58,454 nucleotides of DNA from Paludibacteraceae bacterium. GTDB taxonomy: Bacteria > Bacteroidota > Bacteroidia > Bacteroidales > Paludibacteraceae. The translations under genes were made by a program, and so were the position numbers. The stretch spans positions 1 through 58,454 of the forward strand of contig JAGCWA010000007.1 of NCBI GenBank assembly GCA_017962085.1, given 5' to 3'. Shown one piece after another: positions 1 through 58,454 of the stretch (the first letter of the stretch is position 1; every line of letters starts with the position of its first letter). Under the pieces are notes generated by a model. It saw only the letters and a program-made list of their open reading frames with translations, was not told where the DNA came from and did no database searches.

Positions 1-3000
1 GAGCGGCAGGGACTGCGTCACGACCATGCGGTCGGAGAGGATAGGAAGCAAGGTCTGCTCCGCATCCGAGAAGTTGCCCGCCACGGCGGAGGTGCGCACC
101 AGCACGGCATCCCTATCACGAGGCACGTCGAACGTCCAAGTGGCCGCCGTGTTCTTGCCAGCCTCCACGGAGAACTGGGCATTCAGTTTTGCGACCACCT
201 TCTCCGTCACAGGGTCCAGCAGTTCCATGAGGGCGGTTCCTTTTACCGTTTTTTGGGAGAGGTTGATGACCTTGGCGGATAGCACGCAACGGTCGCCCTT
301 GCGCAGGAAGCGAGGCAGGTTAGGAGAGATCATGAAATCCCTTTGGGTCACCATCTCTTCAGACATCTGTCCGAAGAAGAGGTCCTTGGTATGCGCCAAG
401 GCCCGGAATCTCCAGCGGGTGAGGCTCTCCGGCACCTCGAAGGAGAACTGCACATTACCCTTCTTGTCCGTATAGAGCTGAGGGTAGAAGAAGGCGGTCT
501 CGGAGAAGTTCTTGCGTACCTGCAGATTTTTCCCCATAGAGACATCACTCTGCGACGATAGCGCAGTAAGTCCTTTCATTTTTACACCATAAGCGGCCTC
601 GACCATAAGATTAGAGGGATTGTTATTGCTATCGAGAGGATGTAAAGAGAGAAGACTGCTTGTGGAGCCTGTCAGATCCTGCTTTTTCGGCCTATTGTAC
701 TCACCTGACACGACAAACTCATAGGGTGAGTGCTTTGCTCCATCAGGCAAGGTGATAAAATGGGCGAATGACCATTTTGGTTTAGTTATAAAATCCACTT
801 CAGCTGTCAAATAACCATCCAAAGGTATGAACGTCTCCGCCCATCTGCACGCTTCCCATTTCGGAAATACGAACCAGGATCTCGGTTCAAGATCGAACAC
901 CCATTCCCCATAATAATTATAACGCCCTAATTTATCCACTGAGGCGTCATACATGGATGCCAACACTTCCGCTTGTTTCCCCTTCGGCAGAGTGAGAGTC
1001 CAAAACTCTTGCGCACCCGGCAGCATCTTATCCCTGAAGGAGGAGAGTTTGATAGGCATCTTCTTGTTCTCCTTCTTTTTAGTGATGGTGAATTCCCTAC
1101 TATAGAGTTTTCCTTTGCTTACCAGGAAAAACTTAACATTCAGGTTCTCACCATTTTTCCTTTTTAGAGAGAAAGAGAAATCCTTAATTTCATCGTTCAG
1201 TTGAATCCAACGCTTCTCCACCACATCCTGCTCATCCGACACCACCAGCAGCAGATGTCCCGTCTTTAGGGAGGAACCGACACGGACGTTGTACGATTCC
1301 CCGAAGGGCAACTCCACATTCTTTATGTTCTCGCTCCAAAAAGCCGTCCACAAAGGAGGGCGTCTATCGTTCCCCTTGGAAAGTACCAGTTTATAGGAAG
1401 AGGCGTTTTCAGTCCCTTTTTTATCCATCGCCTTCAACGTCAGCTCATATCCCCCGGAAGCCCACTGCTTAGTATTCAAAGGGAGTTGGAACATACCCTC
1501 TTCATCGGACCGGACATTGCCGGAGGCAACTATATCCGTCCCGTGCGACACTTCATACGAGACCATCGTCTCCTGCCCCATCCCATACAGATTTGTGATC
1601 CTGTATTTCGCGCTCTGGAAGTTTTCCATCCGCACAGGGTCAGCGTCAGTTATTTCGTCAAGGAAAGGCGTTGTGAAGTAAAGGGAACGGTCGCTCACCC
1701 TGACAAAAAGTTTTTCCTCATGCGTCTCTCCTTTCTCATCCGTCACCTTCGCGTAGACGTTGTAAGTGTAAAACGTTTCATCCCTCCTGCCATCCACTTT
1801 TCTTTGAGCCACAAAAGGAATCATGAATGAGCCATCAGCCGAGGCCCTACACGAATCTTGCGCCACATCATCCGTCTTCCGACCATACCCACCGTTGCGC
1901 CTTGATACGCGTTCAACACGGTACTCCACTTTCACTCCCGACAGCGGTGCGCCCAACAGGTAATCGGCTTGTCCCCTCACTTGAATCGTATCGCCAAAAG
2001 AGAAGTCTTCTGCCGGGCAAGTCAGTTTCACTTCGAACGTCGGACGTTTATACTCCGCGACCTCGATGAAGACCCTCTCTCTTTGTTTGAAATATTCAAC
2101 ACGTATCTGATACCTGGCGGGTCGCGCATTCTCTGGCAAGGCAAAAGAGGAAGACGCCGAACCGAATATGTTCGTCACCAACTCCTTTTCATCAACTATT
2201 TCGCCTCTAATACTTTCCAACTTGACCGTAACCTTCTCATCAGTTATCAGTTTAGTCTGCCCCTGAGAAATCTGATACAGAATAATTTTAAAATTAACCT
2301 GCTGGGAAGGCCGATAAACAGTGCGGTCCGTGTAGATGCTGGCATATATATGCACATCCTCCACAATCCCATACCGGTTCCATCGTCTACCCGGAGAATA
2401 GAAATAACGCACATAGTCTCTCCAATTATAATCCGGAGAGAGAAACACATCATCACCATCCACGAAGCAAGTCCGGACTTCATGTTGGTCAGTATAATCA
2501 TGAATTGTGATATTCGCAAAACCGGATGGGTCAGTGGTCTGCTCACTAATGGTTTCGTATGCTTTACCCGCATCTGAGAAGTAAGATCTTTTTTGGGCAA
2601 TTAATTTCACATCCGACTTGGGTGCACCAGTATTCGCATCCATTACAACATAATCCTTGGAAGATTCATTTCGATTCCTTTTGCCAGTTGCCAAGCAAAA
2701 AAGATCAGAGACCTCAAATGCCATGAACTTATCGGTTGTGTCAACCCTAAGTCCGTACAAGCCATAGGGGAGAGTCGATAAATTAAGCACCGTATCACGT
2801 AAGACGCAATAGTTCGTCTTTGAGAGGTCAAAAAGAAAAGATTGCAATAGGGTAGTCGAAACATCATGGGGGTTCCTGCTATATAGATTACGAGGAGAAT
2901 AACAATAATGCCTCCCAAAAACGTCATGGATGTCGTAATCGCCTGCGGAAGAGTAGTTTATGCGGGAAAGATTCAGTTTTAGCTGATTCATGTTCGCATA

Positions 3001-4071
3001 GGAGACTTTCACCTTTACCGTATCCGATGTATGAATTTTCGTATTCACCAAAGAGATGGATAGCCTTGGTTCATTTAACAATTCGGAGAAGTCTTGTAAA
3101 ACATATGTTTTCTCATGGTCAGGGAAGGATTTGATACCCTCTTCGCAAATATCCATCAATCGTTGAGGCAGCTTTGAATCCTCCGGCAAATCCTCCCATG
3201 AAACGTTCTTTCCCAGTTCCCTGAGTAAAGATATGCGAACCAGGATGGAGGCGCGGTGATCCTTCACCTCCTCTAACAGGGATTCCAGCTGGTGTATGAT
3301 CGCAGACCTCTCTTCATTACCTTTGAACTTGAACTCCAGCAACATCAGTTTTGTTTTCACGTATGCGTCACGCTCCTTGTCGTTCGCATGGAAGTCCACC
3401 CAATCCGCCATCAGTTTCCCTTTTTCCCTAGCGTTAAAAATGCTATCCTTCACTATCCAATGATAGGGAGACTCCCTTTCCAGCATATTGGACAAGAAAA
3501 AGTCATAGAGTGTGGGATAATAGATGCGGCTGCCCTCCCCCAAGTTCAAGATGAGTTCGTATTGGGAGGAAGGCGTACTTTTCATTTTTTCGTTGGAGAT
3601 GGCTTCAAGCCAATTATCACGGATGTTTTTGATAAACAGACGAGCCGTCCATTCGCTGATATCCTCCGGCACATAGTCGTCCAGGTCTGTGCGTCTAGCG
3701 ATGTTATCGATATTCTCCTGGTAATACCTCCGATACAATTCTCCGATCATGAAGGTGGCGACGGAGCGGGCCACATCGTCCTTCGTCCGCTGCTGGAACT
3801 CCTTCATCTCGGATAGGCAACCCGCAAAGGAGGAACCATCGATATAGCTACGCACATTCCCACGTTTGATGATGCAACATAATTCCTGCGGCGCATTCCT
3901 TTCCGCCTTCGCATGTTTTTCGATGGCGCTGATTTTGGCCAACGCCTTCATAGGCTCGGTGTATATCAGTTCATCCATGGACTCCCACTCCTTGGCATAG
4001 TCAAAAGAGGAGAATAGTCCCCAAACAAGCACTAGACCGATTATCGTTAAACAAAAAGAGCCTCTCTTCAT
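1..4071 (-). CDS. alpha-2-macroglobulin family protein, C-terminus off the left edge
   Basis: The frame is open without a stop from the ATG at 4071 to base 1 (checked codon by codon), giving 1357 residues with the C-terminus missing. The N-terminus (MKRGSFCLTIIGLVLVWGLF) is a signal peptide, so the protein is exported. The diagnostic block lies near residues 1185-1240: FFYPQLYTDKKGNV, then FEVPESLTRWRF, then ISPNLPRFLRKGD. This is the A2M-domain signature of large bacterial, YfaS-like alpha-2-macroglobulins. The residues before it read as serial beta-sandwich (macroglobulin-like) segments. Family members are envelope proteins thought to trap proteases or support the outer membrane. No CxEQ thioester is visible; it would lie beyond the edge, and many Bacteroidetes members lack it. 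The gene is first in a run of four minus-strand genes for exported proteins. Family call is sure, precise role is not. Confidence 0.9.
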   Translation of the reverse strand, partial: MKRGSFCLTIIGLVLVWGLFSSFDYAKEWESMDELIYTEPMKALAKISAIEKHAKAERNAPQELCCIIKRGNVRSYIDGSSFAGCLSEMKEFQQRTKDDVARSVATFMIGELYRRYYQENIDNIARRTDLDDYVPEDISEWTARLFIKNIRDNWLEAISNEKMKSTPSSQYELILNLGEGSRIYYPTLYDFFLSNMLERESPYHWIVKDSIFNAREKGKLMADWVDFHANDKERDAYVKTKLMLLEFKFKGNEERSAIIHQLESLLEEVKDHRASILVRISLLRELGKNVSWEDLPEDSKLPQRLMDICEEGIKSFPDHEKTYVLQDFSELLNEPRLSISLVNTKIHTSDTVKVKVSYANMNQLKLNLSRINYSSAGDYDIHDVFGRHYCYSPRNLYSRNPHDVSTTLLQSFLFDLSKTNYCVLRDTVLNLSTLPYGLYGLRVDTTDKFMAFEVSDLFCLATGKRNRNESSKDYVVMDANTGAPKSDVKLIAQKRSYFSDAGKAYETISEQTTDPSGFANITIHDYTDQHEVRTCFVDGDDVFLSPDYNWRDYVRYFYSPGRRWNRYGIVEDVHIYASIYTDRTVYRPSQQVNFKIILYQISQGQTKLITDEKVTVKLESIRGEIVDEKELVTNIFGSASSSFALPENARPARYQIRVEYFKQRERVFIEVAEYKRPTFEVKLTCPAEDFSFGDTIQVRGQADYLLGAPLSGVKVEYRVERVSRRNGGYGRKTDDVAQDSCRASADGSFMIPFVAQRKVDGRRDETFYTYNVYAKVTDEKGETHEEKLFVRVSDRSLYFTTPFLDEITDADPVRMENFQSAKYRITNLYGMGQETMVSYEVSHGTDIVASGNVRSDEEGMFQLPLNTKQWASGGYELTLKAMDKKGTENASSYKLVLSKGNDRRPPLWTAFWSENIKNVELPFGESYNVRVGSSLKTGHLLLVVSDEQDVVEKRWIQLNDEIKDFSFSLKRKNGENLNVKFFLVSKGKLYSREFTITKKKENKKMPIKLSSFRDKMLPGAQEFWTLTLPKGKQAEVLASMYDASVDKLGRYNYYGEWVFDLEPRSWFVFPKWEACRWAETFIPLDGYLTAEVDFITKPKWSFAHFITLPDGAKHSPYEFVVSGEYNRPKKQDLTGSTSSLLSLHPLDSNNNPSNLMVEAAYGVKMKGLTALSSQSDVSMGKNLQVRKNFSETAFFYPQLYTDKKGNVQFSFEVPESLTRWRFRALAHTKDLFFGQMSEEMVTQRDFMISPNLPRFLRKGDRCVLSAKVINLSQKTVKGTALMELLDPVTEKVVAKLNAQFSVEAGKNTAATWTFDVPRDRDAVLVRTSAVAGNFSDAEQTLLPILSDRMVVTQSLPL

Positions 4072-4387
4072 AAATCAGATATTTTATTGTCCTAAATTAT
4101 AAAAGAATTTACAATTTGACAACCTAATGCAATTTACGATTTGACGATTTACGATTTGTGGGGTTCGTGGGTATTTACGATTTTATGATTTACGATTTAC
4201 TATTTGCGGCGTTCGTGGACATTTACAAATAACGGGGGAACATACATACATGCACATCCCCCCGCTAAAAACAGGGGCTTACACCCCTGCCTGTGTTGTA
4301 GTCGCCCCATTGGGGCTCAGGGTGTACGCATCATATGGGGATCACTCCCCAAGCAACTCTTAATTCTTAACTCTTAATTCCTAATTA
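4072..4387. repeat. intergenic repeat mosaic: AT-rich string plus hairpin chain
   Basis: No gene is seen here. About 4096-4225 holds repeated ttacgattt/acaattt strings in several near-copies. About 4262-4335 holds short GC-rich inverted repeats: a copy of the AGGGG...CCCCT type around the words acacccctg, and gccccattggggc. The last roughly 110 bases before the 4388 gene end closely match the corresponding bases before the end of the next BspA-like gene (about 7385-7500). The 3' flank and gene end were therefore probably duplicated together. Confidence 0.75.
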
Positions 4388-7153
4388 TCAAAGCATTACC
4401 TTCACGCTCTTCGCCTCTGTCTTAACAACGAACATTCCCTTGCCAGGCAAGACGAAGCGGACAGTCTCATTCTCCTTGCCCTGTGCGGCACGCAGCAATT
4501 TACCGTTGAGGTCATAGACCTCGATGCGGCCCTCAGCGCCACGCACGAAAAGGGAGAGGTTCTCCGTCCAGATGGTGCAATCGGTTGAGGCGAGGTTATC
4601 CGTACCGGTTTGTTCAGAAATTTTCACGGTCCAGCCCTCAGGGATTCTGTTTATGCCGTACTCCTGAGGCAATTCTTTCGGGCAGATGAAAGTGCCGGTA
4701 GGGGCTACGCCAGCGACCCATGAATTGTCCATTCCCTCCCACTCCGAGAAACTGACCTTGATTTGGGAGATGCTATGGCAGCTGTCGAACATATTTTCGT
4801 AGCATCCCTCCTCCAATTTTGTGGCAGGGAGTTCCGGCGCCTGTGTCAGGTTGGTGCATTCCGCGAACATGGTGGCATAGCAGTATCGACTCAATTCTTT
4901 GGCGGGGAGTTCCGGCGCTTGAGTCAGGCTGGTACAATATCCGAACATCCTCATGTAGCATCCTTGTTGCAGTGATGTGGCAGGGAGTTCCGGCGCCTTC
5001 TTCAGGTCGACGCATCCTGCGAACATTAGCACGTAGCATCCTTGTCGCAGTGATGTGGCGGGGAGTTCCGGCGCTTCAATCAGGTTGGCGCAGTTTTGAA
5101 ATAATCCCTCAAAGCAAAAATCGGAGGGTATCGTCTTGCTTACACCTGCTGCGTCGATCAGGCTCATGATGCTTCCGCTGGCGGCGACGGAACCGGTCAT
5201 GGCGAAATGTATGCCATTGTTTCCACGGACGATAAGTCCATCAGGGTTGTACCCCCTCAGTAAAGCTTTGTCGCCTTTCTTTCCCAGCGTGATCGTATCG
5301 ATACCTATGAGTGGTGCCCATGTTTGTCCATTGTCCAAGGAGTATTGGATATTAGGGTATAGCATCAAGAAATAGGGATCATCTTGTGTTATGCTGAAGG
5401 AAGAACTGTCCATTTCGGCGGTGAAGGTGAGGTAGTTGAAATTCTCCGTCCGCCATCCCTCCGGGATCCGGTCGGTGCCATATTCCTTCGCCAATTTCTG
5501 TGGTGAGATGAAGGTGCCGGAAGGGGCGACATTGGAGAGCCAGTTGAGGGTCGCTTCGGAATCCGTCCAATCGCTGAAGCTCACGTTGACCAAGGAAAGG
5601 TTTCCGCAACCGTCGAACATTGAATCGTAGCAATGTGCGGCAAGCTTCATGGCAGATAGCACAGGCGTCTGTGTCAGGCCGGTGCAACCTTGGAACATCT
5701 TCTGGTAGCAGCCTTCGGTCAGGGTCGTGGCGGAAAGGATCGGCGCGCGTTTCAGGCATTGGCATTGCTCGAATAGTCCATAAAAACAATAAGGGTTCGG
5801 GATGGTCTGGCATGCGCCTATGCCGTCGATCAGGCTCATCACGTTACCGTCGGCTTCGATGGAGCCGGACATGACGAATTGGGTGTGGTTCTCTTCTCCC
5901 CAGGAGAATCCCTGAGGGTTGTATCCTTTCATCATTGCCTGGTCATATTTCGCCAAGACGATTTTCTCGCCGGAGATGAGAGGGGACCAAGTCCGGCCAC
6001 TGTCCAAGGAGTATTGCAGGTCGGGGATGGAGTCGCCCCACGTCATGATCCCGAAGGAGGAGCTGTCCTCCTTGGCGGTGAAGGTGAGGTAGTCGAAGAA
6101 TACCAGTTCCCAACCCTCCGGGATATTGTTTACGCTATAATCCTTGGCTGTTCCCCGAGGGCAAATAAAGATGCCGGTGGGAGCCACGTTGGCGACCCAT
6201 GATTGGCTGTACATATCTTCGACGAGTCCCCATTGGGTATAGCCTATCCTTATCTTGGACAGACTGGTGCAACCGTCGAACATATTCTTGTAGCAATCTT
6301 TGACCAGTACCTTAGCGGGTAGCTCAGGAGCCTCCTTCAGGCTGGTACATTCCTCGAACATTCCAGAGTAGCAATTATAATCCAAGGTAGTGGCGGGAAG
6401 TTCCGGTGCCTGTGTTAGATTGGTGCATCTGCTAAACATGCCCATGTAACAATGGTTACCCAGAGTGGTGGCGGGAAGTTTGGGGGCTTTCGCCAAGCTG
6501 GTGCAACCAGCGAACATTACGTTATAGCACCCCTCAGCCAAAGTGGTGGCGGGAAGTTCCGGCGCCTGCGTCAGAGAAGTGCAACCAGCGAACATTCCCA
6601 AATAGCAACTTTCAGCCAATGTGGTGACGGGAAGAGCGGGTGCCTGCGTCAGAGAAGTGCAACCAGAGAACATTGCGTGGTAGCAACCGTCAGTTAGAGT
6701 GGTGGCGGGGAGTTCCGGCGCCTGCGTCAGCGCTTGGCAATTATAGAACAAATCGCTGAAACAGTATGGGTTGGGAATCACTTTACTTTCCCCTGTGCTA
6801 TCGATCAGGCTCATCACACTACCGCTTGCGGCGATGGAACCGGTCATGGAGAAATGGGTGGCAATCTCTGGGTATTCAGTGAAATGCTCCGGGTTGTATC
6901 CCTTCAACAAGGCCTTGTCTCCCTTCTTATTCAAAGTGACCGTGTCTGTTCCCGAAAGGGTAGTCCATGTCTCTCCGTTGTCCAAGGAATAGCGGACATC
7001 AGGGAAGGTTTGGAAATGATCAAGAGGAGGAAAAATATAATTGCCTATTGTGAAGGTGGAACTGTCTTCTTGGGCGGTGAAGGTGAGATAATTGGCCGCA
7101 AAACCATTATAGGCACACAGCAACATGAACAATAACGTGATTCTTCTATTCAT
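4388..7153 (-). CDS. BspA/DUF285-like repeat protein with T9SS-type C-terminal tail (921 aa)
   Basis: Secreted repeat protein. The signal peptide is MNRRITLLFMLLCAYNGFAA. There are three modules (about residues 20-350, 355-575 and 575-835). Each opens with YLTFTA..DSS.F and a YSLDNG.TW strand, passes through KGDKALL.GYNP and a GS..ASG.VMSLID block, continues as 26-residue repeats (C-Y-x-x-M-F-x-G-C-T-S-L-T-Q-A-P-E-L-P-A-T-T-L), and closes with VAPTGTFICP and IPEGW. I count 6, 2 and 4 repeats. The last 70 residues (LFVRGAEGRIEVYDLNGKLL, then a Gly turn and VVKTEAKSVKVML) resemble type A sorting domains of the type IX secretion system, so the protein probably reaches the cell surface. BspA-type repeats in this phylum are linked to adhesion; the ligand here is unknown. 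Five relatives lie in the window. Confidence 0.85.
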   Translation of the reverse strand: MNRRITLLFMLLCAYNGFAANYLTFTAQEDSSTFTIGNYIFPPLDHFQTFPDVRYSLDNGETWTTLSGTDTVTLNKKGDKALLKGYNPEHFTEYPEIATHFSMTGSIAASGSVMSLIDSTGESKVIPNPYCFSDLFYNCQALTQAPELPATTLTDGCYHAMFSGCTSLTQAPALPVTTLAESCYLGMFAGCTSLTQAPELPATTLAEGCYNVMFAGCTSLAKAPKLPATTLGNHCYMGMFSRCTNLTQAPELPATTLDYNCYSGMFEECTSLKEAPELPAKVLVKDCYKNMFDGCTSLSKIRIGYTQWGLVEDMYSQSWVANVAPTGIFICPRGTAKDYSVNNIPEGWELVFFDYLTFTAKEDSSSFGIMTWGDSIPDLQYSLDSGRTWSPLISGEKIVLAKYDQAMMKGYNPQGFSWGEENHTQFVMSGSIEADGNVMSLIDGIGACQTIPNPYCFYGLFEQCQCLKRAPILSATTLTEGCYQKMFQGCTGLTQTPVLSAMKLAAHCYDSMFDGCGNLSLVNVSFSDWTDSEATLNWLSNVAPSGTFISPQKLAKEYGTDRIPEGWRTENFNYLTFTAEMDSSSFSITQDDPYFLMLYPNIQYSLDNGQTWAPLIGIDTITLGKKGDKALLRGYNPDGLIVRGNNGIHFAMTGSVAASGSIMSLIDAAGVSKTIPSDFCFEGLFQNCANLIEAPELPATSLRQGCYVLMFAGCVDLKKAPELPATSLQQGCYMRMFGYCTSLTQAPELPAKELSRYCYATMFAECTNLTQAPELPATKLEEGCYENMFDSCHSISQIKVSFSEWEGMDNSWVAGVAPTGTFICPKELPQEYGINRIPEGWTVKISEQTGTDNLASTDCTIWTENLSLFVRGAEGRIEVYDLNGKLLRAAQGKENETVRFVLPGKGMFVVKTEAKSVKVML

Positions 7154-7495
7154 AATACCCTGAATTTATGTTTATTACATGAAAAGCGTAACGTTGCATC
7201 CATACTCCATGCGCAACGATTGTTGATTTTAAATATTCAACAAAAATAATAAAATAAATGAAGATACGTAATGATTATTTTACAATTTACAATTTACGAT
7301 TTACAACACACATCCGCCCTAATTCCGCTAACGTCTGTATTGTTGTCACCCCTTCGGGGTTCATATCACACATATTGTTTGTCAAACAGGGGTTTACACC
7401 CCTGCCTGTGATGTGGTCGCCCCTATGGGGCTCAGGGTGTACGCATCATATGGGGATCACTCCCCAAGCAACTCTTAACTCTTAATTCTTAATTA
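7154..7495. repeat. intergenic repeat mosaic upstream of the 7153 start and downstream of the giant BspA-like gene
   Basis: No gene is seen. The stretch contains an AT-rich string (about 7270-7305), a hairpin reading accccttcggggt (about 7348-7360, the reverse complement of the ACCCC-GAA-GGGGT hairpin found elsewhere), aggggtttacacccct (about 7390) and gcccctatggggc (about 7420). Its last roughly 110 bases closely match 4280-4387, which suggests duplication of a gene-end plus 3'-flank unit. Confidence 0.75.
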
Positions 7496-10400
7496 TCAAA
7501 GTATTACCTTCACACTCTTCGCCTCTGTCTTAACAACGAACACACCCTCCGCAGGCAAGACGAAACGGATGGTTTCGCCACTCTTTCCCTGTGCGGCGCG
7601 CAGCAGTTGTCCATTGAGGTTATAGACCTCGACGAGGCCTTCGGCGCCACGGACGAAGAGGGTATGGCCTTCGTTCCAGATGGTGAAGTTGGACGAAGAG
7701 AGGTTCTCCAAGCCGTTCCCGCCGTCTGAGTACACTATCTTCCAGCCCTCTGGTATATGGCTCCCATCATATATCTCAGCCAGTTTTTTCGGGCAGGTGA
7801 AAGTACCGGTCGGGGCGACGTCCACAACCCAATCGGAAGTGCAATCCCACGTGGAGAAGGAAACACTGATTTCGGACAAGCTTTCGCAATCCTGGAACAT
7901 ACCCGAATAACAATCCATGGCAAGTTGGGTGGCAGGCAAATTCGGTGCTTTGGTCAGGCTGGTGCAGCCATTGAACATATCTGCATAACAATAAGCAGTC
8001 AACGTCATGGCAGGCAATTCAGGCGCTTGCGTCAGGCTGGTGCAGCCATTGAACATATTACTATAACAACCATCGTTCAATGTGGTGGCGAGCAATTCAG
8101 GCGCTTGCGTCAGGCTGGTGCAGCCATTGAACATATTACAATAACAATAATCATATAACGACGTGGCAGGCAATTCAGGCGCTTGCGTCAGGCTGATACA
8201 ATCCTTAAACAAATATTTATAACAACAATAAGCTAACTTCGTGGCGGGCAGTTTAGGCGCTTGCGTCAAGCTGGTGCACCCTTCAAACATACTGCAATAA
8301 CATTCACCACTGGACAGCAAGGTTGCTGGCAACTGAGGCGCTTGGGTCAAGCCGGAGCAGTTCATGAACATGTAACGATAACAAGCATCAGCTAAAGATA
8401 AGGCGGGCAACTCAGGCGCTTGCGTCAACTTAGTGCAATTTTTGAACATGCCCTCATAGCATTGTATAGTCAATATTGCAGCAGGCAATTTAGGCGCTTG
8501 CGTCAGGCTGGTGCATCCTTCAAACATACTTTTATAACAAAAATCAGTCAACGTCATGGCAGGCAATTCAGGCGCTTGCGTCAGGCTGGTGCATTCTTTG
8601 AACAGATTCTCGAAACAATGGCTGCCATTCCGAGCAATCATGGTAATCCCGCCCTCGTTATCCACGAGGCTCATCACACTTCCGCTCGCCGCTATTTTGC
8701 CGGTCATTGAGAAAAACGAGTAACTGTCACTGGACCTTGAAAATCCATTGGTGCTGTTTTCCCCTCTCAGCAAGGCGAAATCTCCCGTTTGCTTCAGAAT
8801 GACAAACTCAGCCGGCACAAGTTTCTTCCATGTTAGCCCGTCATCCAACGAGTACTGGATATCAGGACTATTGTTGACATGTACGATGCTGAACGAGGAG
8901 CTGTCCTCCATGGCGGTGAAGGTGAGGTAGCCCTTCTTGGATGCGATGGTCCACCCTACAGGAATCCTATCCTCGCCATACTCCTCGGGCAGTACCTCCA
9001 AGCAGGAGAAAGTGCCGGTCGGGGCGACATCCTTGACCCATGTCTGGGTGCTTTCCGACCAGTCTTTGAAGTTTACTTTAATGTAGAAGAGGCTGCTGCA
9101 TCCGTTGAACATTGCCTCATAGCACCCATTCGCCAAATGGGAGGCATAGAGTGCAGGCGCATGCACCAGATTGGTGCACCCTTCGAACATGGCTTTATAA
9201 CAGTCGTCAGCCAATTTGGTCGCTGGCAGTTCAGGCGCTTGCGTCAGGCTGGTGCACCCCTTGAACATGCCAGCATAACATCCCTTTGCCAAAGAGGTCG
9301 CCGGCAGCCTTGGCGCTTGCAATAGGCTGGCGCACCCTTCGAACAGTTTTGTGAAGCAATGGCTACCATTCTGAGGCATCACAGTCGTTTTGCCCTCGCT
9401 ATCCAGAAGGGTCATCACATCACCGCTGGCCATGATTTCACCCGTCATCGTGAAGTGCGAGTATGCCTCCTCGGATTTTGAGAAGCCATCGGTGCTATTA
9501 TCTCCCTTCAGCAAGGCGTAATCGCCTATGTGTTCCAAGATGACAGGCTCATCCGCCTTAAGGTCCGTCCACGTATTCCCGCCATCCAAGGAGTATTGGA
9601 TATTAGGATTATTGGAGACATTTACGATGCCGAACGAGGAGTTGTCCTCCATGGCGGTGAAGGTGAGGTAATCCGCATCCATGTATACGATTGACCACCC
9701 CTGTGGTATTTTACTCGTGCCGTACTCCTCCTTCAATTTATTCGGGCAGATGAAGGTGCCGGAAGGGGCGACATCCGCAACCCAAGACTGGGTGCTTTCC
9801 GACCAACTGTTGAAGCCGACTGAGATGGAGGAGAGTCTCTGACAACCGGAGAACATGGATTCGTAACATTTCAATGCCAGCTGGGTAGCGGGGAGCTCAG
9901 GCGCTTGGGTCAGGTCAGTGCACCCCACGAACATGGACTCGTAACAGTAATCCGCCAGTTGGGTGGCAGGCAGTTCAGGCGCCTGGGTTAGGTTGGAGCA
10001 TAAGTTAAACATGGCTTGATAGCAGTGTTCAGCCATTATGGTGGCGGGGAGTTCGGGCGCTTGGGTCAAGCCAATGCAGCTGCCGAACATTCCCTTGTAA
10101 CACCACTGGATCAGTTTCGTGGCGGGGAGTTCGGGCGCTTGGGTCAAGCCGTAGGCTCCTTCGAACATACGTCCGTAGCAGTATTCCGCCAGTTCCATAG
10201 CGGGGAGCTCAGGCGCCTGGGTCAAGCCATAGCACGATGAGAACATATACGAGTAGCAACCTTCGGCCAGTTGCGTGGCAGGAAGCACGGGCGCCTGGGT
10301 CAGGCTGTAGTCATTTTCGAACATATGTCCGTAGCAGTAAGCCGTCAGTTCCGTAGCGGGGAGTTCAGGTGCTTGGGTCAAGCAGGAGCACCCTTTGAAC

Positions 10401-13400
10401 AGGCTGAAGAAACAATAATCACATGGGATGACGTCGCTCGTTCCTGAACCGTCGACAAGACTCATCACGTTACCGCTTGCTGCGATGGAACCAGACATGA
10501 AGAACTGGGTGAATTGGGTTTCTGACAGAGAGAATCCTTTTATGTTGTATCCTTTCAGCAAAGCTTTGTCACCCTTCTTTTCCAGGATAATTTGGTCCGA
10601 AGGCGTGAGGACTTTCCATGTCAGTCCGTTGTTCAAAGAATATTGGAGGTCGGGGATACTGCTGCTTGTGTTTTTGATTCCGAAGTAAGAACTATCCTCT
10701 TCAGCGGTGAAGGTGAGGTAGTTCAGGCTCAAGTTCGTCTTCGTCCACCCCTCAGGTATCTTATCCACACCATACTTTTCGGGCAGTTTTTCCGGACAAA
10801 TGAAGGTGCCGGTCGGGGCGACACCCTCAACCCAAGAGCCGGTGTTTTCCGTCCAGCTGGAGAAGTCCACTGTGATGGAGGATAGGCTGTCGCACCCGTA
10901 GAACATCGTCTCATAGCATCCAGTGACCAACTTCGTGGCATAAAGGGCAGGCGCTTGGGTCAAGCTGAAGCAGCCATAGAACATGGAGGCGTAGCAATAG
11001 TCCGCCAGATTTTGGGCAGGGAGCTTCGGCGCTTGGGTCAGGCTGACGCATCCCTTGAACATTTGCGAGTAGCAGGATTCGGCCAAGGTGGTGGCGGGGA
11101 GCTCAGGCGCCTGGGTCAGGCTGGCGCAATCTTCGAACATGGATTCGTAGCATGAGGTCTTCATGGAATTGGCGGCCAATTCAGGCGCTTGTGTCAGGCC
11201 GGCGCAACCTTTAAACATTCCTCGGTAACATCCCAACGTCATCTTGGTGGCAGGCAGTTCAGGCGCTTGGGTCAAACTGGTACAACCCTCGAACATGGAT
11301 TCGTAACAATAGCTGGTTATTTCCGTGGCGGGTAGCTTCGGCGCTTGGGTCAGGTTAGTACAGCCCTTGAACATCTCTTTATAGCAATATTCCGCCAATG
11401 TGGTGGATGGAAGTGCGGGCGCTTGCGTCAGGCTGGCGCAATCCATGAACAATCGGAGGAAACAAAACTTGTTCGGAATATTTTTCTCCTTGAGAGTACT
11501 ATCGATCAGGCTCATCACCTCACCGTCCGCGGCGATGGAGCCGGCCATGAAGAACTGGGTGTAGTTCCCCTCTTTTTTGGAAAATCCATTCAGGTTGTAT
11601 CCTCTCAGCAGGGCCTTGTCTCCCTTCTTCGCCAAGATGACCGTATCATTAGAGAGAAGGGTGGTCCATGTCTCTCCGTCGTCCAAGGAGTATTGGATAT
11701 TAGGGTTATTGCTTCCCTGGTTCACGATTCCGAAAAAGGAGCTGTCCGATTCGGCGGTGAAGGAGAGGAATTTTTCCTTCACGTGTATTTCCCCCTTGCG
11801 TTCGATCCGCCATCCCTCAGGTATTCTGTTTGTGTCATACTCCTCAGGCAGCTCTATCGGACAGATGAAGGTACCTGTCGGGGCGACATCCTCCATCCAA
11901 TTTGAGGTTCCACGTTCCGACCAATCGGTGAAATACACCTCGACATGGGATAGGTTCGAGCAACCCTTGAACATATTCGCATAGCAATCGTTAACCAATT
12001 GAGTGGCGGGCAGAACTGGCGATTGGGTCAGGCCGGAACAGTCATTGAACATTTTTGTATAGCAATAAGTAGACAGTTGCGTGGCGGGGAGTTCAGGCGC
12101 CTCTGTCAGGCTGGAACATCCGCTGAACATCTCATAGTAACACCCGATAGCCAGTTGTGTGGCAGGGAGTGCTGGCGCCGCTGTCAGGCTGGAACATCCA
12201 CTGAACATTCCACTGTAACAATCAGAGGTCAACGTGGTGGCGGGGAGATTCGGTGCCTGCGTCAGGGAGGTACAGCCCATAAACATTTCTACATAGCAAT
12301 ATTCCGCCAATTGGGTGGCAGGAAGTGCGGGCGCTTGCGTCAGGCGGGAGCATTTCGTGAACATTCCCGCATAGCAATATTCCGCCAATTGGGAGGCAGG
12401 AAGTGCGGGCGCTTGCGTCAGGCTATCGCAGTTGGCGAACATGTTTCTGTAGCATCCCTTAGCCAATTGGGTGGCGGGGAGTGACGAGGCCTCTTTCATG
12501 CCGTAGCACCATCTGAACATCTCCTCGTAGCAATACTCGGCCAATTGGGTGGCGGGCAGTTTAGGCATTTGCGCGAGGGTGGCGCAGTTGGCGAACATTT
12601 GGTAGCAGCACCTTTCAGCCAGTTTTGTGGCAAGTATTCTCTGCACCTCTGTCAAGTCGTAGCAACCGGTGAACATTTTGTAGTAGCACTCCACATCCAA
12701 TTCTGTGGCAGGCAGTAGCGGTGTCTGTTTCAGGGAGGAGCAATCCTCGAACATGCATGCGTAGCATTTTTCAGCCAACGTCATGGCGGGGAGTGCGGGC
12801 GCCTGGATCAAGCTGCCGCATCCCTTGAACATGTTTTCGTAGCAATGCTCCACCATTGTGGTGGCGGGCAGGGCCGGCGCTTTGGTCAGCTTCGCGCAAT
12901 TGGAGAACATATCGGTACAACAATAGCTTGCCAATTGGGTGGCGGGCAGTGCGGGCACCTCCGTGAGATTGGTACAATTATTGAACATCTCTTGGTAGCA
13001 CTCATCGACCAATTGGGTGGCGGGCAGTGCGGGAGCCTCCGTCAGGCTGGTGCAACCGCTAAACATCCCCCTGTAACATCCTTTGTCCAGCTGCGTGGCG
13101 GGAAGTGCAGACGCTTGGGTGAGTTTGGTGCAACCACTAAACATTCCAGCGTAACATTCTGCGAACATCTGGGTGGCAGGCAAAGCGGGGGCCTCTGTCA
13201 GGCTGGTGCAATTGCTGAACATCTCACCGTAACAGCCAGTAGACAGCATGGTGGCGGGCAAGGCAGGCGCCTCTGTCAGCTTGGCGCAACCGCTAAACAT
13301 CCCTTTGTAAGATTCCACGTCCAGTCGCGTGGCGGGGAGCGCGGGGGCCTCTGTCAGGCTGGTGCAACCACCAAACATATCCATGTAACACTCGATAGCC

Positions 13401-14311
13401 AGTTGGGTGGCGGGAAGTACAGGCGCTTGGGTGAGTTTGGCACAGCCATTAAACATTCCAGTGTAACAATAATCGAACATTTGGGTAGCGGGCAATTCCG
13501 GCGCTTTTGTCAGGTTGGAGCAGCCACTAAACATTCCTGAATAACATTCTTTAGTCAGTTGAGTGGCAGGAAGTGCGGGCGCTTGGGTGAGTTTGGAGCA
13601 ACCCCAAAACATTCCAGTGTAACATTTCTCGGACAATTGGGTGACGGGAAGTTCAGGGGCTTCTGTCAGGCTGGAACACTGGTAGAACATGGAATAATAG
13701 CAACTCTCCGCCAGCGTAGTGGCAGGAAGTGCGGGCGCCTCTTCCAGACTGGAGCATAGACTAAACATTGATGCGTAGCAAGCATTGGCGAGTCGGGTGG
13801 CAGGAAGCGCGGGTGCATTTTTCATGTAGACGCAATGATCGAACATCTCCTTATAACAGCTTGCGGTCAGTGTGGTGGCAGGAAGTTCTGGAGCACTTGT
13901 CATTCTACCACAGTTCTTGAACAAGCGGTAGAAGCAATAGTCGTTCGGGATGGTCTTGCTCTCCCCCTTGCCGTCGATCAGACTCATCACGTTTCCGCTC
14001 ACGGCGATGAAACCAGTCATGGTGAAATAGGAGTAGGTGTCTATGTCTAAGGAAAATCCATCCGGGTTGACTCCTTTCAATAGGGCCTTGTCTCCCTGTT
14101 CTTCCAGCTTAACCGAGGTATTATTCGCGAGGGGAATCCATGTCTCTCCGTTGTCCAGGGAATACTGGAGGTCGGGGGCGTTTCCTTCTTCGCTTTTTAT
14201 TCCGAAGGTGGAATTAGCGGTTTCAGAGGTGAAAACCAAGTAGTTGGCTGCGAAAGTAGCCGTGCAATACGCACACAATAGTATAAAAAGTAGCGTAAAT
14301 TTTTTATTCAT
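7496..14311 (-). CDS. giant BspA/DUF285-like repeat protein, five modules (2271 aa)
   Basis: The start is placed at the ATG at 14311 because it gives the signal peptide MNKKFTLLFILLCAYCTATF just before ANYLVFTSE. The frame continues 41 codons upstream, but that extension is not signal-like. Five modules share the layout of the neighbouring paralogues. I count about 25, 7, 7, 3 and 9 repeats of the 26-residue unit, 51 in all. Nearly every repeat carries two cysteines eight residues apart (CYxxMFxGC), so the protein has roughly 100 cysteines. The end carries a T9SS-type sorting tail (LFVRGAEGLVEVYNLNGQLL ... VVKTEAKSVKVIL). It is probably a surface solenoid or adhesin. The run of 25 nearly uniform 78-bp units in the first module suggests expansion by unequal recombination. 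The repeats match DUF285 in rhythm but are a Pro/Ala-rich variant, so the family name is approximate. Confidence 0.85.
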   Translation of the reverse strand: MNKKFTLLFILLCAYCTATFAANYLVFTSETANSTFGIKSEEGNAPDLQYSLDNGETWIPLANNTSVKLEEQGDKALLKGVNPDGFSLDIDTYSYFTMTGFIAVSGNVMSLIDGKGESKTIPNDYCFYRLFKNCGRMTSAPELPATTLTASCYKEMFDHCVYMKNAPALPATRLANACYASMFSLCSSLEEAPALPATTLAESCYYSMFYQCSSLTEAPELPVTQLSEKCYTGMFWGCSKLTQAPALPATQLTKECYSGMFSGCSNLTKAPELPATQMFDYCYTGMFNGCAKLTQAPVLPATQLAIECYMDMFGGCTSLTEAPALPATRLDVESYKGMFSGCAKLTEAPALPATMLSTGCYGEMFSNCTSLTEAPALPATQMFAECYAGMFSGCTKLTQASALPATQLDKGCYRGMFSGCTSLTEAPALPATQLVDECYQEMFNNCTNLTEVPALPATQLASYCCTDMFSNCAKLTKAPALPATTMVEHCYENMFKGCGSLIQAPALPAMTLAEKCYACMFEDCSSLKQTPLLPATELDVECYYKMFTGCYDLTEVQRILATKLAERCCYQMFANCATLAQMPKLPATQLAEYCYEEMFRWCYGMKEASSLPATQLAKGCYRNMFANCDSLTQAPALPASQLAEYCYAGMFTKCSRLTQAPALPATQLAEYCYVEMFMGCTSLTQAPNLPATTLTSDCYSGMFSGCSSLTAAPALPATQLAIGCYYEMFSGCSSLTEAPELPATQLSTYCYTKMFNDCSGLTQSPVLPATQLVNDCYANMFKGCSNLSHVEVYFTDWSERGTSNWMEDVAPTGTFICPIELPEEYDTNRIPEGWRIERKGEIHVKEKFLSFTAESDSSFFGIVNQGSNNPNIQYSLDDGETWTTLLSNDTVILAKKGDKALLRGYNLNGFSKKEGNYTQFFMAGSIAADGEVMSLIDSTLKEKNIPNKFCFLRLFMDCASLTQAPALPSTTLAEYCYKEMFKGCTNLTQAPKLPATEITSYCYESMFEGCTSLTQAPELPATKMTLGCYRGMFKGCAGLTQAPELAANSMKTSCYESMFEDCASLTQAPELPATTLAESCYSQMFKGCVSLTQAPKLPAQNLADYCYASMFYGCFSLTQAPALYATKLVTGCYETMFYGCDSLSSITVDFSSWTENTGSWVEGVAPTGTFICPEKLPEKYGVDKIPEGWTKTNLSLNYLTFTAEEDSSYFGIKNTSSSIPDLQYSLNNGLTWKVLTPSDQIILEKKGDKALLKGYNIKGFSLSETQFTQFFMSGSIAASGNVMSLVDGSGTSDVIPCDYCFFSLFKGCSCLTQAPELPATELTAYCYGHMFENDYSLTQAPVLPATQLAEGCYSYMFSSCYGLTQAPELPAMELAEYCYGRMFEGAYGLTQAPELPATKLIQWCYKGMFGSCIGLTQAPELPATIMAEHCYQAMFNLCSNLTQAPELPATQLADYCYESMFVGCTDLTQAPELPATQLALKCYESMFSGCQRLSSISVGFNSWSESTQSWVADVAPSGTFICPNKLKEEYGTSKIPQGWSIVYMDADYLTFTAMEDNSSFGIVNVSNNPNIQYSLDGGNTWTDLKADEPVILEHIGDYALLKGDNSTDGFSKSEEAYSHFTMTGEIMASGDVMTLLDSEGKTTVMPQNGSHCFTKLFEGCASLLQAPRLPATSLAKGCYAGMFKGCTSLTQAPELPATKLADDCYKAMFEGCTNLVHAPALYASHLANGCYEAMFNGCSSLFYIKVNFKDWSESTQTWVKDVAPTGTFSCLEVLPEEYGEDRIPVGWTIASKKGYLTFTAMEDSSSFSIVHVNNSPDIQYSLDDGLTWKKLVPAEFVILKQTGDFALLRGENSTNGFSRSSDSYSFFSMTGKIAASGSVMSLVDNEGGITMIARNGSHCFENLFKECTSLTQAPELPAMTLTDFCYKSMFEGCTSLTQAPKLPAAILTIQCYEGMFKNCTKLTQAPELPALSLADACYRYMFMNCSGLTQAPQLPATLLSSGECYCSMFEGCTSLTQAPKLPATKLAYCCYKYLFKDCISLTQAPELPATSLYDYCYCNMFNGCTSLTQAPELLATTLNDGCYSNMFNGCTSLTQAPELPAMTLTAYCYADMFNGCTSLTKAPNLPATQLAMDCYSGMFQDCESLSEISVSFSTWDCTSDWVVDVAPTGTFTCPKKLAEIYDGSHIPEGWKIVYSDGGNGLENLSSSNFTIWNEGHTLFVRGAEGLVEVYNLNGQLLRAAQGKSGETIRFVLPAEGVFVVKTEAKSVKVIL

Positions 14312-14593
14312 AAGCATCCATTTTTTATGTAACCACATTAAGAGGGCTTCCCTGCGACATATTCTATGCCTCACGTAAAAACACCTCCCATTATATACCC
14401 TAAATTTCCTCAAATGTAGTAAATATAATCGCAAATTATACTATTTTTTAAATAAAAATGATAATTCGGCGAACAAACTATGAAACGTTAGTTCGCCGAG
14501 GTCAATTTTGAATTATGAATTTGGATATTTACGATTTACGGGGAAACATCCATGTATGCGCATCACCCCCCGCTAAAGTCTAAAGCCTAAAAT
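14312..14593. other. gap between BspA-like genes holding one diverged 26-bp element
   Basis: No gene is seen. The part next to 14311 is the upstream region of the giant gene. A diverged plus-strand copy of the 26-bp element lies at 14482-14507 (gaaacgttagttcgccgag...). A short AT-rich ttacgattt string follows at about 14525-14545. Confidence 0.6.
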
Positions 14594-15919
14594 CTATAAT
14601 CTAATCAATCGATTCATCGAACCATTCTTAACAACATACGTTCCCCCCGCAGGCATGATGAACTGTATGGTTTCACCGCTCTTCCCCTCTGCGGCACGCA
14701 ACAGCTGTCCGTTGAGGCCATAGATCTCGACGAGGCCCTCAGCGCCACGCACGAAGAGGGTGCGCCCTTCGGTCCAGATGGTGCAGTCGGTTGATGCGAT
14801 GTTTTCCGTGCCCGTCCCATCATTAGGTTTCATGTTCCAACCCTCAGGGATTTTATCCTTGCCATATATCTCTTTCAGGGTTGACGGACAGATGAAGGTG
14901 CCGGTCGGGGCGACGCTGTCCACCCATGATTGGGAACCACCCCACTGGGTGAAGCCCACCGTGATTTGGGAAAGGTTGGAGCATTTGGCGAACAGCTCCT
15001 TGTAGCAGTCTTGGGCCAGCTCCGTAGCAGGAAGTTGGGGCGATTTCTCCAGGCTGGTGCACCTTTTGAACATACCCCTATAGCACTCCTTTTTCAATTT
15101 CGTAGCGGGGAGTTCAGGGGCTTTTTTCAGGCTGGTACAACCTGTGAACATCTCACAATAGCAGTTGATGGCCAGCTCCGTGGCAGGGAGGTCGGGCGCT
15201 TCCTCTAGGCTGGTGCAACCGATGAACATCTGCACGTAACAAAAATCCCTCAAAACCGTAGCGGGAAGCTTAGGCGCCTTCGTCAGGCTGGAGCATCCGT
15301 CGAACAATCCTCCGTAGCAGCCATTAGCCATCTCAGTAGCCGGCAGTTCGGGAGCTTCCTTCAGGCTAGTACACCGCCAGAACATTCCGTCGTAACACAT
15401 CATCTCCATCTCCATGGCGGGCAGCTCCGGCGCCCTCGTGAGGTTGGAGCAATCGATGAAAATAGACTTATAGCAGGCCATCTTAAGTTTCGTGGCGGGC
15501 AACTCCGGCGCCTGGGTCAGACTGGAGCAACCACTGAATAGTTCGAAAAAACAATGTGGGCAAGGAATCTCCTCGCTTTCCCCCACCCCGTCGATCAGGC
15601 TCATCACGCTTCCGCTGGCGGCGATGGAACCGGTCATGGTGAAATGGGTATAGTTGTTTTCGTCGCTGGAGAATCCATCCGGATTGTTACCCCTCAGAAG
15701 GGCCTTGGCGCCCTGCTCCAGCGGAATCATTTCACCTTCCGGGAGGGTATTCCATGTTCCTCCGTCGTCCAAGGAATACTGGACGTCCACACTATTGTCC
15801 TCATTTACAATGCCGAAGGAAGAACTGTCCGCCTCGGCGGTGAAGGTGAGGTAATTGACCGCGGAAGCAAAAGTATAGGCGCATAGCAACGCAACCAACG
15901 ATGTTAGTCTCTTGATCAT
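14594..15919 (-). CDS. BspA/DUF285-like repeat protein, single module (441 aa)
   Basis: Smallest paralogue of this minus-strand group. The signal peptide is MIKRLTSLVALLCAYTFASA. One YLTFTAEADSSSFGI module is followed by about seven 26-residue repeats, then VAPTGTFICP and IPEGW. The final roughly 75 residues (TEGRTLFVRGAEGLVEIYGL and onward) form a T9SS-type sorting tail that ends in a diverged RLIRL. Its N-terminus is closest to that of the 47900 gene, 32 kb away on the other strand (MIK(R/K)LT, then VALLCA), which points to dispersal of family members rather than only local tandem duplication. Probably surface exposed; ligand unknown. Confidence 0.85.
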   Translation of the reverse strand: MIKRLTSLVALLCAYTFASAVNYLTFTAEADSSSFGIVNEDNSVDVQYSLDDGGTWNTLPEGEMIPLEQGAKALLRGNNPDGFSSDENNYTHFTMTGSIAASGSVMSLIDGVGESEEIPCPHCFFELFSGCSSLTQAPELPATKLKMACYKSIFIDCSNLTRAPELPAMEMEMMCYDGMFWRCTSLKEAPELPATEMANGCYGGLFDGCSSLTKAPKLPATVLRDFCYVQMFIGCTSLEEAPDLPATELAINCYCEMFTGCTSLKKAPELPATKLKKECYRGMFKRCTSLEKSPQLPATELAQDCYKELFAKCSNLSQITVGFTQWGGSQSWVDSVAPTGTFICPSTLKEIYGKDKIPEGWNMKPNDGTGTENIASTDCTIWTEGRTLFVRGAEGLVEIYGLNGQLLRAAEGKSGETIQFIMPAGGTYVVKNGSMNRLIRL

Positions 15920-16032
15920 AAGCCCTTTATTGTATTATGTTGTTATTAGAATATTTGCCTCAAAATCTATCCGAAGGGGAAAGTGTAATATTGTCGGTTT
16001 TCTATAATCTCCCAAAAGTAGTAATTTTTTTA

Positions 16033-16060
16033 TTGGATTAAAACAGATTTTTTATCTTTG
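16033..16060 (+). promoter_or_regulatory. Bacteroidales-type promoter for the 16168 gene
   Basis: TATCTTTG at 16053-16060 fits the TAnnTTTG -7 consensus. A TTGG at 16034-16037 sits at a suitable -33 distance. Transcription would start near 16066, leaving a 5' leader of about 100 bases before the ATG at 16168. Confidence 0.6.
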
Positions 16061-16167
16061 TAAAAGACCATCCCTAGAGGACCGACATCCGTAAGGAGCA
16101 AACGTCACCTCCAAGGCGCATGTGCTTAATCGTCAGATGACTGGATTCGTTGGATAATTACAGACTC

Positions 16168-16770
16168 ATGGAGAAAAAGATATTGCTTTTACTGCTCATG
16201 GTTGGCTTCCTCGCCGCATGCTCGGACTTGCGAAGGAAGAGCCAAGAAACGTTTCCCGACTGGGATGCGCAGAGAGTGGATGATGGCTATCCCGTACTGA
16301 GGCCAGACCCTGATGACCCTGAATTCATGGACCCTGACTTCGCGGACTCAGACTTTGGAGACCCTGATTTCAAAGACCCAGACTTTGCGGATTCTTACTT
16401 CTGGGATGATGACGAAGAGGAGGATGATGGCGAAGAGAGTGGTGACGACATAGTTTATCTCAGGGTTGAGAGGAAGGCCCATTTCCCTGGTGGAATACAA
16501 AATCTAAAGTTGTACCTCGACGAGAGTCTAGAATACCCCGAAAAGGCCCTCGATGAAGGTATCAGAGGCAGGGTTTTCGTACGATTCATTGTAAGAAGGA
16601 ATGGTTCCATCGACGACCCTAAGGTGCTAAGAAGCATTGACCCTTTATTGGACAGGGAGGCCATCAGGGTGGTGGAGAATATGCCGGACTGGATTCCCGC
16701 CAGAGTCCATGGGAAGGCCGTTTCTTCCTATTTTACTGTGCCTGTAACTTTCAATCTGAGTGGAAATTGA
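16168..16770 (+). CDS. lipoprotein with acidic DPDF repeats and TonB C-terminal-like domain
   Basis: The start is ATG 16168, not the upstream in-frame TTG at 16150, because it gives a clean lipoprotein signal (MEKKILLLLLMVGFLAAC). A strongly acidic stretch follows at about residues 45-95, with repeated DPDF/DSDF words and then DDDEEEDDGEESGDD. The C-terminal roughly 90 residues (FPGGIQNLKLYL, YPEKALDEGI, FIVRRNGSIDDPKV, DREAIRVVENMPDW) form a TonB_C-like fold. Classical TonB has an N-terminal transmembrane anchor to meet ExbBD; this protein has a lipid anchor instead and no ExbBD genes are near. It may bind an outer-membrane partner without energising it. First of three tandem paralogues; separate genes with gaps of about 80-120 bp. 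Confidence 0.8.
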   Translation: MEKKILLLLLMVGFLAACSDLRRKSQETFPDWDAQRVDDGYPVLRPDPDDPEFMDPDFADSDFGDPDFKDPDFADSYFWDDDEEEDDGEESGDDIVYLRVERKAHFPGGIQNLKLYLDESLEYPEKALDEGIRGRVFVRFIVRRNGSIDDPKVLRSIDPLLDREAIRVVENMPDWIPARVHGKAVSSYFTVPVTFNLSGN

Positions 16771-16847
16771 GGTGAAAAGGAGAACACCGATGCGCAGTGA
16801 AAATTTATAAAAAGAGTGAGTGAAAAATTATAAAAAGAGTGGATGTT

Positions 16848-17345
16848 ATGAAGAAGAAACTATTGTCATTATTGCTCATGACCGGACCGTTTGTCGCAGG
16901 ATCAGCGGCGGAAGAGGCGGCAGCGGTCCCTGTTACGAACGAAATCAAGGCAACCGAAGATCTTTCATCAGGGAGGGACGAAGTCCCGGTGTGTATAGTC
17001 GAAAAGAAGGCTCAGTTCCCAGGTGGGACGAAGAAGTTGATAGAATATCTCCGTAATAACCTGAAATATCCAAAGGGGGCTGTAGACGTAGGCGTCGAGG
17101 GAACAGTTTTGGTAAGTTTCGTCGTGAGGAAGGATGGTTCCATCGACGATGTGAAGGCGGTGAGAAGCGTTGATCCTCTACTGGACGAGGAGGCGATCAG
17201 GGTGGTGAAGAGCATGCCTAAGTGGGTTCCCGCCCAATTGAACGGGAAAGATGTGAGTTCGCAATTCCGCCTTCCAATCGCTTTTAAACTAAACATACCG
17301 GCGAACCCAGCGAACGAAGAGGCCAATAAGGATCAAGCCAAGTAA
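16848..17345 (+). CDS. exported protein with TonB C-terminal-like domain (165 aa)
   Basis: The start is ATG 16848; an in-frame GTG lies three codons upstream. The signal peptide MKKKLLSLLLMTGPFVAGSA is predicted to be cleaved near SAA, so the mature protein is periplasmic and not lipidated. The mature part has a short linker, then the TonB_C-like domain: FPGGTKKLIEYLRNNLKYP, VEGTVLVSFVVRKDGSIDDV, LDEEAIRVVKSMPKWVPAQL. The C-terminus is rich in Asn, Ala and Lys. It is a paralogue of the 16168 and 17465 proteins; their conserved central words match closely. It lacks a transmembrane anchor, so a standard TonB role is unlikely. Confidence 0.8.
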   Translation: MKKKLLSLLLMTGPFVAGSAAEEAAAVPVTNEIKATEDLSSGRDEVPVCIVEKKAQFPGGTKKLIEYLRNNLKYPKGAVDVGVEGTVLVSFVVRKDGSIDDVKAVRSVDPLLDEEAIRVVKSMPKWVPAQLNGKDVSSQFRLPIAFKLNIPANPANEEANKDQAK

Positions 17346-17464
17346 GTGCGTTATTGCTTCCATTGCATGTCCATGCGGTTGGATGTGCGAGGGGGAGCGA
17401 AAGACAATGACGAATGCATTGACATCGCAGGGACGGAATTTATAAAAAATAAAAAAGTAATATC

Positions 17465-17971
17465 ATGAAGAAGAATTTATTGCTTTTATTATTTATGGCT
17501 AGTTCCATTGCCTTGGGGTTCGCCGCGAACCTCAAGGGGAAAGCAGGTACTATCCAGAGAGAGGCCGTAAAGGTTCAGCCGGAAAAAAAGGTTCGGCCGG
17601 TTGTTGAACCGGTCAATCAGGCCGATACCGTCGCACAGACTGAGGAGAGTGACGACGAAATCTATAAAAACGTCGAAACAATGGCGGAGTTCCCTGGTGG
17701 AATAGATAAGTTGAGGGAATATCTCCGCTCAAATCTTATATACCCTCAGAAAGCATTAGAATCAGGTATACAAGGTAGGGTTTATGTGACGTTCGTCGTG
17801 CGGAAGGATGGCTCCATCGCCGATCCGAAGGTGTCGAGAGGCGTTGATCCCATACTGGATGCGGAGGCCCTCAGGGTCGTGAGGGAGATGCCGGATTGGA
17901 AACCTGCGACAGTCAATGGAAAGGATGTTAGCTCATATTTTACGCTTCCTTTAATCTTCTCACTTATGTGA
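17465..17971 (+). CDS. exported protein with TonB C-terminal-like domain (168 aa)
   Basis: Third tandem paralogue. The signal peptide is MKKNLLLLLFMASSIALGFA. A Lys/Pro/Val linker at about residues 30-55 resembles the periplasm-spanning linkers of TonB. The domain reads FPGGIDKLREYLRSNLIYP, IQGRVYVTFVVRKDGSIADP, LDAEALRVVREMPDWKPATV, SSYFTLPLIF. As with its neighbours there is a cleavable signal but no membrane anchor, so it should be soluble in the periplasm. The gap to the preceding gene is 119 bp with no clear terminator, so co-transcription is possible. A fourth relative is at 57640. Confidence 0.8.
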   Translation: MKKNLLLLLFMASSIALGFAANLKGKAGTIQREAVKVQPEKKVRPVVEPVNQADTVAQTEESDDEIYKNVETMAEFPGGIDKLREYLRSNLIYPQKALESGIQGRVYVTFVVRKDGSIADPKVSRGVDPILDAEALRVVREMPDWKPATVNGKDVSSYFTLPLIFSLM

Positions 17972-18043
17972 CCGTGACAATTCATACATAATGCTTAGTG
18001 CCTTGCCCTAAGTAATGGGAAAGATGCCCGCACGTGTTTCTGT

Positions 18044-18442
18044 TCAGAACACTACCGCCTGCATGCGACTTATGAGCTCGTTGTATTGGGCCTGTATCTT
18101 TTCCCTCTGCTTGTCTGACATGGATGCGAGCTTTCTTTTATATTTCCGCATCATACACGGACTTAGTCCTATCTCTTTCGCGAACGCTGTCGCATTGATG
18201 AAAGGGAATTTTTCGAAGAAACCGGACAGGTCATAGACATACTCCAATTCATACGATCCGTTGGCGTACCATTTGGGGAATTCCCCCATATTCTCTTTGT
18301 AGTATTCCGCCTGTTCTTCCAGGACATCCACAAAATCAGTCTTGGCTTCTTCTTCTGTTAATCCATAGCCGAAGAGACCTTTCGCCTCTTCCGTGTAGAC
18401 GGAGAACCCCCCGTCCGAGCCTCTTTCGATAATTGCTTTCAT
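18044..18442 (-). CDS. hicB: HicB-family antitoxin with C-terminal DNA-binding region
   Basis: Antitoxin of a type II HicAB system: it should bind and inhibit the HicA ribonuclease and repress the operon. The N-terminal half (MKAIIERGSDGGFSVYTEEA, GYGLTEEEAKTDFVDVLEEQ) is the degraded RNase H-like HicB fold. The C-terminal half (FPFINATAFAKEIGLSPCMM, then RKYKRKLASMSDKQREKI) looks like a helix-turn-helix, which suits the longer HicB subgroup. The gene follows hicA on the same strand with a 57-bp gap. Toxin-first order is usual for the family. Confidence 0.85.
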   Translation of the reverse strand: MKAIIERGSDGGFSVYTEEAKGLFGYGLTEEEAKTDFVDVLEEQAEYYKENMGEFPKWYANGSYELEYVYDLSGFFEKFPFINATAFAKEIGLSPCMMRKYKRKLASMSDKQREKIQAQYNELISRMQAVVF

Positions 18443-18499
18443 AACTACCTCCTTTTTTGTGCATTTTGATAGGGTTCCTCCGTTATTGAACCCTTTTTT

Positions 18500-18682
18500 T
18501 CATTTGAGACCTGCCTGTTTGAGCATCGCATCAAGCGTCCCATTCGGTATCTCTTTTGACTTATGCCTCCCGACAGGGATGAAATAGGGGAAATTTGGAT
18601 GAACGTATTTCCAATGCTTTTTCCCCTCCTTGATGGTCCATCCGTTAGCCTCTAGTAATTTATAAAATTCTGAATATTTCAT
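18500..18682 (-). CDS. hicA: HicA-family mRNA interferase toxin (60 aa)
   Basis: Small double-stranded-RNA-binding-fold toxin that cleaves mRNA. The frame is open up to 18748, but the start at 18682 (MKYSEFYKLLEANGWTIKEG) matches the family length of about 60 residues and sits just downstream of a good promoter. The longer form would place that promoter inside the gene. The catalytic histidine is in GKKHWKYVHP, and the family end HKSKEIPNGTLDAMLKQAGL is intact. The toxin therefore looks functional and its hicB partner is adjacent. Confidence 0.88.
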   Translation of the reverse strand: MKYSEFYKLLEANGWTIKEGKKHWKYVHPNFPYFIPVGRHKSKEIPNGTLDAMLKQAGLK

Positions 18683-18696
18683 ATTATCAGGCAAAA

Positions 18697-18717
18697 CAAA
18701 GGTAACATTTTTGTTAC
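18697..18717 (-). promoter_or_regulatory. hicAB promoter with overlapping operator palindrome
   Basis: Read on the minus strand, TACCTTTG (18704-18697) fits the TAnnTTTG -7 box, which puts the transcription start near 18692, about ten bases before the hicA ATG. The perfect inverted repeat GTAACA-TTTT-TGTTAC at 18702-18717 overlaps the upstream edge of this box. An operator here would block RNA polymerase, as expected for HicB autorepression. The operator role is inferred from position. Confidence 0.65.
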
Positions 18718-18772
18718 AATAATTAAAAAACAATGTGAAATAACGCAATATATTTTTATAACTATCTAAAAT

Positions 18773-20053
18773 TCAATCGTCTGCACACTTCTTGGCAAGC
18801 ACCGCATGTCCGATGCTGCACTGCAGGCATTTGCGCGCGTCGCAGTACTGGGTCTTCAGTTCGATGAGGGCTTGGCTCTGGAAGGCGTTCTCCGCGCATA
18901 CCCCGAACCTTTTCCACCCTTCCACCGTATGGTTCTTCTCCGCGGGGATCTGCTCCAATATCGCCATCATCCGGTCTTGTGTCTCCTCGTCCTCCTTCTG
19001 GATTGCGTAGGCGTAGAGGGCTGGGCTGACCGCATTGATGATGAGGAGGTCCAGCGTGGCGTCCGACATCTTCTTCGTGGTGTAGGGTGATTCCGCGCCG
19101 AACTTCATGTGGGTATGCCAGTAAGGGGAAACGCCTGTTTGCAGGGCTTGGCGGATAGTCGATGGGTCCTTCATCTCCAGTATTTTGGAAAATAGATTGT
19201 TGGAGTGGTGCACCAATGTGGTGAATTGTGCGATACGCACGTAAGGCGAGTTGTTGGGGCGCATTCTTGCGAATTTCCACAGCGAGGGGTCGATGGGGGT
19301 CAGTCCGAACTTATGGCGGAGGAAGTTGTATTCCCGTTGCAGGAGTGCCTCGTAATCGTCTGATGGGGTCTCTTTCAGTAGTCCCGCTTGCCCGAAGAAG
19401 AGCGCCTCGACCTGTTCGGGATGATCCTTGTGTTTGGCGAGGCAAGGGATGGGCAAGGATTGCGCCAGTTGGTCGAAGGGTTGTGCGTTGGTGTGCATGC
19501 CGAAGCTTTTGGCGAGCAGGCGGTAGAATACCTCCGACCAGTTGTTGCGGTTCTGTTTCAGGAGTGCGAAGATCTCCTCCGTTTTACGGCTCAGGCGTAG
19601 ATGCAGCATCCTGCAGAGTTGTAGTTGGAGGAACTCATGGGAGATTCGCTCCCAATGCTTTTCGCAGTGGATCCAGTGGTGGGGTCTCTTGAAATCCTCG
19701 TATTTGGCGAGTGTTGCCACATCGACGCGTAGTTCCATTTGGGGAATAAGGTCTCCGTTGGTGCGCCGGATGCGCGTGTCGGAGCGTTCCACCACATGCA
19801 GGACCACCGAGTCGTAGCGAGGGTCCTCGTCGTGGTGGTGCTTGTACCAGTCGGAGGCGGTGACATGGACCTCCACGTTTCCGGCCCAAATTGTTCCGTC
19901 GATTTTCACCTTCACATTGAAGAAATCAGGTCCAGCGTCCCGGTTTAATTCCCCCACATTGATCACAGAGATTGGTTCACCATCCACGGTGAGAAGTTGG
20001 CTTCCGTCGTAGAGACGGTACTGCCATGCATACTGCAACAAGTCTTCTTTCAT
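18773..20053 (-). CDS. DUF2851 family protein
   Basis: A 426-residue cytoplasmic protein with no signal peptide, of the DUF2851 family, which is common in Bacteroidetes and has no known function. Recognisable words are the N-terminal LLQYAWQYRLYDG, then NVGELNRDAGPDFFNVKVKI and GNVEVHVTASDWYKHHHDED, YDSVVLHVVE, and a cysteine cluster near the C-terminus (CDARKCLQC). Length and word order are typical. It is transcribed away from the lipid kinase gene at 20134, with an 80-bp divergent gap between them. Confidence 0.85.
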   Translation of the reverse strand: MKEDLLQYAWQYRLYDGSQLLTVDGEPISVINVGELNRDAGPDFFNVKVKIDGTIWAGNVEVHVTASDWYKHHHDEDPRYDSVVLHVVERSDTRIRRTNGDLIPQMELRVDVATLAKYEDFKRPHHWIHCEKHWERISHEFLQLQLCRMLHLRLSRKTEEIFALLKQNRNNWSEVFYRLLAKSFGMHTNAQPFDQLAQSLPIPCLAKHKDHPEQVEALFFGQAGLLKETPSDDYEALLQREYNFLRHKFGLTPIDPSLWKFARMRPNNSPYVRIAQFTTLVHHSNNLFSKILEMKDPSTIRQALQTGVSPYWHTHMKFGAESPYTTKKMSDATLDLLIINAVSPALYAYAIQKEDEETQDRMMAILEQIPAEKNHTVEGWKRFGVCAENAFQSQALIELKTQYCDARKCLQCSIGHAVLAKKCADD

Positions 20054-20105
20054 AATTGTTAACGTTAAAATTCAACAGGCGTGGCAAATATCGTAAATAA
20101 TTTTG

Positions 20106-20113
20106 TTACTTTG
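20106..20113 (+). promoter_or_regulatory. probable -7 box of the lipid kinase gene
   Basis: TTACTTTG is one base off the TAnnTTTG consensus. A start of transcription near 20119 would leave the ATG at 20116 outside the message and make the ATG at 20134 the true start. No good -33 box is visible. Confidence 0.4.
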
Positions 20114-20133
20114 CAATGTTTAAACGTATTTTT

Positions 20134-21015
20134 ATGCCCAAAAGAATTGCTTTTATCATCAATCCTATCTCTGGCACGAGCGACAAGAAGGACTTGCCTG
20201 ACTTGATTAAACAGACCTTCACGGAGGGATGGGATGTCACAATTGCGGAAACCCAACACGCCGGTCATGGGAAAGAGATGGCAAGCCAATTTGCGGCGGA
20301 TGGCTATGATGTTGTGGTGGCTTGTGGTGGGGACGGCACGATGAACGAGGTGGCCTCCGCGCTTGTACATACCGACACGGCCTTTGCGATCGTGCCCTAC
20401 GGTTCGGGCAATGGCTTCGCCAGACATTTAGGCTACTCCATGCGTCCGAAGGAGGCCTTGGAACAGATACTGAACGGAGAGGAGCGCAGTGTCGACAGCG
20501 GTTTGGCGAATGGCAAGCGATTCTTCTGCACGTGTGGTACGGGTTTCGACGCCCATGTGAGCCACTCCTTCTCCAAGGAGGGCAAGCGTGGTTTCCTCAC
20601 CTACCTGAAGGTTATCCTCCGGGAGTATAAAACGTACGAACCGAGGGTTTACCAATTGGAGAGCTCCTCGTTCCCTAGCGTAAAGAAAAAAGCGTTCCTT
20701 GTCACCTTCGCCAATGCGGCGCAATGGGGGAACAAGGCATATATCGCTCCGCACGCAAGTGTCTGTGATGGTGTAATGGATATCTGTGTTTTGGGTAAAT
20801 TCCCTGTCTACTCCGCATTGGGTTTAGCGATGAGGCTCTTCTTGGGATCGTTCGACAAGAGCCGCCACGTGACCGCCCTCAAGGCGAAGGAGGTGACGCT
20901 CATACGCGACATGGAGGGAGAGTTCCACATCGACGGAGATCCGCTGATGATGGGCAAGGAGATTAAGGTGGAGATTGATCCGCTCTCCTTGAAAGTTAGG
21001 GTAAAACCAATTTAA
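20134..21015 (+). CDS. diacylglycerol kinase family lipid kinase (DagK/YegS type)
   Basis: Phosphorylates a lipid head group, most likely diacylglycerol or a sphingoid/ceramide-type lipid, at the cytoplasmic membrane with ATP. Family motifs are complete: NPISGT near the N-terminus, GGDGTMNEV (nucleotide-binding loop), PYGSGNGFARHLG, and the C-terminal GEFHIDGDPL. At 293 residues it has the usual length. The frame opens 18 bases earlier at ATG 20116, but that ATG lies almost on the -7 box, so 20134 (MPKRIAFIINPISGT) is preferred. The exact lipid cannot be read from the sequence; Bacteroidetes make sphingolipids, so a sphingoid substrate is possible. Confidence 0.85.
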   Translation: MPKRIAFIINPISGTSDKKDLPDLIKQTFTEGWDVTIAETQHAGHGKEMASQFAADGYDVVVACGGDGTMNEVASALVHTDTAFAIVPYGSGNGFARHLGYSMRPKEALEQILNGEERSVDSGLANGKRFFCTCGTGFDAHVSHSFSKEGKRGFLTYLKVILREYKTYEPRVYQLESSSFPSVKKKAFLVTFANAAQWGNKAYIAPHASVCDGVMDICVLGKFPVYSALGLAMRLFLGSFDKSRHVTALKAKEVTLIRDMEGEFHIDGDPLMMGKEIKVEIDPLSLKVRVKPI

Positions 21016-21033
21016 TCATTAAATATAATTTTT

Positions 21034-21879
21034 ATGAAAAAATTTTTGTTATGGTCGCTTTTGTGGCTCGTGGTTTGTTCCCCGTCTTGGGCTCAGGCCA
21101 ATGCTGAAACTGGCGGCGGATTGAAGGTGAATCTCGGCGTTGGCGCAAGCATAACCGGTGGTTCCGTCAGCATGTATAGCCATGAAAATAAGAAACTCAT
21201 GAATCCGTGGGATAGAGAGTTTTTTATCGGTTGCACGAATTGGCATTTCGAGTTCATCTCGGACTTCCTTCCTCAAAGTGAGCGTATCTCCTTTGGCACA
21301 GGCCTTCGTATCACGGGACAGACCGCTTCGTCCAGATATTGGGAGGATATGTATTGGTTGGTCAAAGAGGGTCCTAACCTGCGTGATTATGTGACGATAG
21401 GCTCTATGTCTCAACGGAATTTCTATTTGGGCGTTCCGCTCTATTTCCGCGTCTTCTTCAGCTCTCAAGAGAATAGGGTGCGTCCGTACGTCAAGTTCGA
21501 CGCCAGCATGGACTTCCTGCTCGGTTATCGGAACTCGATGGATATAACGGACTTGCACATGAGAACGCTTTATGAGGATAAGTTGGAGGAGGAAATGGGT
21601 GAGCCGGACCATTTCCACGTCTCTTCTTCGGCGGCTGTTGGTCTCAGAATCAATTGCAACCATTTTTATGTTTGCCCGGAGATTGTCTTGCCTCGCATCG
21701 AGATTGGTGGCAGCCCATTCACTTTCTTTGACAAGAGTGAATATATCGGCTCCGTCGGTGTGAAACTCTCTTTCTTGTTCCCTATGGGAAATAATGCGAA
21801 GGATGACGCCGCTGAGGTGAAGACATCTTATAGCTCTAATATACAGCAAGAAAATAGTATGCCTGTCGAGGATTTTTAA
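21034..21879 (+). CDS. exported protein, probable small outer-membrane beta-barrel
   Basis: The signal peptide is MKKFLLWSLLWLVVCSPSWA. The mature part has alternating aromatic and hydrophobic strands (LKVNLGVGASITGG, ISFGTGLRITGQ, FYLGVPLYFRVFF, VRPYVKFDASMDFLLGY, AAVGLRINCNHFYVCPEIVL, YIGSVGVKLSFLF). These resemble the eight-strand outer-membrane proteins of Bacteroidetes. A charged tail follows the last strand. I do not recognise a specific family. The gene sits 18 bp after the lipid kinase and 20 bp before a surface lipoprotein gene, probably in one operon. Confidence 0.6.
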   Translation: MKKFLLWSLLWLVVCSPSWAQANAETGGGLKVNLGVGASITGGSVSMYSHENKKLMNPWDREFFIGCTNWHFEFISDFLPQSERISFGTGLRITGQTASSRYWEDMYWLVKEGPNLRDYVTIGSMSQRNFYLGVPLYFRVFFSSQENRVRPYVKFDASMDFLLGYRNSMDITDLHMRTLYEDKLEEEMGEPDHFHVSSSAAVGLRINCNHFYVCPEIVLPRIEIGGSPFTFFDKSEYIGSVGVKLSFLFPMGNNAKDDAAEVKTSYSSNIQQENSMPVEDF

Positions 21880-21899
21880 TTTAATTATCATAGAAGATT

Positions 21900-22550
21900 A
21901 TGGATATATTAAAAAAGATATTATGGTCAGCTCTCCTCTTTTTGCCTTTCTCATGCTACGAGGAGGAGGAACCGATTGACACCGAATGTGGAAAAGATGT
22001 TTTCGACATTGATATGGATGGCCTGAAATTCACGGACGATTATGAGTTCAAACCTGCGGGCTTAGCTGTTTCCGACAGTTTTGTGACATTCTCTTTGTAT
22101 GGTCGTGTGGAGAGGAGATGGAACCACGATGATTGGAAAGATAAACCTCAATACAGCGATTACCATTCCCATGAGAATGATTATCGGGCGCTCTCCATTT
22201 CCTTCCCATTGAAACAAAGGAAGATGGATGATTTCACGGATGTGGTATCGTTGAGCCAAACCTCTATTGACTTCGGGAAGGACAGTGTCCTCGTGACGTT
22301 GGAGGTGAACGACGTAAAGGACACCTTGGATGTGACTTCCGGATTGTTGCGGTTCAATTGCGCAGATCTGCTGGGTATCGATGGACATCGGGATTTTGTG
22401 GTCCTCGCGGGTACGCTGTCATTCAGTTATTATGACAGCAAGGCGCAGGACTCGACAAATATTGCCGTTAAAAAGGATTTTTACAACAAGAAATCCATGG
22501 GTGGCAATTTCGACGTGCGAATCGGTCGTAGTAACTTCGATAAGAAATAA
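21900..22550 (+). CDS. surface lipoprotein of unknown function
   Basis: A 216-residue protein with a lipoprotein signal (MDILKKILWSALLFLPFSC). The lipid cysteine is followed by YEEEEPID, an acidic run like the lipoprotein export signal that sends Bacteroidetes lipoproteins to the cell surface. The rest is mainly beta-strand-like, with no motif I recognise. It lies 20 bp after the 21034 gene and 11 bp before tamB, so it may be exported by or act with the outer-membrane proteins encoded around it. Confidence 0.6.
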   Translation: MDILKKILWSALLFLPFSCYEEEEPIDTECGKDVFDIDMDGLKFTDDYEFKPAGLAVSDSFVTFSLYGRVERRWNHDDWKDKPQYSDYHSHENDYRALSISFPLKQRKMDDFTDVVSLSQTSIDFGKDSVLVTLEVNDVKDTLDVTSGLLRFNCADLLGIDGHRDFVVLAGTLSFSYYDSKAQDSTNIAVKKDFYNKKSMGGNFDVRIGRSNFDKK

Positions 22551-22561
22551 TAATCCATTTC

Positions 22562-25500
22562 GTGAAAAAGGCGTTCCGCATATTGTTGCTGGTCATCGCT
22601 GTTATTCTTGCCTTGAATATCGTTGTGGTGGCTTTGCTGAGCAACAAGAGTGTGCAGAAATCGCTGATTTCATACGGAGAAAACTGGCTGAGGGAGAGGA
22701 CCAACACGGAACTCTCCCTCGGTTATATTGGCTTTGACCTCCTCAACGGCTTCTTCGTGGAGGGGCTCTACGTGGAGGACCAGCAGGGGGACACGCTGCT
22801 CTTCGCGGACAAAATCAAGGCGGACGTTAACTTGCGCGCCCTCCTGAATGTCAACAATCTGAAAATCAAAAAGGTGGAGTTGGATGACTTCGTCGCCCAC
22901 ATCCACAAGGAGACGGATTCCTCCGCCTTCAATTTCCAATTCCTGATCGACGCTTTCGCGAGCGATGAGCCTAAGGAGGAGAAACCTCAGGCTGATCCTT
23001 TCGCCTTGACAATCAAATCGATCGTCCTGAAAAACGGTCGGGTGACCTATGACGTGCGCTCCGCCGAGGAGACGCCCGATCTCTTCAACGCTTCGCATAT
23101 CGATTGCTCCAACCTATGCTTGGACGCCTTCTTCGCCTTGTCCCCTAAGGGGGCTATCGAGGTAGAGGTGGAGACGCTCTCCCTCGCCGAAAAGTCCGGA
23201 CTGAGGGTGGAAAACTTAGCGTTGGAGGCTACGCTGGAGGATAACAAGCTCTCCCTGCCTTCGCTGGCGCTCTCCCTGCCGAAGAGCCAACTTGCCTTGA
23301 AGGGGGAAGGATCATTGGATGACCTCGCCTATGACGTCACCCTCTCCTCCGACTCTTTCTCCTTGGCGGACCTGCGGTGCTTCGTGCCGATGTTCGCCTG
23401 CATGAAGGATTCCACCGCCTTGTCACTCCACGCCTTCGGGAAGTTCCCTTCCGTGAATGTGGAGAATCTGAAGATTAACTACCCTACCCTCCTCCATCTC
23501 TCCGCTCCTGTCGTGAAAATGGAGGATTGCCTATCATGGGACTCCACCGCCTACGTGCTACGCATAGACGAGCTCTCCCTGACGAAACAGGGCATGGATA
23601 GGATTATGGCGATGGTCGGCAAGGAGCCTAATCCTACGCTCTCCGAATACCTGCCTATGAAGCTAAAGCTCCAGCTCGATGGTCCGCTGTCGAATGCGAA
23701 GCTGAAGGGAGACCTCGCCTCCACGCTGGCTTCCCTCGCCTTGGATGGAACGTTGCGGTATGTGAACCGGGAGAACTACTTAGGGTGCGACCTCTCCACC
23801 TCCTTCACGGACGTGGCGCTGGACTCCATCCTCCATTCAAATGATTTCAAACGTTTATCGATGACGGCGGACCTCCAATTAGACTGGAAGATGGAGGCTA
23901 TGCCTGACGCCCGCCTCGTCGCCCGCCTTCCGGATTTTTCCTATAAGGGCTATGCCTATGACACGTTGAGGCTCAACGCCCATTATTTCAAAACGGACTC
24001 GCTCTCCTCCTTCGTGGAGGTCCGCGACCCTAACCTTTTCTGCAACGCGAAGGTGGAGGCGGCTAACCTGTCGGGCGAGGTGCCCCGCTTCGCTGTGGCG
24101 ACGGTGATCCGTCATTTCTCGCCACAAGCCACCCATCTCGCCGACTCGCTCGGCAACGCTCGGATCGACGTGGCGCTCTCCGCCCGTGTGACGGACCTCA
24201 ATACGCTTTTAGGCGAGGTGGCCATCGATAGCCTCAACCTGAGCGGTGACTCCGCCCATATCATCTGGAGCAAACCATCCGTCGCCCGTCATGTGGCCCT
24301 CGCGGATGGCACGAGACATCTCTTCTTCTCCTCGCCCGCCTTGGACGTTGACCTGAAGGGACGCTATGAGTTCGCGGATATCTACCCTTCGGTATTGGGT
24401 GTCGTGCGCTCCTATTGGCCGCACCTCTTCCTGAAGATGGAGGTGCCGGAGGGGGGCAAAGAGAACCGTTTCGCCTTCAATCTGAAGGTGAAGGAGGTGG
24501 AGAACCTCATGCGTTTCATCGGGCAGGATATCTCCCTGAAGGAGGGCGCTTCCCTTTCGGGTAAGCTTTCCGCCCCGGACAATTCATTGGACATGAAACT
24601 GGAACTGCCCTACTTCCGCAGCGGAACCTCCACACTACGTGACATTAAATTGGCCGTGGATGCGGATGGCAAGAAGATGGGCCTCTATGCTGATTTGGTG
24701 GCCGACTCATCCGCCTCCAACGGAGCCGCCATGCTGGATATGCATCTGCGCTCCTCCATCGCGCAGAATAGAATGGACGGTCGGTTGGCACTCACCACCT
24801 TGCCGGACACTGCGATGCTGAGGGGTATGCTTCCCTTCGTGATCCATTCCGAGAAGTGGGGTGCCGACGGGTTCAACATGTGCCTCTCCACCCTACAGTC
24901 TGAATGGATATTAACGGGGCATCATTTCGGATTATCCCCGGCCATCGTACGACAAATGGGCCAGAAAATAGGTGTGAAGAACGTGGGTGTCTCCCTAGAC
25001 GGCAACCTCCTCATGGATGTCGCCGGCGTCATCTCCGACGAGCTGAGCGACACGTTGAGCGCCCGCTTCGACCATGTGGATCTGGAGCCGATTCTATCTG
25101 CTGTCGCCCGAAAATATATTCCGCTGCACTGCTCCCTGAATGGTGAGGTGCGCGCCTCTGCCTTGACGGGCGAGAAGATGCGTTTCCAGACCAACGGATT
25201 GCATCTCGACAGCATCGTCTACGATGGCATACGCATCGGCGACTTGGTGGCGGACATGCGTTGGCACAATGAACGGAAGGGTGTGTTGTCTAGAATAACG
25301 CTGAGCGATAGGGGCAAACGTCTGGCGCAGGTGCAGGGCGTGGTGATGCCTGCGGATAATACGATGAAGATGGTGATTTCCATGGACTCCCTCCCGCTGG
25401 AGACCTTCCTGCCATTCGCCTCGGACTACGTGACCGATATACGTGGCTTCCTCGGTGCCAGCATCCTGGCGGAGGGTAGCATATCCGACCCTGAGCTCGA

Positions 25501-27007
25501 CGGCTTCCTCTTCCTGAAGGACTCCCATATGCGGGTCAATTACACGGGAGTGGGCTACTCCATCTCGGATAGCATCAAGTTCAAAAAGAACCAACTGCGG
25601 ATGGACCGCTTCACCGTGAAGGACGACAACGGAAACAAACTGACGATCAGGGGTAACATCTCCCACGAAAGGCTCCAATCGTTCAAATACAACCTCTTGG
25701 TGAACATGGACAACTTCCTGCTGCTGAACAACCCGAAGGCTAAGTCGAACACGGTCTATGGCGTCTTCTACGCGAACGCCAAGGACTTGCGCCTGAACTG
25801 GACGGACACGCACATGAAGGTGACGGGCGAGTTCAGCAATGGTGACAAGACCTCGCTGAATATAGTCCTGCCGGAGACGGTGACGGAGGTGCAGACCTAC
25901 GACAACATCGTCTACGTCCAGCCTGCCGGTGCGGAGGATGCGGACTCTGCCGCCGCTGAGAAGGAGCCGCCGCTGAATATCGAGGCGGACATCATGGTGG
26001 GGCTGACCGACCAAGCCTCCTTCTTCGTCAACGTGGCGGATGGGGCGATGGTCAACGGAAACGGTAACCTCCATGTCACCTACAACGAGGGAATCGTCTC
26101 GATCTATAACCGATATACGGTAAACAATGGTTACGTGAAGGTCAAGCTGAGCGAGATCCCAGCCAAGAAGTTCACGATCCAGCAAGGCGCCTATGTGGAG
26201 TTCAACGGAGACCCGATGAAGCTGAAGTTCGACGCCACCGCCTCGTATGACCTGACGGCCGACCTCGCCACGCTCAGCAGCACTTTCACGAGCATGGGTC
26301 TGAGCACTACCCGCCAGCCAGTGCGCTGCGGCGTGCATGCCTCCGGGTCGCTCTCGCAGATGAACCTCACCTACGACATCTCCTTGCCGAAGGCGGATAA
26401 CAACGTGACGCAGAATATGAACAGTATCATCACGACGGACGAGATACGGATCCGCGAGTTCGCCTACTTGATCGGCTTGGGCATGTTCTATGCGCCGGAC
26501 GAGCAGGCGCAGGGCGATATGCTCACCTCATTGGCCTCCTCGTCCCTCTCCTCCGCCTTGAACAACGCACTCTCCTCCGTCTTGGGCGATAAGGTGACCA
26601 TCGGTACGGGTTTCAGCTCCTCGCAGGAGGATTTCTCCGACATGGAGATGAACGTATCCGTCTCCACGAAGCTATTCAATGACAGGCTGTTGCTCAGCAC
26701 CAACTTAGGCTACCAGCGGCAGGCGACGGCCGACGAGGAGAGCGGGTCGTCGTTCTTGGGAGACTTCGATGCGGAATATCTTTTGGGCAAGAAAAAGGTG
26801 GTCAGGCTCAAGGCCTTTAACCATACGAACAATGATTTTTACCGTGCCTCCGGCAATACGCAAGGCGTCGGAGTGGTCTTTGTCAAGGAGGCGAAGACCT
26901 TCCGTGGACTCTTGCCTTTCGGGAAGGATGTATACGGCAATAACCTGTTGGTTCCCCGTGATACGGTCGTGAAGGAAGAAGAAAGGAGGGTTGAGGATGG
27001 TGAATAG
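22562..27007 (+). CDS. tamB: TamB-like inner-membrane-anchored assembly and lipid-transport protein
   Basis: A 1481-residue AsmA/TamB-family protein. It begins at GTG 22562, as no ATG lies in frame upstream. An N-terminal membrane anchor (ILLLVIAVILALNIVVVALL) leads into a very long repetitive beta-groove region typical of bridge-like proteins that carry phospholipid or help fold barrels across the periplasm. The C-terminal roughly 450 residues carry the TamB (DUF490) domain: LEADIMVGLTDQASFFVN-like strands, YNEGIVSIYNRYTVNNGYVK, FNGDPMKLKFDATASYDLTA, and the end VRLKAFNHTN. It overlaps the tamL gene by 11 bases, so the two are translationally coupled. Confidence 0.88.
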   Translation: MKKAFRILLLVIAVILALNIVVVALLSNKSVQKSLISYGENWLRERTNTELSLGYIGFDLLNGFFVEGLYVEDQQGDTLLFADKIKADVNLRALLNVNNLKIKKVELDDFVAHIHKETDSSAFNFQFLIDAFASDEPKEEKPQADPFALTIKSIVLKNGRVTYDVRSAEETPDLFNASHIDCSNLCLDAFFALSPKGAIEVEVETLSLAEKSGLRVENLALEATLEDNKLSLPSLALSLPKSQLALKGEGSLDDLAYDVTLSSDSFSLADLRCFVPMFACMKDSTALSLHAFGKFPSVNVENLKINYPTLLHLSAPVVKMEDCLSWDSTAYVLRIDELSLTKQGMDRIMAMVGKEPNPTLSEYLPMKLKLQLDGPLSNAKLKGDLASTLASLALDGTLRYVNRENYLGCDLSTSFTDVALDSILHSNDFKRLSMTADLQLDWKMEAMPDARLVARLPDFSYKGYAYDTLRLNAHYFKTDSLSSFVEVRDPNLFCNAKVEAANLSGEVPRFAVATVIRHFSPQATHLADSLGNARIDVALSARVTDLNTLLGEVAIDSLNLSGDSAHIIWSKPSVARHVALADGTRHLFFSSPALDVDLKGRYEFADIYPSVLGVVRSYWPHLFLKMEVPEGGKENRFAFNLKVKEVENLMRFIGQDISLKEGASLSGKLSAPDNSLDMKLELPYFRSGTSTLRDIKLAVDADGKKMGLYADLVADSSASNGAAMLDMHLRSSIAQNRMDGRLALTTLPDTAMLRGMLPFVIHSEKWGADGFNMCLSTLQSEWILTGHHFGLSPAIVRQMGQKIGVKNVGVSLDGNLLMDVAGVISDELSDTLSARFDHVDLEPILSAVARKYIPLHCSLNGEVRASALTGEKMRFQTNGLHLDSIVYDGIRIGDLVADMRWHNERKGVLSRITLSDRGKRLAQVQGVVMPADNTMKMVISMDSLPLETFLPFASDYVTDIRGFLGASILAEGSISDPELDGFLFLKDSHMRVNYTGVGYSISDSIKFKKNQLRMDRFTVKDDNGNKLTIRGNISHERLQSFKYNLLVNMDNFLLLNNPKAKSNTVYGVFYANAKDLRLNWTDTHMKVTGEFSNGDKTSLNIVLPETVTEVQTYDNIVYVQPAGAEDADSAAAEKEPPLNIEADIMVGLTDQASFFVNVADGAMVNGNGNLHVTYNEGIVSIYNRYTVNNGYVKVKLSEIPAKKFTIQQGAYVEFNGDPMKLKFDATASYDLTADLATLSSTFTSMGLSTTRQPVRCGVHASGSLSQMNLTYDISLPKADNNVTQNMNSIITTDEIRIREFAYLIGLGMFYAPDEQAQGDMLTSLASSSLSSALNNALSSVLGDKVTIGTGFSSSQEDFSDMEMNVSVSTKLFNDRLLLSTNLGYQRQATADEESGSSFLGDFDAEYLLGKKKVVRLKAFNHTNNDFYRASGNTQGVGVVFVKEAKTFRGLLPFGKDVYGNNLLVPRDTVVKEEERRVEDGE

Positions 27008-29303
27008 TAGGATGATTGGTTGCATTTTCGCGGTGTTGCTGACCCTTTCGGCCTGCCGCTCCACGAAGTATGTCCCGGAGGGAGAATACCTGCTCAGGGA
27101 CGTGGAGATCGAGTCGATCGACGGGAAGGTCTATCCCGGACAATTCGAGAACCTCCTGCGCCAGAAACCCGCCTCCCGCTTCGGACTGCACATCTACTCC
27201 CTCTCCGGTAGGGACTCCACGAAATGGATGAACAGACTCCTGCGGAAGGTCGGTAGCGCACCGGTCATCTACTCGGAAGAGTTGACGCTCAAGACGGAGA
27301 CCCAAATGCGCAAGGAGTTGAACAACTTAGGCTACCTGAACGCGCAGGTCGGACATTGTTTGGCTAAAAAGGGGAAGAAGGCCTATCTCTCCTATTGTCT
27401 GAAAGAAAACACCCAATATACCATCCGCAACTCGGAGAACGCTATCGACTCTTCCGAGCTGAAGAATATCGTGGATTTTAAGATCGTGCACCGCTGGCTG
27501 GAGTTCGCCAAGGACGAGCCTTTCGTCGCCGCCAAGCTGGACGAGTCGACCGCAGGCATCATCTCCCACGTCCGCAACCAAGGCTATTATAACATCAGCA
27601 AGGACAACCTCTACTTCCTGGTGGACACGACAATAGGCAACCATCAGGTGGATGTCGCCCTGAAATACCGCCCTACGAAAGCCATCGACTCGCTGACGGG
27701 CGTGGACCCATCCTTGGTGCGTTACCGTGTCAGGAATGTCATCGTCAACAACTCCTACAGCAGAGGTGTCGATACGATTGACTATAAACGAATTAAGGTG
27801 GTTCGTGGCGAGGAGACGTTCATTCGCCCTTCCATCCTCTACTACAACAACTTCATCCGTTCGGGGCGTTATTACAGTGACCTATTGCTGGAGAAGACCC
27901 ACTCCTCGCTCAATTCGCTGAGCGCGGTGGAGCAGGTGAACATTCGCTTCACCCCTGTGCCGGGCGACAGTGCCCTGCTGGACGCGCACGTCAACCTCTC
28001 CCCCGCCAATATCTACTACTTCCAGTTCGGTATCGACGGCACGAACAATGCGGGCGACTTAGGTGTGGCGAGCTACATCTCCTTCTCCAACAAGAACATC
28101 TTCAAGGGCTCCGAGACCTTCCGCATCAAGCTGAATGGCGCCTACGAGCATATCAGTAGCCGTGAGGAGGGTGTCCAACTGCTCTCGAACAACTTCTACG
28201 AGTATGGTGTGGAGGCCTCCATCTCCTACCCGCGCATCATCTTCGGACTCTTGCCGGAGAAGTACAGGAAGCAGGTGGGTTCCTCGACCAACTTCTCCGC
28301 CAGCATCAATTGGCAGAACCGTCCGGAGTATAACCGACGTTTCGTGGGCCTCGACTGGGGATACGGTTGGAAGAGCCACCGCCAACGCATGTCGCACACG
28401 TTCGACCTCTACAACATCAACTATGTCATCACAAGGGATATGTCCGACTGGTTCGCGGCCTACCTGGAGCGTGGAAAGAACGCCCTGCTGAAGGAGAGCT
28501 ACATGGACCAGTTCATCACCCGCTCCTCCTACTCGTTCTCCTATTCGAGCCACCGCAAGGGAAGCACTTCCGGCAACGGCTATACGTTGCGCGGGGGAAT
28601 CGACATGGCAGGCACACTGCCTTTCGCGGTCTGTGCGCTGGCAGGTGTGGACAAGAAGCCTGTCGAGGGCGCCGACGAGGGGAGCAAGGGCAAGTACATG
28701 ATTTTCGGCACACCTTTCGCCCAATACGTGAAGACCACCTTCGACGTCTCCAAGGTCTTCCTGACCAAGCGAAACAACCAGGTGGTGCTGCACGCTGATT
28801 TCGGATTCGCCTGCCCATACCTCAACTCCGACATCCTACCATACGAGCAACGCTTCTTCGCAGGCGGCGCGAACACCGTCAGGGGATGGAGCACCCGTAC
28901 CTTAGGCCCAGGCCGTTACCATTCGGACGTCAACTCAGACTTCCTCCAGCGGACGGGCGACGTGAAGCTGGTCTTCAACGTGGAACATAGGCTCAAGCTC
29001 TCCTCCTTCCTGGAGTTCGCCTCCTTCCTTGACGCCGGCAATGTCTGGACCGTCATGGCCTACAAGAACCAGCCTAACGGGCAATTCAACATCGCGGATT
29101 TCTACAAAGAATTCGGTCTTTCATGGGGTATGGGTATCCGCCCGAACCTCAGCTTCCTCGTCCTACGCTTCGATGCGGGTATGCAGTTGTATAACCCTGA
29201 GAACCCTTCGGAAGAGAATGCGGGAAAGAGCAAATGGGTGGTCACGCACCCTAGGTTCAAGGATAATTTCGCCCTACACTTTGCGGTGGGATACCCGTTC
29301 TAG
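26997..29303 (+). CDS. tamL: TamL: lipidated TamA/BamA-family outer-membrane protein
   Basis: Omp85-family protein of 768 residues, partner of TamB. The start at ATG 26997 gives the lipobox LLTLSAC at about residues 16-22 and overlaps the end of tamB. Lipidated TamA is the form typical of Bacteroidetes. POTRA-like segments span about 25-340 (GYLNAQVG, RNQGYYNISKDNLYF). The C-terminal barrel carries ASYISFSNKNIFKGSETFRI, then RFFAGGANTVRGWSTRTLGP, the Omp85 RGF/RGW-type lid motif, and ends in a strand with terminal aromatic (LHFAVGYPF). With TamB it should form an envelope-spanning complex for inserting or supplying outer-membrane components. Confidence 0.88.
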   Translation: MVNSRMIGCIFAVLLTLSACRSTKYVPEGEYLLRDVEIESIDGKVYPGQFENLLRQKPASRFGLHIYSLSGRDSTKWMNRLLRKVGSAPVIYSEELTLKTETQMRKELNNLGYLNAQVGHCLAKKGKKAYLSYCLKENTQYTIRNSENAIDSSELKNIVDFKIVHRWLEFAKDEPFVAAKLDESTAGIISHVRNQGYYNISKDNLYFLVDTTIGNHQVDVALKYRPTKAIDSLTGVDPSLVRYRVRNVIVNNSYSRGVDTIDYKRIKVVRGEETFIRPSILYYNNFIRSGRYYSDLLLEKTHSSLNSLSAVEQVNIRFTPVPGDSALLDAHVNLSPANIYYFQFGIDGTNNAGDLGVASYISFSNKNIFKGSETFRIKLNGAYEHISSREEGVQLLSNNFYEYGVEASISYPRIIFGLLPEKYRKQVGSSTNFSASINWQNRPEYNRRFVGLDWGYGWKSHRQRMSHTFDLYNINYVITRDMSDWFAAYLERGKNALLKESYMDQFITRSSYSFSYSSHRKGSTSGNGYTLRGGIDMAGTLPFAVCALAGVDKKPVEGADEGSKGKYMIFGTPFAQYVKTTFDVSKVFLTKRNNQVVLHADFGFACPYLNSDILPYEQRFFAGGANTVRGWSTRTLGPGRYHSDVNSDFLQRTGDVKLVFNVEHRLKLSSFLEFASFLDAGNVWTVMAYKNQPNGQFNIADFYKEFGLSWGMGIRPNLSFLVLRFDAGMQLYNPENPSEENAGKSKWVVTHPRFKDNFALHFAVGYPF

Positions 29304-29325
29304 GGAATTATGAATTAAGAATTTT

Positions 29326-29351
29326 GAAACGTCAGTTCGACGTAGTCAATT
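29326..29351 (+). repeat. 26-bp dispersed element downstream of tamL
   Basis: Copy of the element that begins GAAACG and ends GTAGTCAATT. It lies 22 bp after the tamL stop, in the same orientation, preceded by the usual leader aattaagaatttt. Other copies are at 14482, 30538, 32530, 32558, 33988 (minus), 35524, 35892, 50027, 50147, 50215 and 58134. Confidence 0.8.
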
Positions 29352-29356
29352 TATCA

Positions 29357-29388
29357 TTTTTGTTTTTCCCCTCCCTTCATTATCTTTG
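29357..29388 (+). promoter_or_regulatory. Bacteroidales-type promoter for the 29414 gene
   Basis: TATCTTTG at 29381-29388 fits the -7 consensus and TTTTTG at 29357-29362 is a well-placed -33 box. The start of transcription would be near 29393, about 20 bases before the ATG. The promoter begins a few bases after the 26-bp element. Confidence 0.65.
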
Positions 29389-29413
29389 CAAAGATTCATA
29401 GATCTAAATACTT

Positions 29414-30532
29414 ATGTTAAAGAGAAACACACTCCTTTTGATGCTGATGTTGTTGACGATGCTTTGCACCTTCTGCACCCAACAGCAGCCCCCTATCGCT
29501 AACTATCTCACTTTCACGGCGGAGGCGGATAGCTCCTCGTTCGGAATCAGAGGCGACAATCCTAATGTTCAATACTCATTGGACAATGGAAAGAGCTGGA
29601 TGACTCTCGACGCTAACACGGTAGTCACATTGGCAAAGAAAGGGGACGTCGCTCTGCTGAAAGGGAATAATCCCAATGGGTTCCATCGCAAGTTCTTTAT
29701 GACAGGTGCCATCGCCGCCAGCGGAAGCGTGATGAGCCTGATCGACGGGATAGGGGCATGCCTGGAGATTCCTAGCGACTGTTGTTTCAAAGGTTTGTTC
29801 TTGAATTGTTCCAGCCTCACACATGCGCCCGAACTCCCTGCCACTAAGTTGAAGGAGAGATGTTATGACTGCATGTTTTTTCGTTGTGTTAATTTGATAC
29901 AAGCGCCAGAACTGCCCGCCACGGAACTGGAAAGGAACTGTTATGCGTGTATGTTTTTCCGTTGCGAGAGTCTTACGAAGGCGCCTGAACTGCCCGCTAC
30001 AGAATTGGCTGACAGGTGCTATTTGGGGATGTTCGATGGTTGCGTCAGCCTCACCCAAGCCCCCGAACTCCCTGCCACTCGATTGGCTGAGGAGTGTTAT
30101 CTGGCAATGTTTGCCAGATGCAAGAGTCTCACCCAAGCTCCCGCGCTTCCTGCCACAACGTTAGCTAGCGATCCTTTTGAACCTCTCCATCAGAAATTAT
30201 TCCTCTATAAGAGGAGAGAATATGGTTGTTACACTGAAATGTTCGAGGATTGTACTAGCTTGACCCAAGCCCCTGAACTCCCCGCCACAGCCTTGAAGTC
30301 ATGGTGCTATACGAGGATGTTCGCAGGGTGTACCAACCTATCTTCCGTCAAGGTGAACTTTACCGATTGGGGGAAACAACATGGAAGATACCGTAATCTC
30401 TGGGATACGGATGGTTGGCTCTCCTCCGTTGCCGACTCTGGCACATTCTCTTGCCCCAAGGCTCTTCCTATTGAGTTCGGGGAGAATAGAATACCGCAAG
30501 GATGGAAAATAATTAAGAATTTTGAATTTTGA
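29414..30532 (+). CDS. BspA/DUF285-like repeat lipoprotein, no sorting tail (372 aa)
   Basis: The N-terminus (MLKRNTLLLMLMLLTMLCTF, then CTQQQPP) looks like a lipoprotein signal with a lipobox ending in CTFC, unlike the plain signals of most relatives. One YLTFTAEADSSSFGI module carries about six 26-residue repeats and ends VADSGTFSCP, IPQGWKIIKNFEF. The T9SS-type tail present in four paralogues is absent: the frame stops in the AT-rich leader of a 26-bp element that starts six bases later. The last residues (NFEF) are encoded by that leader. One repeat is interrupted by about 18 extra residues (SDPFEPLHQKLFLYKRREY) encoding a perfect TCCTCT-ATA-AGAGGA palindrome at 30201-30215. Confidence 0.85.
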   Translation: MLKRNTLLLMLMLLTMLCTFCTQQQPPIANYLTFTAEADSSSFGIRGDNPNVQYSLDNGKSWMTLDANTVVTLAKKGDVALLKGNNPNGFHRKFFMTGAIAASGSVMSLIDGIGACLEIPSDCCFKGLFLNCSSLTHAPELPATKLKERCYDCMFFRCVNLIQAPELPATELERNCYACMFFRCESLTKAPELPATELADRCYLGMFDGCVSLTQAPELPATRLAEECYLAMFARCKSLTQAPALPATTLASDPFEPLHQKLFLYKRREYGCYTEMFEDCTSLTQAPELPATALKSWCYTRMFAGCTNLSSVKVNFTDWGKQHGRYRNLWDTDGWLSSVADSGTFSCPKALPIEFGENRIPQGWKIIKNFEF

Positions 30533-30813
30533 ATTTTGAAACGTCAGTTCGACGTAGTCAATTTTTTTTGGGGGGGGGACGTGCAATTCTACACGATGCG
30601 CATATCCCTAGCCCCAGCGGGGCGACATCCCCCAGGCAGGGGTGTAAACCCCTGATGACGAACGGGTTCGGGACACGGAGCCCTGAAAGGGCGAAACATA
30701 TCTAGCCTAGGGCAACACCCTAGGGGAATATGTTGGTCGTAAATTGTAAATTGTAAATCGTAAATCGTTAAATTGTAAATCTCTCGGAGGCTTTGTCGGA
30801 TGCCTGCATAACC
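30533..30813. repeat. repeat block: 26-bp element, hairpin chain, AT-rich string
   Basis: No gene. The 26-bp element is at 30538-30563, followed by a G-run. The hairpin-chain module is at about 30590-30740: AGCCCC-AGC-GGGGCG, CAGGGGTGTAAACCCCTG, GCCCT-GAA-AGGGC (30680-30692) and CCTAGGGC-AAC-ACCCTAGG (about 30715). An AT-rich gtaaattgtaaatcg string fills about 30728-30785. A close copy of the module lies at about 50275-50405. Confidence 0.8.
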
Positions 30814-31578
30814 CTACATCTCCTCCTCATCCTCTTCGAATTTATCGGATGATACCCTGATGAGTTTCGAGCCAACGGGACGCTCTAGATAATCCTCGAC
30901 AACCGGGTCTGCGGAGACGACGGGGAAAATGGTGGAGATGATAAAATTGTTCGGGTCGGAAACGTATTCCTCGTCTTCCTCTCCTCCGTAAAAGGCCCAT
31001 CCGCTATCCTCTTCGGCATGGGGTTCTTCCCGCACCATATATCCTACCTGACACCCTTCGTCGACGATCATTCTCGACACGCAGGCCTTCTGGGTCAACA
31101 GCTCCCTACGCTTTATCATGGCTTCATGGTTCTTCCTCTCTTCGAGGAATGCGGCGACCTCTTCCGCCTTCGGTTCACTATCCGTATCGATTTCTTCGAT
31201 AGATACGTCAAAAAGATCCTTGTCGTCCGCATTGCGCTTTAACAAAACAGCTAGTCGTAGCAGGTCCGCCTCCGTGGCGCTCAGGGGTATTTCCGCCTGA
31301 TGGGCCATCTCTTTGCCGTGTGCCCCGTAAAGGTTGAGGGCGACCACACCTCCCTTGTAAACGTTCGCTTTGGCGGCCCCGAGGTTCTCCTTGTCGTCGT
31401 AAAAGGCCATGAAGGACGAAAGCCTGTCGTTGACGTGCCAGTCGAATGAGGTTCCATTCTGTCCGTTCATATAGTAGAGCAATCCGTTTCCTTCGAGTTC
31501 ATTGACCGAAACGTCCGTTAGGTGTTCTTTTATGCTTTCCGCAATGATCCTTTTTATGTTTTCTAATGTTCTATCCAT
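30814..31578 (-). CDS. DUF2185 (Imm33-like) domain protein
   Basis: A 254-residue cytoplasmic protein. The C-terminal roughly 90 residues match DUF2185, a domain also named immunity protein 33: ACVSRMIVDEGCQVGYMVRE, then SGWAFYGGEEDEEYVSDPNN. The N-terminal 150 residues (LLYYMNGQNGTSFDWHVNDR, AFYDDKENLGAAKANVYKGG) form a separate domain that I do not recognise. The C-terminus is acidic (KFEEDEEEM). DUF2185 occurs both in polymorphic-toxin immunity proteins and in housekeeping-like contexts; no toxin gene is visible next to it, so an immunity role is not shown. It lies 21 bp after the EamA gene on the same strand. Confidence 0.7.
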   Translation of the reverse strand: MDRTLENIKRIIAESIKEHLTDVSVNELEGNGLLYYMNGQNGTSFDWHVNDRLSSFMAFYDDKENLGAAKANVYKGGVVALNLYGAHGKEMAHQAEIPLSATEADLLRLAVLLKRNADDKDLFDVSIEEIDTDSEPKAEEVAAFLEERKNHEAMIKRRELLTQKACVSRMIVDEGCQVGYMVREEPHAEEDSGWAFYGGEEDEEYVSDPNNFIISTIFPVVSADPVVEDYLERPVGSKLIRVSSDKFEEDEEEM

Positions 31579-31599
31579 ATTCTTCCGTGTAAAATATCA

Positions 31600-32502
31600 T
31601 CACCGCAACGCCCCGATCGTCAGCAGACAAACACCGCAGAGGATACCGCAGAGCAGTATTCCCTTCAGCTTCAGGTTCTTCTCCTTCAGCATGATCGCGC
31701 CATAGAGGAACGGGACGACCGCCCCCGAACGACGGATGGTGGAGACGATGGAGATGAGCGCATTGTCCGATGAGAGCGCCCAGAAGTATACGTAATCAGC
31801 CAAGATCAGGAAGACGGAGATGCCCACGATGCTCCATCGCCACTCGAACGGTGTGGTGTGCTTCCTCCGCGGATACCACAGGGCGAAAAGGATGATGAGC
31901 ATCAGCAGCGCTTGGTACATTGTGCTGAAAACCTGCACGCCTACACGGTCGAAGGAGCGCATCAGGTGCTTGTCGTACAATCCGCTCGCGGCGCCTAAGA
32001 GCGTGGCGAGGATGATGAGCCATATCCACTTGTTGCGTTTCCATGAGATACCCTCCTTAAGCCCCGCCAGCGAGAAGAGGTAGAAGGATACGATGGTGAC
32101 GATGATGCCGGTCGCCTGCAGGGGAGTCAGCCGCTCCGCGAAGATGATGAAGGCGCCTATAACCGTCCAGACGGGTTGTGTCGCGCGGATGGGCGAGAAG
32201 ATGGTGATCGGCACGTTTTTCATGCCGAAATAGGCTGATATCCAAGAGCCTAGGACGATGGCCGATTTCAGGAAGATGCAAAGGTGGGCGTGGAGATCCA
32301 TCTCGGGCACGTAGAACCACGTGCCGGACACCTGCTCGGGCGCCACTTTCGAGGCGAGCAGGAAAAAGGAGAAGAATACTGCCGAGATGAATATGGAGGA
32401 GGCCAATACGGGAATCACCGCGTTCTCCTTCAGGGAACGTTTCTTGAAGACATCATAGATGCCTAACAAGATGGCTGATAATAGTGCTAAAAAGACCCAC
32501 AC
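31600..32502 (-). CDS. EamA/DMT-superfamily transporter
   Basis: A 300-residue integral inner-membrane protein with about ten hydrophobic segments arranged as two EamA halves. The first segment is WVFLALLSAILLGIYDVFKK, an EamA-type opening, and the second half begins at about residue 155 (WIWLIILATLLGAASGLYDK). The drug/metabolite transporter superfamily moves small metabolites, but the substrate cannot be read from sequence. Length is normal. It probably shares a transcript with the DUF2185 gene 21 bp downstream. Its start lies 28 bp from a tandem pair of 26-bp elements. Confidence 0.8.
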   Translation of the reverse strand: MWVFLALLSAILLGIYDVFKKRSLKENAVIPVLASSIFISAVFFSFFLLASKVAPEQVSGTWFYVPEMDLHAHLCIFLKSAIVLGSWISAYFGMKNVPITIFSPIRATQPVWTVIGAFIIFAERLTPLQATGIIVTIVSFYLFSLAGLKEGISWKRNKWIWLIILATLLGAASGLYDKHLMRSFDRVGVQVFSTMYQALLMLIILFALWYPRRKHTTPFEWRWSIVGISVFLILADYVYFWALSSDNALISIVSTIRRSGAVVPFLYGAIMLKEKNLKLKGILLCGILCGVCLLTIGALR

Positions 32503-32529
32503 TGTAGAGAATTATGAATTTTGAATTTT

Positions 32530-32583
32530 GAAACGTTAGTTCGACGAAGTCAATTATGAAACGTTAGTTCGACGTAGTCAATT
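32530..32583 (+). repeat. tandem pair of 26-bp dispersed elements
   Basis: Two plus-oriented copies at 32530-32555 (gacgaagtc variant) and 32558-32583 (gacgtagtc form) fill the gap between two minus-strand genes. They are the only directly tandem copies in the window. Confidence 0.8.
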
Positions 32584-32593
32584 ATCACAGGGA

Positions 32594-33205
32594 TTAGAGG
32601 ATGAGTTCGCCTTTGCCTTGACGGACGATGACAGGTTCGTCGCCGGTGCAGTCCACCACGGTGGAGGGATCCAAGGTGCCGAAACCGCCATTGATCACCA
32701 CGTCCGCTATGTTCTCATACCGTTCGTGGATCAGTTCGGGGTCGGTGAAGTACTCCAGTATCTCGTCGTCATCGTCGCGCACGGAGGTGGAGAGGATCGG
32801 GTTGCCCAAGCCCCTGACCAGTTCGCGGATGATGTTATTATCCGGCACCCTGATACCCACGGTCTTCTTGTTGCGGAAGAGTTTCGGCAGGTTGCTGTTC
32901 CCGTTCAGGATGAAGGTGAAAGGACCGGGGAGGTTCTTCTTCATCAGTTTGAAGGTGTTATTGTCCACCTTCGCGTATTCGCTGATGTTGCTCAGGTCGT
33001 AGCAGATGAAGGAGAGGTTCGCCTTGCGGGGGTCGATGTTCTTGTACCGGCAAATCTTCTCCACGGCTCTGGTGTTGAAGATGTCGCATCCCAAGCCATA
33101 GATGGTATCCGTCGGGTAGACGATGAGTCCGCCGTCACGCAGGAACTGCACCACCTTCTCGATTTCACGTTCGTTCGGGTTTTCAGGATAAATTCTAATT
33201 AACAT
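32594..33205 (-). CDS. YrdC/Sua5/YciO-family protein, probable threonylcarbamoyl-AMP synthase
   Basis: A 203-residue YrdC-domain protein. The family makes threonylcarbamoyl-AMP from threonine, bicarbonate and ATP for the t6A37 modification of ANN-decoding tRNAs. Motifs are GGLIVYPTDTIYGLGCDIFN at the N-terminus, a KNIDPRKANLSFI substrate loop, LPGPFTFILNGN, TVGIRVPDN, and an STSVRDDD end region followed by DVVINGG and PSTVVDCTG. The length and SFICYDLSNISEYA words resemble the YciO-like branch, for which t6A activity is less certain, so no symbol is given. It is 37 bp after the thioesterase gene on the same strand. Confidence 0.8.
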   Translation of the reverse strand: MLIRIYPENPNEREIEKVVQFLRDGGLIVYPTDTIYGLGCDIFNTRAVEKICRYKNIDPRKANLSFICYDLSNISEYAKVDNNTFKLMKKNLPGPFTFILNGNSNLPKLFRNKKTVGIRVPDNNIIRELVRGLGNPILSTSVRDDDDEILEYFTDPELIHERYENIADVVINGGFGTLDPSTVVDCTGDEPVIVRQGKGELIL

Positions 33206-33242
33206 CGTATCAGTTCTTTACTTCAATATTCAATTCGCGTCA

Positions 33243-33647
33243 TTAAGCCAAACAACCATACGGGTCGTGGTAAGATATCCGTTGGGGACGGCCCTTTTCG
33301 TCCAGTTGCACGAAGGTATATACTCCGGTCAGGATGACGCGCCGGTTCTCCCCGTCGGGGTCTGCGGTGGCGGTCAGCGCCAGCACCATCTTCACAGGTC
33401 CGAGGTCCAGCGGTTTCGCCACGACCTCGATGGTCTCACCCAGATAGGCAGGCTTATGGAAACGGATCTTATCCGCTGCCGCTGTGCACATGGTATGGTG
33501 TGTCAACTCAACGGAGAGTTCATGCCCCACCTTGTCCATCCAAGCCATCACCTCGCCGCCGAACAGCGTTTTGTTGATGTTCAAGTCGGATTCGTCCACC
33601 ACGTAGCGGCGCACCCTTTCTCGCTTCATTAAATCCTCGGTTACCAT
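33243..33647 (-). CDS. acyl-CoA thioesterase, hotdog fold
   Basis: A 134-residue single hotdog-domain protein of the YciA/acyl-CoA hydrolase type, which cleaves acyl-CoA to CoA and free acid in the cytoplasm. Key words are the conserved LNINKTLFGGEVMAWMDKVG with its catalytic acidic residue, then HTMCTAAADKIRFHKPAYLG. An ATG at 33629 six codons inside is an alternative start (MKRERVRRYVV). It leads a probable two-gene unit with the YrdC-family gene. Confidence 0.82.
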   Translation of the reverse strand: MVTEDLMKRERVRRYVVDESDLNINKTLFGGEVMAWMDKVGHELSVELTHHTMCTAAADKIRFHKPAYLGETIEVVAKPLDLGPVKMVLALTATADPDGENRRVILTGVYTFVQLDEKGRPQRISYHDPYGCLA

Positions 33648-34041
33648 ACCTGCTCTTTTTTCGGGCGCAAAATTACAAAAAAATTAAGAATTAAGAGTGA
33701 AGAGTGAAAAATTGAGGTGGGGCGAGGGAATTTACTATTTGACGATTTACGATTTGTGGAGTTCGTGTATATTTACGATTTATGATTGGCGCATGAACCC
33801 CGGAAGGGGTGATACGATTGGAGATTTACAATTTTGTGATTTACAATTTGTGGGGATACGCACATCCCAACCGACTCATAATTCTTAATTATCCACAACC
33901 CAGGGCATTGCCCATGGGCTATATATGTTTCGCCCCTTCAGGGCTCGGGTATGTGCAGTGCGTAGAATTGCACGTCCCCCCAAAAGAAATTGACTACGTC
34001 GAACTGACGTTTCAAAATTCAAAATTCAAAATTCTTAATTC
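33648..34041. repeat. intergenic repeat mosaic with a minus-oriented 26-bp element
   Basis: No gene. AT-rich ttacgattt strings fill about 33728-33860. A hairpin ACCCC-GGAA-GGGGT occurs near 33796. A reversed hairpin-chain piece (CCCAGGGC-ATT-GCCC, gccccttcagggc) runs at about 33897-33950. The 26-bp element is at 33988-34013 in minus orientation, the same orientation as the BspA-like gene whose stop lies just beyond it at 34042. Confidence 0.75.
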
Positions 34042-35418
34042 TTAATTCTTCACGATCTTCCATCCCTTAGGTATTTTATGGTCGCCATATATCTTCGGAA
34101 GGATATCAGGGCAGATGAAGGTGCCGGAAGGGGCGACGTCGGAGACCCAGGAATCGGTGTCCCATTTCATCGAATATTGTTTCCCCCAGTTGATGAAGTT
34201 CACTTTGATGGAAGAGATTTTAGCACAACCGAGGAACATCTCCCTATAGCACCATTTTTCCAGTTTGGTGGCGGGCAAATCGGGTGCTTGCGTCAGGTTC
34301 GTGCATCCGGCGAACATTTTATCGTAGCATAATTTTTCCAGCGTAGTGGCGGGAAGGTCTGGCGCCTGTGTCAGGCTGGTACAGTCATAGAACATTCCAA
34401 GGTAACATTTTGAGGCCAATGTGGTGGCGGGGAGTTCAGGGGCTTGCGTGAGGCTAATGCAACTGTCGAACATGTAGCCGTAGCACAACTCTTCCAGCGT
34501 GGTGGCTGGGAGCTGTGGCGCTTTCGTCAGGCTGGTGCATTTGGAGAACATTCTGTCATAACAAGCAGATTCCAATGTGGTGGCGGGAAGTTCGGGTGCT
34601 TCCTTCAGGCTGGTACACCCCAAAAACATTCCGACATAACACTCCTCGGCCAATGTGGTAGCGGGAAGTTTAGGTGCCTGTGTCAGGCTGGTGCATCCCT
34701 TAAACATATTCTCATAACAGGATTCCGCCAAGGTGGTAGCAGGGAGAGCAGGTGCTTCCTTCAGACTGGTACACCCAGCAAACATTCTATAGTAACATTT
34801 CCCAGCAAGTTCTGTGGCAGGCAATGCCGGAGCTTTCGTCAGACTGGTGCAATTCAAAAACAGTCCTTCGAAACAAAAGGACAACTTCGGAATCACTTTT
34901 GTCTCTCCCTTACCGTCGATAAGGCTCATCACACTGCCGCTGGCGGAGATGGAGCCCGTCATGACGAAGTGAACCCTCCTATAGAAGGTGGAGAATCCTG
35001 ACACCTGATTATCCCCTCTTAGCAGGGCCTTGTCCCCTTTCTTCGCCAAAGTGATCGTTTCCTTATTTACGAAGTTGATCCATGTCTGCCCATTGTCCAA
35101 AGAGTACTGCGCATCAAGTGAATTAGCGGCCATTGTGTCAACCGTTTCGGAAATGAGTTCACCGGCTCTATACGAACTGCTTTTTATAGGACGCTGGGCT
35201 GTATAAGATATTCCAAATGTGGAATTATCCGCCTCGGCCGTGAAGGTGAGGTAGCCGCCGGATTGGGTAGATGCGTTGTCTTTCTTAGGCGTAACGGTGG
35301 CTTGGGAAGGTTGACTAGGTGTATTCTTTTTTTGATAAATAATTACATTGTTGGCGGCGAAGGCGGTGCAACAAAGGCCTAACAGCAGGAGGATAAGGGG
35401 GATGATTCTTTTGAGCAT
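34042..35418 (-). CDS. BspA/DUF285-like repeat protein, no sorting tail (458 aa)
   Basis: The start at ATG 35418 gives the signal peptide MLKRIIPLILLLLGLCCTAF; 25 upstream in-frame codons are not signal-like. After a Lys/Gln/Thr-rich linker (about residues 25-55) comes one YLTFTAEADNSTFGI module. Its YSLDNG strand is preceded by an unusual insert of about 25 residues (RPIKSSSYRAGELISETVDT and onward). Eight 26-residue repeats follow, ending in VAPSGTFICP and IPKGWKIVKN. The T9SS-type tail is absent: the stop falls in the AT-rich leader of a co-oriented 26-bp element, the same ending type as the 29414 gene. The protein may therefore remain periplasmic or rely on another route. Confidence 0.85.
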   Translation of the reverse strand: MLKRIIPLILLLLGLCCTAFAANNVIIYQKKNTPSQPSQATVTPKKDNASTQSGGYLTFTAEADNSTFGISYTAQRPIKSSSYRAGELISETVDTMAANSLDAQYSLDNGQTWINFVNKETITLAKKGDKALLRGDNQVSGFSTFYRRVHFVMTGSISASGSVMSLIDGKGETKVIPKLSFCFEGLFLNCTSLTKAPALPATELAGKCYYRMFAGCTSLKEAPALPATTLAESCYENMFKGCTSLTQAPKLPATTLAEECYVGMFLGCTSLKEAPELPATTLESACYDRMFSKCTSLTKAPQLPATTLEELCYGYMFDSCISLTQAPELPATTLASKCYLGMFYDCTSLTQAPDLPATTLEKLCYDKMFAGCTNLTQAPDLPATKLEKWCYREMFLGCAKISSIKVNFINWGKQYSMKWDTDSWVSDVAPSGTFICPDILPKIYGDHKIPKGWKIVKN

Positions 35419-36054
35419 ACTATTCAATTGTTGGTGATAACACAAATATATGTTTTTGGGTGGGAAAATGCAAGAGGGAACGGGAGACGGCATGATAATT
35501 AAGAATTATGAATTATGAATTATGAAACGGCGGTTCGACATGGTCAATTTACTATTTTACGATTTACGATTTACGACGGTAACAATCCGATGGAACGCAC
35601 ATCCGCCCTAATTCCGCACGCACCCATACCCCGGTAGGGGTTTCCTTTTAATAGGGAAGAAGACATGATGACGGACATGATACCCCATAGGGGTTTCTTT
35701 TTAATCGGAACGCACACCTAGATAATTTTGAATTAAGAATTATGAATTAAGAATTGGGGGCGGAAGTACATCCCTACATGATGCGTACAACCTAAGCCCC
35801 ATAGGGGCGACATCCCCCAGGCAGGGGTGTCAACCCCTGTATGACGGATGGGTGTACGATAGGAACCCCGAAGGGGTGACACGATAATTATGAAACGGCA
35901 GTTCGACATGGTCAATTTACTATTTGACTATTTACGATTTGCATGGGAACATCCATATATGCGCATCCCCCGCTAATGTCTAGGCTCTAATGCCTAATGT
36001 CTAACGCCTAACATCTATTATCACAATTTTTATTTCATAATTCTCTTGTCTGTT
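35419..36054. repeat. long intergenic repeat block between the BspA-like gene and pckA
   Basis: No gene is seen. Two diverged plus-oriented 26-bp elements (35524-35549 and 35892-35917) use gaaacgg and gacatggtcaatt. Short CCCC..TAGGGG hairpins occur at about 35625-35700. A full hairpin-chain module is at about 35780-35880, with AGCCCC-ATA-GGGGCG, CAGGGGTGTCAACCCCTG and ACCCC-GAA-GGGGT at 35865-35877. AT-rich strings follow both 26-bp elements. The last roughly 100 bases contain repeated ctaatgtctaacgcctaa words. Confidence 0.75.
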
Positions 36055-36083
36055 TTTGTATATGAAATTTTTTATTAAATTTG
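36055..36083 (+). promoter_or_regulatory. strong Bacteroidales-type promoter of pckA
   Basis: TAAATTTG at 36076-36083 is a full match to TAnnTTTG, and TTTG at 36055-36058 is a well-spaced -33 box. Transcription would start near 36089, leaving a leader of about 80 bases. Confidence 0.7.
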
Positions 36084-36170
36084 CGTGGATTGAGAGTTCC
36101 GTAAGGACACGATCCCCCTTTTAGTTGATTAGGATTAATTATTTATAAACAAATATAGTTTAAAGTTAGC

Positions 36171-37772
36171 ATGGCAAACTTAGATTTAAGCAAGTATGGC
36201 ATCACTGGATCCACGGTGATCGCCCACAATCCATCCTACGAGGATCTTTTCAAAGAGGAAACAAAAGCCGGATTGAGCGGCTATGAGGTAGGACAAGTGA
36301 CTGAACTCGGAGCAGTGAATGTGATGACAGGTATCTACACTGGTCGTTCTCCTAAGGATAAATACATCGTGATGGACAAGAACTCCAAGGACACTGTATG
36401 GTGGACTTCAGAGGAGTACAAGAACGATAACCACCCAATGAGCGAAGAGGTTTGGGCTAAGGTGAAGGAGATCGCGAAGAAGGAACTTTCCAACAAGCAA
36501 CTTTATGTGGTGGACGCTTTCTGCGGTGCCAACAAGGCAACCCGCTTGGCTGTTCGTTTCATCGTGGAGGTGGCTTGGCAAGCTCACTTCGTGAAGAACA
36601 TGTTCATCCAACCTACCGCTGAGGAGTTGGCTAACTTCGAGCCTAACTTCGTCATCTACAACGCTTCTAAGGCTAAGGTGGAGAACTACAAGGAATTGGG
36701 CTTGAACTCCGAGACTTGCGTCGCTTTCAACGTTACTTCCCGTGAGCAAGTGATCATCAACACTTGGTACGGCGGTGAGATGAAGAAGGGTATGTTCTCC
36801 ATGCAGAACTACTACTTGCCATTGAAGGGCATCGCTTCCATGCACTGCTCCGCTAACTGCGACATGCAGGGCAAGAACACCGCTATCTTCTTCGGTCTCT
36901 CCGGTACAGGTAAGACTACCTTGTCAACTGACCCTAAGCGTCGCTTGATCGGTGACGACGAGCACGGATGGGACGACGAGGGCGTGTTCAACCTCGAGGG
37001 TGGTTGCTACGCTAAGGTGATCGGTTTGAGCAAGGAGCACGAGCCAGACATCTACGGCGCTATCAAACGCAACGCTTTGTTGGAGAACGTTACGGTGGAC
37101 AAGAACGGTAAGATCGACTTCAACGACAAGTCCGTTACTGAGAACACCCGCGTTTCTTACCCAATCAACCATATCAACAACATCCAACCAGGATCTTCCG
37201 CTCCTGCCGCTAAGAACGTTATCTTCTTGTCGGCTGACGCGTTCGGCGTGTTGCCTCCAGTATCCATCTTGACTCCTGAGCAGACTCAATACTACTTCTT
37301 GAGCGGTTTCACGGCTAAGTTGGCCGGAACGGAGCGTGGTATCACGGAGCCTACTCCAACCTTCTCCGCTTGCTTCGGACAGGCATTCTTGGAGTTGCAC
37401 CCAACCAAATACGCTGAGGAGTTGGTGAAGAAGATGCAGAAGTCTGGCGCTAAGGCTTACTTGGTGAACACTGGATGGAACGGAACCGGCAAGCGTATCT
37501 CTATCCCTGATACCCGTGGTATCATCGACGCTATCTTGAACGGTGACATCTTGAAGGCTCCTACGAAGAAGATCCCTATGTTCGACTTCGAGGTTCCTAC
37601 CGCATTGCCAGGCGTGAACCCAGCTATCTTGGATCCTCGCGACACTTACGCTAACGCTTCCGAGTGGGAGACGAAGGCGAAGGATTTGGCTTCACGCTTC
37701 CAAAAGAACTTCGTGAAGTACACTGGTAACGCTGCTGGTAAGGCTTTGGTTGCCGCTGGTCCTAAATTGTAA
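36171..37772 (+). CDS. pckA: phosphoenolpyruvate carboxykinase (ATP)
   Basis: Interconverts oxaloacetate + ATP and phosphoenolpyruvate + CO2 + ADP. In Bacteroidales the enzyme often runs toward oxaloacetate, fixing CO2 during fermentation to succinate and propionate. The 533-residue length is typical. Motifs are the P-loop [20 protein letters not shown], the metal-binding [13 protein letters not shown], the substrate words [12 protein letters not shown], and IPDTRGIID. Codon choice is strikingly uniform (aag, gct, ttc, aac, cgt), unlike the neighbours, as expected for a very highly expressed gene. It is monocistronic, with its own strong promoter and a textbook terminator. Confidence 0.97.
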
Positions 37773-37791
37773 TCAATTTTCTCTCAATAGA

Positions 37792-37820
37792 AGGGCACCT
37801 CGTGTGGGGTGCCCTTTTTG
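37792..37820 (+). terminator. Rho-independent terminator of pckA
   Basis: Perfect 9-bp stem AAGGGCACC (37792-37800) and GGTGCCCTT (37809-37817), an 8-base loop, then a T-run that continues beyond 37820. It lies 20 bp after the pckA stop. Confidence 0.92.
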
Positions 37821-37853
37821 TTTTTTCAAGGCAGGGGATTATCGTTAGCTGTA

Positions 37854-37905
37854 GAGACGCAACATATTGCGTCTCAATCCACGGAGACGCAAGATCTTGC
37901 GTCTC
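37854..37905. repeat. pair of REP palindromes (GAGACGCAA...TTGCGTCTC)
   Basis: Two palindromes in a row: GAGACGC-AACATATT-GCGTCTC at 37854-37875 and GAGACGC-AAGATCTT-GCGTCTC at 37884-37905, separated by aatccacg. Each can form a stem of at least nine base pairs. A related pair is at 41819-41870 inside a RAYT transposase remnant. The arrangement is like REP doublets mobilised by REP-associated tyrosine transposases. Confidence 0.85.
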
Positions 37906-38314
37906 TTCTATGTTGTAAACCAAGAAAAAATCGAAAAAAATTTTTATTAAAATTTATAAGTCATTGATAATCAACTTGTAAATTAAATATATTTGTTAAA
38001 CATGCGCACAACAAAGATCCAACAACTCTTTTTTTTAGAGTTGCATCCCTCCCGAAGCTGGGAAGAAGCCATAAGACAATCTTCAATCAGAGATTTGCCG
38101 AAGCAATCACATTCACCTTTTTCAGTCATTATGGGTAAAACGCCACATTCTACAAGAAAGTGAAAGAACATGTCTTCACAAGAGACGCAAGTGGTCGTTT
38201 TTTACTGATAAAAGCTGCCTGATGGCTTCTGGCTCCTCTCCGATGTGTTTTTTCGTCTGCACATCTTTTTTTTGCATTTCTTCTAATTCTTCATTTACAT
38301 TAAATTCCCTGTTT
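37906..38314. other. AT-rich flank between REP pair and IS110 transposase
   Basis: No confident gene. On the minus strand there is an open frame of 62 codons (38171-37983) and a 33-codon one (38277-38176, beginning MQKKDVQTKKHIGEEPEAIR); neither has a recognisable family. A half REP word (agagacgcaag) lies at about 38180-38190. Part of this stretch is presumably the 3' non-coding end of the IS110 element, whose exact boundary I cannot place. Confidence 0.4.
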
Positions 38315-39382
38315 TTAATTTGTCCCTGTCACGTAGAAGGCTCCTGTTTTCATGACGCTTAAAACTCTGCATGACAGCTTTCTCGCTATCCTGACAATGG
38401 CATCGCAGGAGTTCATCCTTGCTCTGTGTTTGAGGAAACATGCGCTTAGGGCGTTGTCCCTTCTGATTGCAACCCACGAGCTTTCTATGAAGGCCTTTCT
38501 GAGCCTTCGGTTGCACCTGAAGGTTATTTCGCCGGGGGACTCCTTCTCTCCACTATTGTGGCATGTCGGAGAAAGCCCTATGTAAGATGCGAAAACCCTT
38601 TCGTTGTTGAACCGAGAGAAGTTCCCAACTTCCGAGACAATGGCTATGGCGGTGATCATTCCCACTCCCGGGACACTGGTCAGTAGCTCAAGTTCACTTC
38701 CGTGTTCCGTTTTCATGATCTTGCGAAGTTCCATTGTGACCGAGAGCAGCCGTTGTCTGTGCCATTTGTATTCCTCGAGCATGAGGTCCAGCGTCTTTCT
38801 CTTGAGAAGGGTCGTCTCGACGTTCTCCAACCATGTGACAAACGCCTTGCTCCAGTATACGGACGCTTTCTCCAATTCCCTCGGGACAGAGATCCCATTG
38901 CGATGGAGGAAATGCTTAATCTGGGACTTCTCCCTCCCTAACTTCTTGACCCTGTCCTCCCTGAGACGATACAGCTCCCGAAGACTTTCCTCTTCCTCTG
39001 TCGGCACATACAATGGGGTCAATATCCCTTTCATCAAAGCCTTGGACAGCTTGCTCGAATCGACAGCGTCCGTCTTGTTCACTTTTTCCTTCTGCATGGT
39101 CGGAACATCTGCCGCATTGACGATGATATTCTTTATCCCTTGACTCTCCAATGCCCTGTGCGTACTGTAGCCGCTGAATCCGCTTTCGTACACGGAATAG
39201 TAATTCCCGCCCGGGTATTTATTCCTTAAATGAGTCACTAACTCATTGATATTCCCACTCGACATCCTGTAGTTCTCTTCGTACCCACCTGTCATGGAAA
39301 TTGAAACCTGCCAATTCTGTTTGTGTACATCTATTCCGATATAAACATTTTGATTTCTAAAATTAAAATTGTTCCTTTGCAT
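38315..39382 (-). CDS. IS110-family transposase (recombinase)
   Basis: A 355-residue DEDD recombinase. The RuvC-like N-terminal domain has YIGIDVHKQNW (first Asp), YYSVYESGFSGY (Glu) and NKTDAVDSSKLSKAL (paired Asp). The C-terminal Tnp20 domain has LTSVPGVGMITAIAIVSEVG, then FASYIGLSPTCHNSG and GEITFRCNRRLRKAFIESSW with the conserved serine. The gene is intact. IS110 elements insert without terminal inverted repeats, guided by an RNA made from one non-coding end; the roughly 180 bp upstream (39383-39560) is the candidate place for IS110-group elements. It sits between REP palindromes and a RAYT remnant. Confidence 0.93.
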   Translation of the reverse strand: MQRNNFNFRNQNVYIGIDVHKQNWQVSISMTGGYEENYRMSSGNINELVTHLRNKYPGGNYYSVYESGFSGYSTHRALESQGIKNIIVNAADVPTMQKEKVNKTDAVDSSKLSKALMKGILTPLYVPTEEEESLRELYRLREDRVKKLGREKSQIKHFLHRNGISVPRELEKASVYWSKAFVTWLENVETTLLKRKTLDLMLEEYKWHRQRLLSVTMELRKIMKTEHGSELELLTSVPGVGMITAIAIVSEVGNFSRFNNERVFASYIGLSPTCHNSGEKESPGEITFRCNRRLRKAFIESSWVAIRRDNALSACFLKHRARMNSCDAIVRIARKLSCRVLSVMKTGAFYVTGTN

Positions 39383-39511
39383 ATATGAGGGCGTTTTTAT
39401 TTGTTCGTTTTACCTTTGACTTTTAAACTTACAAATTTTAACGCTCTTTTTCTGTTTCTTGTCTGTTTTTTTTACAAACATAGGAACTACAATGCAATGC
39501 GACACGTCAAA

Positions 39512-39537
39512 AATGCAATGCATCACAACATTGCATT
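39512..39537. repeat. perfect inverted repeat upstream of the RAYT remnant
   Basis: AATGCAATG (39512-39520) and CATTGCATT (39529-39537) pair perfectly around the loop CATCACAA. A partial third copy (aatgcaatgcgac) is at about 39491-39503. It sits about 70 bp before the RAYT N-terminal fragment, where RAYT genes often carry REP-type palindromes. Confidence 0.6.
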
Positions 39538-39605
39538 CCTACCAATACAATAAATCCATTTTTTTACGTTATGGATGTGATAATTGTATTTAAAATCCAT
39601 CTGTT

Positions 39606-39770
39606 ATGTCTGACAATAAATTCAAAGGAACCTATCGTATACCTTCCGCCCGTGCACAATGGCATGATTATGAGGGTGGCGAATATTTCGTAACAATCTG
39701 CACCCCAACCCATGGACATTTTTCGGGGAATTTGTAAATGATAAAATCGCAAATTCCCTATACGGTGCGT
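39606..39770 (+). pseudogene. N-terminal remnant of a REP-associated tyrosine transposase (RAYT, IS200-like)
   Basis: ATG 39606 opens MSDNKFKGTYRIPSARAQWH, DYEGGEYFVTICTPTHGHF, the typical start of Bacteroidetes RAYT/Y1-transposases (compare the usual RIPSAR..YDY..G.YFVTICT..R..YFG). The frame stops at 39737. Restoring one T in the run ttttt near 39718-39723 would give HFFGEFVNDKIANS, the expected continuation, so a one-base deletion has broken it. Similarity ends at about 39765, where a hairpin-chain repeat begins. The conserved HxH motif part is missing here but appears at 41751. Confidence 0.75.
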
Positions 39771-39870
39771 ACGACCAAGCCCCATAGGGGCGTCATAACA
39801 CAGGCAGGGGTGCTAACCCCTGTACGACGGATGGATGTGTGATGGAAACCCTGAAAGGGTGAAACGTGAA
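39766..39870. repeat. hairpin-chain repeat module disrupting the RAYT remnant
   Basis: Close relative of the module at 35780-35880: gtgcgtacgacc, AGCCCC-ATA-GGGGCG, CAGGGGTGCTAACCCCTG, then ACCCT-GAA-AGGGT at 39848-39860 and gaaacgtg. The third hairpin differs from other copies at paired positions while keeping its stem. Confidence 0.75.
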
Positions 39871-39933
39871 TAGTTATGAGTTAAAAATTAGGAGTTAAGA
39901 ATTAAAAGTTGATGGGATGTATCCCTCCCTTCC

Positions 39934-39992
39934 GAAATTTGAAAAACAGAGGACTGTACAAGATGTACAACCCTCTGCCAAATTTACCTCAT
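39934..39992. repeat. imperfect long hairpin in the AT-rich islet
   Basis: CAGAGG (39947-39952) pairs with CCTCTG (39972-39977). Inside are TGTACA and TGTACA, themselves palindromic and mutually complementary. Outside are AAATTT words on both flanks. The pieces can stack into one stem-loop with small bulges. No T-run follows, so a terminator role is not clear. Confidence 0.5.
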
Positions 39993-40078
39993 ACAACAAT
40001 ATATTTGTATAACCCTGAGTATCCAAGTTATTATTTGGGGTACCCAGTGAGTAAATTTAAAATTTTGAATAATTTTTT

Positions 40079-40391
40079 TCATAATTTTAAATTTTTAAAA
40101 TTAATATTTGGAGTTTCATCAACTCCGTTAATACTCTCTTGGCACCTTGGATTTCCAATAACAGCATCAATTATTTTTTTATTTCAAATAAAAATATAAT
40201 CTTTGCCAAGATTAGTATGACATCTGGTGCCAGAACCAGGACATAAACGAAGGGGGATTGTAAGTGCGAATTACAGTTCCTCTTTCTTTATTTATTGTAA
40301 ACTTAGTTGTACCATCATCCTCATCATCATCTTCTTTACCTTCATCTCCATTATCATCTAAATATCTTGTAACAACTTCATTAATAACAAC
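40079..40391 (-). pseudogene. possible decayed coding remnant, unknown family
   Basis: Minus-strand reading gives an acidic 59-codon stretch after a stop (40391-40212; EVVTRYLDDNGDEGKEDDDE, then FTINKERGTVIRTYNPPS). In an overlapping frame it reads LCPGSGTRCHTNLGKDYIFI, stop, KKIIDAVIGNPRCQESINGV. Neither frame has a proper start and frames change at least once. It may be the degraded 3' half of a gene lost when the islet formed, or an accident of AT-rich sequence. No family is claimed. Confidence 0.25.
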
Positions 40392-40742
40392 TTACGCCCT
40401 GAAATTCAACGGCAAATATAGTTCATCTTGTGAAAAAAAAAGGGTTTTGTTGGAAAATTTTGCGCATTGATATGCAAATAAAAATATGTTAAAAAAACAA
40501 TATAAAGTTGCAGCAATCTCCAGACAAATAATATACCGCTAATATATCGCATATTCGTATAGTATATAAACAATTGCAATCTACAGAAATGAAATCGAAA
40601 CATATAGGCAAATTAACATTCTTTAACTTCATATTCTCCAGTCCGAGAAATTTCTGATAGTTTCTCCCATACCAATACTGTTCCAATATTTTAGATTGTT
40701 TGCAAAAAATGCATTCGTTAGTATTAATCCAGTTGATTTTCT

Positions 40743-40750
40743 TATTTTTG
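40743..40750 (+). promoter_or_regulatory. -7 box upstream of the 40798 gene
   Basis: TATTTTTG fits TAnnTTTG and would place the transcription start near 40757, 41 bases before the ATG. No clear -33 box. Confidence 0.45.
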
Positions 40751-40797
40751 CAGCAGCAAATTTGAATTGAATTACATATCAACAAAATACTAATGCG

Positions 40798-41259
40798 ATG
40801 TCAGTCTTAAAACAGATATTATTAATCGTTTCTCTGTTTATATTCGTTGGAGGTGCTTATTCTCAAAACTTCAAGAAAATAAAAAAAGCCGGAATTGAAT
40901 GTCAGAATGATGTTTCAAAGTCAGAAGAAATTATGGCTGATGATAACGAATTTAATAGGGTAAGAATATGTTTTGGGAGTAGTAATGATGGTCATTATAG
41001 TATAATTGCGTTTTATCATAGAGGATACTACTATAATGAAATATGGGGTGCTATTAATGGAAGTTATTCTGTGGCTGTATATAGCACAAAAATAGAATCT
41101 TCTCATCCAATAGATGCTACGCACTTTAATTATGCAACCTTCCCCAACAAAGAGTTAATCTCTTTTTGTAAAAAGTATGGCATAAAAAAACTATATTTTT
41201 ATAAATCTCCTTCTAGAGATGGGGAAAGATTAAATACATTCAAATTGAATGAATTATAA
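40798..41259 (+). CDS. small exported protein of unknown function, AT-rich cassette gene 1
   Basis: A 153-residue protein with a clear signal peptide (MSVLKQILLIVSLFIFVGGA, cleavage near AYS). The mature part is soluble-looking, with two cysteines (IECQND and FCKKYG) and aromatic-rich strands (YSIIAFYHRGYYYNEIWGAI). I do not recognise a family. Codon use is much more AT-rich than in genes outside the islet (frequent aaa, ata, tta), which suggests acquisition from another source. The gene is followed 37 bp later by another unknown membrane protein gene and may form a two-gene unit with it. Confidence 0.65.
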   Translation: MSVLKQILLIVSLFIFVGGAYSQNFKKIKKAGIECQNDVSKSEEIMADDNEFNRVRICFGSSNDGHYSIIAFYHRGYYYNEIWGAINGSYSVAVYSTKIESSHPIDATHFNYATFPNKELISFCKKYGIKKLYFYKSPSRDGERLNTFKLNEL

Positions 41260-41296
41260 AAAGAATTTAAACTTCGTTTTGACAAATTAAAAATTT

Positions 41297-41749
41297 ATGA
41301 ATAACGATAATGGTTGTGGATGTGGAATCCTATGTATAATTTTAGTAGGCGTTTCCATTATTATTTATAATAATCATACTTCCAAGAGTACTACTCAGAC
41401 CACTACGCCAACTTATTTTGGATCTTCATCATCTAATGCATTTGATATAATATCCACAGAACACAAAGATATCTATGATATACTCCATGCAGAACCTAGG
41501 GAAAAAGTAGTAACGAAAAAAACTACACCAGGTGCCTATAATGAAGGGTATGATGAGGGATATGAGCAAGGGGAATATGACGGAAGGCATGGATATAAGC
41601 ATGGATATGGTTATGATGATTCCAATCGCTATCACAACTATTATAAAACCAAATACCAAGAAGGCTATTCTGATGGTTATGATGATGGCTATTCGGAAAG
41701 CTATTCTGATATCAAGGGAAATGAGCAAGAAGATGAAGATGATTGGTAA
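41297..41749 (+). CDS. small membrane protein with YxxGYxDG repeats, AT-rich cassette gene 2
   Basis: A 150-residue protein. A Gly/Cys-rich start (NGCGCG) leads into one hydrophobic segment (ILCIILVGVSIIIYN, about residues 11-25), then a Ser/Thr linker. The C-terminal half is built on Tyr-Gly-Asp repeats (EGYDEGYEQGEYDGRHGY, then EGYSDGYDDGYSESYSD) and ends in acidic EDEDDW. Low-complexity Tyr/Gly/Asp tails of this kind occur in surface and phage-associated proteins, but no function is known to me. The stop codon lies within the first bases of the RAYT remnant, so the end of the protein coincides with the cassette boundary. AT-rich like the previous gene. Confidence 0.6.
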   Translation: MNNDNGCGCGILCIILVGVSIIIYNNHTSKSTTQTTTPTYFGSSSSNAFDIISTEHKDIYDILHAEPREKVVTKKTTPGAYNEGYDEGYEQGEYDGRHGYKHGYGYDDSNRYHNYYKTKYQEGYSDGYDDGYSESYSDIKGNEQEDEDDW

Positions 41750-41950
41750 TTATGCCGAATCATGTGCATTTGATTATATTCATTGGCAATAATAAATACA
41801 ATACGGTACCGGCACACCGAGACGCAATGCTTTGCGTCTCAATTCACGGAGTCGCAATGCATTGCGTCTCTACCCATTTCCCCCATTTGCAACAATTTTA
41901 CCACAAAAAAGGAACAAAATTCATATTACATCTTGTGATGATTGCTTAAA
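41735..41950 (+). pseudogene. internal remnant of a RAYT transposase with REP pair in frame
   Basis: In one frame the sequence reads LVIMPNHVHLIIFIGNN, the conserved HxH (metal-binding) motif of Y1/RAYT transposases. It runs on through the REP doublet as VPAHRDAMLCVSI and AMHCVSTH, then ends at about 41946. There is no start codon and no catalytic tyrosine region, so it is a fragment. The N-terminal part missing here is what is found at 39606-39770, which suggests one RAYT gene was split by the roughly 2-kb AT-rich islet. Confidence 0.75.
41819..41870. repeat. REP palindrome pair within the RAYT remnant
   Basis: GAGACGC-AATGCTTT-GCGTCTC (41819-41840) and GAGTCGC-AATGCATT-GCGTCTC (41849-41870), separated by aattcacg. 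Same architecture and nearly the same spacer as the pair at 37854-37905. The second palindrome has one mismatched base (gtc for gac). Confidence 0.85.
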
Positions 41951-41954
41951 TTTG
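41947..41954 (+). promoter_or_regulatory. -7 box upstream of the GH30 gene
   Basis: TAAATTTG is a full match to TAnnTTTG, with TTGTG about 11 bases upstream. It implies a long leader of about 135 bases, which contains a small GTGTGG-TTAT-CCGCAC hairpin near 42050. Confidence 0.45.
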
Positions 41955-42097
41955 CCACGTTGATGGTCGTAAAGACTGTGGTGACTAAAAGAGATTGTAT
42001 TAAGTAGTAAAGCATATATTAACAACAAGCGCATAGTCCGGAGATGTGTGGTTATCCGCACTGATGGGTTGTCACGCTTTTTGAAAAACACGTAAAA

Positions 42098-44275
42098 ATG
42101 AAAAATTTTAGAGCAGATTTGAAGAAATGGGTTTGCGCTTGCTTCGCCCTCATGCCTATGGTGGCTACAGCGCAGACGGTTAACGTGGACCTCAGCAAGG
42201 AGTACCAACTCATCAAGGGGTTCGGTGGCATTAACTTCCCGACATGGATCGATGACCTCTCCGCCAGCCAGCGTGAGACGGCTTTCGGTAATGACGAGGG
42301 GCAATTGGGCCTCTCCGTCCTGCGTATCCATGTGGACCCTGAGGAGAGCAACTGGAGCAAGGAGGTCGCCACGGCGCAAAACGCTGTGAAGAAGGGCGTC
42401 ACTGTATTCGCCTCCCCTTGGAGCCCGCCGTCGAGCATGTGTGAGCCTTACCAATCGTCCAAGCGTCTGAAAACGAGTTCGTACGGGGCTTACGTGCAGC
42501 ACCTGAACAAGTTCATCGATTATATGAAACAGAATGGTGTGGATCTCTACGCCATGTCCATCCAAAACGAGCCGGACTATGGTTCCGACTGGACGTGGTG
42601 GCCTTCGAACGACATGGCTACTTTCATGGCGAACTATGCGCAGGACATCAAGTGCAGGGTCATGGCGCCGGAGTCTTTCCAATACACGAAGAGCACGTCC
42701 GACCCAATCCTCAACAACTCCAAGGCGCTCGCCAACTTGGATATCCTCGCCACACACCTCTACGGTACGCAGGTGAACCAATTCAGCTACCCGCTCTTCC
42801 AACAGAAGGGTGCGGGAAAGGAGCTCTGGATGACGGAGGTCTATTACCCGAACAGTAGCAGCGATGCGGATACTTGGCCGGAGGCGCTGGAGGTGGCGGA
42901 CCACATGACGAACGCTGTGGTGAGAGGTAATTTCCAAACCTATGTGTGGTGGTACATCCGCCGCTACTACAGTTTGATCAAGGATAACGGCAATGTCACC
43001 AAACGTGGCTATTGCTTCGCACAGTACTCTAAGTTCGTCCGCCCGGGCTTCGTCAGGGTGGACGCTACCCAGAACCCGACGAATAACGTGAATATATCCG
43101 CCTTCAAGAAGGATAACGATATCGTCCTCGTGCTCGTCAACAAGAACACGAGCTCCAAGACGCTGACCATCTCTATCCCCGGCTCGCAGATCGCCTCTTG
43201 GGAGCGGTACGTGACCAGTGGTCAGAAGAACGTGAAGAAGGAGGAGGACGTCAACGGTGGTACTTCTTTCCAAATCACTTTGGAGGCCCAGAGCGCCACG
43301 ACCCTTGTGGGCGGCGGGAAGAAGGGCACGCCGAAGGTGAGCTTCACTTCGCCTACCGCCAGCGATGACCTGGAGGCGCCCGCTACCGTCACCCTCTCCG
43401 TCGACGCGACAGACGAGGACGGCTCCATCCGCTCCGTGGCTTTCTACAATGGCGACACGAAGCTGGGCGAATCTACTTCCGCTCCTTACACCTACACGAT
43501 TGAGGGACTGAAGGAGGGTACCTACACTCTCTCCGCCGTTGCCACAGACAACGAGGGGAACGAAGGGAAATCAACCGTCACGGTGACCGTGCATGTGCCA
43601 CAAACGCCTTACAAGGGCACGCCTAGCGTTCTGCCTGGCAAGATTGAGGTGGAGGAGTATGACCTCGGCGGCAGCGGTATCGCCTACAGCGATGCGGAGG
43701 AAGAGAACAAAGGGAAGGCGAACTTCCGCACGAATGAAGGCGTGGACGTGGAAAAATGCGGTGATGGCATGGCTATCGGTTACACCAACGAAGGAGAGTG
43801 GCTCGAATATACGGTGGATGTGAAGAAGACAGACACCTACAAATGGAGCGCACGTGTCGCCTCCGGTAGTGACGGCTCCTCCTTCCACCTGATGATCGAC
43901 GGCAAGGAAATCACCTCAACCATTAAAGTACCTAACGGAGGCGATTGGGACACCTATACCGTCATAGAGGGCAAGACCTCGCAGATAGAGGAGGGCACGC
44001 ACGTCCTCAAGCTTGTCATCGACGGTAACTATGCTAACGTGGACTGGCTCCAATTCGAGGCGGAGAGCGGTTTCGAATCGGGCTTGGCTAATACCGGGAA
44101 CCTGCAATCCATCCAAGGCACATTCTCCATCATAGACATGAACGGAAAGGTTTTAGGGAATATCGATATCAACCCGGGCGACGACGTATCTTTCTTGCTC
44201 CAAGCGAAAGGATTCCGCACGGGTATCTACCTCCTTTCCAACGAGGATACTTCCCTGAAGATAGAGGTGAAATAA
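42098..44275 (+). CDS. secreted GH30-family glucuronoxylanase-like enzyme with CBM6
   Basis: Exported polysaccharide hydrolase of 725 residues. The signal peptide ends near MVATAQ. The GH30 barrel and side beta-domain span about residues 28-405: IKGFGGINFPTWIDD, LSVLRIHVDP, the acid/base Glu158 in SIQNEPD, and the nucleophile Glu247 in LWMTEVYY. The words best fit the GH30 subfamily that cuts glucuronoxylan. An Ig-like domain (about 410-500; FTSPTASDDLEAPATVTLSV) is followed by a CBM6-type carbohydrate-binding module (about 515-655; GKIEVEEYDLGGSGIAYSD, IGYTNEGEWLEYTVDVKK, NYANVDWLQF). The end (FSIIDMNGKVL ... GIYLLSNEDTSLKIEVK) is a T9SS-like tail. It stands alone, with no SusCD pair next to it. 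Confidence 0.88.
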   Translation: MKNFRADLKKWVCACFALMPMVATAQTVNVDLSKEYQLIKGFGGINFPTWIDDLSASQRETAFGNDEGQLGLSVLRIHVDPEESNWSKEVATAQNAVKKGVTVFASPWSPPSSMCEPYQSSKRLKTSSYGAYVQHLNKFIDYMKQNGVDLYAMSIQNEPDYGSDWTWWPSNDMATFMANYAQDIKCRVMAPESFQYTKSTSDPILNNSKALANLDILATHLYGTQVNQFSYPLFQQKGAGKELWMTEVYYPNSSSDADTWPEALEVADHMTNAVVRGNFQTYVWWYIRRYYSLIKDNGNVTKRGYCFAQYSKFVRPGFVRVDATQNPTNNVNISAFKKDNDIVLVLVNKNTSSKTLTISIPGSQIASWERYVTSGQKNVKKEEDVNGGTSFQITLEAQSATTLVGGGKKGTPKVSFTSPTASDDLEAPATVTLSVDATDEDGSIRSVAFYNGDTKLGESTSAPYTYTIEGLKEGTYTLSAVATDNEGNEGKSTVTVTVHVPQTPYKGTPSVLPGKIEVEEYDLGGSGIAYSDAEEENKGKANFRTNEGVDVEKCGDGMAIGYTNEGEWLEYTVDVKKTDTYKWSARVASGSDGSSFHLMIDGKEITSTIKVPNGGDWDTYTVIEGKTSQIEEGTHVLKLVIDGNYANVDWLQFEAESGFESGLANTGNLQSIQGTFSIIDMNGKVLGNIDINPGDDVSFLLQAKGFRTGIYLLSNEDTSLKIEVK

Positions 44276-44300
44276 GTGTGTATTATTATGCTATGAAAAT

Positions 44301-44332
44301 TATGGGGGCGCCAATGATTTGACGCCCCCATA
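44301..44332. terminator. bidirectional terminator between the GH30 gene and metE
   Basis: Perfect 10-bp stem TATGGGGGCG (44301-44310) and CGCCCCCATA (44323-44332) with a 12-base loop, between convergent genes. It is flanked by A/T-rich sequence on both sides but has no long T-run. Confidence 0.8.
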
Positions 44333-44391
44333 GATTTTCCCACTATTAAGATGGGTCCAACTCAACGGTAGAATGGTATGATGGTATTGAA

Positions 44392-46659
44392 TTATTCTTT
44401 CCGTAGTCTCTCCGCCGCCTCCACAAGGTTCTTGAGGCTTGCGGTCGTCTCCGTTTCGCCACGCGTCTTGAGTCCACAGTCTGGGTTCACCCATACGTTC
44501 TCCTTGTCGACCTTGGCGATGATCTTGTGCAAGGCATCGACGATCTCCTCCACCGACGGAACGCGCGGAGAGTGGATGTCGTAAACGCCCGGACCCACCT
44601 GCGTGCGGAAGTTCGACTCCTTGATAGCATCCAACAATTTGAGGTCGGAACGGCTCGCCTCGAAGGTGATCACATCCGCATCCATTGCGTCGATGTCCTT
44701 GATGATGTCACCGAACTCGCTGTAGCACATGTGCGTGTGGATCTGCGTCTCCGGCTTCACCTTGGCGTGCACTAGGCGGAAGGCAGGAATCGCCCAATCC
44801 AGGTATTCGCTGTGCCAATCGCTCTTCCGCAACGGAAGCTTCTCACGAAGGGCAGCCTCGTCGATTTGGATGATCTTGATACCGTTCTTCTCGAGGTCAA
44901 GCACCTCGTCACGGATGGCGAGACCGATCTGTTGCGCCTGCTCCTTCAGGGAGACATCCTCGCGTGGGAACGACCAGTTCAGGATGGTAACAGGACCCGT
45001 GAGCATTCCCTTGACCGGCTTGTTGGTCTTGCTCTGCGCGAAAACAGACCATTCCACCGTGATGGGTGCGCTACGATGAACGTCACCCCACACTACCGGT
45101 GGCTTAACGCAACGTGTGCCGTAGCTCTGCACCCATGCGTTCTGGGTGAAGATGAAGCCGTCCAGGTTATTACCGAAGTACTCCACCATGTCGTTGCGTT
45201 CAAACTCGCCGTGCACCAAGACATCCAGTCCGAGACGCTCCTGCAGTGCGATGCACTCGGCAATCTTCTTGCGGTTGAACTCCTTGTATTGCTCGGCCGA
45301 GATAGAACCCTTCTTGAAGGCGGCTCTATTGGCGCGCACGTCCGCCGTCTGCGGGAAGGAACCGATGGTCGTAGTAGGGTACGGCGGCAGTTTGAAGACA
45401 TCCTTCTGGATCTTCTTGCGCTCGCCTCGCTCCGGCAGACGGGTGAAGTCGGCTTCGGACAACTTGCTAAGTGCTTGTTGAACACTGCTGTTCTTCTGGA
45501 CGCGCTCCTCTCCGAAAAGAGCTTTGTTCTGTTTGCGTTTTCCTTCGTCCTGGCTCGCGAGGTCGCTGAGCTCGACGATCTTCTCCTCCGCGAAGGCAAG
45601 GTGCTTTTTGATGCTCTCCGACAGTATATTCTCGGAATCCACTGTGTACGGAACATGCAGCAATGAGCAGGAGGTGCCTATCACGATGTTCTGTGGGTCA
45701 ACATATTCCCCAATCTTTCCTAATATTGCGTTCTTCTTCTCGTATTCGCTTCGCCAGATGTTCTTTCCGTTCACCACACCCGCGAATAGAATCGTGTTCT
45801 TTGGGAAGCCTGATTTCAGGAGGTCAAGCGTCTTCTTCCCTTCGATGAAGTCCAGGCCGATACCATCGAAGCCTAGGGAAGTCAGTTCGGCGTACACGTC
45901 GCGCACGTCCCCGAAATAGGTCTGCAACGAAACCTTCAACCCAGCCGCATGGATCTTACCCACGAGGGTCACGTAGATCTTTTTGAAAAGGCTCTTCTCC
46001 TTCTCGCTCATGTCGAAGACGAGCGCAGGCTCCGCGATGGAGATCCATTCCGCACCCGCCTTGCGGAGCTGCTCGGCGAGTTGCGCATAGGCGTTAAGGG
46101 CGCCCTCCACGAAATCCTCCGCCTTCAAGCCTGCGCTGTAGTTCGATAGGCGCAGGAAGGTGTAGATTCCGATGAGGCTCGGAACCGTCTGTATGCCGGC
46201 CGCCTTCGCTTCGTTGTACTCGAAGAGAGGCTTAGGGTTGCTGGCGAGTTGGATCTTCGTTTGTCCGTCAATCGAAGGCACGATGCAGTGGTAGTTGGTG
46301 TTGAACCACTTCTTCATAGGAAGCGCCTTCACGTCGCCCTTCGCACCCTGATATCCGTGCGCCACAGCGAAATAGGTCTCCAGATCGCTGAGGTTCAGTT
46401 GTTTGTACCTGTCAGGAATGACGCTGAGCAAAAATGCGGTGTCAAGCAGATTGTCATAAAAAGAGAAGTCGTTCGAAGGGATGAACGAGATGCCAGCCTC
46501 CCGTTGCTTCTCCCAGCCATATAAGCGTATTGCTGCGGCTGTCTTCTTTAGCTCTTCCTCAGAGATCTCTCCCTTGAAGAACTTTTCGCTCGCGAATTTG
46601 AGTTCGCGGTTCTTCCCGATGCGTGGGAATCCAATTACTGATGTTTTTTTCAATGTCAT
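44392..46659 (-). CDS. metE: cobalamin-independent methionine synthase (5-methyltetrahydropteroyltriglutamate-homocysteine methyltransferase)
   Basis: Transfers a methyl group from 5-methyltetrahydropteroyltriglutamate to homocysteine to make methionine without B12. The 755-residue length is normal. The N-terminal repeat begins SVIGFPRIGKNRELKFASEK, and FNTNYHCIVPSI is the folate-side word. The C-terminal catalytic half has PTTTIGSFPQTADVR, HGEFERNDMVEYFG, IQIDEAALREKLPL and the zinc ligands in IHTHMCYSEF (His, Cys) and VNPDCGLKTRG (Cys). It is divergent from a LysR-type gene across a 119-bp gap. On the minus strand GAACTTTG near 46695 is a possible -7 box. Confidence 0.97.
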   Translation of the reverse strand: MTLKKTSVIGFPRIGKNRELKFASEKFFKGEISEEELKKTAAAIRLYGWEKQREAGISFIPSNDFSFYDNLLDTAFLLSVIPDRYKQLNLSDLETYFAVAHGYQGAKGDVKALPMKKWFNTNYHCIVPSIDGQTKIQLASNPKPLFEYNEAKAAGIQTVPSLIGIYTFLRLSNYSAGLKAEDFVEGALNAYAQLAEQLRKAGAEWISIAEPALVFDMSEKEKSLFKKIYVTLVGKIHAAGLKVSLQTYFGDVRDVYAELTSLGFDGIGLDFIEGKKTLDLLKSGFPKNTILFAGVVNGKNIWRSEYEKKNAILGKIGEYVDPQNIVIGTSCSLLHVPYTVDSENILSESIKKHLAFAEEKIVELSDLASQDEGKRKQNKALFGEERVQKNSSVQQALSKLSEADFTRLPERGERKKIQKDVFKLPPYPTTTIGSFPQTADVRANRAAFKKGSISAEQYKEFNRKKIAECIALQERLGLDVLVHGEFERNDMVEYFGNNLDGFIFTQNAWVQSYGTRCVKPPVVWGDVHRSAPITVEWSVFAQSKTNKPVKGMLTGPVTILNWSFPREDVSLKEQAQQIGLAIRDEVLDLEKNGIKIIQIDEAALREKLPLRKSDWHSEYLDWAIPAFRLVHAKVKPETQIHTHMCYSEFGDIIKDIDAMDADVITFEASRSDLKLLDAIKESNFRTQVGPGVYDIHSPRVPSVEEIVDALHKIIAKVDKENVWVNPDCGLKTRGETETTASLKNLVEAAERLRKE

Positions 46660-46746
46660 ATGTTCTTTCTTTTAGTTTTATTTTGTTTTTTGCAAAGTTC
46701 TGTCTTTTTTTGCAATCGGGAAAATACTAATTTTTGTACGTTGGCG

Positions 46747-46761
46747 ATAGGTTTTTCCTAT
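46747..46761. promoter_or_regulatory. LysR-type operator (T-N11-A) between metE and the regulator gene
   Basis: ATAGG-TTTTT-CCTAT is a perfect inverted repeat containing TAGGTTTTTCCTA, an exact T-N11-A LysR box. It ends 17 bp before the regulator ATG, so it probably mediates autoregulation and shared control of metE. Confidence 0.65.
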
Positions 46762-46778
46762 GATAAGAAAATAGATTT

Positions 46779-47684
46779 ATGACTTTACAACAGTTGAAAT
46801 ATGTTGTCGCGGTGGCTGACACGCGCAACATAACGGAGGCCGCCAAGCGGGTCTTCATCTCTCAGCCAAGTTTGACGGCATCCATACAAGAACTTGAGAA
46901 TGAGATGAATATCGTCATCTTTAATCGTTCCAACAAAGGTGTGACCATCACCAATGAGGGGGATGAGTTCCTGTCGTACGCAAGGCAGGTGTTGGAGCAG
47001 GCTTCCCTGCTGGAGGATCGGTACAAGGGGGGAGCGGGAGGAAACACCATCTTTTCGGTCAGCTGCCAGCACTACTCGTTTGCCGTGAATGCCTTTGTGG
47101 ATGTTATCCGTGAGTTTGGCGGGGATAGCTATGATTTCACGTTGCGCGAGACGCAGACCAACGAAATCATCGATGATGTGGCGAAGATGAAGAGCGAGGT
47201 GGGGGTGCTCTATCTCTGCGGAAAGAACGAGAAGGTGTTGAGGAAGTTGCTGAAAAAGAGCAACCTGGTCTTCGAACCGTTGTTCAGCACACCGCTCCAT
47301 GTCTTCCTGTCGGTTAGGAATCCTCTTGCGCAGAAGGAGCGCATCTCGTTGTCGGACCTGAGTCCGTACCCCTACCTCACGTATGAGCAGGGCGATTTCA
47401 ACTCGTTCTACTACGCTGAGGAGCCGCTGACCGCCATCGACTTCGATTGCCCGCGCAACATCAAAGTGCGTGACCGTGCGACCCTCTTCAACCTGCTGAT
47501 CGGTCTGAACGGGTACACCATCTGTTCGGGTGTCATTAGTACTGAGTTGAACGGCCAGAACATCATCGCCAGACCCCTTGCGGTCAGTGACCAAATGACG
47601 GTCGGTGTTGTCACACGTAAAGGCGTTCCGCTTTCCCGCTATGGCACGGCCTATATCTCCGCCATCAGGAGGTATTGCATGTAA
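46779..47684 (+). CDS. LysR-family transcriptional regulator, probable regulator of metE
   Basis: A 301-residue LysR-type regulator. The N-terminal winged helix reads MTLQQLKYVVAVADTRNITE, then AAKRVFISQPSLTASIQELE. The C-terminal effector domain has the usual substrate-binding-protein fold (YLTYEQGDF, then CSGVISTELNGQNIIARPLA). Divergence from metE and the T-N11-A site between them suggest control of methionine synthesis, with homocysteine or a sulfur metabolite as a possible co-inducer as for MetR; that link is inferred. The last 22 codons (RKGVPLSRYGTAYISAIRRY and CM) recur in a remnant at 50513-50579. Confidence 0.85.
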   Translation: MTLQQLKYVVAVADTRNITEAAKRVFISQPSLTASIQELENEMNIVIFNRSNKGVTITNEGDEFLSYARQVLEQASLLEDRYKGGAGGNTIFSVSCQHYSFAVNAFVDVIREFGGDSYDFTLRETQTNEIIDDVAKMKSEVGVLYLCGKNEKVLRKLLKKSNLVFEPLFSTPLHVFLSVRNPLAQKERISLSDLSPYPYLTYEQGDFNSFYYAEEPLTAIDFDCPRNIKVRDRATLFNLLIGLNGYTICSGVISTELNGQNIIARPLAVSDQMTVGVVTRKGVPLSRYGTAYISAIRRYCM

Positions 47685-47750
47685 ATTCTATCGGAACAAG
47701 CGGAGGGATGTATTTCCTTTTTCGTTTAATTCTCGTGTCATGAGGATAAT

Positions 47751-47764
47751 TTTTCACGTGAAAA
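47751..47764. promoter_or_regulatory. perfect 14-bp palindrome in the lysR to BspA-like gap
   Basis: TTTTCACGTGAAAA lies in a 215-bp gap, about 136 bp before the 47900 ATG. It is flanked by partly complementary ATAATT and AATTAT words. It could be an operator of the downstream gene or part of a weak terminator for lysR; nothing decides between these. Confidence 0.4.
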
Positions 47765-47899
47765 CATGAATTATTCAAAAAAAAATATTATTTTGGTAAA
47801 ACTTATGGTGTGATGTCGAAAAAAACGATTCTCATTTGTTTTTCAGAGAGGTTGTGGTGTGGATATTCAAAAAACAACAAATAATACAATAGAGGGCTT

Positions 47900-50026
47900 A
47901 TGATCAAGAAATTAACATTGATGGTTGCGCTACTATGCGCCCATGCTTTTGCATTCGCAGTCAATTATCTCACTTTCACTGCGGAGGAGGACAATTCCTC
48001 GTTTTACCCTGAGTTGAAGGCTTACTTCGAAGAAAACACTGGTTTCGCGGATAACCCGCCGAGCATCCAATACTCATTGGACGATGGGCAGACATGGACC
48101 GAGTTCCAATTCCCGAAAGACGAACCGGTCGTTCTAGCGAAGAAAGGAGACAAGGCAATGTTGAGGGGGCAGAACGACAGAGGGATATCTCCCCAGTATG
48201 GGCATTATGTGCAGTTTGTCATGACAGGGGCCATTGCCGCCAGCGGAAGCGTGAATACCCTAGTCGACACAACAAAGGAACTCGAAATAGCACCTACTTT
48301 CAACTATTTATTTAAGGATTGCACCAGCTTGACGAAGGCGCCCGATCTGCCATCCACGATAGTGGATTTTGAATGTTACAAGCAAATGTTCAGCGGTTGT
48401 ACCAACTTGACGCAAGCGCCTGAACTCCCTGCCACGGAATTGTCGGTGGGTTGCTACTACGGGATGTTCAATGGATGCGCCAGCCTGACGAAGGCGCCTA
48501 AGATATTACCGGCCAAGATAGGAGAAATGAGTTGCTACGATAATATGTTTGAGGGGTGTACTAGCTTGACAAAAGCCCCTGAGCTGTTCGCTGCCGCCTT
48601 ACCTGGATATGACCATAACGCCTATATGAACATATTCAGTGGTTGCACCAATCTTTCCGAAATAACGGTGCACTTCACCGAATGGCCGGATACTTATAGT
48701 TGGGTCGCTGACGTCGCCCCTACCGGCACCTTCATCTGCCCGAAAGAATTGCCTTTGGAGTATGGCGCAAACAGAATTCCCAAGGGTTGGGCCGTGAAAC
48801 ACCTTGAGGAAACGTCGAACGGGAACTACCTCACTTTCACTGCATGGGAGGACTACTCTTCGTTCGGTATCGTAAACAAAGACAACAATGTGGACGTCCA
48901 ATATTCTTTGGATAACGGAGAGACTTGGCAAGCCCTCTCGGAAGGCGAAACAATCAGTCTACCGTATAAGGGTGATATGGCTATCCTGAGAGGAGACAAC
49001 CCGGATGGATTTTCCCGTGGAAAAGATAATTATACCTATTTCACTATGAAGGGGCGCATCGTCGCCAGCGGAAGTGTGATGAGTCTGATCGACAACAAAG
49101 GTGACAGTAAGGTTATTCCATGCGATTGGTGTTTTTATAATCTATTTACAGAATGTTCTAGCCTTATCAAGGCACCCCGATTACCTGCCACTAAATTGAC
49201 TGAGTGGTGTTACCTTGGCATGTTCAGTTATTGCGAGAATCTGGACAAAGCGCCGGAACTGCCCGCCACGGAGCTGTCGAAGGGTTGCTACTACACAATG
49301 TTTTACGGTTGCAAGAGACTTTCGAAGGTACCGGAACTGCCCGCCACGGATTTGGCTGTCGGTTGCTATGGAGCAATGTTCGGTTACACCGCTCTGGCGA
49401 AGGCGCCCGCATTGCCCGCCACGGAACTGCCCATCTATTGCTACGTGCTGATGTTCAAAGGATGCACCAACCTGACGCAAGCGCCTGAACTCCCCGCCAC
49501 GGAGTTGTCGGATGGTTGCTACTACGGGATGTTCAAAGGATGCGCCAGCTTGACACAGGCGCCGGAACTGCCCGCCAAGGATATTTCGGTCGACTCCTGT
49601 TACGTCGATATGTTCTTTGGTTGCAAAAAGCTTTCACAGCTCAAGGTGAACTTCACGACTTGGACGCCAGAGACGAAAACTTGGGTTGAGGGTGTCGCCT
49701 CGAATGGTACCTTCATTTGCCCTCGGGCTTTGGCTGAGGAATACGGGGAAGACAGGATTCCTATGGGTTGGAAAGTGCAATACATTGACGGCGAGGAACA
49801 TGTCGTTGGTGCTACAGATGTCGCTGCGGAGAAATGCTCCGTCTGGACGGAGGACCACTTCCTCTTCGTGCGAGGCGCCGAGGGCCGCATCGAGGTCTAT
49901 GACCTCAATGGTAAACTACTGCGTAGCGCACAGAGCAAGGAGAATGAGACGGTCCGCTTCGTCTTGCCTGGCAAGGGAACGTACGTTGTTAGGACTGAGG
50001 CGAAGAACGTGAAAATTTTGAATTAA
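47900..50026 (+). CDS. BspA/DUF285-like repeat protein with T9SS-type tail (708 aa)
   Basis: The signal peptide is MIKKLTLMVALLCAHAFAFA, nearly the same as that of the 14594 gene. Two modules follow (about residues 20-305 and 310-630), with about four and six 26-residue repeats; the closing words are VAPTGTFICP and IPKGW, then VASNGTFICP and IPMGW. The T9SS-type tail (LFVRGAEGRIEVYDLNGKLL ... VVRTEAKNVKILN) is present and is almost word-for-word that of the 4388 gene. A 26-bp element begins on the base after the stop, in the same orientation. The first module has looser repeats (KILPAKIGEMSCYDNMF, LPGYDHNAYMNIFSGC). Probably surface exposed. Confidence 0.85.
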   Translation: MIKKLTLMVALLCAHAFAFAVNYLTFTAEEDNSSFYPELKAYFEENTGFADNPPSIQYSLDDGQTWTEFQFPKDEPVVLAKKGDKAMLRGQNDRGISPQYGHYVQFVMTGAIAASGSVNTLVDTTKELEIAPTFNYLFKDCTSLTKAPDLPSTIVDFECYKQMFSGCTNLTQAPELPATELSVGCYYGMFNGCASLTKAPKILPAKIGEMSCYDNMFEGCTSLTKAPELFAAALPGYDHNAYMNIFSGCTNLSEITVHFTEWPDTYSWVADVAPTGTFICPKELPLEYGANRIPKGWAVKHLEETSNGNYLTFTAWEDYSSFGIVNKDNNVDVQYSLDNGETWQALSEGETISLPYKGDMAILRGDNPDGFSRGKDNYTYFTMKGRIVASGSVMSLIDNKGDSKVIPCDWCFYNLFTECSSLIKAPRLPATKLTEWCYLGMFSYCENLDKAPELPATELSKGCYYTMFYGCKRLSKVPELPATDLAVGCYGAMFGYTALAKAPALPATELPIYCYVLMFKGCTNLTQAPELPATELSDGCYYGMFKGCASLTQAPELPAKDISVDSCYVDMFFGCKKLSQLKVNFTTWTPETKTWVEGVASNGTFICPRALAEEYGEDRIPMGWKVQYIDGEEHVVGATDVAAEKCSVWTEDHFLFVRGAEGRIEVYDLNGKLLRSAQSKENETVRFVLPGKGTYVVRTEAKNVKILN

Positions 50027-50411
50027 GAAACGTTAGTTCGACGTAGTCAATTAGGGCGGGACGTGCGTATCCTTGCATGTTGCGTATATCCCAGCCCTGA
50101 AGGGGCGAAACATATATAGCCTGGGGCAACGCCCTAGGGTAATTAAGAAACGTCAGTTCAACGAAGTCAATTGGGGTGTGCGGTTTGCATGCCCCTTTTT
50201 TAATTATGAATTTTGAAACGTCAGTTCGACGTAGTCAATTAAGAATTAAGAGTTAAGGGAAGTGCGTCTCTTTTCACGCTGCGCATACCCAGCCCCAGCG
50301 GGGCGACATCCCCCAGACAGGGGTGTAAACCCCTGATGACAAACGGGTTTGGGACGTGTAGCCCTGAAGGGGCGATACATATATAGCCTAGGGCAACGCC
50401 TTAGGGAATGC
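50027..50411. repeat. repeat block: three 26-bp elements and hairpin-chain modules
   Basis: No gene. The 26-bp elements are at 50027-50052, 50147-50172 (diverged, gttcaacgaag) and 50215-50240, all plus-oriented. A partial hairpin chain (AGCCCT-GAA-GGGGC, gaaacatatatagcc, CCTGGGGC-AAC-GCCC) is at about 50090-50140. A full module is at about 50278-50405, with GCCCT-GAA-GGGGC at 50361-50373 and CCTAGGGC-AAC-GCCTTAGG near 50385-50405. Confidence 0.8.
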
Positions 50412-50480
50412 ACCATGAGGTCTCCCACCGCACCGATGCGAGGCAAATTATACCTTAACACCACCACAAAGGCAAGAAAT
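50412..50480 (-). pseudogene. remnant of the 5' end of a CapA-like gene
   Basis: Read on the minus strand, the words LPRIGAVGDLMVHS match LRIGAVGDLMMHD near the start of the intact CapA-like gene at 51702-52982. The bases just upstream (ttaaggtata, and a diverged cttcgtgg word) match the 5' flank of that gene (about 52990-53020). The signal-peptide segment between them is deleted, so this is a scar of a second copy, not a functional gene. Confidence 0.6.
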
Positions 50481-50504
50481 TTAATTGAAAAATATCTCAG
50501 GACT

Positions 50505-50579
50505 TACGCAAGGAAGGGCGTTCCGCTCTCCCGTTATGGTACGGCCTACATCTCCGCGATTCGGCGGTACTGCATGTAG
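50505..50579 (+). pseudogene. remnant of the 3' end of a LysR-family gene
   Basis: The frame encodes ARKGVPLSRYGTAYISAIRR, YCM, stop, matching the last 22 residues of the regulator at 46779-47684. By eye the differences over the last 63 bases are all synonymous. The fragment therefore came from a diverged paralogue that had been under selection, not from a fresh copy of the neighbouring gene. Confidence 0.7.
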
Positions 50580-50932
50580 AGTGTTATTATGTGTTAAAAA
50601 TATACATTTTACACCTGAAATGTAGTTGTGGTTTGAGCGGAAATAGTAACTTTGCAAACACAGATTTCTACGAGGCTCACGGAGAGTTATTACAATATAC
50701 CTTCCTCCTTGCCTCCGTGGGAGAAAAAACAAAATGCCCTCACGGAGATAAAGAGACCACGGAGAATTATTGCATTGCCCTCCCCACCGTGTACTGTATG
50801 CTTTCACTTAGATAGAACAGAGAGGGAGGGATTATTCGCTTTACGTTTCTGAAATTGTAAACAGTAAATCGTAAAATATAAATATTGTGCCCCAACAATA
50901 TCTATAAAATGGGAAAATATATGTATTTTTTA
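50580..50932. other. non-coding stretch with ctccgtgg repeat words
   Basis: No gene is supported. A -7-like TAACTTTG lies at 50647-50654. About 50665-50770 contains words such as ctcacggagag, cctccgtgggag, cacggagat and ccacggagaa in both orientations, which could form alternative hairpins and resemble dispersed repeats. A short AT-rich string (gtaaatcgtaaaatat) is at about 50862-50882. Confidence 0.45.
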
Positions 50933-50940
50933 TACCTTTG
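50933..50940 (+). promoter_or_regulatory. -7 box upstream of the 51024 lipoprotein gene
   Basis: TACCTTTG fits TAnnTTTG. Transcription would start near 50946, leaving a leader of about 78 bases before the ATG at 51024. Confidence 0.55.
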
Positions 50941-51023
50941 CGTAACCATAGGGCGACGGTCGATTCGTTGAGGCCTATGTTATAAAGAGATAGATTCTTA
51001 AACATTCATTAAATAATAATCTT

Positions 51024-51629
51024 ATGAAGAAAAAAATTCTCCTTTTATTCCTGACAATCGGGTCAGTTGTGTTACTTCCTCTCACTTCATGTGGCGATGA
51101 TGATGACGAAAACGACAATAACAACAACAAACCAGTTCCTACCGACACGACGGATGTCACTCCGGCTATCATCACGGACGATACCACGACGGTAGAGAAC
51201 GATACCACTACCGTAAAAGAAGAGGAAAAGGTGGTACAATATACCCTCGACGACGTACAAGGTATTTGGCACGTGAAGAAGGCGAGTGGGCAAGAAGAGT
51301 ATATCCATATCGATGGTGTCAACACGCACATAATACGTTACAACACATCCTATATGGGTGAGGACAATTGGCTTTCCCTGAAATTGACCGGCACCAATGT
51401 CACCAATAATTTGCTGGGCTTTTCCGCCTCGTTCCTAACAAACACTTATGGCTACACGTTGAAAAAAGTCTCCGACACGGAGATGCTGGCTCAGCCTAAG
51501 TCTGAATACTTCGAGAACGATGATTTCTCCATTGACGATGTCATACTCACGAAGGAGAGCGAGCTCCCTGCCCGTTTCACTGACCCATCGTATTTGTTCC
51601 AGTTCTCAATGGACTACACCAACTATTAA
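51024..51629 (+). CDS. surface lipoprotein with acidic/Asn-Thr linker, unknown function
   Basis: A 201-residue protein with the lipoprotein signal MKKKILLLFLTIGSVVLLPL (lipobox LTSC). The lipid cysteine is followed by GDDDDENDNNNN, a strong match to the acidic export signal for surface lipoproteins in this phylum. A Thr/Asp/Val linker (about residues 35-75) leads to a C-terminal beta-rich domain that starts YTLDDVQGIWHVKKASGQEE. The Gly-x-Trp word after a strand resembles lipocalin-like domains, but this is not firm. It is monocistronic, with its own promoter and a terminator shared with the convergent CapA-like gene. Confidence 0.65.
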   Translation: MKKKILLLFLTIGSVVLLPLTSCGDDDDENDNNNNKPVPTDTTDVTPAIITDDTTTVENDTTTVKEEEKVVQYTLDDVQGIWHVKKASGQEEYIHIDGVNTHIIRYNTSYMGEDNWLSLKLTGTNVTNNLLGFSASFLTNTYGYTLKKVSDTEMLAQPKSEYFENDDFSIDDVILTKESELPARFTDPSYLFQFSMDYTNY

Positions 51630-51667
51630 AACCATTTGTTGATTATAATACAACAATGATAAGGAAG

Positions 51668-51700
51668 ACGTCCGTGTGAGGAATTCACACGGGCGTTTTT
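51668..51700. terminator. terminator between the surface lipoprotein and CapA-like genes
   Basis: Arms 51668-51679 and 51685-51696 pair with one G-T mismatch (ACGTCCGTGTGA with TCACACGGGCGT) around a 5-base loop, followed by TTTTT. It serves the plus-strand gene and, with weaker T-run, perhaps the minus-strand one. Confidence 0.85.
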
Positions 51701-51701
51701 G

Positions 51702-52982
51702 CTACCATGCCAGCCTATACCGCTCCTCCTCGATGCTCCACAACGTGGAATCCATTGTGCCCCGCAGTACCCGCAGCGCATCGTCGTAGGCATAATTGAT
51801 CCGTTTCTTATCCTTCGGACGTAGCTTGATCACCTCCTTGGGGGTGTCGTGCGCCTTCACGACGGGGAGGACCCCGATATGGTCGGACCGCCAATAGGTG
51901 TAGGTGGGCACGGCATAGACATTCTTGATGAAAGTGCTATCCCTCCGTTTCACGACATCCACCTGTAGGATGGCTCCGATGTCCTTGGGTATGCTGTCAT
52001 GGAAGACTTGGCTGGAGAGGAAGTTACCCAAGGAGTAGGCCACCAAACTCTTGGGTGCGGTACTATCCGCCGGAAGGATCTCCATGCGCTGGAGAATATG
52101 CGGGTGAGCCATCAGGATGAGGTCGCATCCCGCCCGGTGGAGCGAATCGGCCATCCTACGCTGGTAACGGTTCGGTTGTTTCTGGTACTCCGTGCCGCAA
52201 TGCAGGTACGCCACGGTGAAGTCCGCCCCCGCTCGCCGTAACCGACGGATCGTCTCGCACATGCCACTCACCTTCGCCGAGTCATACTTGCAGAACTCAT
52301 TGACCATGAAACGTTTATCCTTAGGCACGAAGACCCCATTCAGGCTATAGGTGTAGCTGCAGAAACCCACCTTGATACCGTTGCGCTCGACGATGCAGAG
52401 CCTTTCCCTCTCCGCGGAGTCGCGCGCTGTGCCATGGTGGAGGATATGCAGGGAATCCAGCAGGTTCAGGGTAGCCGCGACCCCCTCAGGGTACGAATCC
52501 ATCGTGTGGTTATTGGCGGTCGCTAAGAGGTCGAACCCAGCATCCGCCAAGGTGGCGGCGAAGCAGTCCGGCGCATTGAAATAGGGGAACGAAGCATACC
52601 CGTAGACATCCGCCTTACGTCCCTTCTCCTTGCCGGCGAAGACGGTTTCCAGATTGCCGATCAGGAGGTCGTTTTCGTCCAGGTAAGATTGTATTTGCTG
52701 GAAGACAGGACTGAAATCGAAGGTGTCGGTGTCGTTGCGGTAGGCCTTCTTCATTTGGTAATCATGCATCATCAGGTCACCCACCGCACCGATGCGGAGG
52801 ATATGAAGCGGTTCATCCTCAGACAATTGCATGGTATCGGGCGCGATGGAGTTGACGCAAAGAGAGTCCGCCTGCCCGCCGACCTTTCCCTGGAAGGGAT
52901 TGTCTTGCCCGCAAGATGTCAGTAGGATAACATACAGGAATAGCCACCCTAAGGGTTTTCGGAAACCATTGCTACATACCAT
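51702..52982 (-). CDS. CapA-family lipoprotein (metallophosphatase fold)
   Basis: A 426-residue CapA/PgsA-type protein of the calcineurin-like phosphoesterase fold. The family was first known from poly-gamma-glutamate capsule synthesis, but Bacteroidales have many members of unknown role. The N-terminus (GWLFLYVILLTSC) is a lipoprotein signal. Fold motifs are RIGAVGDLMMHD (metal-binding Asp), LIGNLETVFAG, FDLLATANNHTMD (Asn-His), VAYLHCGTEYQ and LILMAHPHILQRME (His pair). No other capsule genes are nearby, so a poly-glutamate role is not shown. It is transcribed convergently with the lipoprotein gene. A deleted second copy of its 5' end lies at 50412-50480. Confidence 0.85.
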   Translation of the reverse strand: MVCSNGFRKPLGWLFLYVILLTSCGQDNPFQGKVGGQADSLCVNSIAPDTMQLSEDEPLHILRIGAVGDLMMHDYQMKKAYRNDTDTFDFSPVFQQIQSYLDENDLLIGNLETVFAGKEKGRKADVYGYASFPYFNAPDCFAATLADAGFDLLATANNHTMDSYPEGVAATLNLLDSLHILHHGTARDSAERERLCIVERNGIKVGFCSYTYSLNGVFVPKDKRFMVNEFCKYDSAKVSGMCETIRRLRRAGADFTVAYLHCGTEYQKQPNRYQRRMADSLHRAGCDLILMAHPHILQRMEILPADSTAPKSLVAYSLGNFLSSQVFHDSIPKDIGAILQVDVVKRRDSTFIKNVYAVPTYTYWRSDHIGVLPVVKAHDTPKEVIKLRPKDKKRINYAYDDALRVLRGTMDSTLWSIEEERYRLAW

Positions 52983-53266
52983 GATCAGTCAAAATATACC
53001 TTAAACACGCCACGAAGGTAAGAAATTAAGAATTAATAGTTAATATTTAAAAATTAAAAATTCAACAAACCGCGGTTTCAAACAACTGAAGAAAGGTGAG
53101 AGGCGTTAAATCGTAAATCGTCAAATAGTAAATTAAAGGAATATGATCTAATGCGAAAATGGAACCCCCTCGTATGATGAATCTAAAAATAATTAAAAAA
53201 TAGGGTATAATACGAATTAATCATTAAATTTGGCATTTAATTGGTACAATAAATAGGATTGAGAGA
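52983..53266. other. AT-rich gap upstream of the DUF4139 operon
   Basis: No gene. AT-rich taaatcgtaaatcgtcaaatag strings occur at about 53105-53140. The promoter of the downstream operon should be here, but no clean TAnnTTTG box is seen. Confidence 0.5.
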
Positions 53267-55708
53267 ATGGATATTAAATACAATAATATGCATAAAAAAT
53301 TTTCCATACGATTAATAATCAGTCTATTATCATTTCTTCCGTTCATACAAAGCGTATCTGCGGACACCCTATCCGTGCAGTCGGACATACATACGGTGAC
53401 GATCTACAAACAGGGTGCGTTGGTCAACCGGAAGGCCCACGTGAAGGTGCCGGCGGGCGTGACGGTAGTCAAGATTCCGATGTTGAGTCCGATGTTCGAT
53501 CCGAAGACCATGCAGGTGGGGATTTCCAACACAGACATCAAACTGGGCAAGGTGGATAGCCAGATTGAGATGCCGAACCAAAAGGAGATTTCGCAAACCA
53601 GCGATTCGTTGGGTAAGCTCTCCAAGATGTACGAAGACTCCATCAACCTGATACAATACTTCAACAGCGTGTTGGACCACGAGCGTTCCATCCTTCTGTC
53701 AAACGACAATATCGGAGGGAAAAATGGATTCAATGACGCACAATTGAGCGGTGTGGCCGCCTACCTGCGCAAGGACCTCGATGAAATCGTGGACCTACAG
53801 ATGAATTACACACAGAAACAGAAACGGTACGAACTGGAGGCGCAGACCATTGGTCAGCAAATCAAGTTACTGGACGAACGGGCGATGTCGCCGAGAGGTG
53901 TGGCCTACGTCTCTTTGGTGACAGAGGCTCCCGCCGAAACGGAGATCGAGCTCAGCTACGTGGTGAAGGAGGCGAAGTGGACCCCTTTCTACGAACTGAA
54001 GATCATGGAGGACAAGCCTATGATGGAGGTGACCAAAAAGGTGAACGTACACCAGAACTCCAAGGAAGACTGGGACGATGTGAAGCTGACCGTCACCAAG
54101 ACCAACCCGTCCGAAAGCAACTCGAAACCCGAGCTCAAGCGCTATACAGTGCCCAACACCACGAGGCATCAAGCCAACCGATCCGTCACGGGAAAGAACA
54201 TGATAAAGGTGATGGGTAACGTGCGAGACTCCAGAGAAAGTATCTCAGGTGTGATGGTGAAAACAAAGGATAACCAAACCGTCCAAACGGACGAGTCTGG
54301 TTTTTACCAAATCCTTGTACCTGAGAACACCGAATTGACGTTCACCCACGCCAGCCACAAGGCTGTAACCCTAACCGCTGGAACAGGGAATATGCAGGTG
54401 CTGAATGTCACGATGAGGGAAAACAACATGAACATCTATGGCCGCGGAGTCAAGGTGAAGGGAAGGGTGAAAGACAGAGAGGGCCCGCTTCCCGGGGCTG
54501 ACGTTACGGTTATAAACAGTGACAAGTTTGAAATCACCGATAATGACGGTTTCTTTGAGATAGAGGCAATGATCGGAGATGTCTTGGAAATAGAATTTAT
54601 GGGCTATCACTCTAAAAGGGTTCAAATCGACAACATGAACTACTCAAGGACTATTGAAATCAAGTTGGAGGAAGAGATAAGTGAACTTAAGGAGATTAAC
54701 GTTACGGCGGATTATGGGAAAAAATCCCGCAAAGATCGCACCGGATCCGCCAGCGCATCGGTGGAGGAAGCCCTTGCCAGCAAAGTGAGTGGGGTGAAAG
54801 TCTCTTCATCAAGTGGTCAATCAGGCGCTTCATCCTCCATCCGAGTCAGAGGCTTAAGTAGTTTAACAGGGGCTTCCGAACCGCTCTATATTGTGGATGG
54901 CATGCCTATTGGAGATAATAGAACGTTGGCATCCATCGATCCGAATGATATCGTTTCGATGGAGGTCTTGAAGGACGCGTCGTCTTCCCATATCTACGGT
55001 TCACGTGCGGCGAACGGGGTCGTTATGATCACCACAAAGAACAAGTCACATGGCTCGGGGCTATACCTCTCCACCTTCTCCCAGTTGGAGGATTACACGG
55101 CGGAGGCGACAACCCTGAACTCCATTCCTTCCGACGGTTCGGAGCACGAGGCGATGATTGGTTTGGAGTCCATCCCGGCCAAATACACCTACTACACTGC
55201 CCCTAAGATCTCCCCGAACGTCTATATGCTAGCGGAAGTGCCTGACTGGAAGAAATATCAACTGCAGGAAGGCAAGCTGAGACTCTTCCACAACAACACA
55301 TACATCGGCGAATCCTACTGGAAACCAGTAGGGATCGAAGATACCCTGCACTTCTCCGTCGGCATCGAAAAGAACATTGGCGTTGAACGTACGTTGAAGG
55401 CGACCAACAAGAGCAAGAGCCTGCTGAGAACCTCCAATAAGGTCTTGCGAGAGTGGGAAATCATCGTGAAGAACAACAAGGATTTCACGGTGGACGTCAC
55501 CGTCGAGGACCAAATCCCTGTCTCCACCAACTCCGACATCAAGGTGAACCTCATAGAGTCCTCCCAAGCGAAGGTGAACGAAGAGACGGGCAGGCTCACC
55601 TGGGTAGTGAAACTCGCCCCAGGGGAGAAAAAGATCATCAACCTCCAATACGAGGTCTCTGTAAAGGATAATTACCAGTATGTCATTTCGAACAATAATG
55701 ATTTATAA
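53267..55708 (+). CDS. DUF4139 protein with inserted carboxypeptidase-like domains and SusC-type plug
   Basis: An 813-residue exported protein; an ATG at 53288 is an alternative start that gives a tighter signal peptide (KFSIRLIISLLSFLPFIQSV). The outer parts are the MuiA-like DUF4140/DUF4139 pair: residues about 40-300 (TVTIYKQGALVNRKAHVKVP, a coiled region, YVVKEAKWTPFYELKI) and about 600-810 (YYTAPKISPNVYMLAEVPDW, TVEDQIPVSTNSDIKVNL). Between them are two carboxypeptidase-D regulatory-like domains (about 313-385 and 396-467) and a complete TonB-receptor plug (about 490-592) with the SusC signature VLKDASSSHIYGSRAANGVV. There is no beta-barrel. DUF4139 proteins have no settled role. The next gene is a paralogue lacking the plug. 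Confidence 0.85.
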   Translation: MDIKYNNMHKKFSIRLIISLLSFLPFIQSVSADTLSVQSDIHTVTIYKQGALVNRKAHVKVPAGVTVVKIPMLSPMFDPKTMQVGISNTDIKLGKVDSQIEMPNQKEISQTSDSLGKLSKMYEDSINLIQYFNSVLDHERSILLSNDNIGGKNGFNDAQLSGVAAYLRKDLDEIVDLQMNYTQKQKRYELEAQTIGQQIKLLDERAMSPRGVAYVSLVTEAPAETEIELSYVVKEAKWTPFYELKIMEDKPMMEVTKKVNVHQNSKEDWDDVKLTVTKTNPSESNSKPELKRYTVPNTTRHQANRSVTGKNMIKVMGNVRDSRESISGVMVKTKDNQTVQTDESGFYQILVPENTELTFTHASHKAVTLTAGTGNMQVLNVTMRENNMNIYGRGVKVKGRVKDREGPLPGADVTVINSDKFEITDNDGFFEIEAMIGDVLEIEFMGYHSKRVQIDNMNYSRTIEIKLEEEISELKEINVTADYGKKSRKDRTGSASASVEEALASKVSGVKVSSSSGQSGASSSIRVRGLSSLTGASEPLYIVDGMPIGDNRTLASIDPNDIVSMEVLKDASSSHIYGSRAANGVVMITTKNKSHGSGLYLSTFSQLEDYTAEATTLNSIPSDGSEHEAMIGLESIPAKYTYYTAPKISPNVYMLAEVPDWKKYQLQEGKLRLFHNNTYIGESYWKPVGIEDTLHFSVGIEKNIGVERTLKATNKSKSLLRTSNKVLREWEIIVKNNKDFTVDVTVEDQIPVSTNSDIKVNLIESSQAKVNEETGRLTWVVKLAPGEKKIINLQYEVSVKDNYQYVISNNNDL

Positions 55709-55712
55709 GATA

Positions 55713-57617
55713 ATGAAACACACAATGATACATACAATGAAACGCATGAAGGCTTATAGTTTCCTTTTGATGGGATGTCTCTCATTCCATGCCCTTGACG
55801 GAATGGCCGCCACAGAAGTGCGGTCGCAGATCAAGGATGTGATGGTATATACTACAGGCGCCATGGTGAAACGCACCGCCAAGGTGAACGCCAAGAGCGG
55901 CACGACGGAGGTGAAGATCCCGCTGCTGACTCCCCTGCTGGACCAAAACTCCATACAGGTGGGTGTGAAGGGGGGTAGCGTGACGCTCGCCTCCATCAAG
56001 TACGACGTGGAAATACCTGACCGCAAGCAGATCGGCAAAGAGGTGGAGACCCTGACAAAACGCTCCGCCGCACTGCGGGACTCCATCGACATACTGATGG
56101 GCAAGAGCGGCGTGCTCGACAAGGAACGTGAACTGATCCTCAAGAGCAATAACATCGGCGGAGACAACGGTTTCACGGCCCCTACCCTACAAGGCATCAC
56201 CTCGTATGTGCGCAAAGACCTCAACGAGATCATCAACATGCAGTATAATTACCAACAGAGGATCAGGAAGTGCCAGGACGAGCTGGTAGTGAACGAACAG
56301 AAGGTCAACCTATTCTACGAGAAACAAATGGAGCCGATGAGTGTCGTGTTGGTCACCTTGGATGCTCCTTATGGTACGAACTGTGAGCTGGAGATTAGCT
56401 ATTTCGTGGAGAATGCGGCTTGGATGCCTTTCTACGAGGCCCGTATCGATAGGAACGATACGAAGCTGCACCTGGTCCAGAAGGCATACGTCAGCCAAGG
56501 CAGCAAGGAGACATGGCCGAACGTGAACCTCATCTTGTCGCAAAACGACCCGAGCGTGAGCAATGAGAAGCCCGAATTGGGACGCTATAATGTTCCTTCC
56601 TGCCAGTACGTTGGGCGAAAAATCCACACGCTCTCAGACAACAACCCTTACGTGAAGGTGATGGGTGTGGTGCGTGATAGGAAAGGTCCGCTGAAGGATG
56701 CCTTGGTGACCTGCGGCGAGGACCACAAGACGCAGACCGACGCCAACGGTTACTATGAATTGCTGGTGCCGAAAAATAGTACCGTGAAATATGACTACAC
56801 AGGTTATGGGACTACCCAAAGCACTGTTAAGGGAAAGAATGCGGTCATCAAGAATGTCAATATGGAGACAAACTCCTCCAAGGTGCTGGAGAACCAACTG
56901 GACAAAAAATACATGAACTATATCAGCCAGAACAGATCGTCTAATGCCCTTGTTGCCATCGAACCCATAGTCAAGAGCGGCATCGAATCGGACATCCCGC
57001 TTATGATCATCCGTAACGTCACGGACAGTGTGCCAGGAAAGAACACGATCCCTGATGATGGCGCGGACCATGAGATAATGGTGAAGGATATCCTTGTCGA
57101 CGCGGAATACAACTACTTCGCCGTCCCGAAACTCTCAAAGGATGTCTACATGGTAGCCTCCATCCCGAACTGGAAGAAACTGGATTTGCTCGACGGAAAC
57201 GTGAAGATATACCTCAACAACGTCTACATGGGCGAAAGCTTCATCAACGCCAGACAGGTGGAGGACACGTTGAACCTCTCCATCGGAAAGGACAGGGAGT
57301 TGGCGGTGGACCGCAAGGACCTGAAAACATACTCCTCCAAGGGCCTGATGAAAACATCCGACAAAGTGGAGCGTGAATGGCTAATCACGGTGAAGAACAA
57401 CAAATCGAAGCCGGTGAAGATCACGGTGGAGGACCAATTCCCTATCTCTACGTCGGACGACGTCAAGGTCGTACTAATAGACAACGGTGGCGCCGAAGTG
57501 GACGAGAAGGAGGGAAAGCTCACCTGGAAGCTGAACCTGAAACCGAATGAGAAGAAGGAACTGAAGTTCTCCTACTCCGTCAAATCCAAGGGCGGCAGAA
57601 GATTTTCAGTGGATTAA
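55713..57617 (+). CDS. DUF4139 protein with one carboxypeptidase-like domain
   Basis: A 634-residue paralogue of the preceding protein, separated by four bases and surely co-transcribed. ATG 55737 is a likely alternative start, giving the signal MKRMKAYSFLLMGCLSFHAL. It has the DUF4140 part (VMVYTTGAMVKRTAKVNAKS), a coiled middle, one carboxypeptidase-D regulatory-like domain (VKVMGVVRDRKGPLKDALVT to about residue 385), a roughly 60-residue stretch where its neighbour has the plug, then DUF4139 (YFAVPKLSKDVYMVASIPNW, TVEDQFPISTSDDVKVVL). Members are exported and may be envelope-associated. The tandem pair with and without plug suggests division of labour or heteromer formation. Confidence 0.85.
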   Translation: MKHTMIHTMKRMKAYSFLLMGCLSFHALDGMAATEVRSQIKDVMVYTTGAMVKRTAKVNAKSGTTEVKIPLLTPLLDQNSIQVGVKGGSVTLASIKYDVEIPDRKQIGKEVETLTKRSAALRDSIDILMGKSGVLDKERELILKSNNIGGDNGFTAPTLQGITSYVRKDLNEIINMQYNYQQRIRKCQDELVVNEQKVNLFYEKQMEPMSVVLVTLDAPYGTNCELEISYFVENAAWMPFYEARIDRNDTKLHLVQKAYVSQGSKETWPNVNLILSQNDPSVSNEKPELGRYNVPSCQYVGRKIHTLSDNNPYVKVMGVVRDRKGPLKDALVTCGEDHKTQTDANGYYELLVPKNSTVKYDYTGYGTTQSTVKGKNAVIKNVNMETNSSKVLENQLDKKYMNYISQNRSSNALVAIEPIVKSGIESDIPLMIIRNVTDSVPGKNTIPDDGADHEIMVKDILVDAEYNYFAVPKLSKDVYMVASIPNWKKLDLLDGNVKIYLNNVYMGESFINARQVEDTLNLSIGKDRELAVDRKDLKTYSSKGLMKTSDKVEREWLITVKNNKSKPVKITVEDQFPISTSDDVKVVLIDNGGAEVDEKEGKLTWKLNLKPNEKKELKFSYSVKSKGGRRFSVD

Positions 57618-57639
57618 TCTGAAACGAACCATATAAGTG

Positions 57640-58128
57640 ATGAAGGCATTGCTGAAATATTGGATGGGGACTCTACTCGGACTCCTCCTCTCCGCCAACC
57701 TCTTCGCCCAACAGGGTGCAACCGGGGCGAAGGGAGAGGCGACCGTACCCGCCGCACAAGACACGGTCTACTCGCAGTTGCAGGTGGACCGCAGGGCAAT
57801 CTACCCGGGCGGCACATCCGCATGGGAGGCCTTTTTCGCCAAGAACCACAGGTATCCTGCGGTGGCCAAAGCCTCTGGCCTACAAACCACCGTCGTCGTC
57901 CGCTTCGTCATCCAAAAGGACGGTAGCGTCACCGACCCTGAAATCATCTGCAGCTCTCACCCGCTCTTCACGGAGGAGGTGCTCCGCCTCCTGAAAATAA
58001 TGCCGAAATGGAAGCCTGCGCTGAAACGGGGCAAGCCGTGCGCCTCCTACTATAAACTGCCCTTCATTTTCCAACTCAAGGAGACACCTGTGGACCGGGG
58101 GATGAAAATTTTGAATTATGAATTTTGA
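57640..58128 (+). CDS. exported protein with TonB C-terminal-like domain, operon partner of the DUF4139 pair
   Basis: The start is ATG 57640 (a GTG precedes it directly). The signal is MKALLKYWMGTLLGLLLSAN, cleaved near LFAQ, so the protein should be periplasmic. The TonB_C-like domain reads YPGGTSAWEAFFAKNHRYP, LQTTVVVRFVIQKDGSVTDP, FTEEVLRLLKIMPKWKPALK, YYKLPFIFQL. It lies 22 bp after the second DUF4139 gene. The last residues (MKILNYEF) are encoded by the AT-rich leader of a 26-bp element that starts six bases after the stop, as in the 29414 gene. A fourth relative of the 16168-17971 trio. Confidence 0.8.
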   Translation: MKALLKYWMGTLLGLLLSANLFAQQGATGAKGEATVPAAQDTVYSQLQVDRRAIYPGGTSAWEAFFAKNHRYPAVAKASGLQTTVVVRFVIQKDGSVTDPEIICSSHPLFTEEVLRLLKIMPKWKPALKRGKPCASYYKLPFIFQLKETPVDRGMKILNYEF

Positions 58129-58454
58129 ATTTTGAAACGTCAGTTCGACGTAGTCAATTGTAAATCATAAAATCGTAAATCCCAATGTAAATATATCGTG
58201 GACCTATACACTCTACTTGTTGCGTCTTTTATCAAACTGATTATCAGTATTTTGTAAAATAAGTGCACCTATTTTCCATGTGTTGTGAGCCAATTTTCTT
58301 ACCCTTAACAAATTCATCCACTCCACCCTGAAAAAGGCAGGAACATATTTAATAAAATTTGAAATTATTCTCATAGGCTAAACTTTCTACCGTCTCTATT
58401 TTTGCGATGATTGTCGAACCAAAAGATTCAGAGCACTATGAACCACATTCGTAA
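58129..58454. other. right-edge gap: 26-bp element, promoter and possible start of next gene
   Basis: The 26-bp element is at 58134-58159, co-oriented with the preceding gene, followed by a short AT-rich string. The rest shows no repeat I recognise. TATTTTTG at 58397-58404 fits the -7 consensus. An ATG at 58438 (frame MNHIR, running off the edge) may be the start of the next gene; only 17 bases of it are present, so this is tentative. Confidence 0.5.

Follow-up and report, generated by a model that had tools for sequence, protein, structure and literature searches.

REP-like hairpin chains in a Paludibacteraceae genome, their kinship with Acido-Lenti-1 and the Y1 transposases of TnpA_Y1 subclass 1.2

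Hairpin chains of the window

The window considered here, the whole 58,454-nucleotide stretch of DNA that was analysed, corresponds to contig C41 in an assembly of 3.37 Mb from a Paludibacteraceae bacterium (genome G000). It contains several open reading frames (ORFs) with 78-base (26-residue) repeats (4388-15919 and 34042-35493; the longest has 2312 residues), which presumably resemble BspA-like leucine-rich repeat surface proteins, and eight places occupied by chains of short hairpins. A dispersed structured repeat had been proposed for these eight places in an earlier note drawn from the sequence, and this is confirmed, a related hairpin chain being recognised at all of them by blastn and by direct reading. 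The blastn E values of the eight copies range from 1e-6 to 2e-90, beyond chance, and the element at 30580-30760, used as a query, has 39 matches genome-wide, many of them partial and one to its A+T-rich tail only. G+C-rich hairpins number 50 in the window, some of them inside genes, against 22-34 in ten first-order Markov shuffles.

The anatomy of the chain was read from an alignment of 75 of the 78 full copies of a three-hairpin module (73 distinct copies in the pair-count, parsimony and tree-aware tests). The first and third hairpins (h1 and h3) are of one kind, A, with the base A, a 5 bp stem mostly of the form RCCCY/RGGGY, a 3-nt loop and then G, and h2 and h4 are of a second, longer kind, B, with 7-8 bp. 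The loop-to-loop distance between h1 and h2, read from the alignment columns, is 28 or 29 and equals that between h3 and h4; A and B thus alternate in the module as A-B-A, and a further B gives the composite form A-B-A-B. The A-B unit comprises A, about 12 nt and B. Two models were used, R1, a covariance model of the three-hairpin module, and R2, a model of the A-B unit for which 27 loci close to transposase genes and two copies of the window supplied the rows (29 in all, one unit per locus; L081 and L090, then L074 and L078, were left out). In 24 of these 29 rows B is directly preceded by AG, a feature on which the rows had not been chosen. The copies of the window are the following.

4257..4336, minus strand: partial chain (h1-h2), by blastn and alignment
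7336..7450, minus strand: A-B-A chain, third hairpin and spacer as beside the transposase gene of contig C38
30590..30730, plus strand: composite chain A-B-A-B, with h1 at 30611-30623, h2 at 30637-30654, h3 at 30680-30692 and h4 at 30706-30724; R2 match at 30678-30726, E 7e-13
33897..33946, minus strand: A-B unit (h3-h4) alone, R2 45.8 bits, also by blastn
35775..35884, plus strand: A-B-A chain (h1-h2-h3), third hairpin ACCCC-GAA-GGGGT identical to that beside the C38 transposase gene
39760..39873, plus strand: A-B-A chain, adjoining the 5' remnant of a class 2 transposase gene
50092..50140, plus strand: A-B unit (h3-h4) alone, R2 58.2 bits, also by blastn
50273..50409, plus strand: composite chain A-B-A-B, R2 match at 50359-50407, also by blastn

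The fourth hairpin is missing from the copies at 35775, 39760 and 7336, and the copies at 33897 and 50092 consist of the third and fourth hairpins only; R2 recovers all four h3-h4 units present in the window and also gives a weak match to the h1-h2 unit at 39777. The four third-hairpin sequences quoted in the earlier note are exact; its fourth hairpin, CCTAGGGC-AAC-GCCCTAGG, holds as a consensus, from which each of the four copies with such a hairpin (30590, 33897, 50092 and 50273) departs. R1 matches, counted as lower bounds with 150 candidates scored per genome, number at least 55 in G000 and from 0 to at least 67 across the 15 further genomes of its genus. Only 5 of 90 chain sites, taken from stretches around the best blastn matches and not a random sample, lie inside an ORF of at least 80 residues (genes being counted here as plain ORFs of that length), the rest being outside such ORFs. 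Multi-copy, mostly intergenic and flanking a Y1 gene, the chains have the properties of REPs in the wide sense.

Two other kinds of repeat were observed in the window. One, a short repeat with the sequence AACGTYRGTTCGACGWAGTCAATT that forms a small hairpin of its own, has 12 copies at up to 3 mismatches, at 29328, 30540, 32532, 32560, 33988 (minus strand), 50029, 50149, 50217 and 58136 and, more weakly, at 14484, 35526 and 35894; six of the 12 lie within 100 bp of a hairpin chain. A+T-rich arrays with periods of 7 or 14 bases (GTAAATT, AATTATG, AATTTTG) are found between genes near the repeats, at 30739-30780, 35497-35526, 35724-35755 and 58107-58136.

Covariation and the fold

Compensatory changes in the stems had been taken in the earlier note to imply selection for structure, with the provision that stem differences shared only by descent within subfamilies would speak against it. 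Such changes do exist: within the genus, 98.7% of the cells of 17 pairs are paired, and 7 pairs have changed on both sides against 2.9 in shuffles, which ignore kinship. The pair at alignment columns 102-114 is G-C in 44 of the 75 copies, A-T in 29 and broken in 2, and parsimony counts 6 double changes between G-C and A-T on a stem-free tree or 2 on an all-column tree. In a tree-aware test, a simplified stand-in for R-scape with 60 simulations along the tree, among the 11 structure pairs in which both columns vary, 102-114 alone reaches E<0.05, and the other significant pair, 47-50, lies outside the structure and marks a subfamily. The covariation first noticed is mainly inherited, because in 63 of the 71 copies with a standard pair the choice between G-C and A-T goes with the subfamily, so that sharing by descent largely accounts for it, and because a single structure pair is significant.

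Selection for the fold is better supported by the comparison of transposase lineages, between which the stems differ and the loops and spacing are constant, than by covariation within the genus. Among 88 B hairpins near 80 transposase genes, chosen with A ignored, a fully Watson-Crick A of 5 bp stands at exactly distance 28 in 21 cases, from 15 loci and with 9 different A stems; elsewhere in the range from 16 to 45, no single distance had a fully paired A for more than 3 of the 88, and when the 3' arms of the 21 A hairpins were dealt out afresh, on average 4.2 and never more than 10 of them were paired. The pair counts of the R2 alignment (98.9% paired, double changes in 13 of 13 pairs) are not used as proof, its rows having been chosen for pairing.

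Transposase genes and their flanking hairpins

The earlier note saw no transposase belonging to the repeat. This is correct for the window, except for the 5' remnant of a gene of another class, but it does not extend to the genome, which holds three Y1_Tnp genes, each flanked on both sides by A and B hairpins (R1 and R2 matches). The three proteins, of 151 residues each, carry DHVH, WQ and Y..Q..HH, the signature of TnpA_Y1 subclass 1.2, and score 70-79 bits with Pfam Y1_Tnp (cut-off 23). The first gene shares 62% and 40% identity with the other two. One of the three transposases has an exact counterpart (100% identity) in a Paludibacteraceae assembly from the rumen (locus L036), which makes a rumen species of this family the most likely host. 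Membership in the IS200/IS605 insertion sequences was rejected, the NCBIfam model NF033573 giving 45-52 bits, below its cut-off of 55, and near-identical gene copies being absent (62% and 40%, as above); so was a class 2 TnpA_REP as the cognate gene, NF047646 (cut-off 80) giving 23-24 bits for two proteins and not listing the third. A PDB sequence search with the C38 protein returned no match. In a tree of 26 rows the IS200-like rows group together (99/98), as do those of class 2 (100/99), but subclass 1.2, taken as a whole, needs 2 changes. The remnant in the window (39606-39737, plus strand) is the 5' part of a class 2 (RAYT-like) transposase gene and lies directly before the 39760 chain; its gene is intact in the relative G010 (contig C8), with GTAG-footed hairpins beside and inside it.

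Quentin et al. (2018, PMC6006769) enter "no" for REPs of TnpA_Y1 subclass 1.2 in their Table 1. The genes described here resemble that subclass, as described there, in DH[IV]H, WQ, Y..Q..HH, a length of about 150 residues, low copy number and occurrence in Bacteroidetes, and differ from its published description, in which the subclass is without REPs, in having A-B units that lie within 600 bp of the gene at 63 of 80 loci and recur in the genome. These 80 loci, the best of 202 in a scan of genome contigs, carry relatives of the transposase from several phyla, including Verrucomicrobiota, Planctomycetota, Lentisphaerota and others; Y..Q..HH is present in 78 of the 80 relatives, and the HUH motif is mostly of the D or N type. 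Hairpin pairs in their 600 bp flanks have loop distances that peak at 28 (63 pairs), against 2 such pairs in a distal control almost twice as long, and none in shuffles; an earlier test of hairpin density (any stem of at least 6 bp), which gave z>3 in 24 of the 80 loci, was too blunt.

The best 150 of 159 R2 matches in the 80 loci are placed closely and in orientation around the gene. Within 600 bp of it lie 139 of them, and within 200 bp the upstream matches are 46 on the plus and 11 on the minus strand and the downstream ones 41 on the minus and 14 on the plus strand. The canonical matches within 200 bp stand at a median of 57.5 bp upstream and 57 bp downstream, the downstream distances being approximate, as gene ends were set by the end of the tblastn match or by a fixed length. 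Among these best 150 matches, both canonical sides are occupied at 28 loci, and 17 of the 80 loci have none of them within 600 bp, which speaks against a REP-like reading. As R2 was built partly from the 80 loci, 29 other Y1 loci serve as an independent set: a match was found at 11 of the 23 with the signature (6 from other genera and 5 from the genus of the window) and at none of the 6 without it. The remaining 12 signature loci (L119, which is the same gene as L187, L120-L123, L125-L127, L132, L134, L138 and L140) have no R2 match at E<=1e-3, a further point against that reading. Since L187 (G004:C47) carries another hairpin chain, further transposase sublineages may own separate units. G007 and G015 also stand against the REP-like reading, being rich in copies of the window type, yet with hairpins of other stems beside their single gene.

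The units are dispersed in the genomes as well. R2 matches were found in all 18 checked genomes behind subclass 1.2 loci, with 2-142 copies and at least 9 in 16 of them, although G071 and G075, with only 2-3 copies, do not fit a REP-like reading well. Across 61 genomes, with the gene called at a threshold of 97 bits that was set after the scores were seen, R2 matches occur in 30 of 36 genomes with the gene and in 6 of 25 without it (P 5e-6), and outside the genus in 17 of 23 and 3 of 22, respectively (P 7e-5), both P values ignoring the kinship of the genomes. The 6 gene-bearing genomes without an R2 match weigh against the REP-like reading. So does G002, which is 100% complete and has 29 R1 and 19 R2 matches, but in which no subclass 1.2 gene was found, and so do G011 (where a contig edge leaves just the end of a gene), G012, G031, G035 and G054, which have R2 matches and no gene of at least 97 bits. 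Because several genes sit near contig ends, flanked by repeats, assembly gaps may hide further ones.

Kinship with Acido-Lenti-1 and origin of the repeat

Searched against Rfam at the gathering score, the window has no match. A sensitive search of 30560-30760 revealed a match to RF01687 at 30679-30724 on the minus strand, which covers all 46 positions of the model with 31.6 bits (E 8e-6; gathering score 37). RF01687 has 13 matches in G000 at E<=1e-3, the best of 46.4 bits; it has matches at E<=0.001 in 28 of the 61 genomes, G000 included, and above the cut-off in 23, and none in 14 control genomes. At the gathering score, five matches were found in 4 of 20 loci hand-chosen from the 80, all within about 320 bp of the gene. 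The family is the Acido-Lenti-1 RNA, which Weinberg et al. (2010, PMC2864571) tabulate as probably an RNA, with Acidobacteria and Lentisphaerae as its hosts. The likeness lies in the two hairpins over 46 positions and the full-length match to an A-B pair of the window; the difference is that RF01687 is catalogued as an RNA, whereas here the unit is part of a DNA repeat beside a transposase, and the window copy scores below the gathering cut-off. Like R2, RF01687 co-occurs with the gene in the 61 genomes (table 24/12/4/21, P 1e-4; with the gene at 145 bits 20/8/8/25, P 3e-4; kinship ignored).

All 14 genomes searched behind such loci contain RF01687 matches, with 2-86 copies. Among the 150 matches listed for them (113 from four genomes, with 26 inverted pairs, and 37 from the other ten), 27 of 29 close pairs are inverted in the order minus-plus, one is plus-minus and one minus-minus, and 23 of the 27 inverted pairs listed are 99-118 bp apart; two of the 26 are overlapping matches, one has its members 592 bp apart, and in the ten-genome set one pair brackets a transposase gene. 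In a Thiotrichales genome, 11 of 13 copies read are A-B-A : A'-B'-A' with at least 5 of 6 hairpins strictly paired, and two (L288 and L295) comprise the first A-B and no more; a Verrucomicrobiota genome yielded six copies of the A-B-A : A'-B'-A' form, with five or six hairpins strictly paired. These gene-less A-B-A : A'-B'-A' pairs are the flank pattern of the gene minus the gene. Some copies of G078 (L284-L295) have an extra outer hairpin (TCACTG..CAGTGA) just outside the first A, possibly the true end of the element. The window copies themselves are not inverted pairs of the REPIN type.

No origin of the repeat was proposed in the earlier note. Taken together, the evidence points to Y1 transposases acting in trans, and the chains are very probably REP-like non-autonomous mobile elements served by a Y1 HUH transposase of TnpA_Y1 subclass 1.2, for which the genome has three genes, all outside the window. 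By analogy with IS200/IS605 and TnpA_REP, the transposase would bind the folded A-B unit in single-stranded DNA, for example during replication, would cut beside the hairpin foot via a tyrosine (Y115 of the C38 protein) and would move or amplify gene-less units in trans. The covariation would reflect the need of the enzyme for a foldable single strand; many of the present copies may be old relics, and copies kept between genes may also act in RNA. With somewhat less confidence, Acido-Lenti-1 can be regarded as chiefly a DNA element, namely the folded single-strand end of the widespread subclass 1.2, in which a two-hairpin A-12-B structure would be recognised and not a single GTAG-guided hairpin, and whose gene-less A-B-A : A'-B'-A' derivatives have spread in several phyla.

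The unit might instead be primarily a structured RNA that works in transcripts, for instance as a 3'-end stabiliser or regulator, its place beside the transposase being incidental or regulatory. RF01687 is filed in Rfam as an sRNA gene, and among the 73 chain sites with two neighbours, from the same non-random stretches as above and with the same plain ORFs as genes, copies between tandem genes are sense in 30 cases, antisense in 3 and mixed in 3. This bias, which transposition alone would not lead one to expect and which counts against the REP-like reading, is 8:1 (P 0.04) with one site per cluster of shared neighbours, orthologous sites thereby removed, and 7:2 in G000 alone. Parsimony on the stem-free tree also gives 20 plus-strand G-T wobble changes against 8 mirror C-A changes, but half of the wobble count is due to one pair. 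An RNA does not explain why, across several phyla, the units flank a single transposase subclass on either side at a narrow distance and mostly inverted, nor the gene-less inverted pairs or the number of copies, up to 142 per genome, and 10 of the 73 sites, plus 4 mixed ones, lie in divergent gaps, downstream of no gene. A primary role as RNA is improbable; DNA would be the origin of the repeat and RNA its possible second use, the strand counts being compatible with a function of the copies in transcripts or with their being tolerated there.

Site 30590 illustrates the turnover of the chains: G000 and G007 carry all four hairpins, and G001 and G010 lack the h1-h2 segment of about 64 bp and have h3-h4 only; AGCCC stands at both ends of the difference and the left flank of G007 differs, so that excision of one A-B segment and slippage both fit. 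A clean empty site for the copy at 39766 was not found among the relatives, whose flanks differ beyond the element. That the chains are passive palindromic repeats of the BIME type, multiplied by gene conversion and by slippage during replication, and that the transposase genes simply happen to occupy gaps rich in such repeats, is very improbable, for although the composite copies and the 64 bp presence or absence at 30590 resemble slippage between like hairpins and some genomes have copies without the gene, it predicts neither the inverted placement at about 57 bp nor the absence of units from all six Y1 genes without the signature nor the co-occurrence across genera.

REP-like repeats with a Y1 enzyme are an already known kind of element. 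The present chains share with the REPs, BIMEs and REPINs of class 2 TnpA_REP (RAYT) the dispersed intergenic palindromes that flank a Y1 gene, the inverted pairs and the existence of genomes with copies and no gene, and differ from them in a two-hairpin unit of fixed spacing and a transposase of another subclass. Membership among the GTAG-REPs was rejected, GT[AG]G preceding B in 1 of the 29 R2 rows and standing at the foot of A in none. The CGTC-tagged REPs, described in the relevant part of PMC3733652 with stems of 8-9 bp, a CGTC tag, occurrence also in Bacteroidetes and no known dedicated transposase, are similar in being short palindromes of Bacteroidetes; on that description the present repeat does not belong to them, as CGTC is at the foot of A in 0 of 29 rows. 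As far as searches of the open-licence literature show, the assignment of the repeat to subclass 1.2, the two-hairpin form without a GTAG foot and the kinship with Acido-Lenti-1 are new, and no paper linking that motif to a transposase was found there.

A regulatory RNA role has been suggested for Acido-Lenti-1 downstream of Tannerella proteases, according to the pertinent part of a 2026 study (PMC13298647); as regards that suggestion, as worded there, the present results call for caution, and Acido-Lenti-1 annotations should not be read as regulatory RNAs. The finding ties together three loose ends, an unexplained RNA motif of Rfam, a transposase subclass without recorded repeats and the abundant hairpins of Bacteroidota and other phyla, and it gives subclass 1.2 a candidate, testable substrate.
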